DNA from: Oceanipulchritudo coccoides
GTDB taxonomy: Bacteria > Verrucomicrobiota > Verrucomicrobiia > Opitutales > Oceanipulchritudinaceae
Length of the DNA: 64,000 bases
Direction of reading: 5' to 3'
NCBI RefSeq assembly: GCF_010500615.1
Contig: NZ_JAAGNX010000001.1
Location: 558,001-622,000 of the forward strand
Shown: one piece after another, positions 1 to 64,000 of the stretch
Layout of the letters: each line of letters begins with the position of its first letter
Numbering within the stretch: the stretch's first letter is position 1
Program-made: the position numbers and the translations under genes
Notes under the pieces: model-generated
What the model was told of the DNA's origin: nothing
The model's database searches: none
Seen by the model: the letters and a program-made list of their open reading frames with translations, nothing else

Positions 1-1092
1 TGCCAGCTCCATAGCGGAGATCAGGCCCGAATCTGAATCCGAACCCGGGTAGGCAACGTCCACCACACGCACTTCAATTTCCGCCGAATCTGTATTTCCT
101 GCGCCGTCCTCGATAGTGTATGTCAGGTTGTCGGTTCCGAGAAATTCAGCCGGAGGGGTGTAGAGAACAACTTGTCCATTGGTGGAAACGGCTGATCCAA
201 CGTTTGAGTCACTTACCCCCGTGATCGTTACCGACTCCAGTGCAGAGGCGAGGCTCCGGTCATTTACCTTAGCGTGAATTTCATAAGCCTCGGTGTTCTT
301 CTGGATCGTCGCGGTGTCGTTGTTTGCCACCAGTTCGGGTCCTCCTGAGCCAGTCCCTTCAACGGAGAAGCTTTCAAAATAGATGCTCCCAGCAGACACG
401 GATTTGGCATCGGCATACCCCCAAAGGGTGAGGTCGAAGGTATCTGCGGCTCCCAGGCCCCAGTTGCTGTTGCCCTCATTGCCTCCGCTGCCACTGACAC
501 CGAATGTCGCCAGTTCGATCCAGCCCGGCTCGCCATTGGGCCAGAATTCGGCCGTGATGATTCGCGTCGCAGAATCGTAGATCAGACGCAGCTGGCCCTC
601 ACTTACCGGAATCTGGTTTCCGCTATCCGCCCCGTAGTAGCCATCCGGATCACTGGCTTTGACCAGTTGGGTGTTGTATCCCCAGACCGCATCCCCGCCT
701 GCAGTCCAGCTGGAGTAGAGCTCGATCCAGACTTCCCGGACCTGATCACCGGCGGGGAATACAGCAATCCCCAGCGAGGCTATTTGCGGATTGAAGGCGG
801 TCACGACAAAATTCGCCACCTCCACCGTGACAATCCAGCCACTGTCCACGGGCAGAGCCAATTGGGAGGGTCGGCTGACCTCAACCTCTCCAATGAAATC
901 AGAATTAGTGAATTCCAGCCGTCCATTGGTTTCGGTCAATTGGGCGGATCCGCTCCCTTCGTCAGTTCCCCACAGGGCCGGGTCCTTCAGGTTATCCTCA
1001 AAATCATCGACGGTCAGTTGGGCCCAGAGCCCGGTGCTTGCCAATCCGCCAATTGCAACACACGCGAAAAGATTACGGAGTAGAGCGCTCAT
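1..1092 (-). CDS. Secreted protein with Big_9/cadherin-like Ig domain (C-terminus outside window)
   Basis: A continuous reading frame on the minus strand runs from an ATG at 1090-1092 to the window edge with no stop: 364 codons, so the 3' end is missing. It starts with a signal peptide (MSALLRNLFACVAIGG, cleavage near LWAQ). Residues of about 25-250 look like a concanavalin/LamG-type beta-sandwich. A later stretch contains NDTATIQKNT and, about 50 residues on, PPAEFLGTDNLTYTIEDGAG, the typical signature of Big_9/cadherin-like Ig repeats. The D/S-rich text at the edge suggests calcium binding. Probably an exported surface or extracellular protein; substrate unknown. Confidence 0.8.
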   Translation of the reverse strand, partial: MSALLRNLFACVAIGGLASTGLWAQLTVDDFEDNLKDPALWGTDEGSGSAQLTETNGRLEFTNSDFIGEVEVSRPSQLALPVDSGWIVTVEVANFVVTAFNPQIASLGIAVFPAGDQVREVWIELYSSWTAGGDAVWGYNTQLVKASDPDGYYGADSGNQIPVSEGQLRLIYDSATRIITAEFWPNGEPGWIELATFGVSGSGGNEGNSNWGLGAADTFDLTLWGYADAKSVSAGSIYFESFSVEGTGSGGPELVANNDTATIQKNTEAYEIHAKVNDRSLASALESVTITGVSDSNVGSAVSTNGQVVLYTPPAEFLGTDNLTYTIEDGAGNTDSAEIEVRVVDVAYPGSDSDSGLISAMELA

Positions 1093-1238
1093 GCGCCAAT
1101 TATGGGATAGATTCAAGTTACCTGTCAATTCTTGCAGACGCCCGGATTTTTACAATTCCTCGCGGGGAGGGAGTTGAGGTTATATCGATAGATCATTGAC
1201 TCCTCGGACAGTAGGCAGAGATTCTGGATCTTCCCGTT

Positions 1239-2570
1239 ATGAAGAGTTTCATTACCCTGCTCCCATTTTTGCCGGTTGTTTGTTTGTTTGGGCATTCACC
1301 CTCACCGGTTGAAGTTAACCAGCCCTATCCCGGCGTTCTGGCTTATGCGCCGACCCCTATACCGGACCGGATCGTACTGACGTGGACGGGAGACCCTGCG
1401 ACCACTCAGGCCGTGACCTGGCGGAGCGCGCCAATGGAACGCAAGGCTGTTGCACAAATCCAGGAAGCGACACCAGGTCCTCTGCCTGATGTGAAGGACA
1501 GGATCCCTGCGACGACCCGGAGCCTTGAGGCGGAGACGGGAAAATCGGACTATCACACCGTTGAGTTTGCCGGACTGAGCGCGGACACCCTGTATGCTTA
1601 CCGTGTCGGCGACGGGATCAACTGGAGCGAGTGGCATCACTTCAAGACCGCCAGCTCCGAAGCGAAGCCTTTTTCATTCATATACGTCGGGGATGCGCAG
1701 AACAATATCCGGAAACATTGGTCCCGCCTGATCCGTGAGGCCATTCGCGAAGCACCGCGGGCGGCCTTCACGCTGCATGCGGGTGATCTGGTCAACAACG
1801 CCAACAACGATATCCAGTGGGGGGAATGGTTTGCCGCCCCGGGATGGGTCAACGCATCCATTCCTGTTGTGGCGACGCCGGGAAATCACGAGTACAACGC
1901 AGAGACCCGGATTGATGAAGCCGGAAATAAAGTCCGCCTGTTGAGCCGCCATTGGCAACCGCAGTTTGCCTTCCCCGAAAACGGTCCAGAGGGACTTGAA
2001 GAATCCTCCTACTATTTTGATTATCAAGGTGCCCGTTTCGTCATCTTGAACTCGAATGAACAGCTTGAGAAACAAGCGGAATGGTTGCGGGAGGTACTTT
2101 CCGTAGATCCGCAGAAGTGGACCCTGCTCGCCTTTCATCATCCCGTGTTTTATCCTTCAAAAAACCGACTCAAGAACGAGGGCCAAAGGGCCAACCGCCG
2201 CCAGATTTTATGGAAGCCGATCCTGGATGAATTCAATGTGGATCTGGTCCTTACCGGGCATGATCACACCTATGCCCGTAGCGGTATTGAGAATGTCCCC
2301 GTTGGGTATCCCGCAACTCAGGATGTGGAAAATGGAACGGTCTATGTCGTCTCGGTCAGCGGCCCAAAGATGTACAAGGTTGGAGAGGCCGACTGGATGG
2401 TGCGCTCCATCCAGGATACCCAGCTTTACCAGGTCATCCGGATTGAAGGGGATACCCTGATTTACGAAGCCCGCTCAGCAGACAATCAATTGTTCGACAG
2501 CTTCAAGCTGCACAAGCGCGACGGTGCCCCTAATCTCCTTGAGGAGCGGCTTCCTTCGACGGGCAGGTAG
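1239..2570 (+). CDS. Secreted purple acid phosphatase-like metallophosphoesterase
   Basis: 443 residues with an N-terminal signal peptide. Residues of about 45-135 match the fibronectin-like N-terminal domain of purple acid phosphatases. The calcineurin-type metallophosphoesterase fold follows with its metal motifs in order: GD at about 151, GDLVNN at about 182, GNHE at about 215, HHPVF at about 300 and GHDHTY at about 340. The family hydrolyses phosphate monoesters (or diesters) at a dinuclear metal centre, here probably in the periplasm or outside the cell. The true substrate cannot be read from sequence. It is transcribed divergently from the Ig-like gene at 1-1092 and convergently with the metallopeptidase gene. 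Confidence 0.88.
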   Translation: MKSFITLLPFLPVVCLFGHSPSPVEVNQPYPGVLAYAPTPIPDRIVLTWTGDPATTQAVTWRSAPMERKAVAQIQEATPGPLPDVKDRIPATTRSLEAETGKSDYHTVEFAGLSADTLYAYRVGDGINWSEWHHFKTASSEAKPFSFIYVGDAQNNIRKHWSRLIREAIREAPRAAFTLHAGDLVNNANNDIQWGEWFAAPGWVNASIPVVATPGNHEYNAETRIDEAGNKVRLLSRHWQPQFAFPENGPEGLEESSYYFDYQGARFVILNSNEQLEKQAEWLREVLSVDPQKWTLLAFHHPVFYPSKNRLKNEGQRANRRQILWKPILDEFNVDLVLTGHDHTYARSGIENVPVGYPATQDVENGTVYVVSVSGPKMYKVGEADWMVRSIQDTQLYQVIRIEGDTLIYEARSADNQLFDSFKLHKRDGAPNLLEERLPSTGR

Positions 2571-2631
2571 TTTGCGCACTACCCACGCATTCACTGACGA
2601 ATGACATTCTCAGCGGTTCTGGATGGATTGC

Positions 2632-5600
2632 TTAATCACCTGAAATCCAGACAGAGAAACCGCTATCTATCTCCACGCCTTCAGCTGTCTCAGCGGTTAC
2701 AGAGGCAGAAAAGTTCCCGGAGGCAAATTGGGGAGTCAAGACGCTGATGTAGGAGTCATTCCATGAATCGATTTCTGCCTCATATCCGCCGACATAAACC
2801 TTTCCGGTCTGATCGCCGAAGGACAATCCGGTGATCCCGAGGTTGAGGCCGCCGCTTTGAGGAAAGGAGCTGCCGGAGAGTGCCTGTATCTGAGGAAATC
2901 CCCAGACAAGTTCAACTGTGCACTCCTCTTCAGAATAATTATTGACGACCCCCATCCATGAGCGGTTGGGACTTGCATAAATTCCGCCGTCGATACCCGT
3001 CTTGCTTGTCGTGAGTCGACCAATACGGGTCCATGAGGGAGTCGCACTAGGATCGGATGAAGCATAGACAGTAACATGCTGATCGGTCCCGATTCCACTT
3101 GCCCGGATGACAACGGGGACACCCTCATGCTCAGGTTGGCTGGCCACCTTGTGTGTGAAACGATGGGCCTTGCTGGCATAAGCCGGGACGGTTATTGTCC
3201 TGCGCACTTCGCCGGAGCCAAAAATCGGGCTACCGGCATATGGTAGAGACATACTGTCGACTGGTACGAAGTTCCTGCTCCAGTAATCATCGGCAAACTG
3301 CTGCACAAGGCTCTTGAAGCTGCCGCTTGAGGCGGAGTCGGAAATCAGTGTTCGCATGTTCAACCAGTAGGATGGACTGAGCCACAGGTTGTTGTACAGT
3401 TGTTGAATGACAGCGTCCCCGTAGGTTTGGCTCAGCCATATGAAAAATACCGCTGCTGCGTATTGCTGCTCCTGAGTAAATCCAGAATTGCGTGAGGCGG
3501 GAAAGCTGACAGTTGGAAAATCGGACCCTGCTTCAAATACCTCCTGCAGGTCGGAGGTCATCCCGTGCATGCGCCAGGCGATCCAGTTCGCGGTGGCCTC
3601 GTCGATCCAGTATGTTGATAAATTGGTGGTGTATTCACGCTGGAAAGCATGTCCAATCTCATGGCTTACGGTTGTATTCAATTTTCCACTCTCCAAGCCG
3701 GTGGCAATGAAGACCCAGGGGTTGCCAAAGACCCCTTTGGTTGTTGAGCCATCGATGTCCGCGCCAAGGCTGCGGAAGTGAAGATTCAATCCGCTGGGCT
3801 TATCCCAACCGGCGCCGACCAGATAGTCGTATGTGGATTCAGCTGTCGCAAAGGCTGTATTGGCATATGAATCGGGTATTGTATGGCTGCTTCCTGAACC
3901 CGAAACATATTTAAGGTAAATTCCCTTTTCCGCGTTTTTCTTTTCCCCCATTGTATTTGCCCAGGAAACCGGGGCCACATACTGGAACGCTACATTGAGA
4001 CTGGCTTTCTTGTCAGAAAACCAATTGCTCACGGCGTCGGGAATATAAGACAATTGACGGAAGCCGCCACTGGCAGCGGCTGCTTCTCCATATGGTCCCG
4101 CGGGTATGTTCAGGATCATGGTTCCATCGGAGGCATTCACATCCATCGGAAAGCGTTGGAAGATATGTGATTCAGGATCCCGGATACCGAATTCCGGACT
4201 GCTCTCGTAATCGTTTGGATCATATGGAATGATCAGTTGGATGGTACGGCGAAGCTCGTCCGGTTCCGGATCAAACTGGACTTGAAATTGCCTGCCGAAG
4301 CTTGTTTCCGCGGAGTCAAACAGCTCCTCGCTTTCGTCCACTTGCATATGGGCAAGTTGGATCGTGTAGGACTGCTCTGATCCATTGTAGTAGGGTAATG
4401 CGTTTGGCGGAATGATCAACCGGGCCCCGCCGGCATGAATTTCCGCGCCCTTTGTCACCGCTTCGGGGAAGGTGCCCGTGACAAGCCCTGGCACTCCGGA
4501 AGGAACAACAACCAGCTCAAACTGATCCCCAGTATCCTGGTTTTGAATGGTAAAGATCCCGGAATCCGGTCCGGGAATCTGGAAGGCAGGAAATCCGTAG
4601 GCCGTGCGAGGCTTTTTAGATTCATCGAACCATTCGGGGTTGAGGTGAAGGCTGCCTGTCCACAAACCGGGAGCAGTGTAGTGTCCATATCCTGAGATAT
4701 TCAGCCAGGTATTGCGGGAGATAGGTATGCTATTTGAGCCATCGTCCCAGAGTGTTATATTCGTTTGCGAACCTGCCGCGATCTCCCGGGCGGTGAGAAT
4801 GAGCGGTTCGCTCCAGCGGATATAATCATTGTCGAGCTCGTAGCCCATTGCCCGTACGGAAACTGTATCGCCGTCTCGGAGAAAATTAATGCCCTCGGAG
4901 TGATCCGGCGGAAGATCGTTGGGCCACGGCGAGTATAGGTTGACCATCAAGCGCCCGTCATCGAGCATGACAGCCTTAAGAGGCGCCGGCCAGACGTCAT
5001 CAGGACCTGTAACCTCAAGTTCAATGATGCCTGGATCAAACCCGGAGTAGGGCCGTAGTCGGAATTGATCGAATCCAGTGCCGGACAGTACCCAATGATC
5101 ATGAGCGTCCCCTCCCGGTCCCGAAATCCGAATCCCGCCGGATTCGTCACCTGCCGATAAGGTCATGACTGAAGCGGGCCTCCGCTGGAAATTGACCGGG
5201 ACTGAAGAACCTGGCTGACCGTCCGTCCGTCTGACCGAGAGCGTCTCTGTACCAGTACCCTGCGGGACCACTACTTCAATGATCCCGCCGTGGTCGCCAC
5301 CGTTGAATGTGTAGGACTGAGCCAACTGTGAACCACCACCAAAGAATACCATGTTCTGGCTCGGGTTGGGGGCAAAGCCGTCTCCCCAGATTTTGAGGAG
5401 ATCTCCAGGGCTCCCCGATGTGTTGTCAATAAACGTTATGACCGGCTGCATGGGTGGATTGTTTGTCAGGATGAGATCCACTTCATTTGAATCATTGCCA
5501 TTTACCCGTACAGTAAGAGTTAACTCAATTTCCGTATCCCAGCTAGGCCATGCCTCTGGAGCGGGGGCCCGGATGTTTGTTTCGCTGACGGAGAGTGGTT

Positions 5601-6132
5601 CCAGATTTTCGAAGTTTGCTCCATCCCAGTAGGAGATCAGTGTGCTGGCCGAGTCTTCCCCAAATCCAAATCCGGAGAGGGACAGTATTCCTCCCGCCTC
5701 AACCAATTCCGGATAAGCAAAGCTGACTGAGGGAAAATTTTGTCCATTCCAGGAAGTGCTGCTGTGCAGGGAAATAGCTGGCGGGGAGTTGACCGCATTG
5801 GATTCAAACAGGACTGAAGCATTGTAGTTGGCCGCCCCATACACTGTGGATGTGACCGTTGCATAGACAGTTTCCCTGGGAAGAATCCACTTATCCTCAT
5901 CACGAAGGATAAATTGGAAATCCCACGGATTGGTTCCGCCCATGGTCACGTTCTCGACCTTTAGAAGCGCATCCCCTGTGTTTGTGATCGGGTAACGTGT
6001 CATCCGTGTGCTACCCGAGGCTGAGAGCCCGAAGTCCAAGTTCCCGCCGTGGCTGAGCTCAGGGCCTGCCGGGAAGGCCGCATGGCCGATGGTCAGGGCC
6101 GTGCAAAGTGTAATTAATCGAATTGTTTCCAT
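2632..6132 (-). CDS. Very large secreted IPT/TIG-domain zinc metallopeptidase
   Basis: 1166 residues with a short signal peptide (METIRLITLCTALTIGHAAFP). Residues of about 25-125 resemble an ASH/choice-of-anchor-D Ig fold. Two or more IPT/TIG domains follow at about 130-320 and another near 1080-1160. A ZU5-like stretch (GGARLIIPPNALPYYNG) lies near 600. The zinc site HEIGH is at residues 824-828 (bases 3649-3663), with a probable third ligand in WIDEA (Glu845), a gluzincin-like spacing. A secreted or surface peptidase is the best reading. The start overlaps the end of the upstream gene by 19 bases, so the two are probably cotranscribed and translationally coupled. No family name can be assigned with confidence. 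Confidence 0.8.
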   Translation of the reverse strand: METIRLITLCTALTIGHAAFPAGPELSHGGNLDFGLSASGSTRMTRYPITNTGDALLKVENVTMGGTNPWDFQFILRDEDKWILPRETVYATVTSTVYGAANYNASVLFESNAVNSPPAISLHSSTSWNGQNFPSVSFAYPELVEAGGILSLSGFGFGEDSASTLISYWDGANFENLEPLSVSETNIRAPAPEAWPSWDTEIELTLTVRVNGNDSNEVDLILTNNPPMQPVITFIDNTSGSPGDLLKIWGDGFAPNPSQNMVFFGGGSQLAQSYTFNGGDHGGIIEVVVPQGTGTETLSVRRTDGQPGSSVPVNFQRRPASVMTLSAGDESGGIRISGPGGDAHDHWVLSGTGFDQFRLRPYSGFDPGIIELEVTGPDDVWPAPLKAVMLDDGRLMVNLYSPWPNDLPPDHSEGINFLRDGDTVSVRAMGYELDNDYIRWSEPLILTAREIAAGSQTNITLWDDGSNSIPISRNTWLNISGYGHYTAPGLWTGSLHLNPEWFDESKKPRTAYGFPAFQIPGPDSGIFTIQNQDTGDQFELVVVPSGVPGLVTGTFPEAVTKGAEIHAGGARLIIPPNALPYYNGSEQSYTIQLAHMQVDESEELFDSAETSFGRQFQVQFDPEPDELRRTIQLIIPYDPNDYESSPEFGIRDPESHIFQRFPMDVNASDGTMILNIPAGPYGEAAAASGGFRQLSYIPDAVSNWFSDKKASLNVAFQYVAPVSWANTMGEKKNAEKGIYLKYVSGSGSSHTIPDSYANTAFATAESTYDYLVGAGWDKPSGLNLHFRSLGADIDGSTTKGVFGNPWVFIATGLESGKLNTTVSHEIGHAFQREYTTNLSTYWIDEATANWIAWRMHGMTSDLQEVFEAGSDFPTVSFPASRNSGFTQEQQYAAAVFFIWLSQTYGDAVIQQLYNNLWLSPSYWLNMRTLISDSASSGSFKSLVQQFADDYWSRNFVPVDSMSLPYAGSPIFGSGEVRRTITVPAYASKAHRFTHKVASQPEHEGVPVVIRASGIGTDQHVTVYASSDPSATPSWTRIGRLTTSKTGIDGGIYASPNRSWMGVVNNYSEEECTVELVWGFPQIQALSGSSFPQSGGLNLGITGLSFGDQTGKVYVGGYEAEIDSWNDSYISVLTPQFASGNFSASVTAETAEGVEIDSGFSVWISGD

Positions 6133-7391
6133 CCTTCAATCTCCATGCTGTAGATGTGGGGAAAGATGTCGGAACGGGTCCACCACCATGTCCCGTTGGG
6201 ATCATAAAACCATGTCCCCTCTTCAAAGGGGAAGAGGAACTGCCATCCCAGCCTTTCCGAGTAGGTGCGGTTCTCCGGTTCCGCATGAATGATGCCGATC
6301 GTAGGGTGTGCCTTCCAGCCATCCGAAATCTCTTTCGCTTCTTCCCAGAATCCGCCTGCACCCAGGTTTCCAAAATATCGTAGCCCCTGATGAGTGATAA
6401 TGGCCATTGCTTCCTCACCATTCGGTGCCAGCTCGATTGCTGGAAAATGCCGTGGTTGTGGATCTCCCTGGAAAAGCGTCTCGGATATCCACCCGGCTGA
6501 CTCCTCCCGGAATACGTGAAAGGCGGCAGTCTCCAGATCCTGAACGATTAAAACGCGGAAGCCATCTGGCCTAACGAGCATGGCAAGCGAGCCCGATACT
6601 GCCGGCGATTGTGGAAGGTCCTCGATCTCCCAGCCAGCGTGAGTCTTTTGCGCAATGCGGACACGACCGGTTTCCGAAGAAATCCATGCCGCTTTAAGTG
6701 TTCCTGCACTATCAATCCCCAGTTGAATAAATCGGCCGGATTCCGCAATTGTTTCGATAACCCAGTCCCCGGTCCCCGGCTTGGCGAGTCGAATCTCTCC
6801 GGCTGAGGGGGCGGAATAGAGAACCGTTGGCTTCCCATCAGGGGTCTCGACCGCGGCAATGTAGATCCCGTTAACACGGCTGAAATCAACCGGCTCATTC
6901 TGCCAGCTGAGGTTGCTCTTTTTCGCATAGGCAAGCATCTCATTGTAGCGATCAAACCAGAACAAATGAGACTTCCCGGAGCTGTCCTGCAACTGGTGGG
7001 CGTATTCGCCGTTATAATTCCAGATAGCGACATCCTGAAGGTTCCAGTTGCCGGATTCCTCAACGGCCATGCGGAGTCCGGTCTGGGTCCAGTCAAAATA
7101 GGCGATTCGTGAATTGTTGGAATCATCCACGACGATCGAAGCATATTCCCCGGTATCCGGCGTGGCATCAACCGTTGTCATCTGCCACTTGGAACCGGTC
7201 CACCTTGCCTCGCGAAGGACCCCGTTGACGAGGCCGGCGCGATACGCCAACCTGGGATTGCCAGCCCTGTCAAAGACAAGATCAACTGACTGGGCTGCCT
7301 CTGTTTCCGGCAGGGTCCGCCACTCTGCAGCTGAGAGGAACTGGCCGCCGGGCACTGTCAAAAGGCATACAAGAAGTAACTTTAATCTCAT
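6114..7391 (-). CDS. Secreted beta-propeller-like protein with Trp-rich C-terminal tail
   Basis: 425 residues with a clear signal peptide (MRLKLLLVCLLTVPGGQFLSAAE). Residues of about 30-330 show repeated strands of the type 'D.AG.PR.AY...W....V', consistent with a beta-propeller of about five to seven blades; no catalytic residues are evident. The last 45 residues (WQFLFP, GTWFYDPNGTWWW, YSMEIEGW) resemble an aromatic C-terminal tail that I associate with Opitutia secreted proteins, perhaps a sorting or anchoring signal (inference). Its 3' end overlaps the metallopeptidase start, so the pair probably forms a two-gene operon. Confidence 0.75.
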   Translation of the reverse strand: MRLKLLLVCLLTVPGGQFLSAAEWRTLPETEAAQSVDLVFDRAGNPRLAYRAGLVNGVLREARWTGSKWQMTTVDATPDTGEYASIVVDDSNNSRIAYFDWTQTGLRMAVEESGNWNLQDVAIWNYNGEYAHQLQDSSGKSHLFWFDRYNEMLAYAKKSNLSWQNEPVDFSRVNGIYIAAVETPDGKPTVLYSAPSAGEIRLAKPGTGDWVIETIAESGRFIQLGIDSAGTLKAAWISSETGRVRIAQKTHAGWEIEDLPQSPAVSGSLAMLVRPDGFRVLIVQDLETAAFHVFREESAGWISETLFQGDPQPRHFPAIELAPNGEEAMAIITHQGLRYFGNLGAGGFWEEAKEISDGWKAHPTIGIIHAEPENRTYSERLGWQFLFPFEEGTWFYDPNGTWWWTRSDIFPHIYSMEIEGWKQFD

Positions 7392-7620
7392 TGGTCGCTC
7401 GATTTAGGGCCTTGGTTAAACTGGATCGCGACCACGATTCACAACGACACATGCCGTAATCCCGGTCATCACCGCTTCGTTTAAGCAGCTGAATTTTAAT
7501 GGTCAAGGCGTGATCACGACTTTGACCTGAAAAGCCTCGGAGTGGGCTATCCGTGCGTTCTAGTGAGTTGAAGGCGTTTGTGCCTGCAGGAACTAAGGCG
7601 ATCGACCGCACGGCAACTTG

Positions 7621-7884
7621 TCATTTGCTGCAGTCAATCAGGATATGGATACTGTCTGCGGGGCTGGCATCCCGTTCGTTGAAGGCTTCGACAATTTCCG
7701 CGAGCGGATAGATATGGGTGACCACCGACTGGAATTCGACGGCCACAGTCATCGAGATGGTCTGGGACGGGATGAATAGTAAATGGTTTGCAGACAATGT
7801 ATTGGACAAACGCTCCCCAAGCATAGCGTCAGGTGTCTCTTTCGGGACCAGATCCAGATCGGCGCTGCTCATTATTTTGGCCAT
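7621..7884 (-). pseudogene. C-terminal remnant of a zinc-type alcohol dehydrogenase
   Basis: An 87-residue frame whose second half (VVTHIYPLAEIVEAFNERDA, then DSIHILIDC) matches the C-terminal end of medium-chain zinc alcohol/polyol dehydrogenases. The catalytic and NAD-binding domains (about 250 residues) are absent. The first half has no recognisable counterpart. Best read as a decayed gene, in keeping with the scarred sequence up to 9.6 kb. The 230 bases between it and the gene ending at 7391 hold nothing I can support. Confidence 0.45.
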
Positions 7885-8071
7885 GGGATAAATTTAGCGG
7901 CGCAGCCCAAGCTCTTCAAGGGATTTAAGAGAGGGGCGATGCTCCGGAAAGAAGGCGAAGATGGTTGCCCCGCTTCGTTCTGCGAGCTTCGACGGGACAC
8001 TCCAATTTCTTGCGAAGCGGAGCTTCGAGAAAGTGGGCCGTGCCCAGCGTAGCTTCCGAAGGAAGTGAAGA

Positions 8072-8150
8072 TGGGTGCAGGGGAAGGATTGGGCTCTTGT
8101 GGTCATGTCGCCTTTCGGGCTCGGTAGAACCTCGACCTTCAGGTTATGAG
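8072..8150 (-). repeat. Degenerate copy of initiator-tRNA 3' half (old att site?)
   Basis: Bases 8072-8090 match the 3' end of the tRNA gene at 16865-16941, and 8127-8150 match its T-stem to anticodon region with one base missing. The two parts are split by 36 unrelated bases (8091-8126). It is a non-functional third copy of the sequence repeated at 9664 and 16860. The surrounding 7885-8306 is rich in short GAAG/CTTC repeats and has no supportable gene. Likely the scar of an earlier integration at the same tRNA. Confidence 0.6.
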
Positions 8151-8306
8151 GGGGACGGGAGGAATGAGTTATGTGTTGTGAGGGAAGGGGTTAGGGAAAT
8201 TAGGGTAGCGAAATTTAAGGAAGTCTTTGAGGTGGGACAATTTGTGCGAAAGTGGGACTAGATGTCGGCTTCCCGGATAATCCGTCCGATGAGAAGGCGG
8301 CAAATA

Positions 8307-8343
8307 ATTTGCATATCCAATAAATTATCTTGGATTTGCAAAT
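8307..8343. promoter_or_regulatory. 14-bp inverted repeat upstream of the DUF4143 ATPase (operator candidate)
   Basis: The arms ATTTGCATATCCAA (8307-8320) and TTGGATTTGCAAAT (8330-8343) are inverted repeats with one mismatch and a 9-base AT-rich centre. They end 21 bases before the start codon at 8365. The position and symmetry suggest a dimeric regulator site, possibly autoregulatory. Confidence 0.5.
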
Positions 8344-8364
8344 AAGTTGCCTAGAGTGCGCTGT

Positions 8365-9549
8365 ATGAAGCAGATCAAGCGCGAATTGGAAGGCGAGCTG
8401 CGGAAGGCGGCAGGGATGTATCCGGTGGTGAGTGTGGTGGGGCCGCGTCAATCGGGCAAGACCACCTTGGTACGTGCGGTATTTGCGGAGAAGGCCTATG
8501 TTTCCCTGGAGAATCCGGATATTCGGGCTTACGCGGTTGAGGACCCGCGTGGATTTCTGGCGGAACACAAGGAGGGAGCGATTCTGGACGAGGTGCAACG
8601 GGTCCCAGACCTGTTGTCATATCTGCAGGAGATGGTGGATACGGATCGTCGGGCGGGCCGGTTTGTTCTGACAGGCTCGCAACATTTCCTGATGATGCGG
8701 GATGTATCACAATCCCTCGCCGGGAGGACAGCAATCCTGTCGCTGCTGCCGCTAAGTCTGGGCGAGATTCAGGAAGATTCCGGTCTGGAGAATCTGGACG
8801 GAGTGATTCAACGGGGTTTTTATCCCCGGCTACATGAACAGCAACTGGACCCGTATCCGGTTTTACGGGATTATTTTCAAACCTATGTGGAACGCGATGT
8901 GCGAAGCCTCTTGCGGGTGCACGATTTGCAGACATTTGAGACCTTCGTGCGATTGTGTGCGGGCAGGGTGGGGCAGTTGCTGAATTTGACCTCACTGGCC
9001 AATGACGCAGGCATTTCACCGACAACTGCGCGGGACTGGATAGGGTTGCTGGAAACGAGTTTTATCCTGTTCAGATTGATGCCGTACCATGCGAACATCA
9101 GCAAGCGGCTGATCAAGTCTCCCAAACTCTACTTCCACGACGTGGGCCTTGCTGCCTTTTTATGTGGGATCGAGGAAGCCCGACATCTAAAAAACCACCC
9201 CTTGCGCGGAAACCTGTTTGAAAACATGGTGATCGCCGATCTGCTTAAGCAGCGGTTTAATCGTGGGCGGGACAACCGGCTCTGCTTTTTCCGGGACAGC
9301 ACGGGCAATGAAGTGGATCTGCTGTATCCTCTCGGACCTGATTTCCTTCCGGTGGAGATCAAGGCCGGACAGACCGTGAGCCAGGACTGGCTCCGGGGAT
9401 TGAAGACCTTCAGGAAAGTACGCACCGACAAGGGTCCTCCCGGTTTGATCGTTTACGGAGGCAAACAGGGCCAGCGCCGAACAGGCGGGACGGTAATTCC
9501 TCTGGGCATGATGGTGCAGGAGATCAGAGAACTGGAAGAGAACCGTTAA
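8365..9549 (+). CDS. AAA-family ATPase with DUF4143 domain
   Basis: 394 residues from the ATG at 8365 (a TTG six codons upstream is a less likely start). Walker A is GPRQSGKTT at about residue 26. Walker B is AILDEVQRVPD at about 73, followed by the sensor-like FVLTGSQ and the SLAGRTAILSLLPLSLGE block typical of the AAA_14/DUF4143 family. The C-terminal DUF4143 region has a restriction-like fold core (NEVDLLYPLG, then PVEIKAG). These proteins are common, often horizontally moved and mostly uncharacterised; a toxin/antitoxin-like or defence role is only speculation. It lies between a dead tRNA fragment and the left end of the integrated element, so it may be cargo of an older insertion. Confidence 0.88.
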   Translation: MKQIKRELEGELRKAAGMYPVVSVVGPRQSGKTTLVRAVFAEKAYVSLENPDIRAYAVEDPRGFLAEHKEGAILDEVQRVPDLLSYLQEMVDTDRRAGRFVLTGSQHFLMMRDVSQSLAGRTAILSLLPLSLGEIQEDSGLENLDGVIQRGFYPRLHEQQLDPYPVLRDYFQTYVERDVRSLLRVHDLQTFETFVRLCAGRVGQLLNLTSLANDAGISPTTARDWIGLLETSFILFRLMPYHANISKRLIKSPKLYFHDVGLAAFLCGIEEARHLKNHPLRGNLFENMVIADLLKQRFNRGRDNRLCFFRDSTGNEVDLLYPLGPDFLPVEIKAGQTVSQDWLRGLKTFRKVRTDKGPPGLIVYGGKQGQRRTGGTVIPLGMMVQEIRELEENR

Positions 9550-9633
9550 TCGCCAGGGATTCGACCCGCACATTTGTAGCGATATTTCAAAGCGTGCCAA
9601 CCCTTTCCTGCGAGCGTGTAAGCCTGAACAGAA

Positions 9634-9661
9634 AGACCCCGGCCTTGCAGGACCGGAGTCT
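9634..9661 (-). terminator. Ancestral terminator of the initiator tRNA (now separated from it)
   Basis: Arms AGACCCCGG (9634-9642) and CCGGAGTCT (9653-9661) pair at eight of nine positions and read on the minus strand into a TTTC tail. It sits just beyond the left copy of the tRNA 3' end, where the tRNA transcript would have ended before the element inserted. Confidence 0.5.
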
Positions 9662-9663
9662 AA

Positions 9664-9718
9664 TAAATTGGGTGCAGGGGAAGGATTTGAACCTCCGACC
9701 TTCAGGTTATGAGCCTGA
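9664..9718. repeat. attL: 55-bp direct repeat of the tRNA 3' half
   Basis: Identical, by base-by-base comparison, to 16860-16914. It covers the anticodon stem-loop through the 3' end of the initiator tRNA plus five flanking bases. Identity ends at TAGG here versus CGAG at the other copy. The integrase gene begins 96 bases inside, the classic layout of a tRNA-targeting tyrosine-integrase element. Confidence 0.92.
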
Positions 9719-9769
9719 TAGGAATGCTTATAAATAGCGGTATATAGGCGTTCCTATACGTTTCCTACC
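9718..9769. promoter_or_regulatory. Left arm-type integrase site candidates (TTCCTAYC repeats)
   Basis: Three copies of a TTCCTAYC-like motif lie between attL and the integrase gene: ATAGGAAT (9718-9725, inverted), GTTCCTATAC (9750-9759) and GTTTCCTACC (9760-9769). The same motif recurs at the other end of the element (16650-16815). Matching clusters at both ends are the usual form of integrase arm-binding sites; the integrase promoter must also lie here. Confidence 0.5.
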
Positions 9770-9813
9770 TTTTGAGCTTGCCCGTTCACCTTAATTCACT
9801 ATGCTTCTTTGCC

Positions 9814-11082
9814 ATGTCACAGGAAGCATTCAAACCCCAAACCTACCAGTTCAGCTACACAAAAAACGGAACCAAGTATTCAGCCTGGCGCGTGCGCTAT
9901 GAAGACAAGAAGGGCCGCAAGAAGCTGCGCCAGTTCAAGACCGAGAAAGAGGCGAAGGACTTTGCCGACCTTGAGGTTATCAATGCCAAGAACAAGGACG
10001 TTCGCCTGCGAAATATCGTGACAGAATTGACGAAGGCGCAGGTTCAGGAAGCGCAGGACGCATTCAACAGGCTGGGGAAGGCATACACCCTGACGGAAGC
10101 CGTGGACTACTTCTTGAAGTTTCACAGGAAAGCCGACAAGGAAATGCCGCTGAACGAGGCCGTTTTCCGCTATACGGAGATAAGGGAGCAGGACGGAAGC
10201 GTTAGGCCAAGAACCCTGAAGCAAATTAAGTCAACTTTGGGACTGTTTAAGGCATACTTCCCGCAAAACCCGAACCTTTCCGAAATTGGAACGCCAGACG
10301 TGGAAGCCTTCCTGAAGTCATTAAAGGCCAAAGACGGAACAACAGCAGCCACGAAGAAGACGTGGAACAACTACCATTCCGACCTAAACCAGTTTTTCGA
10401 CTATTGCTGCGAGTCTGGGGGAACGGACAAGCACGACGAAGACAACCTGAAGAAGCGCTGGATAATGGCGAACCCCTGCGAAAACATAAAGCGGTTCATA
10501 ATTAAAAAGAATAATACGCCCGAAACCATAACCGCTAAACAGGCCGCAGACTTAATGAAGTATGTTGCCGAGTTTAAGGAAGGGCGTCTTGTCCCATACT
10601 TTGCCCTTGCGCTGTTTACTGGCATTAGGACGGGTGACGAAATTGTGAAGCTGGCCAATCACCCGAACCTTGGCAGCCTGATAAACCACCGAACGAAGAA
10701 AATTCTTGTCACGCCCGAAATTTCCAAGACGAACAGCCAGAGGAAAATAACCATTCAGCCCGTCTTGGCAAAGTGGCTGAAGGCTTACCCGTTCCCCATT
10801 CTTCCAGTCAACGCAGACAGGGACATTTCAACCATTCGGGAAAAGTTTGATATAAACAACGCAAGGGGGCGGGATATTCTGCGGCATACGTTCATTAGTC
10901 ACCACGTCGCCAAATTTGGAAGCGTAGGCCGAACTGCCCTTGAGTCTGGAAACACGGAACACATTATCAAAAAACACTACCTTGAACACGTTTCCAAGCG
11001 GCAGGGGTTGGCCTTCTTCAAGATTGAGCCGCCAGCCGTAGAGAACAAGGTTGTTGACTTCAAACAAGCAGCAGGAAACTAA
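9814..11082 (+). CDS. int: Tyrosine-family site-specific integrase
   Basis: 422 residues from the ATG at 9814; a TTG at 9772 would extend it but lies on the arm repeats. The N-terminal half is an AP2-like/SAM-like arm- and core-binding region (YSAWRVRYEDKKGRKK at about 20-35). The catalytic domain carries the box-I Arg in ALFTGIRTGDE, the His-x-x-Arg-type block as DILRHTFISHH and the nucleophilic Tyr in IIKKHYLEH. It should recombine the tRNA-fMet attachment site with the element's attP. It is the first gene inside attL, transcribed inward, and ends 3 bases before the next start codon. Confidence 0.93.
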   Translation: MSQEAFKPQTYQFSYTKNGTKYSAWRVRYEDKKGRKKLRQFKTEKEAKDFADLEVINAKNKDVRLRNIVTELTKAQVQEAQDAFNRLGKAYTLTEAVDYFLKFHRKADKEMPLNEAVFRYTEIREQDGSVRPRTLKQIKSTLGLFKAYFPQNPNLSEIGTPDVEAFLKSLKAKDGTTAATKKTWNNYHSDLNQFFDYCCESGGTDKHDEDNLKKRWIMANPCENIKRFIIKKNNTPETITAKQAADLMKYVAEFKEGRLVPYFALALFTGIRTGDEIVKLANHPNLGSLINHRTKKILVTPEISKTNSQRKITIQPVLAKWLKAYPFPILPVNADRDISTIREKFDINNARGRDILRHTFISHHVAKFGSVGRTALESGNTEHIIKKHYLEHVSKRQGLAFFKIEPPAVENKVVDFKQAAGN

Positions 11083-11085
11083 GCC

Positions 11086-11646
11086 ATGAAGAAGAAACCA
11101 ATTGATAAACTTAACGAAATGCGGGCTAAAGGGCAGCCCGAACTAAACGAGGAAATGCTTATCTTCCAGAACCTGTTGGCAAACTCAGTTAGAACAGACG
11201 AACCGTCAAAAGAAACCCTTGAAGCGATAGGAAGCGCAGCAATAGCCGCCGCTAAGTCACACAAAGAGTTTAACGCCTGGAAAGCCGTTGAGGCATTCGA
11301 TAGAGAAGGACAAAACGCGAAGCAGAAGGTTAAAGAGCAGGACAAGCGAATACTCGTTTACGCAGCCTGTAAGGAATTGTTGGCGAAGGGCGACGACGCG
11401 TCTTTAGCCATACTGAAAGACATTGCCGAAGACTTCCAATTTCCCTTTGACGAACTGGCAAGGCAAGGACTGGAAATTGAACCGAACCCCACAGTTTTAA
11501 CCACGAAGGAATTGATATTGGTAAACCCTGAATACAGGGGCCGCGACCCGGTTGCACATTTCAGAAGGAAGGCAATTGAACAGCTTGGTTTAAAGCTGGA
11601 CGACGCTAGGGAAACTGGAGACTGGGAAAGCCTTTCTGACAGTTGA
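11086..11646 (+). CDS. Element-encoded protein of unknown function
   Basis: 186 residues, acidic and largely alpha-helical, with no signal peptide, membrane segment or domain that I recognise. It starts 3 bases after the integrase stop and is probably cotranscribed with it. The C-terminal part (DPVAHFRRKAIEQLGLKLDD) could be a short helical domain. It is a real gene by codon pattern and spacing; function unknown. Confidence 0.7.
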   Translation: MKKKPIDKLNEMRAKGQPELNEEMLIFQNLLANSVRTDEPSKETLEAIGSAAIAAAKSHKEFNAWKAVEAFDREGQNAKQKVKEQDKRILVYAACKELLAKGDDASLAILKDIAEDFQFPFDELARQGLEIEPNPTVLTTKELILVNPEYRGRDPVAHFRRKAIEQLGLKLDDARETGDWESLSDS

Positions 11647-11676
11647 AAATGCAAAAGTCATAAAATTTACGTCTAA

Positions 11677-11702
11677 ATGCACCCCGTTATTTTAGGGTGC
11701 AT
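11677..11702 (+). promoter_or_regulatory. Hairpin/operator overlapping the excisionase start codon
   Basis: Perfect 8-base arms ATGCACCC (11677-11684) and GGGTGCAT (11695-11702) flank a 10-base loop. The right arm ends in the first two bases of the probable ATG of the next gene. As RNA it would mask the ribosome site and start; as DNA it could be a repressor operator. Confidence 0.5.
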
Positions 11703-11976
11703 GAAAGTCAAAAACCGCGAACCTAACGGGGCGAGTTTGCCCCAGCTGGAAACCGTTCCCGACAAGTGGGGAAAAGTATCAGGGCAACGCCTTCTGGAAA
11801 TTCTGTTCCCCGACGAGGCCAGCCGCCCGACGCTGCGGTTTTTGCGCAGTCTTCAAGCTAGGCGACTGATACCGTTCTATAAAATTGGCCGCCTTGTCTA
11901 TTTCGACGTAGCCGAAGCGCAGGAAGCATTGAACGACAGAATGCGCGTGAACGCTCGCTGGGAGGCAGACGCATGA
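11701..11976 (+). CDS. Excisionase-like winged-helix DNA-binding protein
   Basis: 91 residues from the ATG at 11701; an in-frame ATG at 11677 would add eight residues but lies inside the hairpin. The core TLRFLRSLQARRLIPFYKIG, followed by RLVYFDVAEAQEALN, matches the HTH_17/excisionase (MerR-like) pattern in which a helix pair is followed by a wing and a helix. In tyrosine-integrase elements such proteins bend DNA for excision or act as regulators (AlpA/Xis role). Its stop overlaps the next gene as ATGA. Confidence 0.75.
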   Translation: MKVKNREPNGASLPQLETVPDKWGKVSGQRLLEILFPDEASRPTLRFLRSLQARRLIPFYKIGRLVYFDVAEAQEALNDRMRVNARWEADA

Positions 11977-12104
11977 AGCGCAGCCAGCTGCCAAAGTCAA
12001 CACAGCGCCTTATTGACCGCATTGCCGAAGGGCGCGAAGTGAAAACGTCGAAACGTCGCCAGTTACAGTTGCGGGCAAAGGGGGTGAAGCATGAATGCCG
12101 CTGA
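11973..12104 (+). CDS. Small basic protein between xis and the ATPase gene
   Basis: 43 residues, ATG at 11973 overlapping the previous stop (ATGA), with a GGGAGG Shine-Dalgarno sequence eight bases upstream. Its end overlaps the start of the ATPase gene by 14 bases. It is rich in Lys/Arg (KTSKRRQLQLRAKGVKHE). The tight coupling on both sides argues that it is translated; it may be a nucleic-acid-binding helper. No family recognised. Confidence 0.5.
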   Translation: MKRSQLPKSTQRLIDRIAEGREVKTSKRRQLQLRAKGVKHECR

Positions 12105-13182
12105 ACTCACACTCGAAGCCCTTGCCGCAACTGGCGAAACAGCAGAAAGCAAGCGCCTGCAGGAAATTGAGAGCAGACTTGAACTGTTAAAAGAAAAACG
12201 GTTCGACCCGAACAAACCGCCGAAACCAAAGCCAGCCATTCTAACCCTAAATGGACACAAGGTTTTAACCGAAGGGAACATTTGTGGCGAAGGCGGGCAG
12301 GCAGGCACAGCAAAGTCGCACCAACTGGCAGCGATAATGGCCTGCACAATGGCCGAGGATCCCAGCAAGGGCGACTTCCTTGGCTGGCATTGCCGAAACC
12401 CTGAAGGCAAACTGGTTTTATATATCGACGCGGAACAGTCTGAAGAAGACTTCCATTCATTGCTTGATAATGCAATGCGACGGGCAGGCGCGCGAAAACT
12501 TCCCGAATGGCTACACGCCTACAATATGACGGGCGAAGAACCCGAAGCCATAAAGGCGGCCATTCAAGACCTGACAGACTTCTACGGAATGAAGGGCGCA
12601 GGCGTTCAGCTTGCTTTGTTGGACGGGTATGCCGACTTGCTACGCAACGGCCCGAATGACGAAACGGAAAGCAAGGAAACCGTTCGCTGGCTAATGGCGC
12701 TGGCCCGCAAACACGCAACGGGCATTTTCGGCGTTCAGCATTACAACGCCCAGGCTGACGGAATTAAAATGCGGGGGCATTTTGGAAGCGAACTTGAACG
12801 CAAGGCGCAGACAGTTCTTGCCCTGAAGCGTGACAATGCCGACGCCGTAACCGTTTACGCAACGAAGACGCGGGGCCGCCCTATTCCTGAACGGGAAGGT
12901 TCCCGCTTTGCATGGGACGAAGACGCCAAAATGTTTCTGTCGGTTGCCAACAAAGGGAAAATTCAAAGCGAACAGAAAACCGTTGAACGGGCGCAGTTAG
13001 TTAAAGACGCCCTGCGGAATGACTGCAGCCTATCGCACACAGAATTAACGGCCCGTATTGCCGAACTGGAACACATTAAAACGGACGCCGCCAAAAAGCG
13101 AATTAGCACAATGAGGAAGGAAGGCTTTCTGCAAATTGTTCCCGCAACCGGGTTTTATACAAAAGGGGGAAACTGTGAATAG
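12091..13182 (+). CDS. RepA-like RecA-fold ATPase (replication helicase/initiator)
   Basis: 363 residues. The P-loop is GQAGTAKS at about residue 68, a form common in AAA_25/RepA-like proteins. Walker B is LALLDGYADL near 170. A Gln-His motif (GVQHYNAQ) follows near 210. The last 60 residues look like a winged helix (LSHTELTARI, then ISTMRKEGFLQ). RepA-type hexameric helicases unwind origins of plasmids and phage satellites. The downstream repeat block and primase gene support a replication role. The product is cytoplasmic. Confidence 0.82.
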   Translation: MNAAELTLEALAATGETAESKRLQEIESRLELLKEKRFDPNKPPKPKPAILTLNGHKVLTEGNICGEGGQAGTAKSHQLAAIMACTMAEDPSKGDFLGWHCRNPEGKLVLYIDAEQSEEDFHSLLDNAMRRAGARKLPEWLHAYNMTGEEPEAIKAAIQDLTDFYGMKGAGVQLALLDGYADLLRNGPNDETESKETVRWLMALARKHATGIFGVQHYNAQADGIKMRGHFGSELERKAQTVLALKRDNADAVTVYATKTRGRPIPEREGSRFAWDEDAKMFLSVANKGKIQSEQKTVERAQLVKDALRNDCSLSHTELTARIAELEHIKTDAAKKRISTMRKEGFLQIVPATGFYTKGGNCE

Positions 13183-13327
13183 GGAACAGGGGAACTTTAA
13201 GGGAAACTTAGGGGAAACTTCCCTTGCGGGGAATAGGCAGGGGAAAAGGGAAATTACCGTATATATAAACGGTAATTCCCTTCCCCAACTTCCCCACCGT
13301 CAATTTTCACCACAGGGGAACTTTTGA
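13175..13327 (+). CDS. Possible 50-residue protein across the origin-like block
   Basis: A GTG at 13175 follows AAAAGGGGGAAACT, a usable ribosome site. The frame ends at 13327, one base before the primase ATG, which would give translational coupling. The product is Asn/Gly/Gln-rich and of low complexity because it runs through the repeats. It may simply be an open frame imposed by the repeats; reported with low confidence. Confidence 0.28.
   Translation: MNREQGNFKGNLGETSLAGNRQGKREITVYINGNSLPQLPHRQFSPQGNF
13181..13323. other. Origin-like block: GGGGAACTT iterons and a large palindrome
   Basis: GGGGAACTT occurs at 13189-13197 and 13315-13323, with variants GGGAAACTT (13201-13209) and GGGGAAACTT (13211-13220), and an inverted pair at 13281-13295. 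In the middle is a palindrome with arms AAGGGAAATTACCGT (13246-13260) and ACGGTAATTCCCTT (13269-13282) around ATATATAA. Iterons plus an AT-rich palindrome between a RepA-like gene and a primase gene are expected of a replication origin. Confidence 0.6.
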
Positions 13328-13328
13328 A

Positions 13329-14426
13329 ATGATAGACTTTGAAGGAATAAACGCCGCTGCCCTTGGAAACGCTGAAGGCATATTACAGAACTGGTTGCCA
13401 GACGGAAAACGCAACGGGCGCGAATGGGTTTGCCGCAACCCGAAGCGAGCCGACAACCGCGCAGGCTCTTTTTCAGTCAACCTGCATTCTGGCGTCTGGG
13501 CAGACTTTGCCACAGGGGAAGGAGGGGGCGACTTAATTGCCCTTTATGCCTTCCTGAATGACTGCGAACAGGGACAGGCTGCAAGGGCCGTTGCCGACGA
13601 ATTGAGAATGACAAACCCGATACGAAAACGGGAAAGGCGGCCCAAGTATCAACCCGCAAAACAAAACGCCCCACAGGCCCACACAGCACCCTTGAAAGCG
13701 AAAACAGAACCCAAGCCCGCGCCCGAAATTAGGCACTACAAATTAGGCGCTCCCGCTTTTGCATGGGAATATCGAAACGAAGCAGGCCAGGCGACGGGAT
13801 ACGCTTGCCGATACGAAGACGAAAACGGGAAACAGGTTCTGCCCTTTTCATGGACGGGCGAAAAATGGGAATGGCGAGCAATGCCAGAACCGCGACCGCT
13901 ATACAACTTGCCGCGCGTTCTGAATAAACCTCAGGCCGTTGTCATTATTGCCGAAGGGGAAAAGGCAGCCGACGCCGCGCAGGGGTTATTTCCCGAAGGC
14001 GTTGCTGCAACTTGGGCAGGCGGTTGCAAAGCATGGCATAAAACAGACTGGCAGCCATTGAAGGGGCGGGCCGTTATCTTCTGGCCCGACAATGACAGGC
14101 CCGGACAGACAGTTGCCGCAGACGTTCAGGAACACTTGCTGGGGCTGGGCGCGAAATTCGTTAAGGTTATAGCGTTGCCCTTTGGATTGCCGCAGGGCTG
14201 GGACGCCGCAGACGCCGTTGCTGAAGGTTGGACGCGGGGCATGGCCTTAGAACTTCTGGCAGGCTTTCCGAATACACCTGAAGGGCTTTGCCCCTTGTGC
14301 TGGTTGCGTTCCGTTGTCGCACCCGTTGGCGGCCCGACTTGCAAGCACACTTTCAAAGGCTGGCCCGAAACCTGGCCCGCAAACCACGAAGACTTTTGCC
14401 ACGGCCCACGAAGGGCAGGCGATTAA
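13329..14426 (+). CDS. Toprim-domain DNA primase
   Basis: 365 residues. The N-terminal 100 residues resemble the primase zinc-binding/CHC2-like region (WVCRNPKRADNRAGSFSV, then WADFATGEGGGDLIAL). The Toprim domain at about 195-300 has the catalytic Glu in IIAEGEKAADA and the acidic pair in IFWPDNDRPG. The C-terminal part has a possible zinc site (LCPLCW, with a later CKH and a final FCH). It would make primers at the element origin, pairing with the upstream ATPase. The start is one base after the small frame ending at 13327. Confidence 0.82.
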   Translation: MIDFEGINAAALGNAEGILQNWLPDGKRNGREWVCRNPKRADNRAGSFSVNLHSGVWADFATGEGGGDLIALYAFLNDCEQGQAARAVADELRMTNPIRKRERRPKYQPAKQNAPQAHTAPLKAKTEPKPAPEIRHYKLGAPAFAWEYRNEAGQATGYACRYEDENGKQVLPFSWTGEKWEWRAMPEPRPLYNLPRVLNKPQAVVIIAEGEKAADAAQGLFPEGVAATWAGGCKAWHKTDWQPLKGRAVIFWPDNDRPGQTVAADVQEHLLGLGAKFVKVIALPFGLPQGWDAADAVAEGWTRGMALELLAGFPNTPEGLCPLCWLRSVVAPVGGPTCKHTFKGWPETWPANHEDFCHGPRRAGD

Positions 14427-14445
14427 CGACAAACGAAAAGGAAAC

Positions 14446-15048
14446 ATGAAACCAACACTAGACACAACCGAGGTGCAGAATATCCTCAGCCTGAAAGCCG
14501 CAGCCGAACGCCTGCACGACAAGGAACGCGAGCGCATTGCGTTAAATAAAAAAGAGCCTGAACTTGAACCCATATTCAAGGAAGCAGCCGACTATTCCCC
14601 AGAAAAGTTTGCTTGGGAAAAGTGGAAGCGCGACTTTGAATTGAGCAGTGAACAAATTCAGCGCGAGCGTGAAGCCCTGCGATTTGAAACAGGCCGCATT
14701 GCCCTTGGCATTATTGAAAAGCTATCAAACCGCGCCCGCGATATTCGGGAACAGGAACTGGCGCAAGCTGAAGGCGGGGCCATTGCTAAATTCAATGAGG
14801 CTTTTGGCGCAACCCTGACTGACGCGGGCAACTTCATTTCCCGATTTGTGCCAGAGGTGCGGGCTATTCGGGAATTTTGGACAGGGCAGAACCCGCCAAC
14901 GCTGTCTTTCGTGTTTGAACGCAAGGGAAGCGTTCAGGCGCTGAGGCAGGGAACAGGAACAGGCGAAATTCTGGCATGGGCCAAACGCGCTTTGGAATTT
15001 GCTGAAATGCTCGACGAACGCGCGCAACGCGTTGGCGCAACCGTTTAA
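14446..15048 (+). CDS. Element-encoded coiled-coil-like protein, unknown
   Basis: 200 residues. I chose the ATG at 14446 because AAAAGGA sits just upstream and the frame upstream of it lies within the primase gene. The first 120 residues are charged and helical (NILSLKAAAERLHDKERERI, then SSEQIQREREALRFETGRI), consistent with a coiled coil. No domain recognised. Conserved position between primase and terS suggests an element-specific role, but none can be named. Confidence 0.65.
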   Translation: MKPTLDTTEVQNILSLKAAAERLHDKERERIALNKKEPELEPIFKEAADYSPEKFAWEKWKRDFELSSEQIQREREALRFETGRIALGIIEKLSNRARDIREQELAQAEGGAIAKFNEAFGATLTDAGNFISRFVPEVRAIREFWTGQNPPTLSFVFERKGSVQALRQGTGTGEILAWAKRALEFAEMLDERAQRVGATV

Positions 15049-15054
15049 GGAATA

Positions 15055-15387
15055 ATGCAATTCCAGACTGATAGCGAAACGGGCCTGACGGAAACCTTCT
15101 CTTTTTCCGGTGGCGAAATAATAACCGTTGACGGAATTACAGAAGGCCAGACAGCAACGCTGGAAAAGTTGAACGGTTCTGAATGGGAAACCTTAAAGGA
15201 ATTGGTTGCCGGTTGCAATCTGGTTACTGTTTCAACCCAGCCCGAAACCTTCAGGGGCAAGGTTGTTCCTGCAGGCTTGATAACATTCTCAACGCCCGTT
15301 GCCGTTCGCGAAGTATACGAAGCGCCAGGGCCACGGATTCAAACCAAACCAAAGGCCGCACTAAAGCAGCCATACGAAACAAGGTAA
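15055..15387 (+). CDS. Element-encoded small beta-rich protein, unknown
   Basis: 110 residues, starting 6 bases after the previous stop. The sequence alternates hydrophobic and polar residues (ETFSFSGGEIITVDGITEGQ), suggesting a small beta barrel or Ig-like fold, which is common in phage accessory proteins. The C-terminal 20 residues are basic. No family recognised. Confidence 0.6.
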   Translation: MQFQTDSETGLTETFSFSGGEIITVDGITEGQTATLEKLNGSEWETLKELVAGCNLVTVSTQPETFRGKVVPAGLITFSTPVAVREVYEAPGPRIQTKPKAALKQPYETR

Positions 15388-15390
15388 CAA

Positions 15391-15711
15391 ATGGAAACTA
15401 CCGACAAGAACAGAAACAACAAACGCAGCGCCAACACCGCAGAAGAACATTTTGCGCTGGCATTGCCGCACCTGAAAGCGGGCAAGATTGTTCGCTTTAA
15501 CAGGGGCCGAATGACTACAACCGAAAAGGCTGCAAAGCGTGAAGCATGGGCGGCCCGTCTTGGAATGAGGAAGCGCAGCACAGGCAACGCACCCAAGCGC
15601 GACTTGTGGGCCGCCAAGATAGGGGGGGGCAAAGTGAAGTCCCCAACCCGCCGCGCACACGTCATCGTAGGTGGGCTTACGCGCAGAACCAATTCAGGGG
15701 CGGGGGCTTAA
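15391..15711 (+). CDS. Element-encoded basic protein, unknown
   Basis: 106 residues, very rich in Arg and Lys (NRGRMTTTEKAAKREAWAAR), probably nucleic-acid-binding by composition. It starts 3 bases after the previous stop and ends 2 bases before the terminase gene. An eight-G run at about 15624-15631 in the second half is a likely slippage or sequencing-error site that should be considered if the frame looks broken. No family recognised. Confidence 0.55.
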   Translation: METTDKNRNNKRSANTAEEHFALALPHLKAGKIVRFNRGRMTTTEKAAKREAWAARLGMRKRSTGNAPKRDLWAAKIGGGKVKSPTRRAHVIVGGLTRRTNSGAGA

Positions 15712-15713
15712 CA

Positions 15714-16109
15714 ATGGAAATTGAAGAACGCAAATATCCGTTGCCGCCTGCGCCTGACTGGTTGCCCGACATGGCACAGCTAGAATACGTTCGCGTTGGC
15801 GAAATCCTCACCGAAACCCTGACGGCCCTAGACGTTGGCTGCCTCTGTGACTATTGCACAGCATGGGCCGACTTCGCCGCCTTGACTGAGGAAATCAAGG
15901 CAACCAGCGCGCCAGCAGTTCTGAAGTCTGAACGCGGGGGATTTTATATGAATCCGCTTCACGCCGGACAAACAACCGCAGCAGGCCGAATGCAGAAGGC
16001 TAGCGAAAGGCTGGGGCTGGACCCACGCGCCCGCAAACGCATTGGAATTGACGACGGCTGGCGCTTCCTGACAGACGAAGAGATTAACGCGCAGATTCCA
16101 GACTTGTAA
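15714..16109 (+). CDS. terS: Phage terminase small subunit, P27 family
   Basis: 131 residues from the ATG at 15714. The layout matches the P27 family: helical DLCDYCTAWADF-like segment (here CLCDYCTAWADFAALTEEI), a short loop (ERGGFYMNPLH) and the C-terminal signature ASERLGLDPRARKRIGI. TerS recognises pac/cos DNA and feeds the large subunit (motor/nuclease). No large subunit, portal or capsid gene follows; the next feature is a terminator. In PICIs a lone TerS redirects a helper phage's packaging motor to satellite DNA. Alternatively it is a leftover of a decayed prophage. Confidence 0.75.
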   Translation: MEIEERKYPLPPAPDWLPDMAQLEYVRVGEILTETLTALDVGCLCDYCTAWADFAALTEEIKATSAPAVLKSERGGFYMNPLHAGQTTAAGRMQKASERLGLDPRARKRIGIDDGWRFLTDEEINAQIPDL

Positions 16110-16131
16110 TTTCCTGCGGGTTAAACACACG

Positions 16132-16174
16132 AGGGGCCGTCTTCCTTGCGCGTGGGGCGGCCCCTTCTGTTTTT
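16132..16174 (+). terminator. Rho-independent terminator after terS
   Basis: Arms AGGGGCCG (16132-16139) and CGGCCCCT (16158-16165) pair perfectly, followed by TGTTTTT. It closes the long rightward operon of the element. Confidence 0.75.
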
Positions 16175-16269
16175 CGTCATAGTGTCACAAAGTAAATAAA
16201 AAGTGTAACGAAAAATTAACTACAAAAAGGGCTTGAAGTTTTGACCGCGCTTCCTAATGCTGGCAGGCC

Positions 16270-16431
16270 ATGAAAGACACGAAACCCAAAACCAAAACCC
16301 TAAGCGCAAGTTTTAGCGCCGCAGAACTCAGGCAGATAGACGCGGCAGCCAGAATAACAGGGCAAACCCGCGAAGAATTTGCGCAGGCCGTTATCCTGGA
16401 ATTGTGCGAAAAGCTAAGGCGGGCAGTTTAG
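16270..16431 (+). CDS. Small ribbon-helix-helix (CopG-like) DNA-binding protein
   Basis: 53 residues. After a basic N-terminus, LSASFSAAELRQIDAAARIT followed by GQTREEFAQAVILELCEKL fits the RHH pattern: one strand, then two helices. Such proteins act as repressors or antitoxins as dimers. It has its own unit: a possible promoter TTGAAG (16233-16238) and TAATGC (16255-16260), 16 bases apart, and a strong terminator after it. It may be the element's regulator; no toxin partner is evident unless the opposing small frame at 16428-16622 is one. Confidence 0.6.
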   Translation: MKDTKPKTKTLSASFSAAELRQIDAAARITGQTREEFAQAVILELCEKLRRAV

Positions 16432-16622
16432 CCAGCCGCGTTTTTATCCCCAGCCCCGCCATTTAGCCGCCGGGGCTTTTTTATGGCTGCCGCCCTTGTC
16501 TCTTCCCTCAGCAGGCGCAGGGCAACCTTCTGGGCAACTTCCCACGCGTCAGACGGGAACAGCTGCACCCCTTTTGAACTTTCGACGCAAATGCCTTCAG
16601 GCGTTGGATACAGGCGCACCAT
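16428..16622 (-). CDS. Possible small protein, opposite strand at element right end
   Basis: 64 residues from an ATG at 16620-16622 (a TTG at 16658 is an alternative). The text VRLYPTPEGICVESSKGVQL, then AWEVAQKVALRLLREE, looks protein-like: two strands and a long amphipathic helix. It converges on the RHH gene with a 4-base overlap of the ends, and the intervening terminator hairpin lies inside it. No good ribosome site. No family recognised. Confidence 0.4.
   Translation of the reverse strand: MVRLYPTPEGICVESSKGVQLFPSDAWEVAQKVALRLLREETRAAAIKKPRRLNGGAGDKNAAG
16452..16482 (+). terminator. Rho-independent terminator after the RHH gene
   Basis: Perfect arms AGCCCCG (16452-16458) and CGGGGCT (16471-16477), followed by six T (16477-16482). 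Confidence 0.75.
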
Positions 16623-16649
16623 AGGGGCCGAGGCTGGCAGGGGAAGGGG

Positions 16650-16815
16650 TAGGAACAAGGTAGGAAAACACCCAGAAATAGGGCAATAGAGTTGTTGACA
16701 GGCGGGAGCATTGAACCGCCAGCTAAGTTTCCTATCCGTTTCCTATCCAATTCCGTTCATTTTGGTTCATTTTGAGCGTATATTGGGCTTCCTATCGGGG
16801 AATAAGGTAGGAAAA
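16650..16815. promoter_or_regulatory. Right arm-type integrase site candidates (TTCCTAYC repeats)
   Basis: Six copies of the motif seen at the left end: TAGGAA (16650-16655) and GGTAGGAA (16659-16666) inverted, GTTTCCTATC at 16727-16736 and 16738-16747 in tandem, GCTTCCTATC at 16787-16796, and GGTAGGAA near 16806-16813 inverted. A GGCGG/CCGCC hairpin lies at about 16701-16720. The region has no gene on the plus strand. The dense motif near attR suits integrase/Xis complex assembly. Confidence 0.5.
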
Positions 16816-16829
16816 ATTCAGGCAACAAA

Positions 16830-16859
16830 AAACCCCTAAGGTGTTGATTCTTAGGGGTT

Positions 16860-16860
<1 letters not shown>
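16830..16860 (-). terminator. Element-borne terminator for the tRNA gene
   Basis: Perfect 11-base arms AAACCCCTAAG (16830-16840) and CTTAGGGGTTT (16850-16860) with a T-run when read leftward (minus strand). It is inside the element but immediately downstream of the tRNA 3' end, so it replaces the terminator lost to the other side of the insertion. Confidence 0.75.
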
Positions 16861-16948
<88 letters not shown>

Positions 16949-17056
16949 TAAATGGGAGGTGGTGGGCCTCCATCCTCTGTGAGGAGGAAAGTTGGTTAAG
17001 ATGGACGGGAAATTGGATGGATCAAGGATTTTCTTAGAAAAAATTGGGCAGGCCTC

Positions 17057-18061
17057 TCAGGAGGCGGGTTTGCAGGGGACCGCATTGAGGCAGGAGCCGG
17101 ATTTCTGGAACTCGGTGATGCTGTTGAGGGTCGTGCGGGCAATGGCTTCCAGGGCATTCCTTGTGAAGAAGGCCTGGTGGCCCGTGACCATCACATTCGG
17201 GAAGGTCGTGAGACGGGCAAAGACGTCATCCTGCATGACCTTGTCGGAGAGGTCTTCAAAGAAAAGATCCCCCTCTTCCTCGTAAACATCCAGCCCGAGA
17301 TAACCGATTTTTCCCTTCTTAAGGCCGTTGATAACCGCGCGCGTGTCGACTAGGGCCCCGCGGCTGGTGTTGATGATCATCACACCATCCTTCATTTTAT
17401 TAAGCGCTATCTCATCAATCAAGTGATGGCTTTCCGGAGTCAGCGGGCAATGCAGGCTGATGATGTCGGAGGAGGAGAACAGTTCATCCTTATCCACGTA
17501 ACGGGCACCGAGGGCCTCCGCCTCTGGATTTGGATAGGGGTCGTGGGCAAGTACATCGCACCCGAATCCGCGCATAATCCGGATGACATTGAGCCCGATC
17601 TTCCCGGTCCCGACAATCCCCGCTGTCAGCCCGTGGATGTCGAAGCCGAGCAGTCCGTCGATGCTGAAGTTGTTTTCGCGGACCCGTGTGTAGGCCCGGT
17701 GGACCTTGCGGTTCAGGGCAAGGATCAGAGCCACCGTATGCTCCGCCACGGCATGCGGTGAATAAGCCGGGACCCGGACGATGGTGATCCCCAAGCGCTC
17801 GGCCGCTTTCAGGTCGACATTGTTGAAGCCCGCACAACGCAGGGCCACAAGCCTTACCCCTATCTTGGAGAGCTCTTCCAGCACCGCCTCATCCACAGTG
17901 TCGTTCACGAAGACACAGACCGCCTCAAATCCCTGCGCCAGGGCGGTCGTCCTCCGGTCGAGCCGAGGTTCGAGGAATTCAATCGTCGCCCCGAATGCCT
18001 TGTTCACTTCCTCAAAGGAGCGCCGGTCATACGCCTTCGTATTGAAAAATGCGATTCTCAT
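17057..18061 (-). CDS. ldhA: D-lactate dehydrogenase (D-2-hydroxyacid dehydrogenase)
   Basis: 334 residues from the ATG at 18059-18061 ([12 protein letters not shown]), the usual start and length of fermentative D-lactate dehydrogenase; a longer upstream frame is not needed. The Rossmann NAD site is [13 protein letters not shown] at about 150, with an acidic residue at the end of the next strand (AHDPYP). The catalytic Arg lies in NTSRGALVD, followed by the Glu loop and the His in VTGHQAFFT. It reduces pyruvate to D-lactate with NADH in the cytoplasm. Its start faces yecH across a 116-base intergenic region with repeated GAATAAA boxes. Confidence 0.9.
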
Positions 18062-18121
18062 GATTCCACTATACGCGAGCCATGGTCCCTTCGCAACCGG
18101 ATAGACCCGCCCATAAATAAA

Positions 18122-18158
18122 GAATAAACAGTACTTTATTCTTGATTTAAGGAATAAA
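18122..18158. promoter_or_regulatory. Three alternating GAATAAA boxes between ldhA and yecH
   Basis: GAATAAA (18122-18128), TTTATTC (18135-18141) and GAATAAA (18152-18158) form two overlapping inverted repeats with 6- and 10-base spacers. They lie between divergent genes of anaerobic metabolism and just before the nrf cluster, so they are a good candidate operator for both directions. The regulator is unknown; the Rrf2 protein encoded at 21960-22388 is one candidate. Confidence 0.5.
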
Positions 18159-18177
18159 GGGTCTTTTTTTATGGAAT

Positions 18178-18435
18178 ATGAACGAGACACAGACGGAAGA
18201 AGTGCATGCGCATGAAGTGATGGAAATGATGGTGAGCAGCGGGAAGCGATGGAGCCGCGGGAGCCTGCTGGCAGCGATCGACGGAAAGTTTGGCGAGGGG
18301 ACAAAATTCTATGCCTGTTCAGCAGACGGGATGAGTGCGACTGAGCTGATTGAATTTCTGGACGGGAAGGGAAAGTTCAGCGGTCCGGAGGATGACTTTG
18401 TTTTCGACCACGGTCGGATGTGTTCGGGCCATTAA
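18178..18435 (+). CDS. yecH: YecH-family metal-binding protein (DUF2492)
   Basis: 85 residues. The layout is that of YecH: a His near the start ([11 protein letters not shown]), then [21 protein letters not shown], the [12 protein letters not shown] helix and a C-terminal metal-binding end with Cys and His (GRMCSGH). Cys and His residues probably bind metal. The family is often found near anaerobic respiration genes, as here. It is 17 bases upstream of the porin-like gene and probably first in the nrf operon. Confidence 0.82.
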
Positions 18436-18452
18436 GAGGGGAAGAGAATCTC

Positions 18453-19664
18453 ATGAAGACCGCGCAACTATGCAAACGGATGACCCTTGGGCTGGTCGTA
18501 GCGACAACCGCTCTTGGAACAATCGCGGAAGACATGGAAAGCAGGCTGGATGAAGTGCCTGGGAATTTTAATCTGGAGAGCCGCCTACGGTATGAAGTTT
18601 TCGACCAGGCGGGCGGATTGGATGTGGACGGGGTATCGCACCGGATCCGGGTTGGTTACACAACGCCGGAGTCCGGCGGATTCCAAGGGATGATCGAGGG
18701 CGAGACCCTGTATGCATGGGGCCATGGACGTGACCTGCATCCGGCGGACAATGCCGGGGACGGAACGGATCTGAACCAGCTCTGGCTGGCTTACCGCAAC
18801 GAGGACCTTGGTTCAGTCAAGTTGGGCCGTCAGCTCTACACGCTGGATGACCATCGCTTTGTCGGACATGTCGGGTGGCGCCAGAATATCCAGACCTTTG
18901 ACGCAGTAACAGGATCCATCGACCTGATCGAGGGTTTGAGCTTGAAGGCCTTTTTCATTGATGCCGTGAACACCGTGACGGACATGCACAATGACATTGA
19001 GGCGTTCGGCTTGAATGCGGGATATGCCCTAAACCAGAATGCCGACCTGGTTCTGTTTTATTACGCAATTGACGGAAGCCCCGATGCGGCTGGCTCCTCA
19101 AGCGACACCCTTGGAGTACGGTTGACCGGGAAGTTAATACAAAACGAACTGACATGGGCCTATGCGTTGTCAGCAGCCCGTCAGTGGGAGAACTCGGGGT
19201 TCCCGGGAGTTGATTTCGGACACGACTACCTCTCGGCTGACCTTTCGGTTGATTTAGAAGGGGTGACAATTGGCGGCGGCGTGGAATTGCTGGGAGGAAA
19301 TGGTATTCACGGATTCAGTACGCCTCTGGCGACCCTGCACAAGTTCAACGGCTTCGCGGATGTCTTCCTTGGGGCAAGCGGATCGGGCGGACTCGTGAAC
19401 GGACTTGAGGATTACCAGCTGTATGCCGGTTATACCTTCAGGGTCGGGAACGGCATCAAGACACGTTTGATCCATCATTGGTTCAAGCCATGGACAGGAT
19501 CAGGTGACTATGGTGAGGAACTCGACCTTGTCGCCAGTTACCAGATCAACGAGCGCTTCTCGGTCCTTGGTAAATATGGTGATTACAATAGTGATGGCGG
19601 ATCGGGTGGCGTGGGAGGAAGCGACAAGACCCTGCTCACTGTGGAACTGAATTTTGTATATTAA
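18453..19664 (+). CDS. Outer-membrane beta-barrel porin (alginate-export-like)
   Basis: 403 residues from the ATG at 18453, preceded by GAGGGGAAGAG. The signal peptide (MKTAQLCKRMTLGLVVATTA) is followed by about 370 residues of alternating amphipathic strands with aromatic girdles, ending in the terminal aromatic motif LLTVELNFVY (C-terminal Tyr as in outer-membrane barrels). The N-terminal strand text FNLESRLRYEVFDQAG resembles alginate-export-family porins. Its place between yecH and nrfH suggests passage of nitrite or a related anion, which is inference. Confidence 0.82.
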   Translation: MKTAQLCKRMTLGLVVATTALGTIAEDMESRLDEVPGNFNLESRLRYEVFDQAGGLDVDGVSHRIRVGYTTPESGGFQGMIEGETLYAWGHGRDLHPADNAGDGTDLNQLWLAYRNEDLGSVKLGRQLYTLDDHRFVGHVGWRQNIQTFDAVTGSIDLIEGLSLKAFFIDAVNTVTDMHNDIEAFGLNAGYALNQNADLVLFYYAIDGSPDAAGSSSDTLGVRLTGKLIQNELTWAYALSAARQWENSGFPGVDFGHDYLSADLSVDLEGVTIGGGVELLGGNGIHGFSTPLATLHKFNGFADVFLGASGSGGLVNGLEDYQLYAGYTFRVGNGIKTRLIHHWFKPWTGSGDYGEELDLVASYQINERFSVLGKYGDYNSDGGSGGVGGSDKTLLTVELNFVY

Positions 19665-19670
19665 GACTTC

Positions 19671-20183
19671 ATGCAAGCAAACGGGAAAAATCCGAAAATT
19701 CTGGGGGCTGTGGGAAAACGGCAGCAACTGCTGTCCGTGGGAGGAGCCTATCTCCTGACGGCGGTTCTTCTCGGAATATTCTCGGGGCTGGGAGTCTTTA
19801 CCTTCGGTTATGGGAAAGGGGCATCCTATCTGAGCAATGACCCGGCTTCCTGTGCCAACTGTCATGTCATGAACGATCACTACAATTCATGGCAGAATTC
19901 GAGTCATCACGCAGTGGCGACCTGCAACGATTGCCACTTGAGCCCTCATCCGGTTGGAAAGTGGATGACGAAGGCGGACAACGGATTCTTTCACTCACTT
20001 GCCTTCACGACAGGGAATTATCCGGACCCCATCCGGATCAAACCGCGTAATCAAAAAGTCACTCAGACTGCCTGCTTGAAGTGCCATTCAGATTTTGTCC
20101 ATGCCATGCTCCCGGTGAAGAAAGACGGGGACATGCTGGATTGTGCCCACTGCCACACGGCCGTCGGACATGCCCAACGATAA
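19671..20183 (+). CDS. nrfH: Cytochrome c nitrite reductase small subunit NrfH
   Basis: 170 residues. One N-terminal membrane helix (YLLTAVLLGIFSGLGVFTF) is followed by four haem c motifs: CANCH, CNDCH, CLKCH and CAHCH. This is the NapC/NirT-type tetrahaem quinol dehydrogenase that passes electrons from the quinol pool to NrfA. It starts 6 bases after the porin gene and is followed by nrfA. The mature part faces the periplasm. Confidence 0.93.
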   Translation: MQANGKNPKILGAVGKRQQLLSVGGAYLLTAVLLGIFSGLGVFTFGYGKGASYLSNDPASCANCHVMNDHYNSWQNSSHHAVATCNDCHLSPHPVGKWMTKADNGFFHSLAFTTGNYPDPIRIKPRNQKVTQTACLKCHSDFVHAMLPVKKDGDMLDCAHCHTAVGHAQR

Positions 20184-20235
20184 ACAGACATTCAACGAAC
20201 CAACGAATCATCATAAGCCAAGAACACATCCTGTT

Positions 20236-21870
20236 ATGAAATACAATACCAAGTCCGGATTCTTATCCCGTCCAGTCCTGCTGGGCCTTCTCACTGGGAT
20301 CACAGCGGTCGCAACAATTTTGGTGGTATACATCCTGATGACCATTCTCGAGCACAAGACGGAAGCCCGCAGTCCGTATTTGCGGATTGTCGAGCTGGAT
20401 GAAGCCAGTGTTGATCCGGCACTCTGGGGCCAAAACTGGCCTGTCCATCACGATCAATACCTGGAAACGGCAGGTGATAAATTTTACGGAGGCAGCAGTG
20501 CCATGCCGGCGAGTAAACTTGAAACGGATCCCTGGCTGAAGCGGCTTTATTCGGGCTATGCATTTAGTCTTGATTACCGGGAGGCCCGCGGCCACGCCTA
20601 CATGCTCTACGATCAGGTAGTTACCGAGCGGGTCAATCAGCGGCAGCAGTCCGGGGCCTGCCTGCACTGCCATTCCTCGCCAAACGTGCTTTACCGGAAG
20701 GTGGGACTTGAAGCGATGGGCCTTCCTTCTGACGATGAAACCCTTGCCGCGGAATTCAACCAAGAGGCAATCATCGAAGGATTCAAGCAACTGAGCCGGG
20801 AACCATACCACAAGGTCCTTGCAATGCTTGCCGAGGTGCCTGATGGCAACCCCGACACCACTCAAAAGGCGTTTGAAGACCCGCCTTTAGGTGGATTCAG
20901 TGGGAAGGAAATTCCGGAAGGGCATTTCTCCCTCGGTGAGGTCCATCCAGTCAGCTGTATCGACTGCCACGATCCGAAGACCATGGCCCTGCGAATTTCC
21001 CGTCCGGGATTCCTGCTCGGAATTGCCGATTTTGCGGAGAGCAAAGGCGAGGCTAGTATTTTTCCCAGTATCGAGAAATGGCGCAAGGGAGACCGGTCCG
21101 AGAGTTACGACCCAAATCAATTGGCAAGCCGGCAGGAAATGCGCAGCTTTTCGTGTGCCCAGTGTCACGTTGAATATTACTGTGCCAGCAAGGATACCCT
21201 TACATTTCCCTGGACACAGGGTCTGAGAGCTGAAGACCTCGAGGCGGATTGGGAGAATCGTCAATTTCCCGACGGGTCGGATTTTTATGATTACAAACAC
21301 GGGGAGACAGGAGCCAAATTGTTCAAGGCCCAGCATCCCGAGTTTGAACTGTGGAGTCAGGGAATTCATGCCCGCTCCGGCGTGAGTTGTGCTGATTGCC
21401 ACATGGCCTACGAGAGGACTGGAGCAATGAAACTCAGCAACCACAATGTCCGCAGCCCGATGGAAAATATCAACAATGCCTGCCAGACCTGTCATAAGGT
21501 TCCCGAGCAGGAACTGCGAAACCGGGTCCTCCATATCCAAGAACGGACTGAGGGACTCAAGCAACGGGCAGCAGTGGCGATGACGGATATGCTGGATGCG
21601 ATTCTCGCGGCAAAGGCTGCAGGGAAGACAGACGAAGAGCTCGAGGAAATTTACAGCCTGCAGCGTGCTGCGATGTGGCGTCTTGATTTCATCAGCAGCG
21701 AAAATTCCCGTGGATTTCACGCAGATCAGGAGTCAGCCCGGATCCTTGGTGAGTCCATTGATTATTCGCGCAAGGCCCAAGCAGCCGCTCTCAACCTTCG
21801 CGCACCACCACCAGAAGATATTTCCGGGCTTCCGCGCGAGCCCGTCAAGGGCGTCACCCCTAGCCGTTGA
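20236..21870 (+). CDS. nrfA: Ammonia-forming cytochrome c nitrite reductase NrfA
   Basis: 544 residues from the ATG at 20236 (MKYNTKSG); an upstream in-frame start would overlap nrfH. There is an N-terminal signal-anchor helix at about 12-34. Five haem motifs follow: CLHCH (142-146), CIDCH, CAQCH, CADCH and CQTCH. The active-site Tyr is in CAQCHVEYY, and the family blocks RGHAYMLYD and KAQHPEFELWSQGIH are present. The first motif is CxxCH, not the CxxCK of E. coli-type enzymes, so this belongs to the His-ligated variant group. It reduces nitrite to ammonium with six electrons in the periplasm. Confidence 0.95.
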   Translation: MKYNTKSGFLSRPVLLGLLTGITAVATILVVYILMTILEHKTEARSPYLRIVELDEASVDPALWGQNWPVHHDQYLETAGDKFYGGSSAMPASKLETDPWLKRLYSGYAFSLDYREARGHAYMLYDQVVTERVNQRQQSGACLHCHSSPNVLYRKVGLEAMGLPSDDETLAAEFNQEAIIEGFKQLSREPYHKVLAMLAEVPDGNPDTTQKAFEDPPLGGFSGKEIPEGHFSLGEVHPVSCIDCHDPKTMALRISRPGFLLGIADFAESKGEASIFPSIEKWRKGDRSESYDPNQLASRQEMRSFSCAQCHVEYYCASKDTLTFPWTQGLRAEDLEADWENRQFPDGSDFYDYKHGETGAKLFKAQHPEFELWSQGIHARSGVSCADCHMAYERTGAMKLSNHNVRSPMENINNACQTCHKVPEQELRNRVLHIQERTEGLKQRAAVAMTDMLDAILAAKAAGKTDEELEEIYSLQRAAMWRLDFISSENSRGFHADQESARILGESIDYSRKAQAAALNLRAPPPEDISGLPREPVKGVTPSR

Positions 21871-21959
21871 GTACCCTGGAGAATTTTTCAGATTGAGGAT
21901 ATAGAAATCTTTCGGGAATAGTTGAAACCCAACTCTTTTCATTCCTAACTCAAAGGATC

Positions 21960-22388
21960 ATGTTTCCTTACGGCAAAACGGCATCAAATGCGGTGGCGGC
22001 GATGAGCTATCTCGCTGAGGGCTCTGGCGACCCTTATTTCCGGGCTAGTTCAGTTTCGATTTCCAAAGGGCGGAATATTTCGAAACCCTTGGTTGCAAAG
22101 GTCCTTACGATACTCTCTCAGGCCGGTCTAGTCGGGGGTGCTCCCGGACCGGGCGGGGGATATTATCTGGCAAAACCCGCCAGTGAGATTTTCCTGATCG
22201 ATATTGTGCGGCTTTTTGAAAAGACGGAAGAGGCAGATCGCTGTCCTTTTGGACCGCATTGGTGTGGTCACAATGATCCCTGCCCGTTGCACGACCAGAT
22301 TGTCGCCTTGCGGGAGTCGGGGAGAACGTTTCTCGATGAGACCAGCCTTGAGGTCTTTGTGAAGAATAAATCGTCAGATCTAGTTTGA
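21960..22388 (+). CDS. Rrf2-family transcriptional regulator
   Basis: 142 residues. A winged helix at 1-75 contains AMSYLAEGS, KPLVAKVLTILSQAGLV and the wing GAPGPGGGYYLA. The Cys cluster CPFGPHWCGHNDPC is in the place where NsrR/IscR bind an iron-sulfur cluster. It probably senses nitric oxide or redox state. It lies 89 bases downstream of nrfA and is a plausible regulator of the nrf genes (inference from position). Confidence 0.88.
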   Translation: MFPYGKTASNAVAAMSYLAEGSGDPYFRASSVSISKGRNISKPLVAKVLTILSQAGLVGGAPGPGGGYYLAKPASEIFLIDIVRLFEKTEEADRCPFGPHWCGHNDPCPLHDQIVALRESGRTFLDETSLEVFVKNKSSDLV

Positions 22389-22394
22389 GGAGCA

Positions 22395-22419
22395 TGGCTG
22401 ATTTGCCGCCGGTCAGCCA
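22395..22419 (+). terminator. Weak hairpin after the Rrf2 gene
   Basis: Perfect 7-base arms TGGCTGA (22395-22401) and TCAGCCA (22413-22419) just after the regulator gene. There is no T-run, so it may be an attenuated or factor-dependent terminator. Confidence 0.35.
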
Positions 22420-22499
22420 AAGCCATCAGAGGAAAATAACTCATCTTGAAAGAAAAAGACTTCATTTTGTGAACCAAGGCCGTTAGTTCTTACGGTCTT

Positions 22500-24080
22500 A
22501 TGCTATTCAAAATCCGATCCAGCCGTAATTCTCTACATTTGCCCCTCGGGTGGTTTTTCTCGGTGCTTTCAGTACTGGTTGTTGCCACCGCTGCACAGGC
22601 CGCCCTTGAACTGCCCTCTTTGTTCACCGACCACATGGTCCTGCAGCGTGACCAACCAAACAAGGTCTGGGGCTGGGATGAACCAGGAACAGAGGTTACG
22701 GTATCATTTGGCGGTAAGTCCTATTCGGCCCAGGCGGGTGAGGACGGTAAGTGGAGCCTCTTTCTGGACTCAAGCCCGGTAAATTCAGAGCCAGAAGTGC
22801 TGGCAGTTGAAGGGACGAGCACGGTCGAGGTTCTGGACGTCCTCGTTGGCGAGGTATGGATTTGTTCCGGGCAATCCAACATGCAATGGCCGCTGCAGAA
22901 GGACTGGACGGGCGATTTGAATGGACTGGCCGCCAATCTTACGGGGTTGCGCCTGATCTCTGTCCCTCAGGTCGGTACGCAGGAGTTGCAGGATAATTTC
23001 GTCGGCGAGTGGAGCGTATCCAGTCCGGAAACAGCCGCTGATTTCAGTGCGGTCGGCTTTTACTTTGGCCGTTACCTGCACCAAATCCTCGGGGTCCCGG
23101 TGGGCCTCATCGACAACGCTTGGGGCGGGTCGAATGCGGATGCATGGGTGCGCCGTGATTTGCTTGAAAACGATCCACGCTTCACGGCTGCAATGGAACT
23201 GACAAGGGGGAACGAGGAATGGATGCAGGCTGCAGACGCATGGGAACAATATGAGAGGAGGTTGGAAACCTGGAAACAAAACCAGGCTGCCGGGGGCAAT
23301 TGGATGCCCAAGCCGAGGGAGCCATGGCGGTGGCTGAGCGGACAGCATCGCGCGGGCAACCTGTATGCCGGCGTCCTGTATCCAACAATTGGATACGGAA
23401 TCAAGGGAGTGATCTGGTATCAGGGAGAAGGCAACTCTGGTCGCTCTCATGAGTATCGTGAGCTGTTCCCCTTTATGATCAAGCATTGGCGGTCGGAGTG
23501 GGGGCAAGGCGACTTTCCGTTCTACTGGGTCCAGTTGGCTGACTTCAAAAACGAACAGGAAATGCCGGGCGAAAGTGGTTGGGCAGAGCTGCGAGCTGCC
23601 CAGACTTCAACGCTATCGCTGCCCAACACAGGGCAGGCGGTCATTATCGACATTGGTGAAGGCAACGATATCCACCCGCGCAACAAGTACGATGTGGCCT
23701 CACGGTTGGCCCGGTGGGCCCTGGTCAAGGATTACGGGTTCAAGCTTCCTTACCGCAGCCCGGAGTATGCCGGAATGACTGTTGAAGGGGCGACGGTGAC
23801 GATCAAATTCAACACCTTCGGCAGTGCCTTGAAGCTATATGACCTGAATGAGCTGAAAGGCTTTGCCATCTGTGGCGAAGATCGCGTCTGGCACTGGGCG
23901 GATGCCCGTCTTACTGGGAAGGATACGGTCGAGGTCTCGAGCGAGGCCGTGCCCGAGCCGGTGGCGGTTCGTTACGCCTGGGCGGATAATCCTGTCTGTA
24001 ACCTTATCTCGACTGACGGCCTACCGGTCACGCCCTTCCGCACGGACGACTTCCCCTGGATCACGGATCGCTCTCAGTAA
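22500..24080 (+). CDS. Secreted sialate O-acetylesterase-type SGNH esterase
   Basis: 526 residues. There is a signal peptide up to about 35 (SVLVVATAAQAA). LPSLFTDHMVLQRDQPNKVW is the family N-terminal signature, with an Ig-like domain to about 110. The esterase domain begins with EVWICSGQSNMQWPL (nucleophile Ser in GQSNM), continues with VIWYQGEGN and ends with the Asp-x-x-His-like block DIHPRNK. The family removes O-acetyl groups from sialic acids or plant/algal polysaccharides. No glycan cluster surrounds it, so the substrate is open. Confidence 0.88.
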   Translation: MLFKIRSSRNSLHLPLGWFFSVLSVLVVATAAQAALELPSLFTDHMVLQRDQPNKVWGWDEPGTEVTVSFGGKSYSAQAGEDGKWSLFLDSSPVNSEPEVLAVEGTSTVEVLDVLVGEVWICSGQSNMQWPLQKDWTGDLNGLAANLTGLRLISVPQVGTQELQDNFVGEWSVSSPETAADFSAVGFYFGRYLHQILGVPVGLIDNAWGGSNADAWVRRDLLENDPRFTAAMELTRGNEEWMQAADAWEQYERRLETWKQNQAAGGNWMPKPREPWRWLSGQHRAGNLYAGVLYPTIGYGIKGVIWYQGEGNSGRSHEYRELFPFMIKHWRSEWGQGDFPFYWVQLADFKNEQEMPGESGWAELRAAQTSTLSLPNTGQAVIIDIGEGNDIHPRNKYDVASRLARWALVKDYGFKLPYRSPEYAGMTVEGATVTIKFNTFGSALKLYDLNELKGFAICGEDRVWHWADARLTGKDTVEVSSEAVPEPVAVRYAWADNPVCNLISTDGLPVTPFRTDDFPWITDRSQ

Positions 24081-25114
24081 TCCCCCTTCAGGATTGCCGG
24101 CAAATTATCCTGGATGAATTTCCGGTGGTCGAAGTACCAGCGGAAGCGGACGGTAAGGCCAAAATCCCGGCCGGTTTCCTCAACCACTGGGATCTTGACA
24201 CGAAGCCCGAGGTCCCAGTTTCCCGGGATGCCGACCTTGTCCCGTGTTTGTCTTGAAGGAAACCAGGTAATAGCTGGATAGACCAGCAGCTCATGCACAT
24301 CCCGGTGAGCGAGTATCCAATTACTCCGGCGGAGGGTGGGTGGCGGCTCGTTGACGCCATCGGGAAGCGGAGGCTCCACATCCCGGAAATCCAGCGCATT
24401 GGTGATGTATTCCAGTTCAACTGAATAGCGAAACGGCCCCCCTGCGTAATACACCAGTCCGGGTCGGAGGAAAAAGCGATCCTTGGGTTGCGGATCAATC
24501 GGGTGGTCCTGGAAAGGGGAGTCATCGACAAACTCAAAACTGGCATTGAGGTAATAGAGCCAGTTTGGTTTGCCCCTGAGTTTGTGGCTGACAGTCACAT
24601 ACGGGGAGTAGCGGGCATACCCATCGATCAGCTCGTACGGAGCATCAAAAATCGGCATTTTGGCTTTGAGCCCTGCGGCAAAGCTGAGCCGGCCTTCCTT
24701 TCTTTCCAGCCAACTGTAGCGTGCCCCCAGCTCCCAGATGTAAAGCCCCGCCTCGTCACCATCATTTATCGGATTCGGAAAATAGCTTCCGAGATTTGTG
24801 TAGGCGTCAAAGTGCCGGCTAAAGATGTATCTGGCTCCCACAAGGAGCCGCATATAATCGTCATCCAGCCATCCGCCCAACCTCGGCTTGAAATGGAGGC
24901 TCCATGCTCCTTCCTGGTATCGGACAGGCAGTTCGGTATCAAAGACCTCATCGTAGGCCCGCGAGGAAATCCCCCTCTTGAAAATTCGCTTTTCATCCAC
25001 ATCCCGCTCCGGACTCTCGCTCACGGCCCTTGCGGGGGAGACTGAGAGAAAACACACGGACAAGGCCAGAATGGGGCCCCAATCCAATAATCCATGCCGC
25101 AGCTTATAAACCAT
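24074..25114 (-). CDS. Predicted outer-membrane beta-barrel protein, unknown
   Basis: 346 residues from the ATG at 25112-25114 (MVYKLRHGLLDWG); a second ATG at 25138 adds eight residues. The signal peptide ends near SPARAVS. The remainder has repeated amphipathic strands (WSLHFKPRLGGWLDDDYMRL, then ELGARYSWLERK, FRYSVELEYITN, LGLRVKIPVVEE, GLTVRFRWYF), consistent with a 10-14-strand barrel. No family recognised. It converges with the esterase gene (7-base overlap of the ends) and is divergent from mtaB. Confidence 0.7.
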   Translation of the reverse strand: MVYKLRHGLLDWGPILALSVCFLSVSPARAVSESPERDVDEKRIFKRGISSRAYDEVFDTELPVRYQEGAWSLHFKPRLGGWLDDDYMRLLVGARYIFSRHFDAYTNLGSYFPNPINDGDEAGLYIWELGARYSWLERKEGRLSFAAGLKAKMPIFDAPYELIDGYARYSPYVTVSHKLRGKPNWLYYLNASFEFVDDSPFQDHPIDPQPKDRFFLRPGLVYYAGGPFRYSVELEYITNALDFRDVEPPLPDGVNEPPPTLRRSNWILAHRDVHELLVYPAITWFPSRQTRDKVGIPGNWDLGLRVKIPVVEETGRDFGLTVRFRWYFDHRKFIQDNLPAILKGDY

Positions 25115-25176
25115 GCCAGTGTTTAAACATACTGACATGATTCGACAATCCTATTGACGAGCAGCCTGTCACTTTT

Positions 25177-26514
25177 GTGAATATTGCCATGGTTTCCAAC
25201 GGTCAGTCCCCGCCGAAGCGGGCCATGGTGCATACCCTCGGGTGCCGGCTGAACCAGTCTGAATCGCAGATGCTGCGGGATCGTCTGGCCTCGGCGGGCT
25301 ATCTCGTGGTTCCTTTTGGCCAGCCTGCCGACCTTGGCATCATCAACACCTGCACAGTCACGCGGGAAGCGGATTCAAAATGCCGGAAGTCCATTCGCCA
25401 GTTCATTGCCCAGAACCCTGAGGCCTACACGGCCGTGATTGGCTGCTATTCGCAGATGGGGACAGCGGAAATTGCCGGGATCCCCGGGGTCGATTTGATT
25501 GTCGGAAACCAGGACAAGTTTGCTGTGCTTGAGCATATTGACCAGGGGAAGAACGAGCGGCCGGTCATATTACGCGAACGCATCAGCCGGGCGGACTTCA
25601 CCCTGAGCCATGTCGGGGACATTCCCTTCGACAAGCGAGCCAACCTGAAAGTCCAGGACGGCTGTGATTTCATGTGCAGCTTCTGTATCATTCCATTTGC
25701 CCGCGGGCAGGCGCGTTCCCGTGAATGGGAGAATACGCTGGATGAGGCACGGACGGCTGTCGCCCGCGGTATCAAGGAACTTGTCCTGACCGGAGTCAAT
25801 GTCGGCACCTACAACAATTCTGGCCACGGAATTGTCGACCTCGTGGATGCCCTGAATGATATCCCGGGTCTTCTGCATGTCCGTATTTCCAGTATTGAGC
25901 CGACAACCGTGCCGATTGATCTGCTCGACCGGATGGCCGATCCCAAGCACAACCTTTTGCCTTTCCTGCACCTGCCGCTCCAGTCAGGGAGTGATCCTGT
26001 CCTTGCCCTTATGCGAAGAAAGTATTCAATGAATGAATACAAGGCCTTTGTTGAAGAGGCAATTCGTCGTGTTCCAGGATTGTGCCTTGGAACTGACATC
26101 ATGGTGGGTTTCACAGGAGAGTCCGAGGCCGACTTTGAAGAGACCTGCAAACAGTTCCTTGAGCTGCCTTTCGCCTACACCCACGTGTTTCCCTTTTCCG
26201 AGCGCGAGGGAACGCTCGTCATGAAGCGGGAGGACGGATGGGTACCAATGGAGGAGCGGAGCCGTCGGTGCACGCGGTTGCGTCGATTAAGCTCGATGAA
26301 GCGACATGATTTCATGGAGGCGCATTCAGGCAAAGAAGCGCTCGTGCTACTGGAAGACCCCCGTGATGGTGGATTTCCCGGCTATACTGCCAATTACATC
26401 CGTGTCCGGGTGGGCAACCCCGGGCATGACATCCGGAATCAACTTGTGCGGGTGCGTCTTGGGAAGATTCGGGCCGACTGGATGGAGGCGGAGATTCTTG
26501 AATTTATCAATTAG
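25177..26514 (+). CDS. mtaB: tRNA threonylcarbamoyladenosine methylthiotransferase MtaB
   Basis: 445 residues (GTG at 25177, or ATG at 25189). The UPF0004 domain has Cys in TLGCRLNQSES, INTCTVT and IGCYSQ for the first Fe-S cluster. The radical-SAM motif is CDFMCSFCIIP at about 165. The SAM domain continues with LVLTGVNVGTY, and a TRAM-like domain occupies the C-terminus. The N-terminal text GCRLNQ..ES is that of MtaB rather than MiaB or RimO. It makes 2-methylthio-t6A at position 37 of ANN-decoding tRNAs. Confidence 0.92.
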   Translation: MNIAMVSNGQSPPKRAMVHTLGCRLNQSESQMLRDRLASAGYLVVPFGQPADLGIINTCTVTREADSKCRKSIRQFIAQNPEAYTAVIGCYSQMGTAEIAGIPGVDLIVGNQDKFAVLEHIDQGKNERPVILRERISRADFTLSHVGDIPFDKRANLKVQDGCDFMCSFCIIPFARGQARSREWENTLDEARTAVARGIKELVLTGVNVGTYNNSGHGIVDLVDALNDIPGLLHVRISSIEPTTVPIDLLDRMADPKHNLLPFLHLPLQSGSDPVLALMRRKYSMNEYKAFVEEAIRRVPGLCLGTDIMVGFTGESEADFEETCKQFLELPFAYTHVFPFSEREGTLVMKREDGWVPMEERSRRCTRLRRLSSMKRHDFMEAHSGKEALVLLEDPRDGGFPGYTANYIRVRVGNPGHDIRNQLVRVRLGKIRADWMEAEILEFIN

Positions 26515-26560
26515 CAAGAATACAAGAAGCTCCTTTCGAGTCCGTTTACCTTGTACCCTG

Positions 26561-26760
26561 CTAACGGCCGAAGGCCGGATTACATACCAGCCCCGCCCAA
26601 CGGGCGGGGTAAATAGAGTGAAAACAAATTAAGGGCTGAAGGCCAGATCGTGCACAAACATGTGACCAGCTTTCAGCCCTTTACGATTGGGTATCAATTA
26701 ACCCCGCCCTTTGGGCGGGGCTGGTATATCTGCGGGCCCTTGGCCCTCCTGTTGGCTAAC
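26561..26760. repeat. 200-bp nested palindrome (REPIN/MITE-like) after mtaB
   Basis: The outer arms near 26585-26610 (TACCAGCCCCGCCC, then GGGCGGGG) recur inverted at 26700-26726. Each arm is itself a hairpin. Inner arms AAGGGCTGAA (26631-26640) and TTCAGCCCTT (26672-26681) are perfect, and the ends CTAACGG...GGCC are imperfectly mirrored at 26735-26760. No frame is coding. It has the shape of a REP doublet or small non-autonomous element, and fills most of the 328-base gap. Confidence 0.6.
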
Positions 26761-26842
26761 GACAATTGGTACCAGAGGAAATAGTTAGCCCGCGACCCCG
26801 TTTCGGCAGTGGGATCGCGGGCACGTATTTCGGGGATACGTT

Positions 26843-27607
26843 TTAGGCTCGGCTCTCAATCTCCCTCTGCGGGAGAAAGCGTTTGAAAGTGAAGAGCCCG
26901 GCGACCAGGCCGAAGACAAGAGCCATGGCCGCCGGTTCAGGAACTCCCACTACTTGAATATTATCAAAGGCCACCGCCTCGCCACCTCCATTGACCACCG
27001 TGTCGATTCGTACATCGAGCAGGCTGCCGGTAATGGGGAATGCGGCCGAGGTGAAGGTTTGCATGGCGAACCCGAGCATGGTGCCTTCGCCAATCCCATC
27101 GAAATTCAGATCCTGACGCATGTTGGAATTGAATGTCTGACCGTCATTCTGGAAGGCGAGGGCAGTCTGCCAGCTGCCTGCATCAATACGGTATTGGACA
27201 AAAACAAAGTCGTCCACGCTGTCGAAGGTGACGATCGATCCAGCTCCGATGTCGATGGAGATCGTGAAGCTATCAAATCCTGTAAGGTCGATATTGGCAA
27301 AGTCCAGGATGGCCTCCCCGGAAGGGTTATCGGTTGAATCAATGTCTTCCGCTGCCCAGTACCAAGTGTCCCCGTAGTGGGTGTACTCTGGAATTCCGGT
27401 CGCCCCCGCATTCCCATCCGTGCGAATGAAGTAGTCATCGGCCCCATCCGAGAAACTGTTGGTGGCGAGAAATCGTGTCCCGAGTCCTTCTGTCTCGAAG
27501 GTCTCGAACATCAGGACGCTCGCCTCAATGTTCCGGGTGCATAGAAGGCATAGCGGAAGGGCGATTGGAATTAGCTGAAGTTTTTTTAAGTGAAGTTGTT
27601 TTTTCAT
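26843..27607 (-). CDS. PEP-CTERM sorted exported protein
   Basis: 254 residues with a signal peptide (MKKQLHLKKLQLIPIALPLC) and a C-terminal PEP-CTERM signal: VPEPAAM, a hydrophobic helix ALVFGLVAGLFTF and the basic KRFLPQR. The body is beta-rich with Asp-rich turns (FSDGADDYFI, then FDSVDDFVFVQYRID) like other PEP-CTERM surface proteins; ligand unknown. It should be handled by an exosortase system elsewhere in the genome. A hairpin occupies the ribosome-site position (27611-27633). Confidence 0.85.
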   Translation of the reverse strand: MKKQLHLKKLQLIPIALPLCLLCTRNIEASVLMFETFETEGLGTRFLATNSFSDGADDYFIRTDGNAGATGIPEYTHYGDTWYWAAEDIDSTDNPSGEAILDFANIDLTGFDSFTISIDIGAGSIVTFDSVDDFVFVQYRIDAGSWQTALAFQNDGQTFNSNMRQDLNFDGIGEGTMLGFAMQTFTSAAFPITGSLLDVRIDTVVNGGGEAVAFDNIQVVGVPEPAAMALVFGLVAGLFTFKRFLPQREIESRA

Positions 27608-27610
27608 TAC

Positions 27611-27633
27611 ACGGACAGCTTTTGGCCGTCCGT
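27611..27633 (-). promoter_or_regulatory. Hairpin abutting the PEP-CTERM start codon
   Basis: Perfect 6-base arms ACGGAC (27611-27616) and GTCCGT (27628-27633), ending three bases before the start codon, where a Shine-Dalgarno sequence would be expected; none is seen. It may control translation or be the 3' hairpin of the upstream hslO transcript, though no T-run follows. Confidence 0.35.
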
Positions 27634-27687
27634 ATCCGCATGCAAATTCACTTTATAGACATTATGAACCGAATGATTTGCCGGAAT

Positions 27688-28509
27688 TCAGGTAGTCTTT
27701 TCACTTGTGTCCGCAAGATAAGCCTCCATTGCCTCCCTGCTGATCCGGTAACGGCCTGCACAGCGCGGACAATTAATAGTGATAGCTTCCTCTTCCCCGA
27801 AGAGCCCCTCTGGATCAGCCTGCATCGGGGACTTTAAAATCTCCAGGATCCTGTCGTAATTGCATCCGCAGGACCAGCCGTAGCGCCGCGTCTCGAGCAG
27901 ACTCACCGTTTCCGTGTCCTGAAGGGACTGGACAGTTTTCTGGTCAAGATTCTTAAACCAGCTTTCATCCCAGTCCGGGTGGGCCGTGACGAGGGCATAG
28001 CGATCCTCTCCCAGATGAAAAAAGCGTCCCGGTCGCTGCTCCGACTGGCTGTAATAGAACTCAATGGTCGCCTTGGGATCTGCCCCCTCAAACGGGACGA
28101 TGCTCCGGTGTGGCGGTTTTCCCCGGACAACAAGGTCCTGATAAAACATGTTTGTTTCTTCTTCCTTCAGCCCATCGGTAAAAATCCGACCGGTGACGGT
28201 CGACAACTCGGTGTCTCCGGCGAGGAAGATATTAAGATGTGGATCTTGAAAATGGACTGTCCAGGCGAGCACCTCGTTTCGTGGATGGGAAGCTGCGTGC
28301 AATGTAAAACCGGCAAAGAAGTCCTTGAAGTACTCGGCGTTTTCACGGGTCACCTGGATGCCGTGGTGTTGCAGATGAAGAAAGTAATCAACAAAGAGCC
28401 CGCTGAAGTCAGCGCTGGCGACAAGCACGTTGCGGCCGCGGACAAAGCGGTTTTCGATCAGGCACCCTTCTGGTTCAGAGGCGGGCTGGTTTCCTTTTTC
28501 GGATGACAT
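27688..28509 (-). CDS. hslO: Hsp33-family redox-regulated chaperone
   Basis: 273 residues. The N-terminal domain holds the Hsp33 fold. The C-terminal redox switch is present: CGC in WSCGCNYDRI at about 215 and CPRC in ITINCPRCAGRY at about 250, the four zinc-binding Cys that form disulfides and release the chaperone under oxidative stress. Length is close to the usual 290. It is cytoplasmic. Confidence 0.88.
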   Translation of the reverse strand: MSSEKGNQPASEPEGCLIENRFVRGRNVLVASADFSGLFVDYFLHLQHHGIQVTRENAEYFKDFFAGFTLHAASHPRNEVLAWTVHFQDPHLNIFLAGDTELSTVTGRIFTDGLKEEETNMFYQDLVVRGKPPHRSIVPFEGADPKATIEFYYSQSEQRPGRFFHLGEDRYALVTAHPDWDESWFKNLDQKTVQSLQDTETVSLLETRRYGWSCGCNYDRILEILKSPMQADPEGLFGEEEAITINCPRCAGRYRISREAMEAYLADTSEKTT

Positions 28510-28552
28510 GCCTGCACGGTGCCATGGATCTGGCAGAAATCAAGTACTCAGC

Positions 28553-29017
28553 TCAAGGTTGCAGGGCGTAAGTGTAACGATCGTTATTTCCAAAAAACAG
28601 CCCGGTTGTCAGGTTCCCGTCATCAAGAATTTCGTCGACCTTTTGAAATACGGCTTCCGTGCCGTCCGACCCGACAAGGCTGATCCCTGCGGTAACGCCC
28701 AAAATTTCCTTTTCCCAGTCCCATTTTCCGCCAACCACACTCAGGTCGCGAAATCTTGGCAGACGTCCCTTCATTTCCGGAGGAATCAATCCCTCATTGA
28801 CATCTTCCGGCCAATGCCCGTGTTCCGTGGCATACATCTCGAAAGCGGCCGCATAAATCCGGTAGTTGTTGGCCAGCGAAGTGGCCTGCGATCGGGTCTG
28901 GTAGGAAAGAAATGCCGGGATGGCGATGGCCGCCAGTAGACCGATAATGGTCACGACAATCATAATCTCGACAAGGGTGAAGCCCCGAACTCGCTCTCTG
29001 GTCCTTACCATGAACAC
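28553..29017 (-). CDS. Type IV/type II pseudopilin (GspG-like)
   Basis: 154 residues. A short basic leader (MFMVRTRERVR) ends in the prepilin-peptidase site G|FTLVEIMIVVTIIGLLAAIA, with the conserved Glu5. The rest is a small soluble domain (ANNYRIYAAAFEMYATEHGH). It is processed and methylated in the inner membrane and may be part of a pilus or a secretion pseudopilus. No other secretion gene is adjacent. Confidence 0.85.
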   Translation of the reverse strand: MFMVRTRERVRGFTLVEIMIVVTIIGLLAAIAIPAFLSYQTRSQATSLANNYRIYAAAFEMYATEHGHWPEDVNEGLIPPEMKGRLPRFRDLSVVGGKWDWEKEILGVTAGISLVGSDGTEAVFQKVDEILDDGNLTTGLFFGNNDRYTYALQP

Positions 29018-29085
29018 AAAATCTAGCTAACGGATTCGAGTGAGTCAATTTTCCACTTGATGAAGAAATTGCTAAAATCCGGCCA

Positions 29086-29775
29086 TTAATTCAGCTCAAT
29101 CTCGTCGTCCCGCGTCGATCCCTGAAGCTTGTCAAAGAGGTCGAGGCGAGCTTCCTCCTTGATGAGGAACTGTTCAAAAATTTCATACCGATGGCCGAGG
29201 GAAAGGGTCTCCAGAAGTCGCTGCTTGATTGCAGGATCATGGCAGATCGAGTGTATAGCGACATCGATAAACGGCCCCGTTTGTTCCAGTGACTGAAGAA
29301 ACTGGACATACTCCTCGGGAAGTCCGCGTGTCAGCTCCGGTTGCTTTTCAAGATGTGAAAGGATCTGGTTCCTGTTTATGGAATAGGAATCATTGTCTTC
29401 GTCGCTTTCCTCGCATGGGCAGGTTTCAATCCGGACCAACCGGTAAGGAGACTCCTGCACGACTTCCAGTAGCCGGACCCGGATGATGCCCTGAAGGGCC
29501 AGGTTTGAGGTGCCGTCCGGATTTTGGTGTGCCGCCCGGACGACTCCCACGGTTCCCATTTTTGCAGGTGGCTCTTCCTGTCCTTCGGTCTCGGAGTCGG
29601 TGTCTTCATTGAATATCGCGAAGAGACGGTGCGACTTCAGGATATCGGCAATCATCTCCCGGTAGCGCTGTTCAAAAATGAAGAGTGGCATGACGGCGTG
29701 CGGAAACAAAACCGTGTCACGCAGGGTCATGACCGGAATGATTTCGGGAATATCGATGTCTTCGGAAAGCTCCAT
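29086..29775 (-). CDS. LON N-terminal (substrate-binding) domain protein
   Basis: 229 residues from the ATG at 29773-29775 (MELSEDIDIPEIIPVMTLRD); an upstream frame extends to 29934 but has no family match. The PUA-like LON domain is seen in LRDTVLFPHAVMPLFIFEQRY and GTVGVVRAAHQNPDGTSNLAL. The AAA and protease domains of Lon are absent. Stand-alone LON-domain proteins are widespread and their role is unclear. It probably forms a unit with the 104-residue protein upstream. Confidence 0.85.
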   Translation of the reverse strand: MELSEDIDIPEIIPVMTLRDTVLFPHAVMPLFIFEQRYREMIADILKSHRLFAIFNEDTDSETEGQEEPPAKMGTVGVVRAAHQNPDGTSNLALQGIIRVRLLEVVQESPYRLVRIETCPCEESDEDNDSYSINRNQILSHLEKQPELTRGLPEEYVQFLQSLEQTGPFIDVAIHSICHDPAIKQRLLETLSLGHRYEIFEQFLIKEEARLDLFDKLQGSTRDDEIELN

Positions 29776-29809
29776 GCGGCAGTTTAAACGACGATTGTGG
29801 ATCGTGCAA

Positions 29810-30124
29810 CTAGAGTATGGAACCTTCGTCGGCCCATTTCCATGCTTGTAACAGCTTCGGATCGGGATCGTCCGATTCAGCGAAATAGACCGCCAGACGT
29901 AAATAATGGAGGCGGTCGGCAGGGGTTTGCTCACGGAGGTTCAGGATGTCCTCGAAAAGAGCCTCCGGGGAACGCCCGTTGAGCTCCTCTATTTCCTGTA
30001 TACCGAGATCAAGGAGGTCACGCACACTGGGCAGGTCCATCCCCGGAATCCGCTTGAGGGGCGAATTCAGGGCTTCCATATCGACCTTTTTCTTTTTCTT
30101 CCTCGGGAAAATGTTGTCCTCCAT
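29810..30124 (-). CDS. Cdd1/pathogenicity-locus helix-hairpin-helix protein
   Basis: 104 residues from the ATG at 30122-30124 (MEDNIFPRKKKKK). The Lys run is followed by the HhH signature of the Cdd1 family (PLKRIPGMDLPSVRDLLDLG, then IEELNGRSPEALFEDI) and the C-terminal DRLHYLRLAVYFAES. The family is small and poorly understood; HhH implies DNA or RNA binding. It is divergent from dnaK. Confidence 0.75.
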   Translation of the reverse strand: MEDNIFPRKKKKKVDMEALNSPLKRIPGMDLPSVRDLLDLGIQEIEELNGRSPEALFEDILNLREQTPADRLHYLRLAVYFAESDDPDPKLLQAWKWADEGSIL

Positions 30125-30209
30125 GAGCTTCAAGGAAGGCAAGGGTCGCCAGCTTGGCAAGTCGGCAGGCACCTTAAATTCAGGTGTGCCGGGCGGGGCT
30201 CCGGATGCC

Positions 30210-30258
30210 TGTCACAGGTGGGACATCGGAAGCCCAAAGTGTGACAGAAGGTGTGACA
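30210..30258. promoter_or_regulatory. Short GTGTGACA repeats upstream of dnaK
   Basis: TGTCACA (30210-30216) and two GTGTGACA copies 12 bases apart (30239-30246, 30251-30258) lie in the 262-base region between the Cdd1-like gene and dnaK. They may be regulator sites for either gene. No CIRCE (HrcA) repeat is visible here or before groES. Confidence 0.25.
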
Positions 30259-30386
30259 AGGCGGGACAGGATACGGGCTGGAGTGCATCTCTAAAATGTA
30301 CCTAATAATCCATAAAATACTGATAAATAGATGGTTAGGGTTTAAATAACAGATCTGGCACAATAGGTGCGATTGGGTTAGCCGAT

Positions 30387-32345
30387 ATGGGTAAAATTTT
30401 AGGAATTGATTTAGGAACGACAAACTCCTGCATGGCGATCATGGAGGGCGGTGAGCCAACGGTGATCCCAAACAGTGAAGGAGCCCGGACAACTCCCTCT
30501 GTGGTGGCTTTCGCCAAGAATGGTGAGCGCCTCGTGGGGCAAGCCGCTAAACGGCAGGCAGTCACCAATCCGGAAAACACGATTTTCTCGGCTAAGCGTC
30601 TGATTGGGCGTAAGTTTACTGAGATATCAGAAGAAGCGGCGAACATGCCGTTTAAAGTGATCGAAGGAAAGAACGGGGACGCGTGGATCGAGGTTATTGA
30701 AGGTGGTGAGAAAAAGTCTTACCCGCCCGAGCAGATCAGCTCGATGGTGCTCGCTAAGCTCAAGGCTGACGCGGAAGCGTACCTTGGAGAGCCGGTGACC
30801 CAGGCGGTAATTACTGTTCCTGCTTATTTTAATGACTCCGAGCGCCAGGCAACCAAGGACGCCGGAACAATTGCCGGTCTGGAAGTGCTTCGAATCATCA
30901 ATGAGCCGACTGCCGCATCTTTGGCTTTCGGCTTGGACAAGAAGAATGAGGAAACAATTGCTGTGTATGACCTCGGTGGTGGTACATTTGATATTTCCAT
31001 TCTTGAAATTGGTGATGGGGTTTTTGAGGTCAAGGCGACCAACGGTGACACCCATCTTGGTGGAGACAATTGGGACAACGCCATCATTCAGTGGTTGGTT
31101 GACGATTTCGCGAAGGAGAACGGAGTTGACCTGCGTCAGGATAAAATGGCCCTGCAGCGCCTGAAGGAAGAAGCGGAAAAGGCTAAGATTGCCCTCAGCT
31201 CCTCCCAGTCGACTGATATTAATCTTCCCTTTATCACAGCTGACTCCTCCGGTCCAAAGCACCTGAACGTGCAGCTGACCCGGAGCAAGATCGAGCAGAT
31301 CACCGATCACTTGTTCGAGCGTACTGTCGGACCCTTCAAAGCTTGTTTGAAGGATGCAGGCCTGAGTGCTGGTGATATCAATAATCTGGTTCTGGTCGGT
31401 GGCATGACCCGTATGCCGAAGGTCATCGAGACCTCTCGCACACTCGCCGGCAAGGAACCCAACAAGGGTGTGAACCCGGATGAGGTGGTTGCCATTGGCG
31501 CGGCCATTCAGGGAGCGGTGCTCGCTGGCGACGTGAAGGATGTTCTCCTCCTTGATGTGACGCCGCTGACCCTTGCCATTGAAACTGCAGGCGGGGTGGC
31601 CACGGCGATGATTGAGCGTAACACGACCATCCCGACCAAAAAGTCGCAGATCTTTTCAACTTACGCCGACCAGCAGACGGCTGTTGACATCAAGGTGCTC
31701 CAAGGCGAGCGCCCGATGGCCAATGACAACAAGCTGCTTGGTAATTTCCGGCTTGATGGTATTCCCGGGGCACCTCGTGGCGTTCCGCAAATCGAGGTGA
31801 CCTTCGATATTGATGCCAACGGCATCCTTCACGTCTCGGCAACCGACAAGGGGACTGGCAAGGAGCAGAAGATTTCCATTACAAACGCTTCCGGCCTCAG
31901 TGAAGATGAGGTCAACAAGATGAAGGAGGATGCTGAGAAGAATGCCGAGACGGATCGCAAGGCCAAGGAAATCGCGGAGACGCGTAACCAGCTCGATACC
32001 GTTGTCTTCTCAACGGAGAAACTCATCAAGGAAAGTGGTGACAAGTTTGCCGACAGCGACAAGAAACTGATCCAGGAGCTTGTTGATGAGGGCAAGAAAG
32101 CACTCGAGTCTGGTGAGGCCGAACGCATGAAAGCTGCCTTGGATAAAATCAACAACAGTGAGGAAATGCAGCAGGCGGTTGCCAAGCTCTACCAGGAGCA
32201 GGCCGCAGCCGGTGGTGCTGATGCCGGAGCGGCGGGTCCTCAGCCGGGAGCTGACGCGGGCTCTTCTTCGGAGGCTTCTTCCCCGGCAAGCGACGACAAT
32301 GTCGTTGATGCTGAAGTTGAGGATGTCGAGGACGGCAAAAAATAA
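30387..32345 (+). CDS. dnaK: Molecular chaperone DnaK (Hsp70)
   Basis: 652 residues. The ATPase domain has the phosphate-1 motif [14 protein letters not shown], the [11 protein letters not shown] block and the [16 protein letters not shown] motif. The substrate domain has [17 protein letters not shown], and the C-terminal lid ends in a Gly/Ala-rich tail with an acidic [10 protein letters not shown] terminus. It folds and protects proteins in an ATP cycle with DnaJ and GrpE, which are not in the window. Followed by groES after 97 bases. Confidence 0.98.
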
Positions 32346-32442
32346 ACTCTTTCGATCCGTCCACTCGCGCTCCAGTGCAGGTGTCCGGATTGTTTATGTG
32401 AACAAACTGACTCTTATTTAAACATCAAAAAATCGATACAAA

Positions 32443-32739
32443 ATGGCAAAAAACAAAGTCAAAATCACACCTCTCGGAGATCGCGTTCTTGTAAAGACCG
32501 TTTCCGTTGAGGAAGAAGTCAAAGGCGGGATCATCATCCCTGATTCAGCCAAGGAAAAGCCGACCACGGCCGAAGTCCTTGCCCTGGGTAACGGGAAGAA
32601 GGATGGCGAGAAGTACGAATTCTCCGTCAAAGTAGGTGACACGGTCATCATCAGCAAGTACGGCGGGACACAGGTCAAGTATGACGATGTGGAATACACC
32701 ATCCTGCGTGAAGATGATATCCTCGGAGTCATTGCCTAA
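32443..32739 (+). CDS. groES: Co-chaperonin GroES
   Basis: 98 residues with the full GroES pattern: [20 protein letters not shown], the mobile loop [13 protein letters not shown] and the C-terminal [13 protein letters not shown]. It caps GroEL. It is 49 bases upstream of groEL in the usual operon. Confidence 0.97.
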
Positions 32740-32767
32740 GGCGGTTGCCGTCTCATTCAATTATTAA

Positions 32768-34441
<1,674 letters not shown>

Positions 34442-34493
34442 TCTTTGCCTGTCCAGGTCTCTTTACCAAACCAGACTAGACTGATTTAAGGCA

Positions 34494-34531
34494 AGCCCCG
34501 GTATCGTGAAAACGGTACCGGGGCTTTTTTT
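34494..34531 (+). terminator. Rho-independent terminator of groES-groEL
   Basis: Perfect 10-base arms AGCCCCGGTA (34494-34503) and TACCGGGGCT (34516-34525), followed by seven T (34525-34531). Confidence 0.85.
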
Positions 34532-34609
34532 GTGTCACAGGCCTCCGGCCTGTGGTTAGCTCTCGAATCAGCTGAGGATATGATTAACAGGCCAGAGGCC
34601 TGTGACACA
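34531..34609. repeat. REP-doublet palindrome between groEL and sod terminators
   Basis: Perfect 14-base arms TGTGTCACAGGCCT (34531-34544) and AGGCCTGTGACACA (34596-34609), each extended as a GGCC-rich hairpin (CAGGCCTCCGGCCTG on the left). Similar in style to the element after mtaB but with different sequence. Non-coding. Confidence 0.55.
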
Positions 34610-34611
34610 AA

Positions 34612-34642
34612 AAAGCGCCCGGCCATTGAGGACGGGCGCTTT
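34612..34642 (-). terminator. Rho-independent terminator of the sod gene
   Basis: Perfect 9-base arms AAAGCGCCC (34612-34620) and GGGCGCTTT (34634-34642); on the minus strand they run into six T. Confidence 0.8.
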
Positions 34643-34669
34643 CGTATCTAAAGCTCAGGGATGCTCTGC

Positions 34670-35302
34670 TCAGGCAGTGACTTTTCCGTAGTAATCACTT
34701 ACCTTGTCCCAGTTGACGACATTCCAGAAAGCGGAGATGTAGTCTGGGCGACGGTTCTGGTAATTCAAGTAGTAGGCGTGTTCCCAGACGTCCAGTCCGA
34801 GGATGGGTGTTCCACCGCAGTAGCCGTAGATTTCACCCATTTCCGGGTTGTCCTGGTTTGGCGTGCTGGCCACTTTCAGGCTACCGTCAGGATAGGCAAT
34901 GAGCCAAGCCCAGCCTGAACCGAAACGGGTCGCGGCTGCTGCAGCGAATGCCTTCTTGAACTCATCGAAGCTACCAAAGGTTGATTCGATCTTGTCCTTA
35001 AGGGCACCTGTAGGATCCCCGCCACCGTTTGGTGAAATGACCGTCCAGAAGAGGCTGTGGTTAGCGTGGCCTCCGCCATTGTTGCGCACGGCTGTCTGCA
35101 CTGCCTCGGGGAGCTTGCCAATATTGCTGATCAGGTCGGAAATGCACTCCGGTGCGTCAATTCCCGCATCTGCCAGGGCCTTGTTCACATTTGTGATGTA
35201 GGCGTTGTGGTGCTTTGAGTGATGGATTTCCATCGTCCGCGCATCAATGTGCGGCTCAAGCGCGTTGTAAGCGTATTCCAGTTCAGGTAATGTGTATGCC
35301 AT
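34670..35302 (-). CDS. sodA: Iron/manganese superoxide dismutase
   Basis: 210 residues. Metal ligands are in [12 protein letters not shown] (first His), [11 protein letters not shown] (second His) and [20 protein letters not shown] (Asp and His). The GGGHANH text and the NRRPDY end resemble the Mn-type, but Fe or cambialistic use cannot be excluded. No signal peptide is visible, so it is cytoplasmic. It detoxifies superoxide. Confidence 0.95.
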
Positions 35303-35359
35303 AATGTGTTGTGGTTGAGATTAGTATGAGAATTAAGTAACCCCAGCACAACAACATCG

Positions 35360-35938
35360 TCAACTGCCCGAACGTTTTCTTTGAAAATAAGCTTGGAGAA
35401 CGGCTTTACACTCGGCTTCAAGGATTCCGCTGCTGACCTCAACCTGATGATTCAGCCTTGGCAGCTCATGGACGGAAGCTGCCCCGCCCATGCATCCCAT
35501 TTTGGGGTCTGGAACGGCGAAGACCACTTTGGACAGGCGCGCCATGATTGTCGCCCCCGAGCACATCGGGCATGGTTCCTTGGTGACATACAAAGTCGCG
35601 CCGTTCAGCCTCCAGTCACTGATGATTTGGGTGGCTTGGGTGATTGCCAAGACCTCGGCGTGAGCGGTCGGATCATTGAGCGATTCAACCTGGTTGTAGG
35701 CCCGCGCGATGATGGCTCCTTCAAATTCAATAATGGCCCCGACCGGAACTTCATTGGCCTTCCATGCTTTCAAGGCCTCATTATAAGCGTGCGCCATGTA
35801 ATATGTGGCATCCCGGTTGAGCTCAGAAGGCCGGATTGGCTCGAAGGGGCAGGGCGGCGGTTCAGTCGATTTCATCTCGGTTGGGTGCGGTTCCAGTCGG
35901 TCGTTTTGATTAGGATTCCGGTTTTCGGTTACAGGCAA
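35360..35938 (-). CDS. tadA: tRNA-adenosine deaminase TadA-like nucleoside deaminase
   Basis: 192 residues from TTG at 35936-35938, which has GGGGA eight to ten bases upstream; an ATG at 35875 is an alternative and would drop a Pro/Asn-rich leader. The deaminase zinc site is HAE (THAEVLAI) and PCPMCSGA, where Ser replaces the usual Ala. The MAHAYNEALKAWKANEVPVG block is the TadA start. It converts A34 of tRNA-Arg(ACG) to inosine; a guanine-deaminase role is less likely. Confidence 0.85.
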   Translation of the reverse strand: MPVTENRNPNQNDRLEPHPTEMKSTEPPPCPFEPIRPSELNRDATYYMAHAYNEALKAWKANEVPVGAIIEFEGAIIARAYNQVESLNDPTAHAEVLAITQATQIISDWRLNGATLYVTKEPCPMCSGATIMARLSKVVFAVPDPKMGCMGGAASVHELPRLNHQVEVSSGILEAECKAVLQAYFQRKRSGS

Positions 35939-36048
35939 GTGAATTCCCCTTTTATGCCCGATTCGTGAGCCCTTTAACTCTTGACTTAAAGGCCGTTACT
36001 GAGCGTGAATGCCCTTTCGTTTAACGAAATAGACACACACACGAATAT

Positions 36049-36321
36049 ATGACCGAATCTGAAGTTGTAGAAGTTGAGGGGAAAGTGGCCGCGGTCCTTC
36101 CCGGTACCATGTTCCGGGTTGAACTCAAGAATGGCCACCAAGTCCTTGCCCATATTTCCGGCAAGCTCCGGAAGCATTTCATCAAGATCACTGTGGGAGA
36201 CACCGTGAAGATGGAAATGACCCCGAAGGACATCGACAAGGCCCGCATTATTTACCGGCTTCGCAACGCGAATGTAAACCGGAACGCCCCGATTCGCAGT
36301 TTCGGTCCTCGTAGACGCTGA
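36049..36321 (+). CDS. infA: Translation initiation factor IF-1 with C-terminal extension
   Basis: 90 residues. The single S1/OB domain matches IF-1 throughout: [20 protein letters not shown], then [22 protein letters not shown]. Typical IF-1 ends after about 72 residues; here about 17 extra residues rich in Asn and Arg ([16 protein letters not shown]) follow. It binds the A site of the 30S subunit in initiation. Confidence 0.95.
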
Positions 36322-36460
36322 TATTGTCCCGGATTACGGGGATTTTCGGTCTCCCCCACCGGTATCTTTGGTTTTTTTCCCAATTTACTCTGGAAGGCAT
36401 CAAAAATGTATGCTAGGTTGCTGAGTATAATTTAAAAAACATCTGTAGAAGGAAAAGACT

Positions 36461-37429
36461 ATGAGTATTAGAGCAGAATCGGTATTGGGAACGATCGGGG
36501 GGACCCCGCTGATCAAGTTAAACGCGTCAGCCGAAGGGTGTGTGGCGGACATTTACGTCAAGTGCGAGTGGTTCAATCCGCTTTCGAGTGTGAAGGACCG
36601 CATTGCGAAATCGATGATCGAGGCGGGCGAAGCATCGGGTGCGTTGAAGCCCGGTGGAGTCGTGATTGAGCCGACGAGCGGGAACACGGGGATTGGGCTG
36701 GCCTTTGTCTGCCGTTCGAAGGGCTACCGTTGTATTTTAACCATGCCTGAGACGATGTCGATGGAACGACGCGTGCTGTTGGACCTGCTCGGAGCCGAGC
36801 TGGTTCTGACACCCGGTCCGAAGGGGATGCCGGGGGCAATTGCGAAGGCGCAGGAGTTGATGGCTGAGCACGGCGAGGCCGCCTATGGACCGGGGCAGTT
36901 TGAAAATCCGGCCAATCCGGAAGTGCATCGCCAGACGACCGGACCGGAAATCTGGGAAGCGACGGAAGGGGCAGTGGACATTTTCATGGCCGGAGTCGGG
37001 ACTGGAGGAACGATCACGGGCGTTTCGGAATCACTCAAGAAGCACAAACCTGAATTGGTCTCGATTGCCATTGAGCCGGAGGCAAGTCCTGTAATCAGCG
37101 GGGGCAAGCCAGGCCCACACAAGATCCAGGGGATTGGGGCAGGCTTCATTCCAAAGAATTTAAACACGGAAATCATAGACGAAGTGATCCAAGTGTCGAA
37201 CGAGGACGCTTTTGAGACAGCGCGGTCGGTTTCTTTGTCAGATGGTCTTCCACTGGGCATTTCCTCAGGAGCAACTATCTGGGCGGCGATTCAAGTAGGA
37301 AAGCGCCCGGAGAACAAGGGGAAGACGATTGTCGTCATGGCGGCAAGTCCGAGTGAGCGCTATCTGAGCACACCGCTGGCCGAGGTTTCACGGGAAAAGG
37401 CGGCCAAGCTGGAGACCAGCCCCCTTTAA
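36461..37429 (+). CDS. cysK: Cysteine synthase (O-acetylserine sulfhydrylase)
   Basis: 322 residues. The PLP lysine is in [14 protein letters not shown], the substrate loop in [13 protein letters not shown] and the phosphate-binding loop in [11 protein letters not shown], with the C-terminal [10 protein letters not shown]. It forms cysteine from O-acetylserine and sulfide in the cytoplasm. A TATAAT box lies at 36426-36431 upstream without a clear -35 partner; AGGAA precedes the start. Confidence 0.95.
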
Positions 37430-37459
37430 GGCGGAAATTTAACCGCAAAGAATCTGGAG

Positions 37460-37492
37460 AGACCGCCTGTAACCTGCAGGCGGTCTTTTTTT
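37460..37492 (+). terminator. Rho-independent terminator of cysK
   Basis: Perfect 10-base arms AGACCGCCTG (37460-37469) and CAGGCGGTCT (37477-37486), followed by T7. Confidence 0.85.
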
Positions 37493-37536
37493 ATCCCGCA
37501 CTTGTCGTGAAGCCTCTGTGCGGGTAGAGTTTTCGA

Positions 37537-38961
37537 GTGGAAAAGGTAATTGCATGGTTCCGGCAGGATTTGCGCCTGGAAGACAATCCTGCTTGGATTC
37601 GGGCTGTGGAGAGTGGAAAGGGTGTGATTCCTGTCTACATTCATGCGCAAAAAGAAGCTGGCAAGTGGAGCCTTGGAGCCGCTTCAAAATGGTGGTTACA
37701 CCACGCGTTGAAGGATGTTGAAAAGCAGTTGGCCCGGTTCGGCTTGCGTATGATCTACCGTCAGGGTGAGAGTGAAGCGGAACTATTTGCGTTGCTCAAG
37801 GAGACTGGATCCAGATCGGTTCTGTGGAATCGTTGTTACGAGCCACACAGGATGCGCATTGATGGCCGCATCAAGAGTCGCTTGAAGGAAGAGGGTTGTG
37901 AGGTCTGGAGCGGCAATGCGAGCCTCTTGCGGGAACCATGGGAAGTTTCGACGCAGACCGGCAATCCCTACAAGGTCTACACACCGTACTCCCGGACCTG
38001 TGCCAAAATGCCTGACCATGAACCCTTGAGCACCACCAAGAGCCCGAAAGTGCCAAAGGACTGGCCCAAGGGAGTGAGCCTTGAGGACCTTTCACTTCTT
38101 CCTGAGATTTCATGGGATAAAGGCTTCCATGAATTCTGGAATCCCACCCGCAAAGGCGGGATGGGGAGACTCGGGGCCTTCCTGAAGGCACCTGTGAAGC
38201 ATTACGATACCGGCAGGGATTTCCCTTCCGAAGACGGTACGTCACGTCTTTCCCCTTATTTGCATTTCGGGCAAATCGGCCCGCGGGAAGTTGCCGCGAC
38301 GGTACGCAAGCAGACCGAGAGTTCCGGGCTCAAGACCTTCTACAGGGAATTAATCTGGCGGGAATTTGCGTATCATGTTCTGTATCATTTTCCTGATACA
38401 CCGGAGAAACCCTTGCAGCCCAAGTATAAACGATTTCCCTGGGTTGATGAGCCGGCACATCTGGAGGCATGGCAAAAAGGAATGACGGGATATCCAATTG
38501 TGGATGCTGGCATGCGACAACTCTGGAAAGTTGGCTGGATGCATAACCGGGTGCGGATGATTGTTGGTTCACTCCTTGTGAAGCATCTGCTGCACTCATG
38601 GGAGCACGGTGCAGAATGGTTCTGGGACACACTCGTGGATGCGGATCTTGCCAGCAACACCCTTGGCTGGCAATGGGCCGGAGGATGTGGAGCAGATGCT
38701 GCTCCCTACTTCAGGATTTTCAATCCAATTACCCAAGGGGAGAAATTTGACGGGGAAGGGGATTTTATTCGCGAGTATGTTCCTGAGTTAGCGCAGGTCT
38801 CCGACAAGTATATCAATTGTCCATGGGAGATGTCGGAGGGTGAACAGATCCGTGCCAATTGCCGTATTGGACAGGATTATCCGGCACCGGTCATTGATCA
38901 CAAGGCTGGGCGCGAGCGGGCTCTTGAGGCATTGCAAAAATTGAAAGAGGCGGATTCTTGA
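37537..38961 (+). CDS. phrB: Deoxyribodipyrimidine photolyase (CPD, class I)
   Basis: 474 residues from GTG at 37537 (MEKVIAWFRQDLRLEDNPAW). There is an N-terminal Rossmann-like antenna domain. The FAD domain has RELIWREFAYHVLYHFP, YPIVDAGMRQLWKVGWMHNR, and DADLASNTLGWQWAGGCGAD, the signatures of photolyase family class I. It splits cyclobutane dimers with blue light. The end overlaps the next start (TTGA). Confidence 0.93.
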   Translation: MEKVIAWFRQDLRLEDNPAWIRAVESGKGVIPVYIHAQKEAGKWSLGAASKWWLHHALKDVEKQLARFGLRMIYRQGESEAELFALLKETGSRSVLWNRCYEPHRMRIDGRIKSRLKEEGCEVWSGNASLLREPWEVSTQTGNPYKVYTPYSRTCAKMPDHEPLSTTKSPKVPKDWPKGVSLEDLSLLPEISWDKGFHEFWNPTRKGGMGRLGAFLKAPVKHYDTGRDFPSEDGTSRLSPYLHFGQIGPREVAATVRKQTESSGLKTFYRELIWREFAYHVLYHFPDTPEKPLQPKYKRFPWVDEPAHLEAWQKGMTGYPIVDAGMRQLWKVGWMHNRVRMIVGSLLVKHLLHSWEHGAEWFWDTLVDADLASNTLGWQWAGGCGADAAPYFRIFNPITQGEKFDGEGDFIREYVPELAQVSDKYINCPWEMSEGEQIRANCRIGQDYPAPVIDHKAGRERALEALQKLKEADS

Positions 38962-40523
38962 GCTCCGGAAAATCAGTGAGAAATCTTGTCGTCGTTTTTG
39001 GAGACCAGCTGGACCATGACGCCTCGGCCTTTGATGGCTTTGATGCGAAGAAGGACCGGGTATGGATGGCTGAGTCATTCAAGGAAGCCAGCCATGTCTG
39101 GTCGAACAAGAACCGGATCGCCTTTTTCTTTGCCTCAATGCGCCACTTTTCTGAGGATTTAAAGGCCTCCGGGAGGAACCTCATCTACCATGAATTGGGG
39201 AAAGATGATGAATCCCTTGCCGGTCTTCTGGCGAAGGATTTGGAAAGCCTTTCGCCTGAGGCAGTGGTTTGCACATTACCTGGTGAATGGAGAATTCTTG
39301 AAGAGCTGCGGCAAACCTGTGACAGGGCCGACGTCCCTCTTGACGTGCGCAAGGACCGTCACTTTCTCGACTCGCCTGAGAATTTTCGCGAATGGGCGGA
39401 AGGGAAGAAATCAATTCGTCTTGAGTATTATTACCGTGAGTTGCGCAAGCGTCATGGCATTCTGGTGACAGATGATTTAAAACCGATCGGCGGAGAGTGG
39501 AATTTCGACAAGGAGAACCGGGGTGCCTTCGGTAAGGCAGGGCCCGATCCGGAACGGCCGGGCCCAACGAGTTTTCCGCCCGACAAGACCACCCAGGGAG
39601 TTTTGGAATTGGTAGAAAAGCGTTTTCCAAGGCACCCGGGCAAGCTCGATTCATTTGCCTGGCCTGTCACAGCGCGGGATGCCCGCAAGGTCCTGCAGGA
39701 CTTCATTTCGGATCGCCTTCCCCTGTTCGGCAAGTTTCAGGATGCAATGTGGACAGGCGAGCCCTTTCTTTACCATTCGCTGATTTCCTCCTCCCTGAAC
39801 GTCAAGCTGCTCAATCCACGAGAAGTTGTCGGGGCAGCGGTCAAAGCCTATGAAACGGGTGCGGCTCCATTGAATGCGGTTGAGGGATTTGTGCGTCAAG
39901 TCCTCGGATGGCGTGAATATGTACGCGGAGTTTACTGGTGGAAAATGCCCGAGTATCTTGAATTGAACGGCCTTGCAGCGGGTGAGTCCCTTCCCGAATT
40001 CTATTGGACCGCTGAAACACCCTACACCTGCCTCAGGGAAAGTATCGGGCAGACACTTGAATTTGGATATGCCCACCATATCCAGCGATTGATGGTGACT
40101 GGCTTGTACGGCTTGTTGCTCGGTGTGCAACCGAAGGCCATGCATGAATGGTATCTGGCCGCCTACGTGGATGCCGTAGAATGGGTTGAATTGCCGAACA
40201 CACTTGGCATGTCTCAATATGGGGACGGCGGCATCATGGCTTCAAAACCCTATATCGCTTCGGGAAAGTATATCCAGCGAATGAGCAACTACTGTGACAG
40301 TTGCCCGGCCAACCCCTCAGAATCGACAGGCCAGTGCGCATGTCCCTTCACGACTTTGTATTGGGATTTCCTGATACAAAAACGCGAGTCCCTCGGTGAT
40401 AATCGTCGCCTTTCCTTACAATTCAGGAATGCGGACCGGCTCAATTCAGGCAAGAAGGCCGCTATTTCCAAGCGGGCCAAAGAAGTCCGTGCAGATCCAT
40501 CCGGAAAGGGGCTATTCTCGTGA
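38958..40523 (+). CDS. FeS-type bacterial photolyase/cryptochrome (FeS-BCP)
   Basis: 521 residues from TTG at 38958 overlapping the phrB stop. The N-terminal block VVVFGDQLDHDAS and the middle RMSNYCDSCPANPSE..GQCACP, with one more Cys in TPYTCLRESIG, give the four Cys of the [4Fe-4S] cluster of this family (PhrB/CryB type). Such proteins repair (6-4) photoproducts or act as photoreceptors. Paired with a CPD photolyase, a (6-4) repair role is likely. Its end overlaps the next gene (GTGA). Confidence 0.9.
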   Translation: MSSGKSVRNLVVVFGDQLDHDASAFDGFDAKKDRVWMAESFKEASHVWSNKNRIAFFFASMRHFSEDLKASGRNLIYHELGKDDESLAGLLAKDLESLSPEAVVCTLPGEWRILEELRQTCDRADVPLDVRKDRHFLDSPENFREWAEGKKSIRLEYYYRELRKRHGILVTDDLKPIGGEWNFDKENRGAFGKAGPDPERPGPTSFPPDKTTQGVLELVEKRFPRHPGKLDSFAWPVTARDARKVLQDFISDRLPLFGKFQDAMWTGEPFLYHSLISSSLNVKLLNPREVVGAAVKAYETGAAPLNAVEGFVRQVLGWREYVRGVYWWKMPEYLELNGLAAGESLPEFYWTAETPYTCLRESIGQTLEFGYAHHIQRLMVTGLYGLLLGVQPKAMHEWYLAAYVDAVEWVELPNTLGMSQYGDGGIMASKPYIASGKYIQRMSNYCDSCPANPSESTGQCACPFTTLYWDFLIQKRESLGDNRRLSLQFRNADRLNSGKKAAISKRAKEVRADPSGKGLFS

Positions 40524-41899
40524 GGAAGCTACAATTTAAAAAGTCCGTAAGCGTGTCCGTATCCTGCCAGCGCCTCTGGGACTGGCATATGTCCCCGGGA
40601 GCTTTTGAACGGCTGGCACCAGCGTGGCAAAACCTTATCCCGGTGGGCATTCCTGATTCACCACGGGACGGGGCCAAGGCGGAGTTTTTCCTGAAGGCAG
40701 GTCTTATTAAGCTAAAATGGGTTGCGCGGCTTGGCCCTGTGGATCCGCCGTATCGATTTGTCGATACACAGGAAACGGGTCCCTTCGCTTATTGGCAACA
40801 TGAGCACCGTATTGAAGAGTCCGGCCCCGGGGCTTCCACGCTCGTTGACGATGTGACGTATTCTCTTCCGTTCGGTCTTGGTTCAATACCGGTTTTCCGC
40901 AATCTAGCCCGGGGCGAGCTCGTGAAACTTTTCAAATTCCGCCATCGACGCATGTGTGAGGATCTCGAACGCTTTCCGGACGAGCTGCCAGGATGCGGGA
41001 AAGTCGTCCTTGTGACGGGTAGCAGCGGATTGATTGGCAGGCGATTGGTTCCCTTTCTTCGCACGCTTGGCTACACAGTCCGTGGGTTGAGCCGGACCCC
41101 GGAAGGGGAGGGAAATTTTCGTTGGGATCCCTCGGCGGGATTTGTGGATCCAAAGGCGCTCGAAGGGTGCCATGCAGTCATTCATCTTGCGGGAGAAAAC
41201 ATTGCTGGAGGACGCTGGACCAAGGAGAGACGCGAAAGAATCCTCCAGAGTCGGATTGATGGCACACGGACCCTTGTTGAAGGGATGGCTGCCTGTTCCG
41301 ATCCCCCTTCCGTGCTGGTTTCCGCATCGGGTATCAATTACTACAAGACTGGTTCTTCGGCCCGCTCCGAGGATTCTTCCCGGGGCGACGGTTTTCTTTC
41401 GGAAGTCTGCGAAGCGTGGGAGTCCGAAGCTCTTAAGGCCCAGACTACTGGTATTCGCGTCGTTTGCATGCGGACTGGCATTGTCCTTGATCCGCTTGGC
41501 GGTGCGTTGGGAAAGATGCTACCCGCATTTCAAATTGGATTGGGCGGCCCCGTAGGAGACGGGACACAGGGATTTTCATGGATTGCCATGGATGATCTGC
41601 TCGATTTGTACGCAGCGGCATTACGGGATCCTCAATTGGAGGGCCGGGTCAACGCGGTTCATCCGCAGCAAGTGAGCCAGCGACAATTCAGGAAGGTCCT
41701 GGGATCTGTTCTTCATCGCCCAACCGTTTTCCCTCTCCCTGCAATCGTGGTCAAGGCGCTCTTTGGCCAGATGGGGGAGGAGACCCTGCTCGCTGACTTG
41801 ACCGTACAGCCGACAAAGCTGATGGACCTTGGGCACAATTTCCGATTTAAAGGCCTTGAGGATGCCTTATCCTTCATGCTCGGGAAGACAACCAGCTGA
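40520..41899 (+). CDS. SRPBCC + TIGR01777 epimerase fusion protein
   Basis: 459 residues from GTG at 40520, overlapping the upstream stop. Residues 1-150 form an SRPBCC (START-like) domain (QLWDWHMSPGAFERLAP-like text). Residues 155-455 form a short-chain dehydrogenase/epimerase of the YfcH/TIGR01777 family: Rossmann GSSGLIGRRLVPFL, AVIHLAGENIAGGRWT, the Tyr-x-x-x-Lys equivalent replaced by SGINYYKTGS. The substrate is unknown. Association with photolyase genes is also seen in other bacteria. Confidence 0.88.
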   Translation: MRKLQFKKSVSVSVSCQRLWDWHMSPGAFERLAPAWQNLIPVGIPDSPRDGAKAEFFLKAGLIKLKWVARLGPVDPPYRFVDTQETGPFAYWQHEHRIEESGPGASTLVDDVTYSLPFGLGSIPVFRNLARGELVKLFKFRHRRMCEDLERFPDELPGCGKVVLVTGSSGLIGRRLVPFLRTLGYTVRGLSRTPEGEGNFRWDPSAGFVDPKALEGCHAVIHLAGENIAGGRWTKERRERILQSRIDGTRTLVEGMAACSDPPSVLVSASGINYYKTGSSARSEDSSRGDGFLSEVCEAWESEALKAQTTGIRVVCMRTGIVLDPLGGALGKMLPAFQIGLGGPVGDGTQGFSWIAMDDLLDLYAAALRDPQLEGRVNAVHPQQVSQRQFRKVLGSVLHRPTVFPLPAIVVKALFGQMGEETLLADLTVQPTKLMDLGHNFRFKGLEDALSFMLGKTTS

Positions 41900-41915
41900 A
41901 AACCGGGCAACATAA

Positions 41916-42815
41916 ATGCCATTTCATTATCTTAATCCTCTCATCTGCGCCTTTATCTTTGCCTTGGCCAGCCTATCCTTGAAGCGTGGGCTAGTCGAGG
42001 GAGCGGGTATCACGCGAAGCGCTTTCGTCACAAACGCCTGTTTCTTCTTCGCCTTGTTGCCGCTTTGGTGGTTCTTCCCATCCCCCATTGAGCGTTCCCT
42101 GCTCTGGGCGCCAGCCGCGGCAGGGGTTGTGGCATTTCTTGGCGGGCTCTTTCAAATGACTGCCCTGAAGGTGGGGGATGTCTCGGTCGCGACTCCTCTT
42201 CTCGGGGGTAAAGTTCTTTTTGTGGCCCTCTTTTCCACCTTGATCCTGGGAAATGTCCTCCCGTTCACGTGGTGGATCGGAGCAATCCTTGCCGGGACCG
42301 GCGTCTTTTTTCTGGGCCAGAATCCAGGCATGGGAAAAACGACAAACCGTCTTGGACTGACCATTTTCCTCTCCGTACTCAGCGTCGCCAGCTTTGCGAT
42401 GATGGATATCCTGATTGCCGGATGGGGGCAGCGTTTTGGTTTTCAACGCTTTGTCGTGCTCCAGCAGGTGATTACATTCGGACTCAGCATGGGCCTGATT
42501 CCATTCTTCAAGGACTCCCTATTCAAGATGTCGAGCCGTTGCTGGCCCTGGTTAATTGCCGGCAGTCTGCTCATCGTGGTGCAGTTTTATATCCTGAACT
42601 GGACCATTTCGACATATAAGGATCCGACTGCCATTAATATTTTCTACAGTTCCCGGGGAATCTGGTCTGTTTTCCTGGTCCTTGTGGTCGGGCCCTATTT
42701 TGGAAACCAGGAGCGCGGGCATGGCTGGCCGGTCCTGTGGCGCAGAAGTCTTGGAGCTATTCTCCTTTTTGCTGCCATTTGTCTCGTCGTATTTGAAAAT
42801 GTGGGTTCTCTCTGA
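41916..42815 (+). CDS. EamA/DMT-family transporter
   Basis: 299 residues with about ten membrane helices in two EamA halves (LICAFIFALASLSLKRG in the first; TIFLSVLSVASFAMMDIL in the second). Members export metabolites or amino acids; substrate unknown. It follows the photolyase operon by 16 bases and may be cotranscribed. Confidence 0.85.
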   Translation: MPFHYLNPLICAFIFALASLSLKRGLVEGAGITRSAFVTNACFFFALLPLWWFFPSPIERSLLWAPAAAGVVAFLGGLFQMTALKVGDVSVATPLLGGKVLFVALFSTLILGNVLPFTWWIGAILAGTGVFFLGQNPGMGKTTNRLGLTIFLSVLSVASFAMMDILIAGWGQRFGFQRFVVLQQVITFGLSMGLIPFFKDSLFKMSSRCWPWLIAGSLLIVVQFYILNWTISTYKDPTAINIFYSSRGIWSVFLVLVVGPYFGNQERGHGWPVLWRRSLGAILLFAAICLVVFENVGSL

Positions 42816-42842
42816 TTACTTTAGTCCTGAAATTATTTCATT

Positions 42843-44666
42843 ATGGCAGATTTCATCATACGCGTCTTGAAGTGGCTGGCCGCCTTGGTCACCGCTTACT
42901 TTATCCTGTTCCTTGGTCTTTTCCTGATCATTGCTATCCTCGGGGTGGCCTTCCAGCCAGCCCCGAAAGTTGTCGAGGCAGATTCTGTCCTTGTCCTCGA
43001 TCTCGGATTCAACCTGACCGACAAGCCAAGGGACGAGGATCCGGGAGAGATTCTCCGGGCAGCGATTGAGGGAGATCTCCTGCACAGCATTTCCCTGCGC
43101 AAGGCGTTGGACGGATTGAAGACCGCCCAGAATGATCCGGATATCTCCGGCCTCCTGCTCAAAGGCAATGTCATCAGTGATGGATATGGAGGCAGTTTTG
43201 CTGCTTTGCGGGAGCTGCGTCAGGCCATCCAGGCCTTTGCCTCCAAAAAGCCTGTCTGGGCTTACCTGAATACGGATTCCTTGCGCGACATCTACATCAA
43301 GTCGGTGGCCACTGAGATTTTCAGCAACCCTTACGGAGGGCTTGATTTCAGAGGTTTGCGTGCGGAGCGGCTTTATCTCGGCGACGCCTTTGAGCGATTG
43401 GGGATCGGGCTTCAGGTCGTTGCCTTCGAGGAATACAAGTCGGCAGCTGAATCTTTTCAGCGGGGAGAAATGTCGGATATTGAGCGTGAACAGCTGGGCG
43501 AATTGATTGATGATATCTGGACTGTTATCGCGGGAGATATTGCTGAATCCCGGGGACTTGAATTGAAAGCTATCAATAATCTGGTCTCGAGTGAATTGCT
43601 TCTCTTTGGGCCGGAAATTCCCGCCTCCGGGTTGGCCGATGAGCAGATGAGCTCAGACGAATTTATTGATTACCTTTCCGGAAAAAGCGCCTACGACAAG
43701 AAGCGGGAGTCATTCCGCCAATTTGCTTTTACGGATTACATCAGAAATACGCAATCGGCATTGCCGGATCTTGACCTGATCATGGGCTCGGGAAACAAGG
43801 TCGCTGTGATTTATGCCGAGGGAATCCTCGTCGACGGGGAAGGTGTCCAGGGAATGCTCGGCGTGGAGCCGCTCATCCGCTATCTCAGGGAGGTCCGGAA
43901 AGACGAGTCGGTCAGGGCGGTTGTCCTGCGGGTTAATAGCCCGGGAGGAAGCGCTACGGCCTCCTTTAAACTCGTCCGGGAGATTGAGCTGACAAATGAC
44001 AAGAAGCCGGTTGTGGCCTCAATGGGTGGAATCGCGACGAGCGCCGGTTATATGATCTCGGCGCCCTGCGAGCATATTTATGCCTCTCCCTCAACCATAA
44101 CTGGCTCAATCGGCGTTGTGACCATGCTGCCGAATATCGAGGGGCTTGCAGAAAAGCTATCCGTCAATTTTGAAGGAGTTGAGACTCATCCCTTCGCCGG
44201 GACCTACTCCCTTGGTCGTGCCAAGACTGAGGAGGAAATGCGGCAAGTTCGTGCTCTTTCGAAAGGCTTCTACACGGATTTCCTCAATGTCGTCGCCAAC
44301 GGACGGGAGATGAGTGTTGAGGACGTCCGCTCCCGTGCCAAGGGGCGTGTCTGGTCCGGAGCCCAAGCTATTGATCTCGGGCTTATCGATGATTTGGGTG
44401 GCCTGACAACGGCTGTCCAGCGTGCCGCTGACCTTGCCGGTATCGGGGATGATTTCACCGTGATTGAGCGTCCCCGTGCGCTGACGCTTGAAGAAAAAAT
44501 CACCGAGTTATTGATGGAATCGGGGATGGCCAAGGCGGTTGCCCCTAAACCGGGCACGCTGCAATCACTCTGGCGCGATGTCGAGACCGAGGTCCAGAAC
44601 CTGAGCAATCTGAATGATCCCTACGGACAGTATGCCATTCTTCCTTACTCCTTGAAAATTCACTAA
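42843..44666 (+). CDS. sppA: Signal peptide peptidase SppA (67K type)
   Basis: 607 residues, with an N-terminal membrane helix (AALVTAYFILFLGLFLIIA) and two S49 peptidase repeats. The C-terminal repeat has the nucleophile Ser in ASMGGIATSAGYMISAPC. The general-base Lys belongs to the N-terminal repeat (FEEYKSAAESFQRGEMSD). RVNSPGGSATAS supports the fold. It degrades cleaved signal peptides in the inner membrane. Confidence 0.92.
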   Translation: MADFIIRVLKWLAALVTAYFILFLGLFLIIAILGVAFQPAPKVVEADSVLVLDLGFNLTDKPRDEDPGEILRAAIEGDLLHSISLRKALDGLKTAQNDPDISGLLLKGNVISDGYGGSFAALRELRQAIQAFASKKPVWAYLNTDSLRDIYIKSVATEIFSNPYGGLDFRGLRAERLYLGDAFERLGIGLQVVAFEEYKSAAESFQRGEMSDIEREQLGELIDDIWTVIAGDIAESRGLELKAINNLVSSELLLFGPEIPASGLADEQMSSDEFIDYLSGKSAYDKKRESFRQFAFTDYIRNTQSALPDLDLIMGSGNKVAVIYAEGILVDGEGVQGMLGVEPLIRYLREVRKDESVRAVVLRVNSPGGSATASFKLVREIELTNDKKPVVASMGGIATSAGYMISAPCEHIYASPSTITGSIGVVTMLPNIEGLAEKLSVNFEGVETHPFAGTYSLGRAKTEEEMRQVRALSKGFYTDFLNVVANGREMSVEDVRSRAKGRVWSGAQAIDLGLIDDLGGLTTAVQRAADLAGIGDDFTVIERPRALTLEEKITELLMESGMAKAVAPKPGTLQSLWRDVETEVQNLSNLNDPYGQYAILPYSLKIH

Positions 44667-44687
44667 CCCATCGCTACATCTTTAACC

Positions 44688-45245
44688 ATGGCATTACACG
44701 GAACTGAAATTGTCCTTGAGAGGGATTGTCCGGCAACCCGGATCCCTTCGGGGGAGCCGATCAACCTCTTGGCTGGTGAATCGTACACTATTAGCCAGGC
44801 CCTTGGTGGAAGTGTCACCCTCAGGGATTCTGGTGGCCTTTACCGGATCGGCCTTGAAGATGTCGAGGCCCTTGGGGCGGAACTCGTTTCCGATATTCTC
44901 AAGGAGGCAACGCCGAGTGACACCGACGGCCCCTTTTCCGAAGAGCTCGTCTGGGATGCCCTTCGCCAGTGTTTTGATCCGGAAATTCCGGTCAACATTG
45001 TCGACCTGGGTCTCATTTACGATCTACAGCTGAATGAACTCGAATCGGGGAGCTACCACATTGATGTGAAGATGACCCTTACCGCCACCGGGTGTGGGAT
45101 GGGGCCGACAATTGCCGCCGATGCACAGTCAAAAATCCAAGCTCTCGGGGCAGTTGAATCAGCTACAGTTGATATTGTCTGGGACCCCCAGTGGACGCCC
45201 CATATGATTTCAGATGAGGGTCGGAAGATTCTCGGGCTGGATTAG
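44688..45245 (+). CDS. sufT: Putative Fe-S assembly protein SufT (DUF59/MIP18)
   Basis: 185 residues. A SufT-specific N-terminal part (GTEIVLERDCPATRIPSGEP) is followed by the MIP18 domain: VWDALRQCFDPEIPVNIVDL, VKMTLTATGCGMG and the final WDPQWTPHMIS. It helps mature Fe-S proteins. No other suf genes are adjacent. Confidence 0.9.
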   Translation: MALHGTEIVLERDCPATRIPSGEPINLLAGESYTISQALGGSVTLRDSGGLYRIGLEDVEALGAELVSDILKEATPSDTDGPFSEELVWDALRQCFDPEIPVNIVDLGLIYDLQLNELESGSYHIDVKMTLTATGCGMGPTIAADAQSKIQALGAVESATVDIVWDPQWTPHMISDEGRKILGLD

Positions 45246-45253
45246 GAACGCGT

Positions 45254-46189
45254 GTGGAAGCCGGGGAGTTGCCAAAGGCCGAGAGGGCACTGATTGATCG
45301 CTTTCTGAGATTTCTCGAGTCAGAGCGCCGGTACTCCCTTTATACGATCCGCAACTACCGGCAGGCTCTTGAGGGCCTTCTGCATTACATTTGTTCGAGT
45401 GGAAACGCGACCAAGGATGTTTTTCAGCTGGTTGGCCCCCTGACCCTGCGGTCCTACATTATTGAAGCCCAGCGGTCCGGTGCGTCCAAGCGGACCCTGC
45501 ACCTACGCGTGTCGGCTTTCCGGTCATTTTTTCGGTATCTTCGCAAACACGGGGAAATCGAGCATAACCCGGTTGCCGGGATCAGCGTTCCCAAGTACAG
45601 GCGACCGCTCCCCAAGTTTCTTACTGAGACGGAAATGGCCCGGTTCCTTGATAGCCCAATGGCCTTGCTCAAGGCCGGCGAGACAGATGCCTTTTCGGCC
45701 CATCGAGACACCTTGATTTTTGAACTGTTCTACGGTGCAGGCTTGCGCATCAGCGAGGCTGTGCAGGCCAATTGGGGCAATTATGACAGCCGATCCCAAT
45801 GCCTCAAGGTCCTTGGCAAAGGCAACAAGGAGCGGATTTGCCCGATTGGTGAGCACGCGGCCAAGCTCCTGCAGGAATTCAAGACAACCCATGCGGTCGT
45901 GAAAGGCAGGGCTGATCCACTCCTGCACAATCTGGCCGGGCAGCGCCTCTCGGCCTACTGGATTCAGAAGCGAATGAAGGTGTACTTGCGGCATGCCGAG
46001 TTACCGGACGACCTCACACCGCATAAGATCCGGCATTCTTTTGCCACTCATCTTCTGAATGCAGGCGCGGATATGCGGGTGGTCCAGGAACTTCTTGGGC
46101 ATGCCAGCCTTTCGACAACCCAGATCTACACACACGTTGGGCTCAAACGTCTCAAGGAAGCCCACCAGCAGGCGCATCCGCGGGCTTAG
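45254..46189 (+). CDS. xerC: Xer-type tyrosine recombinase
   Basis: 311 residues (GTG start). The N-terminal SAM-like domain (FLRFLESERRYSLYTIRNYR) is followed by the catalytic domain with Arg in FYGAGLRISEAVQ, the His-x-x-Arg block LTPHKIRHSFATHLL and the nucleophile in HASLSTTQIYTHVG. Length and layout are those of XerC/XerD, which resolve chromosome dimers at dif; which of the two it is cannot be decided. No dif site was identified. The last 4 bases overlap the opposing gene. Confidence 0.85.
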   Translation: MEAGELPKAERALIDRFLRFLESERRYSLYTIRNYRQALEGLLHYICSSGNATKDVFQLVGPLTLRSYIIEAQRSGASKRTLHLRVSAFRSFFRYLRKHGEIEHNPVAGISVPKYRRPLPKFLTETEMARFLDSPMALLKAGETDAFSAHRDTLIFELFYGAGLRISEAVQANWGNYDSRSQCLKVLGKGNKERICPIGEHAAKLLQEFKTTHAVVKGRADPLLHNLAGQRLSAYWIQKRMKVYLRHAELPDDLTPHKIRHSFATHLLNAGADMRVVQELLGHASLSTTQIYTHVGLKRLKEAHQQAHPRA

Positions 46190-47199
46190 CGAAGAAACCG
46201 GGTGGTTACCCAGTCTTCAGTCTTCAAGCGCTTCTCCGGGTCGATAACACCCAGTCTGACCAGCTCATCGGCAAGGCTCTTTAAGCGCAGGGGATCGAGT
46301 TGCCCGATCGTGAATGGGTCAGATTCCGTCCCCGTGACCAAATTCTGCTCCTTCATTGTGGTATAGCTATAAGCCATGAAGTCTGGTGTCATTTTCGGGT
46401 TTTTTCGGGAAATCAGGGCAAAGGCCGGTGAAGGATCGTTGAGAATGTAATCTTCCCAGCCCCGAATGGAGGCACGGACAAATCGTCTCACCAAGTCTGG
46501 CTGGGATTTGGCAAGTGCCTGCAGGCAGTAAATGCCATGATAGGGATCAAACCCTGATTCCCTAAGTGGCATGACCTTCACTTCCGCACCAGCGCGCCTG
46601 ACGTAGTACGGTTCGTTTGTGAGGAGGCACTGCTGGACAAATTCCTCGTCATTGAGGAAGCGCTCCAGCCCGAAATCATGCGGAATAATATCCAGCTTGA
46701 TATCGTACTTTGCCTCGATCCAATTGACCCACGTCAGCCCGGGGATTGCCATGACCTGCCGGCCGTTGAGGTCATGAAAGGAATTGATTGGATTGCTGGC
46801 GTGCATGAGGAGTGCCTGCGGGTCATGCTGCAGAGTCGCCATGACCATGAGAACAGGGACATCCCGTGCGGCGAGGCTGTAGATCGTATCCGCCCGGTTC
46901 ATTGCAAAGTGCGCATCTCCCTTGAGGACCTTTTGTGTGGACATGGCATTCGGGCCGCCTGGGAGAATCGTCACGTCCAGACCTTCCTCGAGATAGAATC
47001 CCTTGGCCAATGCCTGATAGAAGCCTCCGTGCTCAGGTTGGGGAAACCAGTCCGTTTGCAGGATTACCTCCGTCAAGGCTGGCTCATCGTCGGTCTTCAC
47101 ATCCTTTCGCCCGCATCCACTCGAGATGAGGACAGCAACCAGCAGCAGAACCCTTATCGGCAGGCGGATTCGACTGCATCTGTATGCGGGCAGTTTCAT
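46186..47199 (-). CDS. NMT1/THI5-like substrate-binding lipoprotein (orphan)
   Basis: 337 residues. The lipobox is in LISSGCGRK at about 29. The body matches ABC-type solute-binding proteins of the NMT1/THI5-like family: LQTDWFPQPEHGGFYQALAKG, VTILPGGPNAMS, HFAMNRADTIYSLAARDVPV. These bind thiamine precursors (HMP/FAMP) or sulfonates/nitriles. No permease or ATPase gene is next to it, and no TPP riboswitch is evident upstream; it may use a distant permease. Its end overlaps the Xer gene by 4 bases. Confidence 0.85.
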   Translation of the reverse strand: MKLPAYRCSRIRLPIRVLLLVAVLISSGCGRKDVKTDDEPALTEVILQTDWFPQPEHGGFYQALAKGFYLEEGLDVTILPGGPNAMSTQKVLKGDAHFAMNRADTIYSLAARDVPVLMVMATLQHDPQALLMHASNPINSFHDLNGRQVMAIPGLTWVNWIEAKYDIKLDIIPHDFGLERFLNDEEFVQQCLLTNEPYYVRRAGAEVKVMPLRESGFDPYHGIYCLQALAKSQPDLVRRFVRASIRGWEDYILNDPSPAFALISRKNPKMTPDFMAYSYTTMKEQNLVTGTESDPFTIGQLDPLRLKSLADELVRLGVIDPEKRLKTEDWVTTRFLR

Positions 47200-47214
47200 T
47201 GTGCTTATTCAGGC

Positions 47215-47247
47215 AAAAAAAGACCGGATGGGGAAGTCCCCATCCGG
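47215..47247 (-). terminator. Rho-independent terminator of the TonB cluster
   Basis: Perfect 11-base arms CCGGATGGGGA (47224-47234) and TCCCCATCCGG (47237-47247). On the minus strand it is followed by TCTTTTTTTG. It closes the leftward TonB-TPR operon before the SBP gene. Confidence 0.85.
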
Positions 47248-47274
47248 CCTGATTGAAAAAAGCTTGTCCGCGTA

Positions 47275-48786
47275 TTAACTACGACGGCGATTTTTAAGTG
47301 CTGCGCGGATCTGGTCCAGATAGGCCTGAACGTTGTCCTGGTATTGGATAGACTGCGCATCAGCCAGCAGATCGGCGGCCAGTTCGAGCTCATCGCGTTG
47401 AACCCGCAATTGGGCTTCACCGATGAAGGCCCGGACCTGAGAGGTCTGGTCGTCAAGGTTTTGCGCACGTTCATAGTAGATAATCGCCTGCTGCTGGTAG
47501 CGCGACCGTTGCAGGTCCTGTTGCTCAACCTCGAGACTTTCATCAATATCTGCGTCGCTGTAGTAGCGAGCAAGGCTGAGGAGCGCCCGCGCATTGAAAG
47601 GATCCTTCTTGAGGAGGGCCTCAAGATTGCCTGCGGCTTCCTTGCCCTTGCCGAGGGAAATATTGATCTCCGACTTCAGGGACAGGAGTTCGATTTCCTG
47701 CTCATCACTAAGGCGATCCTTGTAATTACCGTCGATCTTGGTGATGACCGACATGGCCTGGCTGTAGGCGGCAAAATTGCCAAGGGTTTCGGAGGCGCGG
47801 ATAAAATTGCTCAAGTTTGCATCTGATGGATCAAGGGCGATCGCCTCGAGGTACACTTCCGTGGCTTCATCAATCATTTCCTTATTGATGTAGACATCAC
47901 CCAGCAGCATGAGGGACGGCACATTGGCCTTGCCCATGAACCGGACGATTTCCAAGTTCCGCGTTGCTTCATCAATCTGGTCAAGAGCGATATAACAATT
48001 GGACTGCGCCATCCAGAAGTTGACTTCGTTGGGGCGCTTCAGGAGCAGTTCTGCAAAGACTTCCTTGGCCTCGCCATAGCGCTCCTGCTGGAGAAGCACA
48101 TTTCCGAGCAACTGCTTGAACTCAAGAATGGTCGGATTGATCATGAGGCTGTTGCGCAGACTTGTCTCTGAGGAAATTAGCTTCCCCTCCTCCATGAAGA
48201 TCGCGCCCAGCAAGCCGTATGTGACGGCGTCCTTGTCGCCCAGTTCAACTGCCTTAATGAAGTGCTTCTTCGCTTCAGCGGCGCGGTCATTCCGGAACAG
48301 GAGATTAGCGAGATTCTTGTGCGCACGGAGGAAATTTGGAAAGGCCTCGATTGCGCGTCTCAGGTAATCCTCCGAGCGGCGCAGGATCTGAGCCTTCTCG
48401 GTGTAATTATTTGTAATTTCAGCATTGCGCATTTCCAGCGTGCCGGCGATCTGCAGCATCATGGGGCTTGTTGCGACGCCCTTTGCCTGCTGTTGCTGAA
48501 CTAGCGTAGCGATGGCCTGTGTGGCCGAACGGATACCGGAATCGGAGCCACTCTGCAGGAATTCACGGATCTGACCGAGGACTTCCCGTTCATCGGTGTC
48601 TTCGGTGACACCGGGTTCGGTGCCGGAATCGACGCCATAATAGCCCATAAAGGCCTTGTTCCAGGCGTCAGTGGCGTAAAAGGCCTTCGCCGGGGATGTG
48701 TCGACTGAAATGACTTGCTGCTGAGCAGTTGCCGGAAGGCTCGCTGCTGCAAGGGTGATAAGTGTGATGATTCGTTTCATGGGCAA
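47275..48786 (-). CDS. Secreted TPR protein of the TonB cluster
   Basis: 503 residues with a signal peptide (MKRIITLITLAAASLPATAQ). About eight to ten TPR units run from residue 140 onward, for example DYLRRAIEAFPNFLRAHKNL and KRPNEVNFWMAQSNCYIALD. It is the last gene of the TonB cluster, the position of the TPR protein in TtpC-type clusters, and probably works in the periplasm as a scaffold. Confidence 0.88.
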   Translation of the reverse strand: MPMKRIITLITLAAASLPATAQQQVISVDTSPAKAFYATDAWNKAFMGYYGVDSGTEPGVTEDTDEREVLGQIREFLQSGSDSGIRSATQAIATLVQQQQAKGVATSPMMLQIAGTLEMRNAEITNNYTEKAQILRRSEDYLRRAIEAFPNFLRAHKNLANLLFRNDRAAEAKKHFIKAVELGDKDAVTYGLLGAIFMEEGKLISSETSLRNSLMINPTILEFKQLLGNVLLQQERYGEAKEVFAELLLKRPNEVNFWMAQSNCYIALDQIDEATRNLEIVRFMGKANVPSLMLLGDVYINKEMIDEATEVYLEAIALDPSDANLSNFIRASETLGNFAAYSQAMSVITKIDGNYKDRLSDEQEIELLSLKSEINISLGKGKEAAGNLEALLKKDPFNARALLSLARYYSDADIDESLEVEQQDLQRSRYQQQAIIYYERAQNLDDQTSQVRAFIGEAQLRVQRDELELAADLLADAQSIQYQDNVQAYLDQIRAALKNRRRS

Positions 48787-48806
48787 ATGATGGTTGATGC
48801 CAGGGT

Positions 48807-49463
48807 TTAGCGGTTAAATTTAAATGGAATGGGGATACGGACGCGTGTGTTCACAGCTTTTCCGTCCTTTTCTCCAGGTTCAAAACGCCATTTGCGGACG
48901 GCCCGTACGGCCGGCTCCTCAAAGGCGGGGTTATCTGAGCGCTCGACGGAGATGTTACTCGTTGAGCCGTCATCACGCACAATAAACATGAGGACGACCG
49001 TGCCGGAAATACCAGCTCGCCGAAGCTCTGGCGGGTAGGTCGGGGCGCGCTGGGAGATTGGCCGCGGAGCGCGGGTCAAGTCTTCAAGCTCGTAAATAAT
49101 GTCGCTCAGCTGGTCACCGATATTGATTGTCGGAACCGTGAAGTCCGAACTGGTGAACCCGGACAAATCGGCACTCATGGAGAGCTCAAGCTGTTCGAGG
49201 GTCGGAGGCTCACGGTTTTGTTCAATCTCTTCAATTTCCTCTTCCTCCTGATCGTCATCCGGCGGTTGCTGCTCCTCCATGACGGGCGGCGGCTTGTAGT
49301 CGATGACATTGATCTCAGTGCGGTTTCCCGAGGAGAACTCTGTAATGAGCTGACTAATGGGAAGCGCTAGCAAGACCGCAGCCATAAAGAGAAAGCCGAC
49401 CAGGAAAGAGCGAGGAAACTCCTGCTTGAGATCCGGGGGCTGGTTATTCTTTTTGTCTGACAT
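48807..49463 (-). CDS. tonB: Energy transducer TonB
   Basis: 218 residues. One N-terminal helix (SFLVGFLFMAAVLLALPIS) is followed by an acidic, Pro-containing stretch (PPPVMEEQQPPDDDQEEEEI) in place of the usual Pro/Lys spacer. The C-terminal TonB domain is present: APTYPPELRRAGISGTVVLM, then AVRKWRFEPGEKDGK. It couples the proton motive force to outer-membrane receptors. Confidence 0.92.
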   Translation of the reverse strand: MSDKKNNQPPDLKQEFPRSFLVGFLFMAAVLLALPISQLITEFSSGNRTEINVIDYKPPPVMEEQQPPDDDQEEEEIEEIEQNREPPTLEQLELSMSADLSGFTSSDFTVPTINIGDQLSDIIYELEDLTRAPRPISQRAPTYPPELRRAGISGTVVLMFIVRDDGSTSNISVERSDNPAFEEPAVRAVRKWRFEPGEKDGKAVNTRVRIPIPFKFNR

Positions 49464-49475
49464 GCTGGGGAAATC

Positions 49476-49889
49476 TTATTGGCCTTCAGTGGAAATACTG
49501 ACCACGGAAGGAGGGTTTGCCAATTTGGCTTCGTCGATGACTCTGATCACTGTTCCGGCTGGAGCGGCGCGGTCTACCTGAAGAATGACGGGCATTGATT
49601 CGTTGTCGGCCGTGAGACGCTTTACCACGCCTCGAACCCCAACAATACCGATTGTCGATCCACCATAGACCACTTCGCCATCATCGGTGATTGCGATAAG
49701 GATAGAGTTCTTTTCCAGATCGAGGGCGGACATGGCAAACTCGCGTTGGACCTCCACACCCGGTTCCTGGACAAAGACCGTGGTCACGATGAAGAAAATC
49801 AGGAGAATGAAGACCATATCAATCATCGGGGAGATGTTGATATCGCTCATTTCCGCTTCATCGGAAAGAATGCTTCCTCGTTTACTCAT
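49476..49889 (-). CDS. exbD: ExbD/TolR biopolymer transport protein
   Basis: 137 residues. The membrane helix carries the functional Asp: [20 protein letters not shown]. The periplasmic domain follows. It starts with an ATGA overlap on exbB. It works with ExbB as a proton channel. Confidence 0.93.
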
Positions 49890-50548
49890 TTGGCGTCCTC
49901 CAGTTTGTGGATGCGCTGCACGACTGTTGTTTCCAGCTCAGCCAGAAATGCCAGGTAAGTGTTTCGGCTGCGAATCACCATGGAGATAAAAATGTAGCCT
50001 GGGATGGCAATCATGAGGCCGGTCTGAGTCGTGATCAGAGCGACACGAATGCCCTCCGCCACAAGATCAACCGCTTGTCCCGAGGCCGTGGCAAGACCAC
50101 GGAAAGTGGTCAGCATCCCGATGACGGTCCCCAGCAGACCCATGAGGGGGGCGATGGTGACGAGGATACTGAGTACGACAATCCGGGAATTGACATCCGG
50201 GAGAAGCTTGGACTTGACCGCTTCAACCCTGAGTAGGGCATTGCTCGATCCGATGCCATCACCCACAACGAAGCGGATGACTTCACCAATATGTCCGGAT
50301 CCCTTGGAGGGATCATCCAACCACTCCGACCAGATTGAGCGGGGGGTCTTTTTGACCTTCGCCTTGCCCAAACGGAGAATGAGGGACATTGCTTCGAAAT
50401 AAATCAGCAGGGCAAGGCCCGCCAGAGGGACCATCAGCCATCCTCCTTCGACCCATGTTTGCCAGACGAATGAGATAAACTCGCCGATTGACATACCACC
50501 GCCTTGTGTGGCGGCAGCGGCCTGTTCCAGTGTTGCGGTATCTTCCAT
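49886..50548 (-). CDS. exbB: MotA/TolQ/ExbB proton channel protein
   Basis: 220 residues with three membrane helices; the channel block is [20 protein letters not shown], followed by [21 protein letters not shown]. Second ExbB-like protein of the cluster after the longer one encoded upstream. Confidence 0.92.
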
Positions 50549-50594
50549 CAGAGTGTTTCCGGGTTAGGTTGGATTATATCCAATTGGAAACTCC

Positions 50595-51995
50595 TTAGGC
50601 CTGCTCCTTGGATTCTCCACGAATCTCGACTACGCCATTGATGAATCCGACAGCGGATTGCTCCATGCTCCCAACAACACCCTTCGCCTTGCGGTTGAGG
50701 AGGGCGTGCATGATAAGAGTCGGGATAGCCACGATCAGACCCCATTTGGTGGTGATCAGGGCTTCGGAAATACCGGAGGAGAGATTCCTCGCATCACCCG
50801 TGCCGACAATCGTGATCAACTTGAAGGTCTTGATCATACCGGTAACCGTACCGAGCAGACCCAAAAGAGGGGCTGTGGCAGCTACCACGGCGATGAAAGC
50901 CAGCAAGCGTTCCAGTTTTGGCTGGGTTTTGATGATCGTTTCGTAGAGGACTTCCTCAATGACCTCGCGGTCTTCGGAAGCATTCTCAACAGCTGTACAA
51001 AGCATTTCTCCAACAGGACCACCCACTGACTTTGCGTGGGCAAGGGCTGCATCGGAGTTGTCGGCTCGCAGATGGTCAAGGATGACATCGATATCCTTGG
51101 CCTTGGCTGCCTTGACCCGGAAGAGTTCAATGGCTTTGAAAATGGCGATCAGGATAGCGAGGATAAAGAGACCGAGAATCGGGAACATGACAAAACCGCC
51201 CAGGGCAAATTCCTGCAGGAGGGTAATATCGTGAGTGATACCTTCCAGGGCCTCACCGTCAGTCGTGTCGATTGGGAGGTTGCCGGAACCACTGCTGATT
51301 GTACCGGAAATGCTGTCACCATATCCCTTAAGGGTATAGATGTTGGCCTTGTTCTCAATCATTCCATTGGTGATTCCAACCGTGCCGGCTCCGTCGGTGA
51401 AGTAGGATACCGGGCCGAGGAGGGCAAACTGACCATCCTTGAGGGTGCCATCGACGATGGCGTTCCCTTCAAATGTGTTTCCACCGATGATGTCTTCCAC
51501 GCGATCGAGGGACATGCTGACAATCTCGAGTTGATTCTTGAAAATTGTCGTGTCGTCGACCTCTTCTTCCGTTTCCAGAAATGCCAGTGTCTGGCGGATG
51601 ACATCCGAGTACTGTGGGATTTCGGATGGATCAATAGTCAGCTCGAGGCGCCGTATGTACTCATTGAGCAAAGTCGATTGAATATAATTGTTATTATCAA
51701 TGACACTTTGCCGTTCGTTTCCGAGCTGGCTCACTTCAACGTCAAAACCTGCCTTGATACGGGCCACATTGGATGCCTCACTGCGCAGGCGAAGAGCCTC
51801 TGACTCCACGTCATCCAGTTTAGCTCCCAGTTTCGGGCGCGTGGTGTTGATTTCCTCCTGGATCAGGTCGAGTTCAGCAAGAGCCTTTTCCAAGCGCTGC
51901 TCAGCCTCGTTGGCGGCGGCGGTGAAGGACTGGGTGTTTTGTGCATTGAGGCCCAAGGAACCCAATACCAAAAGAAGTGTTACAATCTTTTTCAT
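50595..51995 (-). CDS. ttpC: TtpC-like ExbB protein with periplasmic N-terminal domain
   Basis: 466 residues from the ATG at 51993-51995, with AAGGAGA upstream. The signal peptide (MKKIVTLLLVLGSLGLNAQ) is followed by a coiled coil at about 30-120 (EAEQRLEKALAELDLIQEEI) and a periplasmic domain. The MotA/ExbB domain at about 250-460 has AVVAATAPLLGLLGTVTGMI and SEALITTKWGLIVAIPTLIM. Such fused proteins occur in Vibrio-type TtpC clusters and connect the channel to TonB. Confidence 0.88.
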   Translation of the reverse strand: MKKIVTLLLVLGSLGLNAQNTQSFTAAANEAEQRLEKALAELDLIQEEINTTRPKLGAKLDDVESEALRLRSEASNVARIKAGFDVEVSQLGNERQSVIDNNNYIQSTLLNEYIRRLELTIDPSEIPQYSDVIRQTLAFLETEEEVDDTTIFKNQLEIVSMSLDRVEDIIGGNTFEGNAIVDGTLKDGQFALLGPVSYFTDGAGTVGITNGMIENKANIYTLKGYGDSISGTISSGSGNLPIDTTDGEALEGITHDITLLQEFALGGFVMFPILGLFILAILIAIFKAIELFRVKAAKAKDIDVILDHLRADNSDAALAHAKSVGGPVGEMLCTAVENASEDREVIEEVLYETIIKTQPKLERLLAFIAVVAATAPLLGLLGTVTGMIKTFKLITIVGTGDARNLSSGISEALITTKWGLIVAIPTLIMHALLNRKAKGVVGSMEQSAVGFINGVVEIRGESKEQA

Positions 51996-52017
51996 TTTTA
52001 AAGTCTCCTTCGAGGAA

Positions 52018-52794
52018 TTAGTTACCAATGGTCAGTTTTTGGATTTCGACCGGGAGGTCGACCAGCTCGGCGGGCTTGATGTCCCCGTTGTAAAACTGGA
52101 CTGACTTGCGGATTTGTGGAGCCAAGTCATTGCGCTCGGTCCATTTCCAATCGCCCTCGGCAGGAACACCAATTCCTCCGATTTTGCCTTCCTTGTCGGC
52201 GTAGTAGGCCTGTGCCAAACCGATGTAGATGACATCGACAAGCTTGGTTTCGCCGTCGAGCGACTTCTCGTCGGTATCAAAATTGAATTCCGAGTTGAAC
52301 TTATCGACCTCATTGAGGATGCCGATGACGATTGCCATCCCGTCTGAGGCCTGACGGCTTTTGCCGAGGCGCTGCACGAGCGGCTGGACCTTGCTCTTCA
52401 AGGGCCGGGGAAAATATTGATAGAGTTCACGCATCTTGTCTTCCAGACCAGGAAGGGACTTGCCGACAATGTCATTGGCTTCCCGCAAAGTGGCGATTTC
52501 ATCCTTGATTTCAGCGATCGCGCGCTCTGCCTGGGTGGTCTGGCTTTCCGCAGCGTCAATCGTTTCGGTCAGTTGGCGGATTTCGCGCTCGTAGAGGTCA
52601 ATGCGTCGCTGAGTGAGCTCCTGGTAGGACTTCCACTCGTTTTTGACGCGAGCTATTTCCTGACGTGTCTTCACATACTGGGAAATAACCTCCCGTGTTT
52701 TCTCGATTTCCTTCTGCACAGCCGATTCGTCCTGTGCCTGCAGGGGGGAGCCCAATACCAGGGCAGCCAGTCCATAGAGGATTTTTTTGTTCAT
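52018..52794 (-). CDS. DUF3450 periplasmic coiled-coil protein
   Basis: 258 residues. The signal peptide (MNKKILYGLAALVLGSPLQAQ) is followed by a long coiled coil (30-130) and a globular end (IYIGLAQAYYADKEGKIGG). It matches the DUF3450 family, which typically precedes TtpC in TonB clusters. Its role is probably structural. First gene of the leftward cluster. Bases 52795-52985 upstream (about 190) hold no gene I can support. Confidence 0.88.
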   Translation of the reverse strand: MNKKILYGLAALVLGSPLQAQDESAVQKEIEKTREVISQYVKTRQEIARVKNEWKSYQELTQRRIDLYEREIRQLTETIDAAESQTTQAERAIAEIKDEIATLREANDIVGKSLPGLEDKMRELYQYFPRPLKSKVQPLVQRLGKSRQASDGMAIVIGILNEVDKFNSEFNFDTDEKSLDGETKLVDVIYIGLAQAYYADKEGKIGGIGVPAEGDWKWTERNDLAPQIRKSVQFYNGDIKPAELVDLPVEIQKLTIGN

Positions 52795-52985
52795 GAGATT
52801 CTCTGGGTAGATATTAATTTAAAATGAGGACGAAGTCACAGTATAGGCGGATGAGGGATAATTTTCCTATCTCTGGGGGCAAATAATGTAACTTAGGGTT
52901 TTTATGGGATGCACTTAAAGTTTTGAAGACTAGGGCAATTGGGTGTCAACACCAGACTGAATCTGAACTGATAATTGCACCCAAT

Positions 52986-54656
52986 TCACTCATTGTGATG
53001 AGGCTTATGCTTTCTTCCACTTCGGAGGATATCAAAGGCCACATAGGCCCCAATGGCCGCGGAGAGCAGGTATCCGACAATACCGATAGCCGGATATCCC
53101 CAGAGGAGGGGCTTTGTTCCGGTATTGATGACCAAGGAGCTCCCGATGATCAGGGAACCGATAATGACGGCGAGGGAAAGCCGGCTAAAAGCGTGGTGGA
53201 TGGTGTTTGTGGCCCGGTTGACGCCTTTGTGTTCCAACGGAATGACCAAATCCCCGTCCTCGACTTGGTGAAGGATCCGCTGCAGGTCCTGTGGCAATTC
53301 GCTGAGCTGGGTCAGTTTTTCGCGCCATTCACCGATGAGGTGGCGGGAAAGGTTCTTGGGATTCCATCGTTCCCAATTCAATTTCCGGATGTAGGGCTCC
53401 CCGACCGTGGCCAGGCTGAAGTCCGGATCCAGCTCGGTGGAGGTGCGCTCGATGGAGATGATGGCCTTGGCGAGAAGGGTGTAATCGCGGGCCACATGAA
53501 TTCCGTGTGATCCAAACACAAAGATCAGCTCAAAGATGACCTTGCCGATATTCTCCATCTGCTTCAGGTCCGCATCATATTTGAAAAGAATAGTTGTGAT
53601 AGCCTTTTCCAGCTGCGTTCTCTGCATGCGTCGTGGAGGACGGCCCAATCGCAGGGCGATCCGGGTGACCATGGCCGCATCCCGTTTCCCGCAAGCTGAA
53701 AACAGATCGATGAGAGCGTATCGCATCCGTGTTGTCAGTTGTCCTGCCAGACCCCAGTCAAGCAGGCAGAGGCGCTTCCCGGGGGTAACAAGAATATTGC
53801 CCGGATGGGGATCACCGTGGAAAAAACCAGTCAGGACAATTTGTGAAAAGAAGGAGTGACCCCCGGTCTCGGCGATCTGGCGCCGTTCCTCGTCATTCAA
53901 TTGTGCCCGGGAGGGGGCTTCGCCCTCGATCCACTCGCAGACCAGGAGTCGCGAAGTTGAGTATGCCTCGAGGACGTCCGGAGCGAAGACCTTTTCAGGA
54001 AACTGGTTTAGCGAGTTGAAAACGGAGGCGTTTCGGGCTTCCACGGTGAAATCCAGTTCATTGAGCAGGCCTGTTTTCAACTCCTCAAGGACCAGGGGCA
54101 GATCAAAAGGCTGTAGTGTGGGGACGTTTTCGTGGATTTGGTTGACCAGCCAAGTGAGAATTTCCAGATCCGTGTTGATGGGCTTCCGAAGGCCCGGTTT
54201 CTGGATTTTGACAGCCACCTCCTGGCCGGAGTCCCGCAGTTGCGCCTTGTAGATTTGTCCAAGCGATGCAGAGGCCTTTGGCTGCTCATCAAATTCCGAA
54301 AAAACCTCTTTGATGGAGGTGCCAAGCTCCTTTTCAAGGACCGGGCGGATTTTTTCAAATCCGAGCGGGGTGATCCGATCCTGCAATTCCTCCAGTTCCT
54401 CGATGAGTTCCCGCGGCAGGATATCCGGGCGTGTGCTCAGGACTTGCCCGATCTTGATAAAAGTCGGACCGAGTTCCTCAATGGCCAAGCGGACACGCCT
54501 CCAAATGGGGAGGTTTTCGTTAACCGGGGGAACAATCTTTGTCAGCCAGCTGGCCGGGGTATCGGTCTTCTCGAGTATCTGGTCAAAGCGATACCGCAGG
54601 AGGATGGTGACGATTTCCTTTGCCCGGACAGCGTCCCTTATCAAGTGGAGGTTCAC
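52986..54656 (-). CDS. ubiB: UbiB/ABC1 (AarF) family atypical kinase
   Basis: 556 residues from GTG. The family KxGQ motif is in GPTFIKIGQVLSTRPDILP. The Ala-rich loop and catalytic region are in KASASLGQIYKAQL (Lys in VAVKIQKPG), FHGDPHPGNILVTP and CLLDWGLAGQLT. Two membrane helices are at the C-terminus. It supports quinone biosynthesis. It follows the phasin-like gene closely. Confidence 0.93.
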   Translation of the reverse strand: MNLHLIRDAVRAKEIVTILLRYRFDQILEKTDTPASWLTKIVPPVNENLPIWRRVRLAIEELGPTFIKIGQVLSTRPDILPRELIEELEELQDRITPLGFEKIRPVLEKELGTSIKEVFSEFDEQPKASASLGQIYKAQLRDSGQEVAVKIQKPGLRKPINTDLEILTWLVNQIHENVPTLQPFDLPLVLEELKTGLLNELDFTVEARNASVFNSLNQFPEKVFAPDVLEAYSTSRLLVCEWIEGEAPSRAQLNDEERRQIAETGGHSFFSQIVLTGFFHGDPHPGNILVTPGKRLCLLDWGLAGQLTTRMRYALIDLFSACGKRDAAMVTRIALRLGRPPRRMQRTQLEKAITTILFKYDADLKQMENIGKVIFELIFVFGSHGIHVARDYTLLAKAIISIERTSTELDPDFSLATVGEPYIRKLNWERWNPKNLSRHLIGEWREKLTQLSELPQDLQRILHQVEDGDLVIPLEHKGVNRATNTIHHAFSRLSLAVIIGSLIIGSSLVINTGTKPLLWGYPAIGIVGYLLSAAIGAYVAFDILRSGRKHKPHHNE

Positions 54657-54663
54657 TCGCTAA

Positions 54664-54978
54664 TCAGGAATCGGAGGATTTTAGCTTTTTCAATTCCTTC
54701 TGGATTGAATCGAGCCGCTTGTTGATCTCCTCGACATCCTTGCTGCGGGCGACGGGCGCCTTTTTAAGCAAGTCCTCGAACATGGATTCCAAGGAGCTAC
54801 GAGCCTCTGTGAATTCCTTTTTGCTCTCCTCGGATATCTTCCGGGCGGTTTCGCGAGCCTCATCGGCAGAGATCTTTCCCCGTGAGACAAGGTCCTGAAG
54901 ACCGGCTTCAATTTTCTCGACCGTGACCACGGTTGCCCCGAGTCCGGCATAGAGTGTGTGTTTTAGTGCATCCAGCAT
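54664..54978 (-). CDS. Phasin-family/PHA-regulator-like helical protein
   Basis: 104 residues, helical with amphipathic repeats: MLDALKHTLYAGLGATVVTV, LVSRGKISADEARETARKI and a C-terminal coiled coil (SKDVEEINKRLDSIQKEL). The layout matches PhaF/phasin-like small proteins that often precede ubiB. Starts the ubiB unit. Confidence 0.75.
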   Translation of the reverse strand: MLDALKHTLYAGLGATVVTVEKIEAGLQDLVSRGKISADEARETARKISEESKKEFTEARSSLESMFEDLLKKAPVARSKDVEEINKRLDSIQKELKKLKSSDS

Positions 54979-55012
54979 AGTATTGTCATACTACGAAAGG
55001 ATTTATAAAAAA

Positions 55013-55759
55013 TCAATCATTGCCGATCGGATGAATCTCATCGAGGAGAATATATCCTTCGTCACCGGCGGAAGTCATGACATGGTAGAAGCCTGCCTGT
55101 TCGCCAAGGACCCGGATCGGATCGCCCTCAATCAGGATAGAATCTCCCGGACTGGCATCGGTTGGGGCTACGCGGAGGGAAACTATCGGGGAGGAAACGA
55201 CCGACCAGTCCTTGAAGAGCTGGTGCTGAACGATGGCAACGGCCGAAACCAGCAGGCAAATTAGGCTGATAACCCCGATGGAGCGGGCAAGGGGAATGGT
55301 GAAGGAGACAAAATCGCGGTAGAAGAACAAGATCAAGGCGGCCCAGAAAGCAATTGCCGCCACCAAGGTCCAGCCGGACTGTGACAATAACCTTGCCGGG
55401 TTGGAAAGCTGGGGAAACTCATTTGCCAGGTTCATTTTGGATGCGGCTAGCAGGAGGTTGGCTCTGGCCGGCTCAAAATTCGGGTTCAGCGAATAGGCCT
55501 TCATGTAGTGAAATGACGCCTCGCTCCACTTTCCCTGCTGGGCAAGGGCGTTGCCGAGATTGAAATGCACTTCCGCGGAGCGACCGACTTCGAGAACCTG
55601 GCGGTAGGCCTGCTCCGCTTCCACAAATGAACCGTTTCCGTAGGCAATGTTACCGCTTATGAAAAGTTCGTTGGCGCTCTGTTCCGCTGAAAGAGAGCTT
55701 ATCAAGACCATCCAGAGGGTCAGGACGAAGAGCAGAGTGTGTGGTTTAGGGCGTATCAT
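55013..55759 (-). CDS. batE: BatE-like TPR + SH3 membrane protein
   Basis: 248 residues. There is a signal peptide, two TPR units at about 30-100 (NELFISGNIAYGNGSFVEAE), two membrane helices at about 125-185 and a C-terminal SH3-like domain (VVSSPIVSLRVAPTDASPGD). The arrangement matches BatE. It is last in the Bat operon, overlapping batD by 4 bases (ATGA). Confidence 0.82.
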   Translation of the reverse strand: MIRPKPHTLLFVLTLWMVLISSLSAEQSANELFISGNIAYGNGSFVEAEQAYRQVLEVGRSAEVHFNLGNALAQQGKWSEASFHYMKAYSLNPNFEPARANLLLAASKMNLANEFPQLSNPARLLSQSGWTLVAAIAFWAALILFFYRDFVSFTIPLARSIGVISLICLLVSAVAIVQHQLFKDWSVVSSPIVSLRVAPTDASPGDSILIEGDPIRVLGEQAGFYHVMTSAGDEGYILLDEIHPIGND

Positions 55760-57534
55760 TTCTGAAAACGGTTTAAGTCGGAGATCAATTCTCTGAGTTC
55801 ATCCGCGTGGGAAAGAAGATTCTTGGTGGATGCAGGGGATCCGGCGAATTGGGAGGCATCCGCCGCGTGAAGGATTTGTGAGCATTTTTGAACAACTGAA
55901 TCCGGTAAATCGGAATCTTTCAATATGTCAAGGCAGTCGGAGGTGACAAGCGTTTTGGCTTCCAGTGGGGTTTTTGACAAATGGCTCACCCGTTCCTGGA
56001 TAGCACTGCGTGCTTCAATGAAAAAGGCCTCTGCATCCTCCGAGCTGGCCGCCTTACCTGCCCGTTGAAGGGATTTGCGGACTTTTCGGCTACCGGCATG
56101 GCGTCTGGCCAACTGGTTGTCATCCCGCAAACGCCGTTTGCGATGCAGGACAAGGGCTACTCCCAGCAGGATGATAGCGAATGATCCATTCACCATCCAG
56201 AACCGGTAATTCTCCCACGGAGGGCCTGTTTGGATGAGTGCGCCGGTTTCTGGCCGGATTGGCAGAAGGGCCTCGGGGATTCGCTCCTCTTCTTCCTGTT
56301 CATTGAAATCCGACCCGAGGAATACTCCGGAGTCTACCGGCTTGCTGGACGGCGCGACAGTCACGGGCTGGGCATCAATTTGAACAGTAGTGTAATCACT
56401 GTTTTCAGGGTTGAAATAGGCGTATTCCAGGGACGGGACTTCCTCGATTGTCTCAGATTGTGGGATCAGGATGTACTCGAAGCTTTTTGAGCCTGAAATT
56501 CCCAAGTCTCCCCCCGGTTTAAATTCAACCTTTGGGGGATAGAGCCGCCAGTTCTCCCATTCAGGAATCCGGGGTGGGGCAATCCGGTCAAAATTGCCGG
56601 TGCCGGACAGGGTCAGTGTCAGAGTGATGGGCTCGCCGACAACCAGTTCGCGCGTGGAGAGTGTCGCCGTCAGGTTAAATTCACCAACGGCGTCGCTGAA
56701 TGAAGCGGGCCGGTTGTCTTCCGGCAGAGGAAGCACATCGACTTCCAGCGTATCGGTAAAGAGTGCCAGCGGCTTGGTCTGGGTTCTATCCAGGTTAAAG
56801 AATCTCGGGAAGCGGTTGTCAGAAGAGGATTCCTGAATGGCGATGTTTTGAATGAAGCGCAGGCTGGTAGGTCCGGACTTGATTGGCGTCAGGATGAATT
56901 CCCAGACAAAGGCCTCGTAGATCCGCCCACTCACGCGAGTCCTTGTGCGGTTTGGATTATCATCGAATTCCGTATTAAGGAAACCTTCCCCCTCGCGCTC
57001 CGGGAAGGCGATATTGGAGAGGGTGAGATCATCCCGGACAAAGAGACCGAGCTTGGCGGTCAGGGCTTGTCCGACATAATAGGGCCCGTCGGGTAATTCA
57101 AGTTGGAGGAAGGCCCGGCTGCGGGTTGCCTCGTCCATCGGAACAACCTCGAAGGTGACGGGCTGGATCTCGACTGTCTGTCCACTGATTCGGGTAGTTC
57201 GACCCGGTATGATGAATGTGCCGGTACGGGTCGCGGTGAATGACCAGCTCCCTCGCGTCTCCACTGTGACCGCCCCATTTATGATCTGCCTGAAGGAGGA
57301 AGTACTCATGCCACTCGAGAAGGCCAATCCGTCGACACGAGGGGTGCCCATGTTCGGGATCTGTGTCGTGTTGATAAAGCGCAGCGTATATTCCGCCCTT
57401 TCGCCGACCATGACGACCGACGGGCTTACCTCCGCGCGGACGGAAATTTCCTGTGCGTTCGCCAACAGGCAAGTGAGCATCCCGAATAACAACGGGACGA
57501 ATTTGTAGTGATTTTTTATATCAAAATATTCCAT
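55756..57534 (-). CDS. batD: BatD/oxygen-tolerance protein
   Basis: 592 residues. The signal peptide is followed by Ig-like beta domains (VRAEVSPSVVMVGERAEYTL, then GTFIIPGRTTRISGQ) and one C-terminal membrane helix at about 440-460, with a cytoplasmic helical tail. This is the BatD family layout. It abuts batBC directly. Confidence 0.88.
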   Translation of the reverse strand: MEYFDIKNHYKFVPLLFGMLTCLLANAQEISVRAEVSPSVVMVGERAEYTLRFINTTQIPNMGTPRVDGLAFSSGMSTSSFRQIINGAVTVETRGSWSFTATRTGTFIIPGRTTRISGQTVEIQPVTFEVVPMDEATRSRAFLQLELPDGPYYVGQALTAKLGLFVRDDLTLSNIAFPEREGEGFLNTEFDDNPNRTRTRVSGRIYEAFVWEFILTPIKSGPTSLRFIQNIAIQESSSDNRFPRFFNLDRTQTKPLALFTDTLEVDVLPLPEDNRPASFSDAVGEFNLTATLSTRELVVGEPITLTLTLSGTGNFDRIAPPRIPEWENWRLYPPKVEFKPGGDLGISGSKSFEYILIPQSETIEEVPSLEYAYFNPENSDYTTVQIDAQPVTVAPSSKPVDSGVFLGSDFNEQEEEERIPEALLPIRPETGALIQTGPPWENYRFWMVNGSFAIILLGVALVLHRKRRLRDDNQLARRHAGSRKVRKSLQRAGKAASSEDAEAFFIEARSAIQERVSHLSKTPLEAKTLVTSDCLDILKDSDLPDSVVQKCSQILHAADASQFAGSPASTKNLLSHADELRELISDLNRFQK

Positions 57535-60291
57535 TTACCAGTCTCTCCCGCTGGGTTGACTTTGGTCGGATTCCTTTTCCTGCGACAACTCGCTGGCAGG
57601 TAAAAATCTTTCGTCTTCGCTCAGTGCGTTGAGCAGTTGTCGTGCTTCCTCGCGGGACATTTCCATTGGGACAGGCTCCCCGCTATCTTCCTGTTGCGGC
57701 TCTCCGGGCGACTCTTGCTCAGATGGCTGCTCCTCCTGCTCTTCCCCCTCGTTGTCCTCGGGCTCCCCGGTGTCCTCTTGCTGGTCCTCGTTGTCCTGCT
57801 CCTCCTGCTGGTCAGATTGGGAATCTTCTTCCTGTTGGTCCTGCTGATCCTGCTGATCCTGCTGTTGGTCTTGTTGATCCTCTTGCTCCTGGTCTTGCTG
57901 ATCTTGATCTTCCTGGTCCTGATCGCTGTCATCCTGGGAGAAGCGTGCAAAGAGATTATGTTCTGTGGACTGAACAGTGACGCGTGTGGAGGGAGCCTCT
58001 GGATCCTCGACGCCGGGACCTTCCCACCCGTCAAATTTAAAGCCTTCCGCCGGTGTTGCTGAAATTTCGACGGTGCTGCCGATTGGATGGTTGCCGGCCC
58101 CTTCTACGGTTCCCCCCTCCTCGGGAGTCGGGATGATGACCAGATTCCATATCCGCTTCATTTCCGCGATGGCAATGCGGTCCGCGGTCAGGCTGATGGA
58201 AGATTCTGGTGCATTTGGATCCTTGATCCCATCACCGACCCAACCAACCCATTCGAAGCCCGGCCGTGGCTCCGCCTTGATCGGAACCACAGAATATTCC
58301 TCGAAGAAACCGGATGGTCCGGCCTTGCCGCCGATTTCAGGATCCAGATTGACGGAGAGTTTGAAGGCCGGGACAAAAGTAGCGGTGACTTTCGCATCCG
58401 CGGTTAAAGTAACTTCTGTTTCCGGTGCGGCTTCGTTTGCCACCTCGCAGCCTTCCGGGATCCATTTTGAAAAGGCAAAATAGTCTTCCCCTTCCGCCTT
58501 GATGGTGACGGGTTCATCTTCGCGGTATGTTCCGGACTCACCCGCAGAACCCATTGAGGGGTCTTCTGTCGCCACTTCCAGCTGCCAGGTCTTGACGAAC
58601 CGCGCAATGACCGAACGGTTCTCTGTCGGGCGTATCGTTGTGCGGGCTTTAGTCGAATCTTCAATGTCCTCGCCGGTCCATTCAGTAAAGAGCCAGCCCT
58701 CATTGGCCTTCGCCTCGAGGGGTACGGGCACCTTGTGAAAGACTTCACCACCGGGGGAAACCGATCCTGCATCGGCTGGTTCAGCTTGGACATCAAGGGA
58801 ATAAGTGTGGTTGGCGATGGTTTCCCGGAGCGCTTCAATGTTTTGCTGCGAGGCCGAGTGCCCGGGATCCAGGGCGAGGGCGCTCTCGTAATCCTTGAGC
58901 GCAAACTGCCATTGGTCGCGGGCCAGGGCAGGCTGGTCCTCAAGCTGGTCAAATCCGTAGGCAACACGGCTGTTCCCGGTGTTGTAAAAGGCCTTCGTCT
59001 GGAGCTTGGGAGAACCTTCCTTGAGCGTTTGTTCAAAGCGCGTGATCGCCTCTTCGTATTCACCCGATCGATACGCTGAAACACCCGTGTTGTAGATCAA
59101 CTTCGGCTCATCCGGCTCATCCAGCAAGGCATCCTTGTACAAGGTGAGGGACTCCTCGTAGCGACCATCCTGATACGCCTTCTCGGCATCCTTGGCCGTG
59201 CCTGCCACGGATTCACCCGGTGCGACTACAAGTGAACCGAGAAAAAGAACGGCAAGTCCCAATCCCGGGCCTTGGCCGTTTCCCTTATTGCGGCGGCGGG
59301 TTGAGAGGAGGCTCTCCAGGATTATAACAAAGATGGCACCAGCCAGCGGCCACTGGAACCGTTCAATTGGGATACGCTGGAGCATTTCCTCCTGTTCGGT
59401 GCTTTCCGACTGTGCCAGACTGAATTCATAGACCCGCCTGAGGCCTTCCCCGGTTGGGCCAAGCGGTGCGTAAAGGCCGTTGCTAACCTCAGCAATCCGT
59501 CGCAGCGTACCTTCATCAAGGGCGGTCGAAACCGGCTTGCCAGAAGCATCCCTGAGAAAATCCTGTTGCCCTCCGGGAGTGCTTATCGGGATCAATTCAC
59601 CCGAAGTGGAACCTACGCCTACGGCGAGGATGCGGGTTCCGTTTTGCCCGGCATCGCGGGCCTTTTGGATACCGCTGGCCTCGAGGTCCTCTCCATCTGT
59701 AATGAGAATTAGAATACGTTCATTTCCCGTTTCCTCGAAGTATGCCTCCGCTTCGTCGATGGCTGTGGCGACATCGGTTCCGCCGACTGGGATTGTCTCG
59801 GTGGAAATGGAAAAGAGGGTCTGCCGGAAGGCTTGGTAATCCAGAGTCAGGGGGCACTGCAGGAAAGCATTTCCAGCAAAGGCGATCAAGCCGACGCGGT
59901 CTCCCTTGACGGTTTCAAGCAAATCGAGGATGGCCAGCTTGGAGCGTTCCAACCGGTTGGGTTTGATGTCCTCTGCCATCATGCTGCGTGATGTATCGAG
60001 GGCGATCATGACGTCGATCCCGCGGGTCTCGGCCTTTTCCCAATTGGCTCCCCACTGCGGCCGGGCAAGGCTGAAACAAAGGAGGAGGATACAGAGCAGA
60101 AGCAATCCGTTCTTGACCCACAACCGGGTCCGGCTGTGCGATGCCGTCAATGGTTCCAAGAGGCTGGGAGCGGCGAATTCCCGCAACCGCCGCCAGGCCC
60201 TCCGTTCCGAGAGCAGGAAGAGAAGGAACAGGACCAGAACAGCGGCCATTCCGGCAAGGAGCCAGATCGGTTCAGCAAATTGTGGCATCAT
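57535..60291 (-). CDS. batB: BatB-BatC fusion: VWA, TPR, four InlB-type repeats, acidic Gln-rich tail
   Basis: 918 residues. Two N-terminal helices flank the VWA domain with MIDAS text ALDTSRSMMA at about 97. There is another pair of helices at about 315-370, then TPR units at about 375-490 (AYQDGRYEESLTLYKDALLD). Four tandem beta-rich repeats of about 70 residues follow (each with G.V.P.G....V.L.A....W.F..W.G..... ...V.A.F text), then a run of D/Q/E residues and an acidic Gln tail. BatB and BatC are separate in Bacteroides; here they are fused and the InlB-type repeats are inserted. Start overlaps the BatA stop by one base. Confidence 0.88.
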   Translation of the reverse strand: MMPQFAEPIWLLAGMAAVLVLFLLFLLSERRAWRRLREFAAPSLLEPLTASHSRTRLWVKNGLLLLCILLLCFSLARPQWGANWEKAETRGIDVMIALDTSRSMMAEDIKPNRLERSKLAILDLLETVKGDRVGLIAFAGNAFLQCPLTLDYQAFRQTLFSISTETIPVGGTDVATAIDEAEAYFEETGNERILILITDGEDLEASGIQKARDAGQNGTRILAVGVGSTSGELIPISTPGGQQDFLRDASGKPVSTALDEGTLRRIAEVSNGLYAPLGPTGEGLRRVYEFSLAQSESTEQEEMLQRIPIERFQWPLAGAIFVIILESLLSTRRRNKGNGQGPGLGLAVLFLGSLVVAPGESVAGTAKDAEKAYQDGRYEESLTLYKDALLDEPDEPKLIYNTGVSAYRSGEYEEAITRFEQTLKEGSPKLQTKAFYNTGNSRVAYGFDQLEDQPALARDQWQFALKDYESALALDPGHSASQQNIEALRETIANHTYSLDVQAEPADAGSVSPGGEVFHKVPVPLEAKANEGWLFTEWTGEDIEDSTKARTTIRPTENRSVIARFVKTWQLEVATEDPSMGSAGESGTYREDEPVTIKAEGEDYFAFSKWIPEGCEVANEAAPETEVTLTADAKVTATFVPAFKLSVNLDPEIGGKAGPSGFFEEYSVVPIKAEPRPGFEWVGWVGDGIKDPNAPESSISLTADRIAIAEMKRIWNLVIIPTPEEGGTVEGAGNHPIGSTVEISATPAEGFKFDGWEGPGVEDPEAPSTRVTVQSTEHNLFARFSQDDSDQDQEDQDQQDQEQEDQQDQQQDQQDQQDQQEEDSQSDQQEEQDNEDQQEDTGEPEDNEGEEQEEQPSEQESPGEPQQEDSGEPVPMEMSREEARQLLNALSEDERFLPASELSQEKESDQSQPSGRDW

Positions 60292-61319
60292 CAGGGCAGC
60301 CTCCTGTGGCGGGTTTGTTTCAAGAGGACATCAATAGCAAGCAGGGCTAGTCCAATGTAAAGGGGGATGGCGTAGACTTCGGTAAAGAGACGGCGAACAT
60401 TGATCTCCACCTCGCGTTTTTCCATGCGATCAATCTCCTCATAAATATCGCGCAAAGCTTCTGAATTCGTGGCGTGAAAGTAGCGCCCATTGGTGGTTTC
60501 CGCGACTGCTTGTAATGTTTCCAAATCGATGTCGGAACGGGCTTCTCGAAGGAAGATGCGCCCGTCGCGTGTCCTCGCTGGCTGACCATCGCGGTCGAAG
60601 CGAGCGGGGAAGGGCACCATTCCCGGTTTGCCGACCCCGATCGTATAAATTTTAATCCCATAGGCCTTGGCTGCTTCAGCGGCGGCCGACGGCTCAAGTT
60701 GACCCCGGTTGTTGGCCCCATCAGTAACCAGGATGATGCTCTTTGACTCAGCAGGCACATCCCGCAGGCGATTGGTCGCCGATCCGATGGCCGATCCGAT
60801 AGCGGTCCCGTCCTCTACCTGGCCGATTCTCAATTGTGCCAGACGGCGTTTGAGCCAATCATGGTTCAAGGTCAGCGGGCTTACCAGATACGGTTGCGCG
60901 GCAAAGGCAATCAGGCCGATTCGATCACTTTTGCGGGCCTCGATGAAGTCTTCGATTACTGAGCGAACGACAGTCAGGCGGTCTTGCCGGACACCACTAA
61001 TCTCAAAGTCGTGGGCCCACATGGAGGTCGACAGGTCAACCGCGATGACGAGGTCCACTCCGCTGCTTTCCGAGCTGGTCAATTCTTCGCCGGTCTGTGG
61101 TCGGGCGAGGGCGACAATGAAGAAGACGATCGCCAGCCAGCGCAAGGCGGCCCGCCAGCGTCCCGGACGCTGCCTGACAAAGGCGGCCACCTGGGAGGCG
61201 AGCAGGGTTGAGGGAAAGCGGATTGAGGCGGATCGCCCAACGCGTCCCTGGAGCCAGAGCAAGAGGGGAACGGCAATCAACAAAAACAGCCAATGGGCTT
61301 CTGCAAATTGGAAAATCAT
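60291..61319 (-). CDS. batA: BatA VWA membrane protein
   Basis: 342 residues. N-terminal helices surround FRQRPGRWRAALRWLA-like basic text. The VWA domain has the MIDAS motif VIAVDLSTSMWAHDF at about 93 and ends with a C-terminal helix. Metal-dependent adhesion fold, of the Bat family. Overlaps the upstream gene's stop as ATGA. Confidence 0.9.
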   Translation of the reverse strand: MIFQFAEAHWLFLLIAVPLLLWLQGRVGRSASIRFPSTLLASQVAAFVRQRPGRWRAALRWLAIVFFIVALARPQTGEELTSSESSGVDLVIAVDLSTSMWAHDFEISGVRQDRLTVVRSVIEDFIEARKSDRIGLIAFAAQPYLVSPLTLNHDWLKRRLAQLRIGQVEDGTAIGSAIGSATNRLRDVPAESKSIILVTDGANNRGQLEPSAAAEAAKAYGIKIYTIGVGKPGMVPFPARFDRDGQPARTRDGRIFLREARSDIDLETLQAVAETTNGRYFHATNSEALRDIYEEIDRMEKREVEINVRRLFTEVYAIPLYIGLALLAIDVLLKQTRHRRLP

Positions 61320-61861
61320 ATGGCTTGGGCAAGGTTTTCCCCGTCAGGGTGGCGGGCCGCGAGTTCTTTATCGGTGGATTCGACAACTCCCTTTGCCGTT
61401 TCGAGGAGGGCATCCTGCTGCTCCATATCGAGGCTTTGCCGGGCGAACTTCACCATGTCACAAGACTCGAGGAAGGCGGGCATTTGCCGGTGAAGGATTT
61501 CCGGGAGACCGTCCCTTGTCGCAAGGGTGTTGAGAAATTCCTCGGAAGTCTGCTCACGGGCGGGGACGGCCAGCGCCTCCTCAAGATAATCCCGGACGAT
61601 GTCTGAGACCTCCACCGTGAAAGGTTCGGGTTGGATTTGCGACTTCCCGGAGCGCAACTTTTGCAACCGCTCAAGGGCAATCTCGAGCGGGCTGCGTGTC
61701 GGCTCAAGACTGGCTGTATTTTCTTTTCTCGGACGCTTGAGCAACCAGTAAATAAAGATCACGGAGAGGAGGATTAGGAGGATGCTCCCGGCAATCAGTA
61801 AGATGGCCGGCCACAGTCCAATGGGAAGAGGACCTTCTATGTCTGCGAACTGTTCCATCAC
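61316..61861 (-). CDS. DUF4381-like membrane protein
   Basis: 181 residues. One membrane helix at about 20-43 (AILLIAGSILLILLSVIFIY), then a helical cytoplasmic region (LEIALERLQKLRSGKSQI, FTVEVSDIVRDYLEEALAVP), matching the DUF4381 family found between DUF58 and BatA in these operons. Overlaps DUF58 by 4 bases. Confidence 0.82.
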   Translation of the reverse strand: MMEQFADIEGPLPIGLWPAILLIAGSILLILLSVIFIYWLLKRPRKENTASLEPTRSPLEIALERLQKLRSGKSQIQPEPFTVEVSDIVRDYLEEALAVPAREQTSEEFLNTLATRDGLPEILHRQMPAFLESCDMVKFARQSLDMEQQDALLETAKGVVESTDKELAARHPDGENLAQAI

Positions 61862-62808
61862 CGACGCTTCCCCCGCTTTTTGAAAAATGCCCTCAAGGCG
61901 GTTATGTACGGTTCCTGGGTTTGTACTTGAAAATGGTCGATTCCCGATCGCTTGAATGTGTCTTCAATCCGCTCCAGACGCTGCCGGTTCTGATGCTGAT
62001 ACATGCCCTGCAGGCGCGCATCCGAGGTATTGACCTCCACCTGATGTCCGGTCTCAGCATCTTCAAGAACGATCCAACCGACAGAAGGAAGCTGTGTTTC
62101 CCGAGGGTCATGCAGGTGAATGCAGATCAAGTCGTGTCGCTTTCCGGTCAAGGTCAGCATTTTTTGAAGCTCTCCCGGTTTCTCCTTTGTCGACGGGCGG
62201 AGCCATGCCTGCGATTCCTCAGTCAGAAAGTCGCTGACAAGAAAACACACAGCCTTGCGCCGAATCAGGTGGTTCAGGGTTTTCATGGCCTCGCTCAGGT
62301 TGGTGCCCTTGTGCTGCGGCTCATAAAAGAGGATTTCCCGAATGACCCGGAGGACATGGGATCGTCCCTTTTTAGGCATGATAATTTTTTCGACCGTGTC
62401 GGAAAACAGGATCAAGCCGACCTTGTCGTTGTTGCGCGTGGCACTGAATGCGAGGACACTGGCCAGCTCTGCAGCCAGCTCGCGCTTGGTCTGCTTGACG
62501 CTGCCAAAATCCCCGGAAGCGGAGATGTCAACCATCAGCATGATGGTCAGCTCACGTTCCTCCTCGTAGACCTTGATGAAGGGCCGGTCCATCTTGGCGG
62601 TCACATTCCAGTCAATGGAGCGGACATCGTCGCCGGGTTGGTATTCGCGCACCTCGGCAAAATCCATTCCCTGTCCTTTGAACACGCTGTGGTAAGCGCC
62701 GACAAGGGACTCATCGACAAACTTCCTGCTGCGGATCTCGACTTGGCGGACCTTGCGCAGGATTTCGCGAGTGCGCTCAGATGGGGACATGCTCCCTGAA
62801 GAATCCAT
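61858..62808 (-). CDS. DUF58 (VWA-like) protein
   Basis: 316 residues. The DUF58 signature is GQGMDFAEVREYQPGDDVRS followed by IDWNVTAKMDRPFIKVYEEE, and the MIDAS-like VDISASGDFG lies at about 118. No signal peptide. Second gene of the Bat operon, 20 bases after moxR. Confidence 0.92.
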   Translation of the reverse strand: MDSSGSMSPSERTREILRKVRQVEIRSRKFVDESLVGAYHSVFKGQGMDFAEVREYQPGDDVRSIDWNVTAKMDRPFIKVYEEERELTIMLMVDISASGDFGSVKQTKRELAAELASVLAFSATRNNDKVGLILFSDTVEKIIMPKKGRSHVLRVIREILFYEPQHKGTNLSEAMKTLNHLIRRKAVCFLVSDFLTEESQAWLRPSTKEKPGELQKMLTLTGKRHDLICIHLHDPRETQLPSVGWIVLEDAETGHQVEVNTSDARLQGMYQHQNRQRLERIEDTFKRSGIDHFQVQTQEPYITALRAFFKKRGKRR

Positions 62809-62828
62809 GCGTTTTCTTCAATCCCCGA

Positions 62829-63827
62829 TCAAGGAACAGGGACTGTTTCAAGAATGCGTTTAATGACTGCTTCCGTCGACAATTCCTCGGCTTCGGCCTC
62901 GTAGGTGAGGATAATCCGGTGCCGAAGGATGTCCGCAGCGATTGACTTCACATCCTGCGGCGTGACATAGCCACGCCCCGAAATGAATGCCCATGCCTTG
63001 GCGGCGAGGGTGAGGGAAATCGTCGCCCGAGGGCTCCCGCCAAACTGGATCATCGGCTTGAGGTCCTCAAGGCCGTGCGCTTCCGGTTCGCGGGTGCAGA
63101 AGACCAGCTCGATGATGTAGTCCCGGATCTTGGCATCCAGGTAGATCTCGTTGACCGTTTTTCTTGCCGAAAGAATTTGCTCCGGGGTCACGACCGCCGA
63201 AGCTTTTGGTTTCGCACCTGTAGTAGCCATGCTCTCGAGGATTTTCATTTCCTCTGACTTGGATGGATATCCAATCTGCAATTTCAGCATGAAGCGGTCG
63301 ACCTGTGCCTCAGGCAACGGGTAGGTGCCTTCCTGGTCGATCGGGTTCTCTGTTGCCAGGACAAGGAAAGGGTGGGGCAACTCGAAGGTATTGTCCCCGA
63401 TTGTCACTTGGCCTTCCTGCATCGCTTCGAGCAGGGCACTCTGGACCTTTGCCGGTGCACGGTTGATTTCATCCGCCAGAACGATATTGGCAAAGACGGG
63501 TCCCTTCTTGGTCGAGAATTCACCGGACTTGGGGTTGTAAATCAGTGTACCGATGATATCGGCAGGGAGCAGGTCCGGGGTGAATTGCACACGGGCAAAA
63601 TCAGCGTGAATGGAGTCGGCCAGGGTCCTCACCGAAAGCGTTTTGGCCAATCCGGGAACCCCTTCCAGGAGGACGTGCCCGTTGGCCAGAAGGCCTACGA
63701 GGAGGCGGTCGATCAGATATTGCTGGCCCACAATCACCTTGGCCATTTCGGCCCGCAAGGCGGTTATCCATTCGGCCTGTGCGCGGACCTTGGTATTGAT
63801 TTCTTCAAGATTGAATTCTTCAGACAT
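62829..63827 (-). CDS. moxR: MoxR-family AAA+ ATPase
   Basis: 332 residues. Walker A is EGVPGLAKTLSVR at about 55; Walker B is IVLADEINRAPAKVQSALLE; the sensor region is LATENPIDQEGTYPLPEAQV, followed by DRFMLKLQIGYPS. It is a chaperone-like ATPase thought to act on VWA partners encoded in the same operon, here DUF58, BatA and BatB. First gene of the operon. Confidence 0.95.
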   Translation of the reverse strand: MSEEFNLEEINTKVRAQAEWITALRAEMAKVIVGQQYLIDRLLVGLLANGHVLLEGVPGLAKTLSVRTLADSIHADFARVQFTPDLLPADIIGTLIYNPKSGEFSTKKGPVFANIVLADEINRAPAKVQSALLEAMQEGQVTIGDNTFELPHPFLVLATENPIDQEGTYPLPEAQVDRFMLKLQIGYPSKSEEMKILESMATTGAKPKASAVVTPEQILSARKTVNEIYLDAKIRDYIIELVFCTREPEAHGLEDLKPMIQFGGSPRATISLTLAAKAWAFISGRGYVTPQDVKSIAADILRHRIILTYEAEAEELSTEAVIKRILETVPVP

Positions 63828-64000
63828 GTTTTAGTTCTTTTAAAGGATCAGGTATGAGACTTCCTAAGTTCACAAAGATTCAAAATTTGGCCAGTGATTG
63901 GGAATACATCAAGTCTCAAGCCCGGATTCCTCAGTTTCCCGGCCTGATTTTGTGATTGCGACCCATCGATATGGCGGAAAACTCCCGCTTGTTATGCCAT
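63828..64000. other. Intergenic end of window, probable moxR promoter region
   Basis: No supportable gene in 63828-63970. A plus-strand ATG at 63971 opens a frame that is cut by the window edge after ten codons; it has no ribosome site and is not called. Confidence 0.4.

Follow-up and report, generated by a model that had tools for sequence, protein, structure and literature searches.

The window, a stretch of 64,000 nucleotides (64 kb) from Oceanipulchritudo coccoides, contains an insertion of 7,196 bp. A direct repeat of 55 bp, identical at both ends, marks its borders and duplicates the 3′ half of tRNA-Met. All ORFs of this element are open and lie on the plus strand, and coding sequence makes up 85% of its length (Table 1). 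The integrase gene starts 95 bp from attL, and the gene of a terminase small subunit (TerS) lies toward the opposite end.

Table 1. Features of the 7.2-kb element and its borders (positions in the window; E-values are from profile searches)
Feature	Position	Strand	Remarks
Presumed native tRNA-Met terminator	9634..9661	-	Outside the element, left of attL; displaced by the insertion
attL	9664..9718		Perfect 55-bp copy of tRNA-Met 3′ half; also recovered by DNA search
Putative left arm-type sites (TAGGAA)	9719..9769		9719(+), 9751(-), 9762(-); last two 11 bp apart
Tyrosine recombinase (integrase), 422 aa	9814..11082	+	phrog_1, 3.9e-25
ORF, 186 aa	11086..11646	+	No family match
HTH protein, likely excisionase/AlpA-like	11701..11976	+	phrog_1840 excisionase, E=0.02, weak
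RecA-fold/DnaB-like helicase (RepA-like)	12091..13182	+	PF13481, 8e-9; phrog_243, 8.6e-5
Candidate replication origin	13160..13328		8 GGGGAA iterons; AT-rich palindrome 13249-13280
DnaG-type primase with Toprim domain, 365 aa	13329..14426	+	phrog_239, 7e-26
ORF, 200 aa	14446..15048	+	No convincing family or phage match
ORF, 110 aa	15055..15387	+	No match
Basic ORF, 106 aa	15391..15711	+	Stop 2 bp before terS start
terS, 131 aa	15714..16109	+	Lone P27-family terminase small subunit, by profile and fold
Intrinsic terminator 3′ of terS	16123..16174	+	Stem 16123-16139/16158-16174 and T-run
Small ribbon-helix-helix-like ORF, 53 aa	16270..16431	+	PF21983 NikA-like, E=0.063, below cut-off
Putative right arm-type sites (TAGGAA)	16650..16814		16650, 16661, 16729, 16740, 16789, 16808; two pairs 11 bp apart
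Element-borne hairpin terminator	16836..16858	-	Now downstream of tRNA-Met
attR	16860..16914		Within intact tRNA-Met (16865-16941, minus strand)

Integration site and replication module

In many relatives, including a member of the same genus (G003), the tRNA search detected a hairpin directly after tRNA-Met, an arrangement consistent with an unoccupied site. Gene order around the neighbouring dehydrogenase gene did not reveal an empty site; the tRNA search supplied one. The hexamer TAGGAA is concentrated in the two att arms, which hold 9 of the 11 copies in the element, with three pairs spaced exactly 11 bp apart. Three copies in the left arm stand against a shuffle mean of 0.09, and six in the right arm against 0.22 (0/1000 shuffles in each case). 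These clusters are better read as the layout expected of tyrosine integrase arm-type sites. The end repeats were also considered as a pac site and rejected, since the 11-bp-spaced pairs flank both att cores, like integrase arm sites.

The second cluster consists of GGGGAA iterons and sits between the helicase and primase genes. Its eight copies within 169 bp compare with a shuffle mean of 1.34, and none of 1000 shuffles reached eight. It is better read as a putative replication origin than as pac.

Family searches of the element gave no match above cut-off to a virion protein, a relaxase or a defence gene, and recognised no capsid, portal, tail, lysis or capsid-resizing gene and no partition or cargo gene; three to four ORFs have no assigned function.

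Outside the element, the gene immediately to the left of attL (8365-9549) codes for an AAA ATPase which reads like the AAA_14/DUF4143 type. To the right, at 19671-21870, the sequence reads as a pair of genes for an NrfH/NrfA-like cytochrome c nitrite reductase and, after them, a regulator of the Rrf2 type. In another genome (G135:C1 452501-480000, loci L253/L254), an intact tRNA-Met and a 51-nt partial copy lie 22.7 kb apart, and between them are genes for an ArdC-like protein and for a large protein which reads as a relaxase of the TrwC type. Apparently, this is another element using tRNA-Met; we rejected it as a satellite, as it looks like a relaxase-bearing region.

TerS protein and its lone state

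The preliminary description had assigned the 131-aa ORF (ATG at 15714, TAA ending at 16109; exact coordinates confirmed) to P27-type TerS by a C-terminal signature, and both the profile search and the structure prediction which it proposed agree with this assignment. The signature LGLDPRARKRIG occupies residues 100-111. The protein matches PF05119 with E=1.3e-12 and 48.4 bits (curated cut-off 24.7), the equivalog TIGR01558 (sm_term_P27) with 60.2 bits (curated cut-off 45.6), and the TerS profile phrog_83 with 8.5e-17. The AlphaFold2 model, built on a shallow alignment of three sequences, has a mean pLDDT of 76 and predicts the order helix, long helix, beta hairpin, helix. In a Foldseek comparison with viral models (BFVD) it gave 12 matches at E<=0.001, of which the named ones were all terminase small subunits. 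The same model found no match in the PDB, but this carries little weight, since a search of the PDB for P27-like sequences was also negative. Judged by three profile libraries and the predicted fold, the ORF genuinely codes for a P27-family TerS, although the 'GARGxKPK' stretch of its relatives is absent from the N-terminus. A second weak TerS match in the host genome (C3:336637, E=0.061) was rejected; it lies inside a 994-aa gene on the opposite strand.

It had also been stated that a terminator and not terL follows terS, and this is what we found. The stem-loop has a 55-nt fold of -26.3 kcal/mol, and no TerL was detected in the 64-kb window by tblastn with three Verrucomicrobiota TerL proteins. 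The locus thus lacks the arrangement of a complete terminase, with terL beside terS. The Terminase_1-type TerL ATPase domain (PF03354) was absent from the whole host assembly (3.52-Mb, 99.4%-complete) in a profile search.

How the gene is arranged elsewhere was surveyed in 384 genomes of the class and 357 of the phylum, the two sets overlapping. Eight other genuine P27 TerS genes were detected in Verrucomicrobiota (two in G113, and one each in G198, G226, G281, G305, G313 and G934), and each of the eight is followed at a short distance by a TerL ORF, which in G226 is truncated. Among the P27 TerS genes of the searched Verrucomicrobiota, the lone terS of the element is therefore the exception. 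One more candidate, on contig C81 of G934, was rejected as a chance match in non-phage DNA. At two of these loci (L028 and L030, on G113:C18 and G281:C8), opposite-strand genes after the TerS-terL pairs read like DUF4062 or KAP-type NTPase, which suggests defence-type genes inserted within degraded prophages.

Related elements and known systems

The closest primase (44% identity, 6.3e-90) belongs to an element of the same genus (G003/L127), whose integrase, HTH protein (5.8e-4) and primase are homologous to those of the 7.2-kb element. This element (L127/L231) was considered as a terS-bearing sister and rejected: its contig breaks off short of where terS would lie, and no P27 TerS was found in its genome. 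No other searched genome carries a sister element with terS, so that the element is known from one genome. IMG/VR scans with the helicase, TerS, the 110-aa ORF and the integrase found no relatives, and P27 TerS was present in 0 of 50 IMG/VR records bearing a related primase. The replication module alone is no proof of a satellite, because members of the primase family are also found in phages, on plasmids and in integrative elements which have no TerS.

A second element with lone P27 TerS (L134; JAIPDO010000060.1, 3385-11199) was detected in a Desulfarculaceae MAG. It is about 7.8 kb long and lies in tRNA-Leu; its TerS matches PF05119 with 2.8e-6 and is about 22% identical to that of the 7.2-kb element. 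This is an independent lone-P27 element in another phylum. The two share tRNA integration, the order integrase, ORF, HTH, primase, lone P27 TerS, and the lack of TerL. In contrast, primase and helicase are fused in L134, which also has additional ORFs, one of them HIRAN-like, and an att repeat of 27 bp which is imperfect.

Among known systems, terS-bearing PICIs, which include SaPIs and Gram-negative PICIs, share the order xis - pri/rep - ori - terS (PMC6092414). The 7.2-kb element resembles them in its specific att site with a terminal integrase, a likely excision/HTH gene, a pri/rep module with a candidate origin (here helicase, iteron cluster and primase), a lone terS toward the far end and the lack of recognised virion and lysis genes. 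A candidate for the PICI master regulator (stl, or alpA in Gram-negatives) is the HTH protein, with its weak excisionase match. It differs from these PICIs in its size of 7.2 kb, co-directional genes with no stl-type divergent repressor seen, a TerS of the P27 family, a helicase and a primase encoded by separate genes, the lack of any recognised gene for interference or capsid, and a Verrucomicrobiota host. PICMIs of Vibrionaceae are also minimal (~6 kb), with integrase, AlpA and primase and without a capsid-remodelling gene, and they package as 8-copy concatemers (PMC10803314). However, they have no terS and are integrated beside fis, while the element described here has terS, lies in tRNA-Met and belongs to an Opitutales host. 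In HK97, TerS forms a nonameric ring which finds cos (PMC11331095). The other P27 TerS genes detected in Verrucomicrobiota adjoin a phrog_9/Terminase_1-type TerL, as in HK97-type systems, whereas the element has no TerL. HK97 gp1 does not match PF05119, and therefore its residue-level mechanism is not transferable to the TerS of the element.

Possible role of the lone TerS and alternative explanations

We consider it probable that the element is a complete, minimalist, PICI-like phage satellite of 7.2 kb, in which TerS determines packaging and redirects the large terminase of a helper. The gene identity, its lone status, the element ends, the arm-site and iteron clusters and the lack of recognised virion genes are observed. 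Helper dependence, induction, TerL recruitment, a packaging site and concatemer packaging would follow the pattern of known satellites, with SaPIs as the model for a TerS which brings the helper TerL to a satellite site (PMC6092414). On infection by a helper phage, the integrase and the HTH/Xis-like protein would act at the TAGGAA arm sites to excise the element, which would then be replicated from the iteron origin into concatemers by the helicase and primase that it encodes. Oligomers of the P27 TerS, assembled on a site in the DNA of the satellite, would engage the helper large terminase, presumably of Terminase_1 type, so that helper capsids would be filled with satellite DNA. A typical siphophage head could take about 5-6 tandem copies of 7.2 kb, and since no capsid-resizing gene was recognised, full heads with 5-6 copies would be likeliest.

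The preliminary description had proposed just such a switch of the helper motor to a pac or cos site of the satellite. Its lone TerS and satellite setting are well supported by the intact ends, the lack of recognised virion genes, the TerL partner at all eight other genuine P27 loci and the parallel in L134, and the switch itself is plausible; the helper and the site were not found. No packaging site was found in the element, where none of the repeat clusters fits better as pac, and no resident helper was found in the host genome. PF03354, the one TerL family searched for across this genome, is absent, and a helper with that TerL would therefore be exogenous. Verrucomicrobia phage P8625 is unlikely as a helper, being annotated with a GpA-type TerL.

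The same gene content may be explained otherwise. A decayed prophage which lost its late genes and kept terS alone would account for the phage-type primase and TerS and for a gene order which stops where the terS-terL late module would start; the truncated terL of G226 indicates that such damage is known elsewhere. However, neither the att and arm sites nor any of the ORFs is damaged, terS has a strong terminator of its own, no fragment of TerL was found in the window, and decay does not readily fit the independent L134, of similar size and the same composition. We regard this explanation as unlikely. Still less probable is that the satellite TerS serves mainly in interference, forming mixed rings with the P27 TerS of the helper or competing against it, so that the helper protein is blocked or redirected in the manner of Rpp in E. 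coli PICIs. Rpp attaches to the TerS of the helper and changes which DNA it recognises (PMC6739421); in both cases one satellite protein would act at the TerS step of helper packaging, and the altered N-terminus of the lone TerS points in the same direction. Yet Rpp is a binder of helper TerS, whereas the protein of the element is a TerS in its own right, with a match at equivalog level.

It is very improbable that the insertion is a non-satellite integrative element, either plasmid-like or a cargo island, whose terS is carried along as a passenger or now serves as a DNA-binding regulator. Related primases do occur on plasmids, and integrative elements of Pseudomonas carry them next to other cargo and have no P27 TerS. 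Against this, no relaxase, partition or recognised cargo gene was found in the element, its TerS still matches the family by profile and by fold, and P27 terS without terL recurs independently in a second short element.

If the satellite interpretation is true, terS-type packaging piracy reaches a new phylum and the P27/Terminase_1 motor, and the element offers a minimal system, with one packaging protein in 7.2 kb, for testing motor re-targeting by TerS alone. In the open-access literature searched, we found no report linking P27 TerS to satellites, and phage satellites and Verrucomicrobiota are barely mentioned together, in passing only. More tentatively, and with some doubt, the two lone-P27 elements may represent a previously undescribed, phylum-spanning type of tRNA-integrated satellites of ~7-8 kb with integrase, HTH, primase and lone P27 TerS, which would re-aim Terminase_1-type motors of Verrucomicrobiota and Desulfobacterota phages and be packaged as concatemers without capsid resizing.

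Two further loci with related replication genes were observed. At L034 (643-1224, G343:C62), a TerS of the Terminase_2 type (PF03592 2.2e-7, phrog_51) lies beside a related primase-helicase and a helicase-like gene, where the contig ends. L038 (4402-6033, G380:C75) is an element with integrase and primase-helicase in the same order, and it also carries a protein reading like a tail tape-measure; its fused primase-helicase contains the helicase domain of the 7.2-kb element (1.6e-40).
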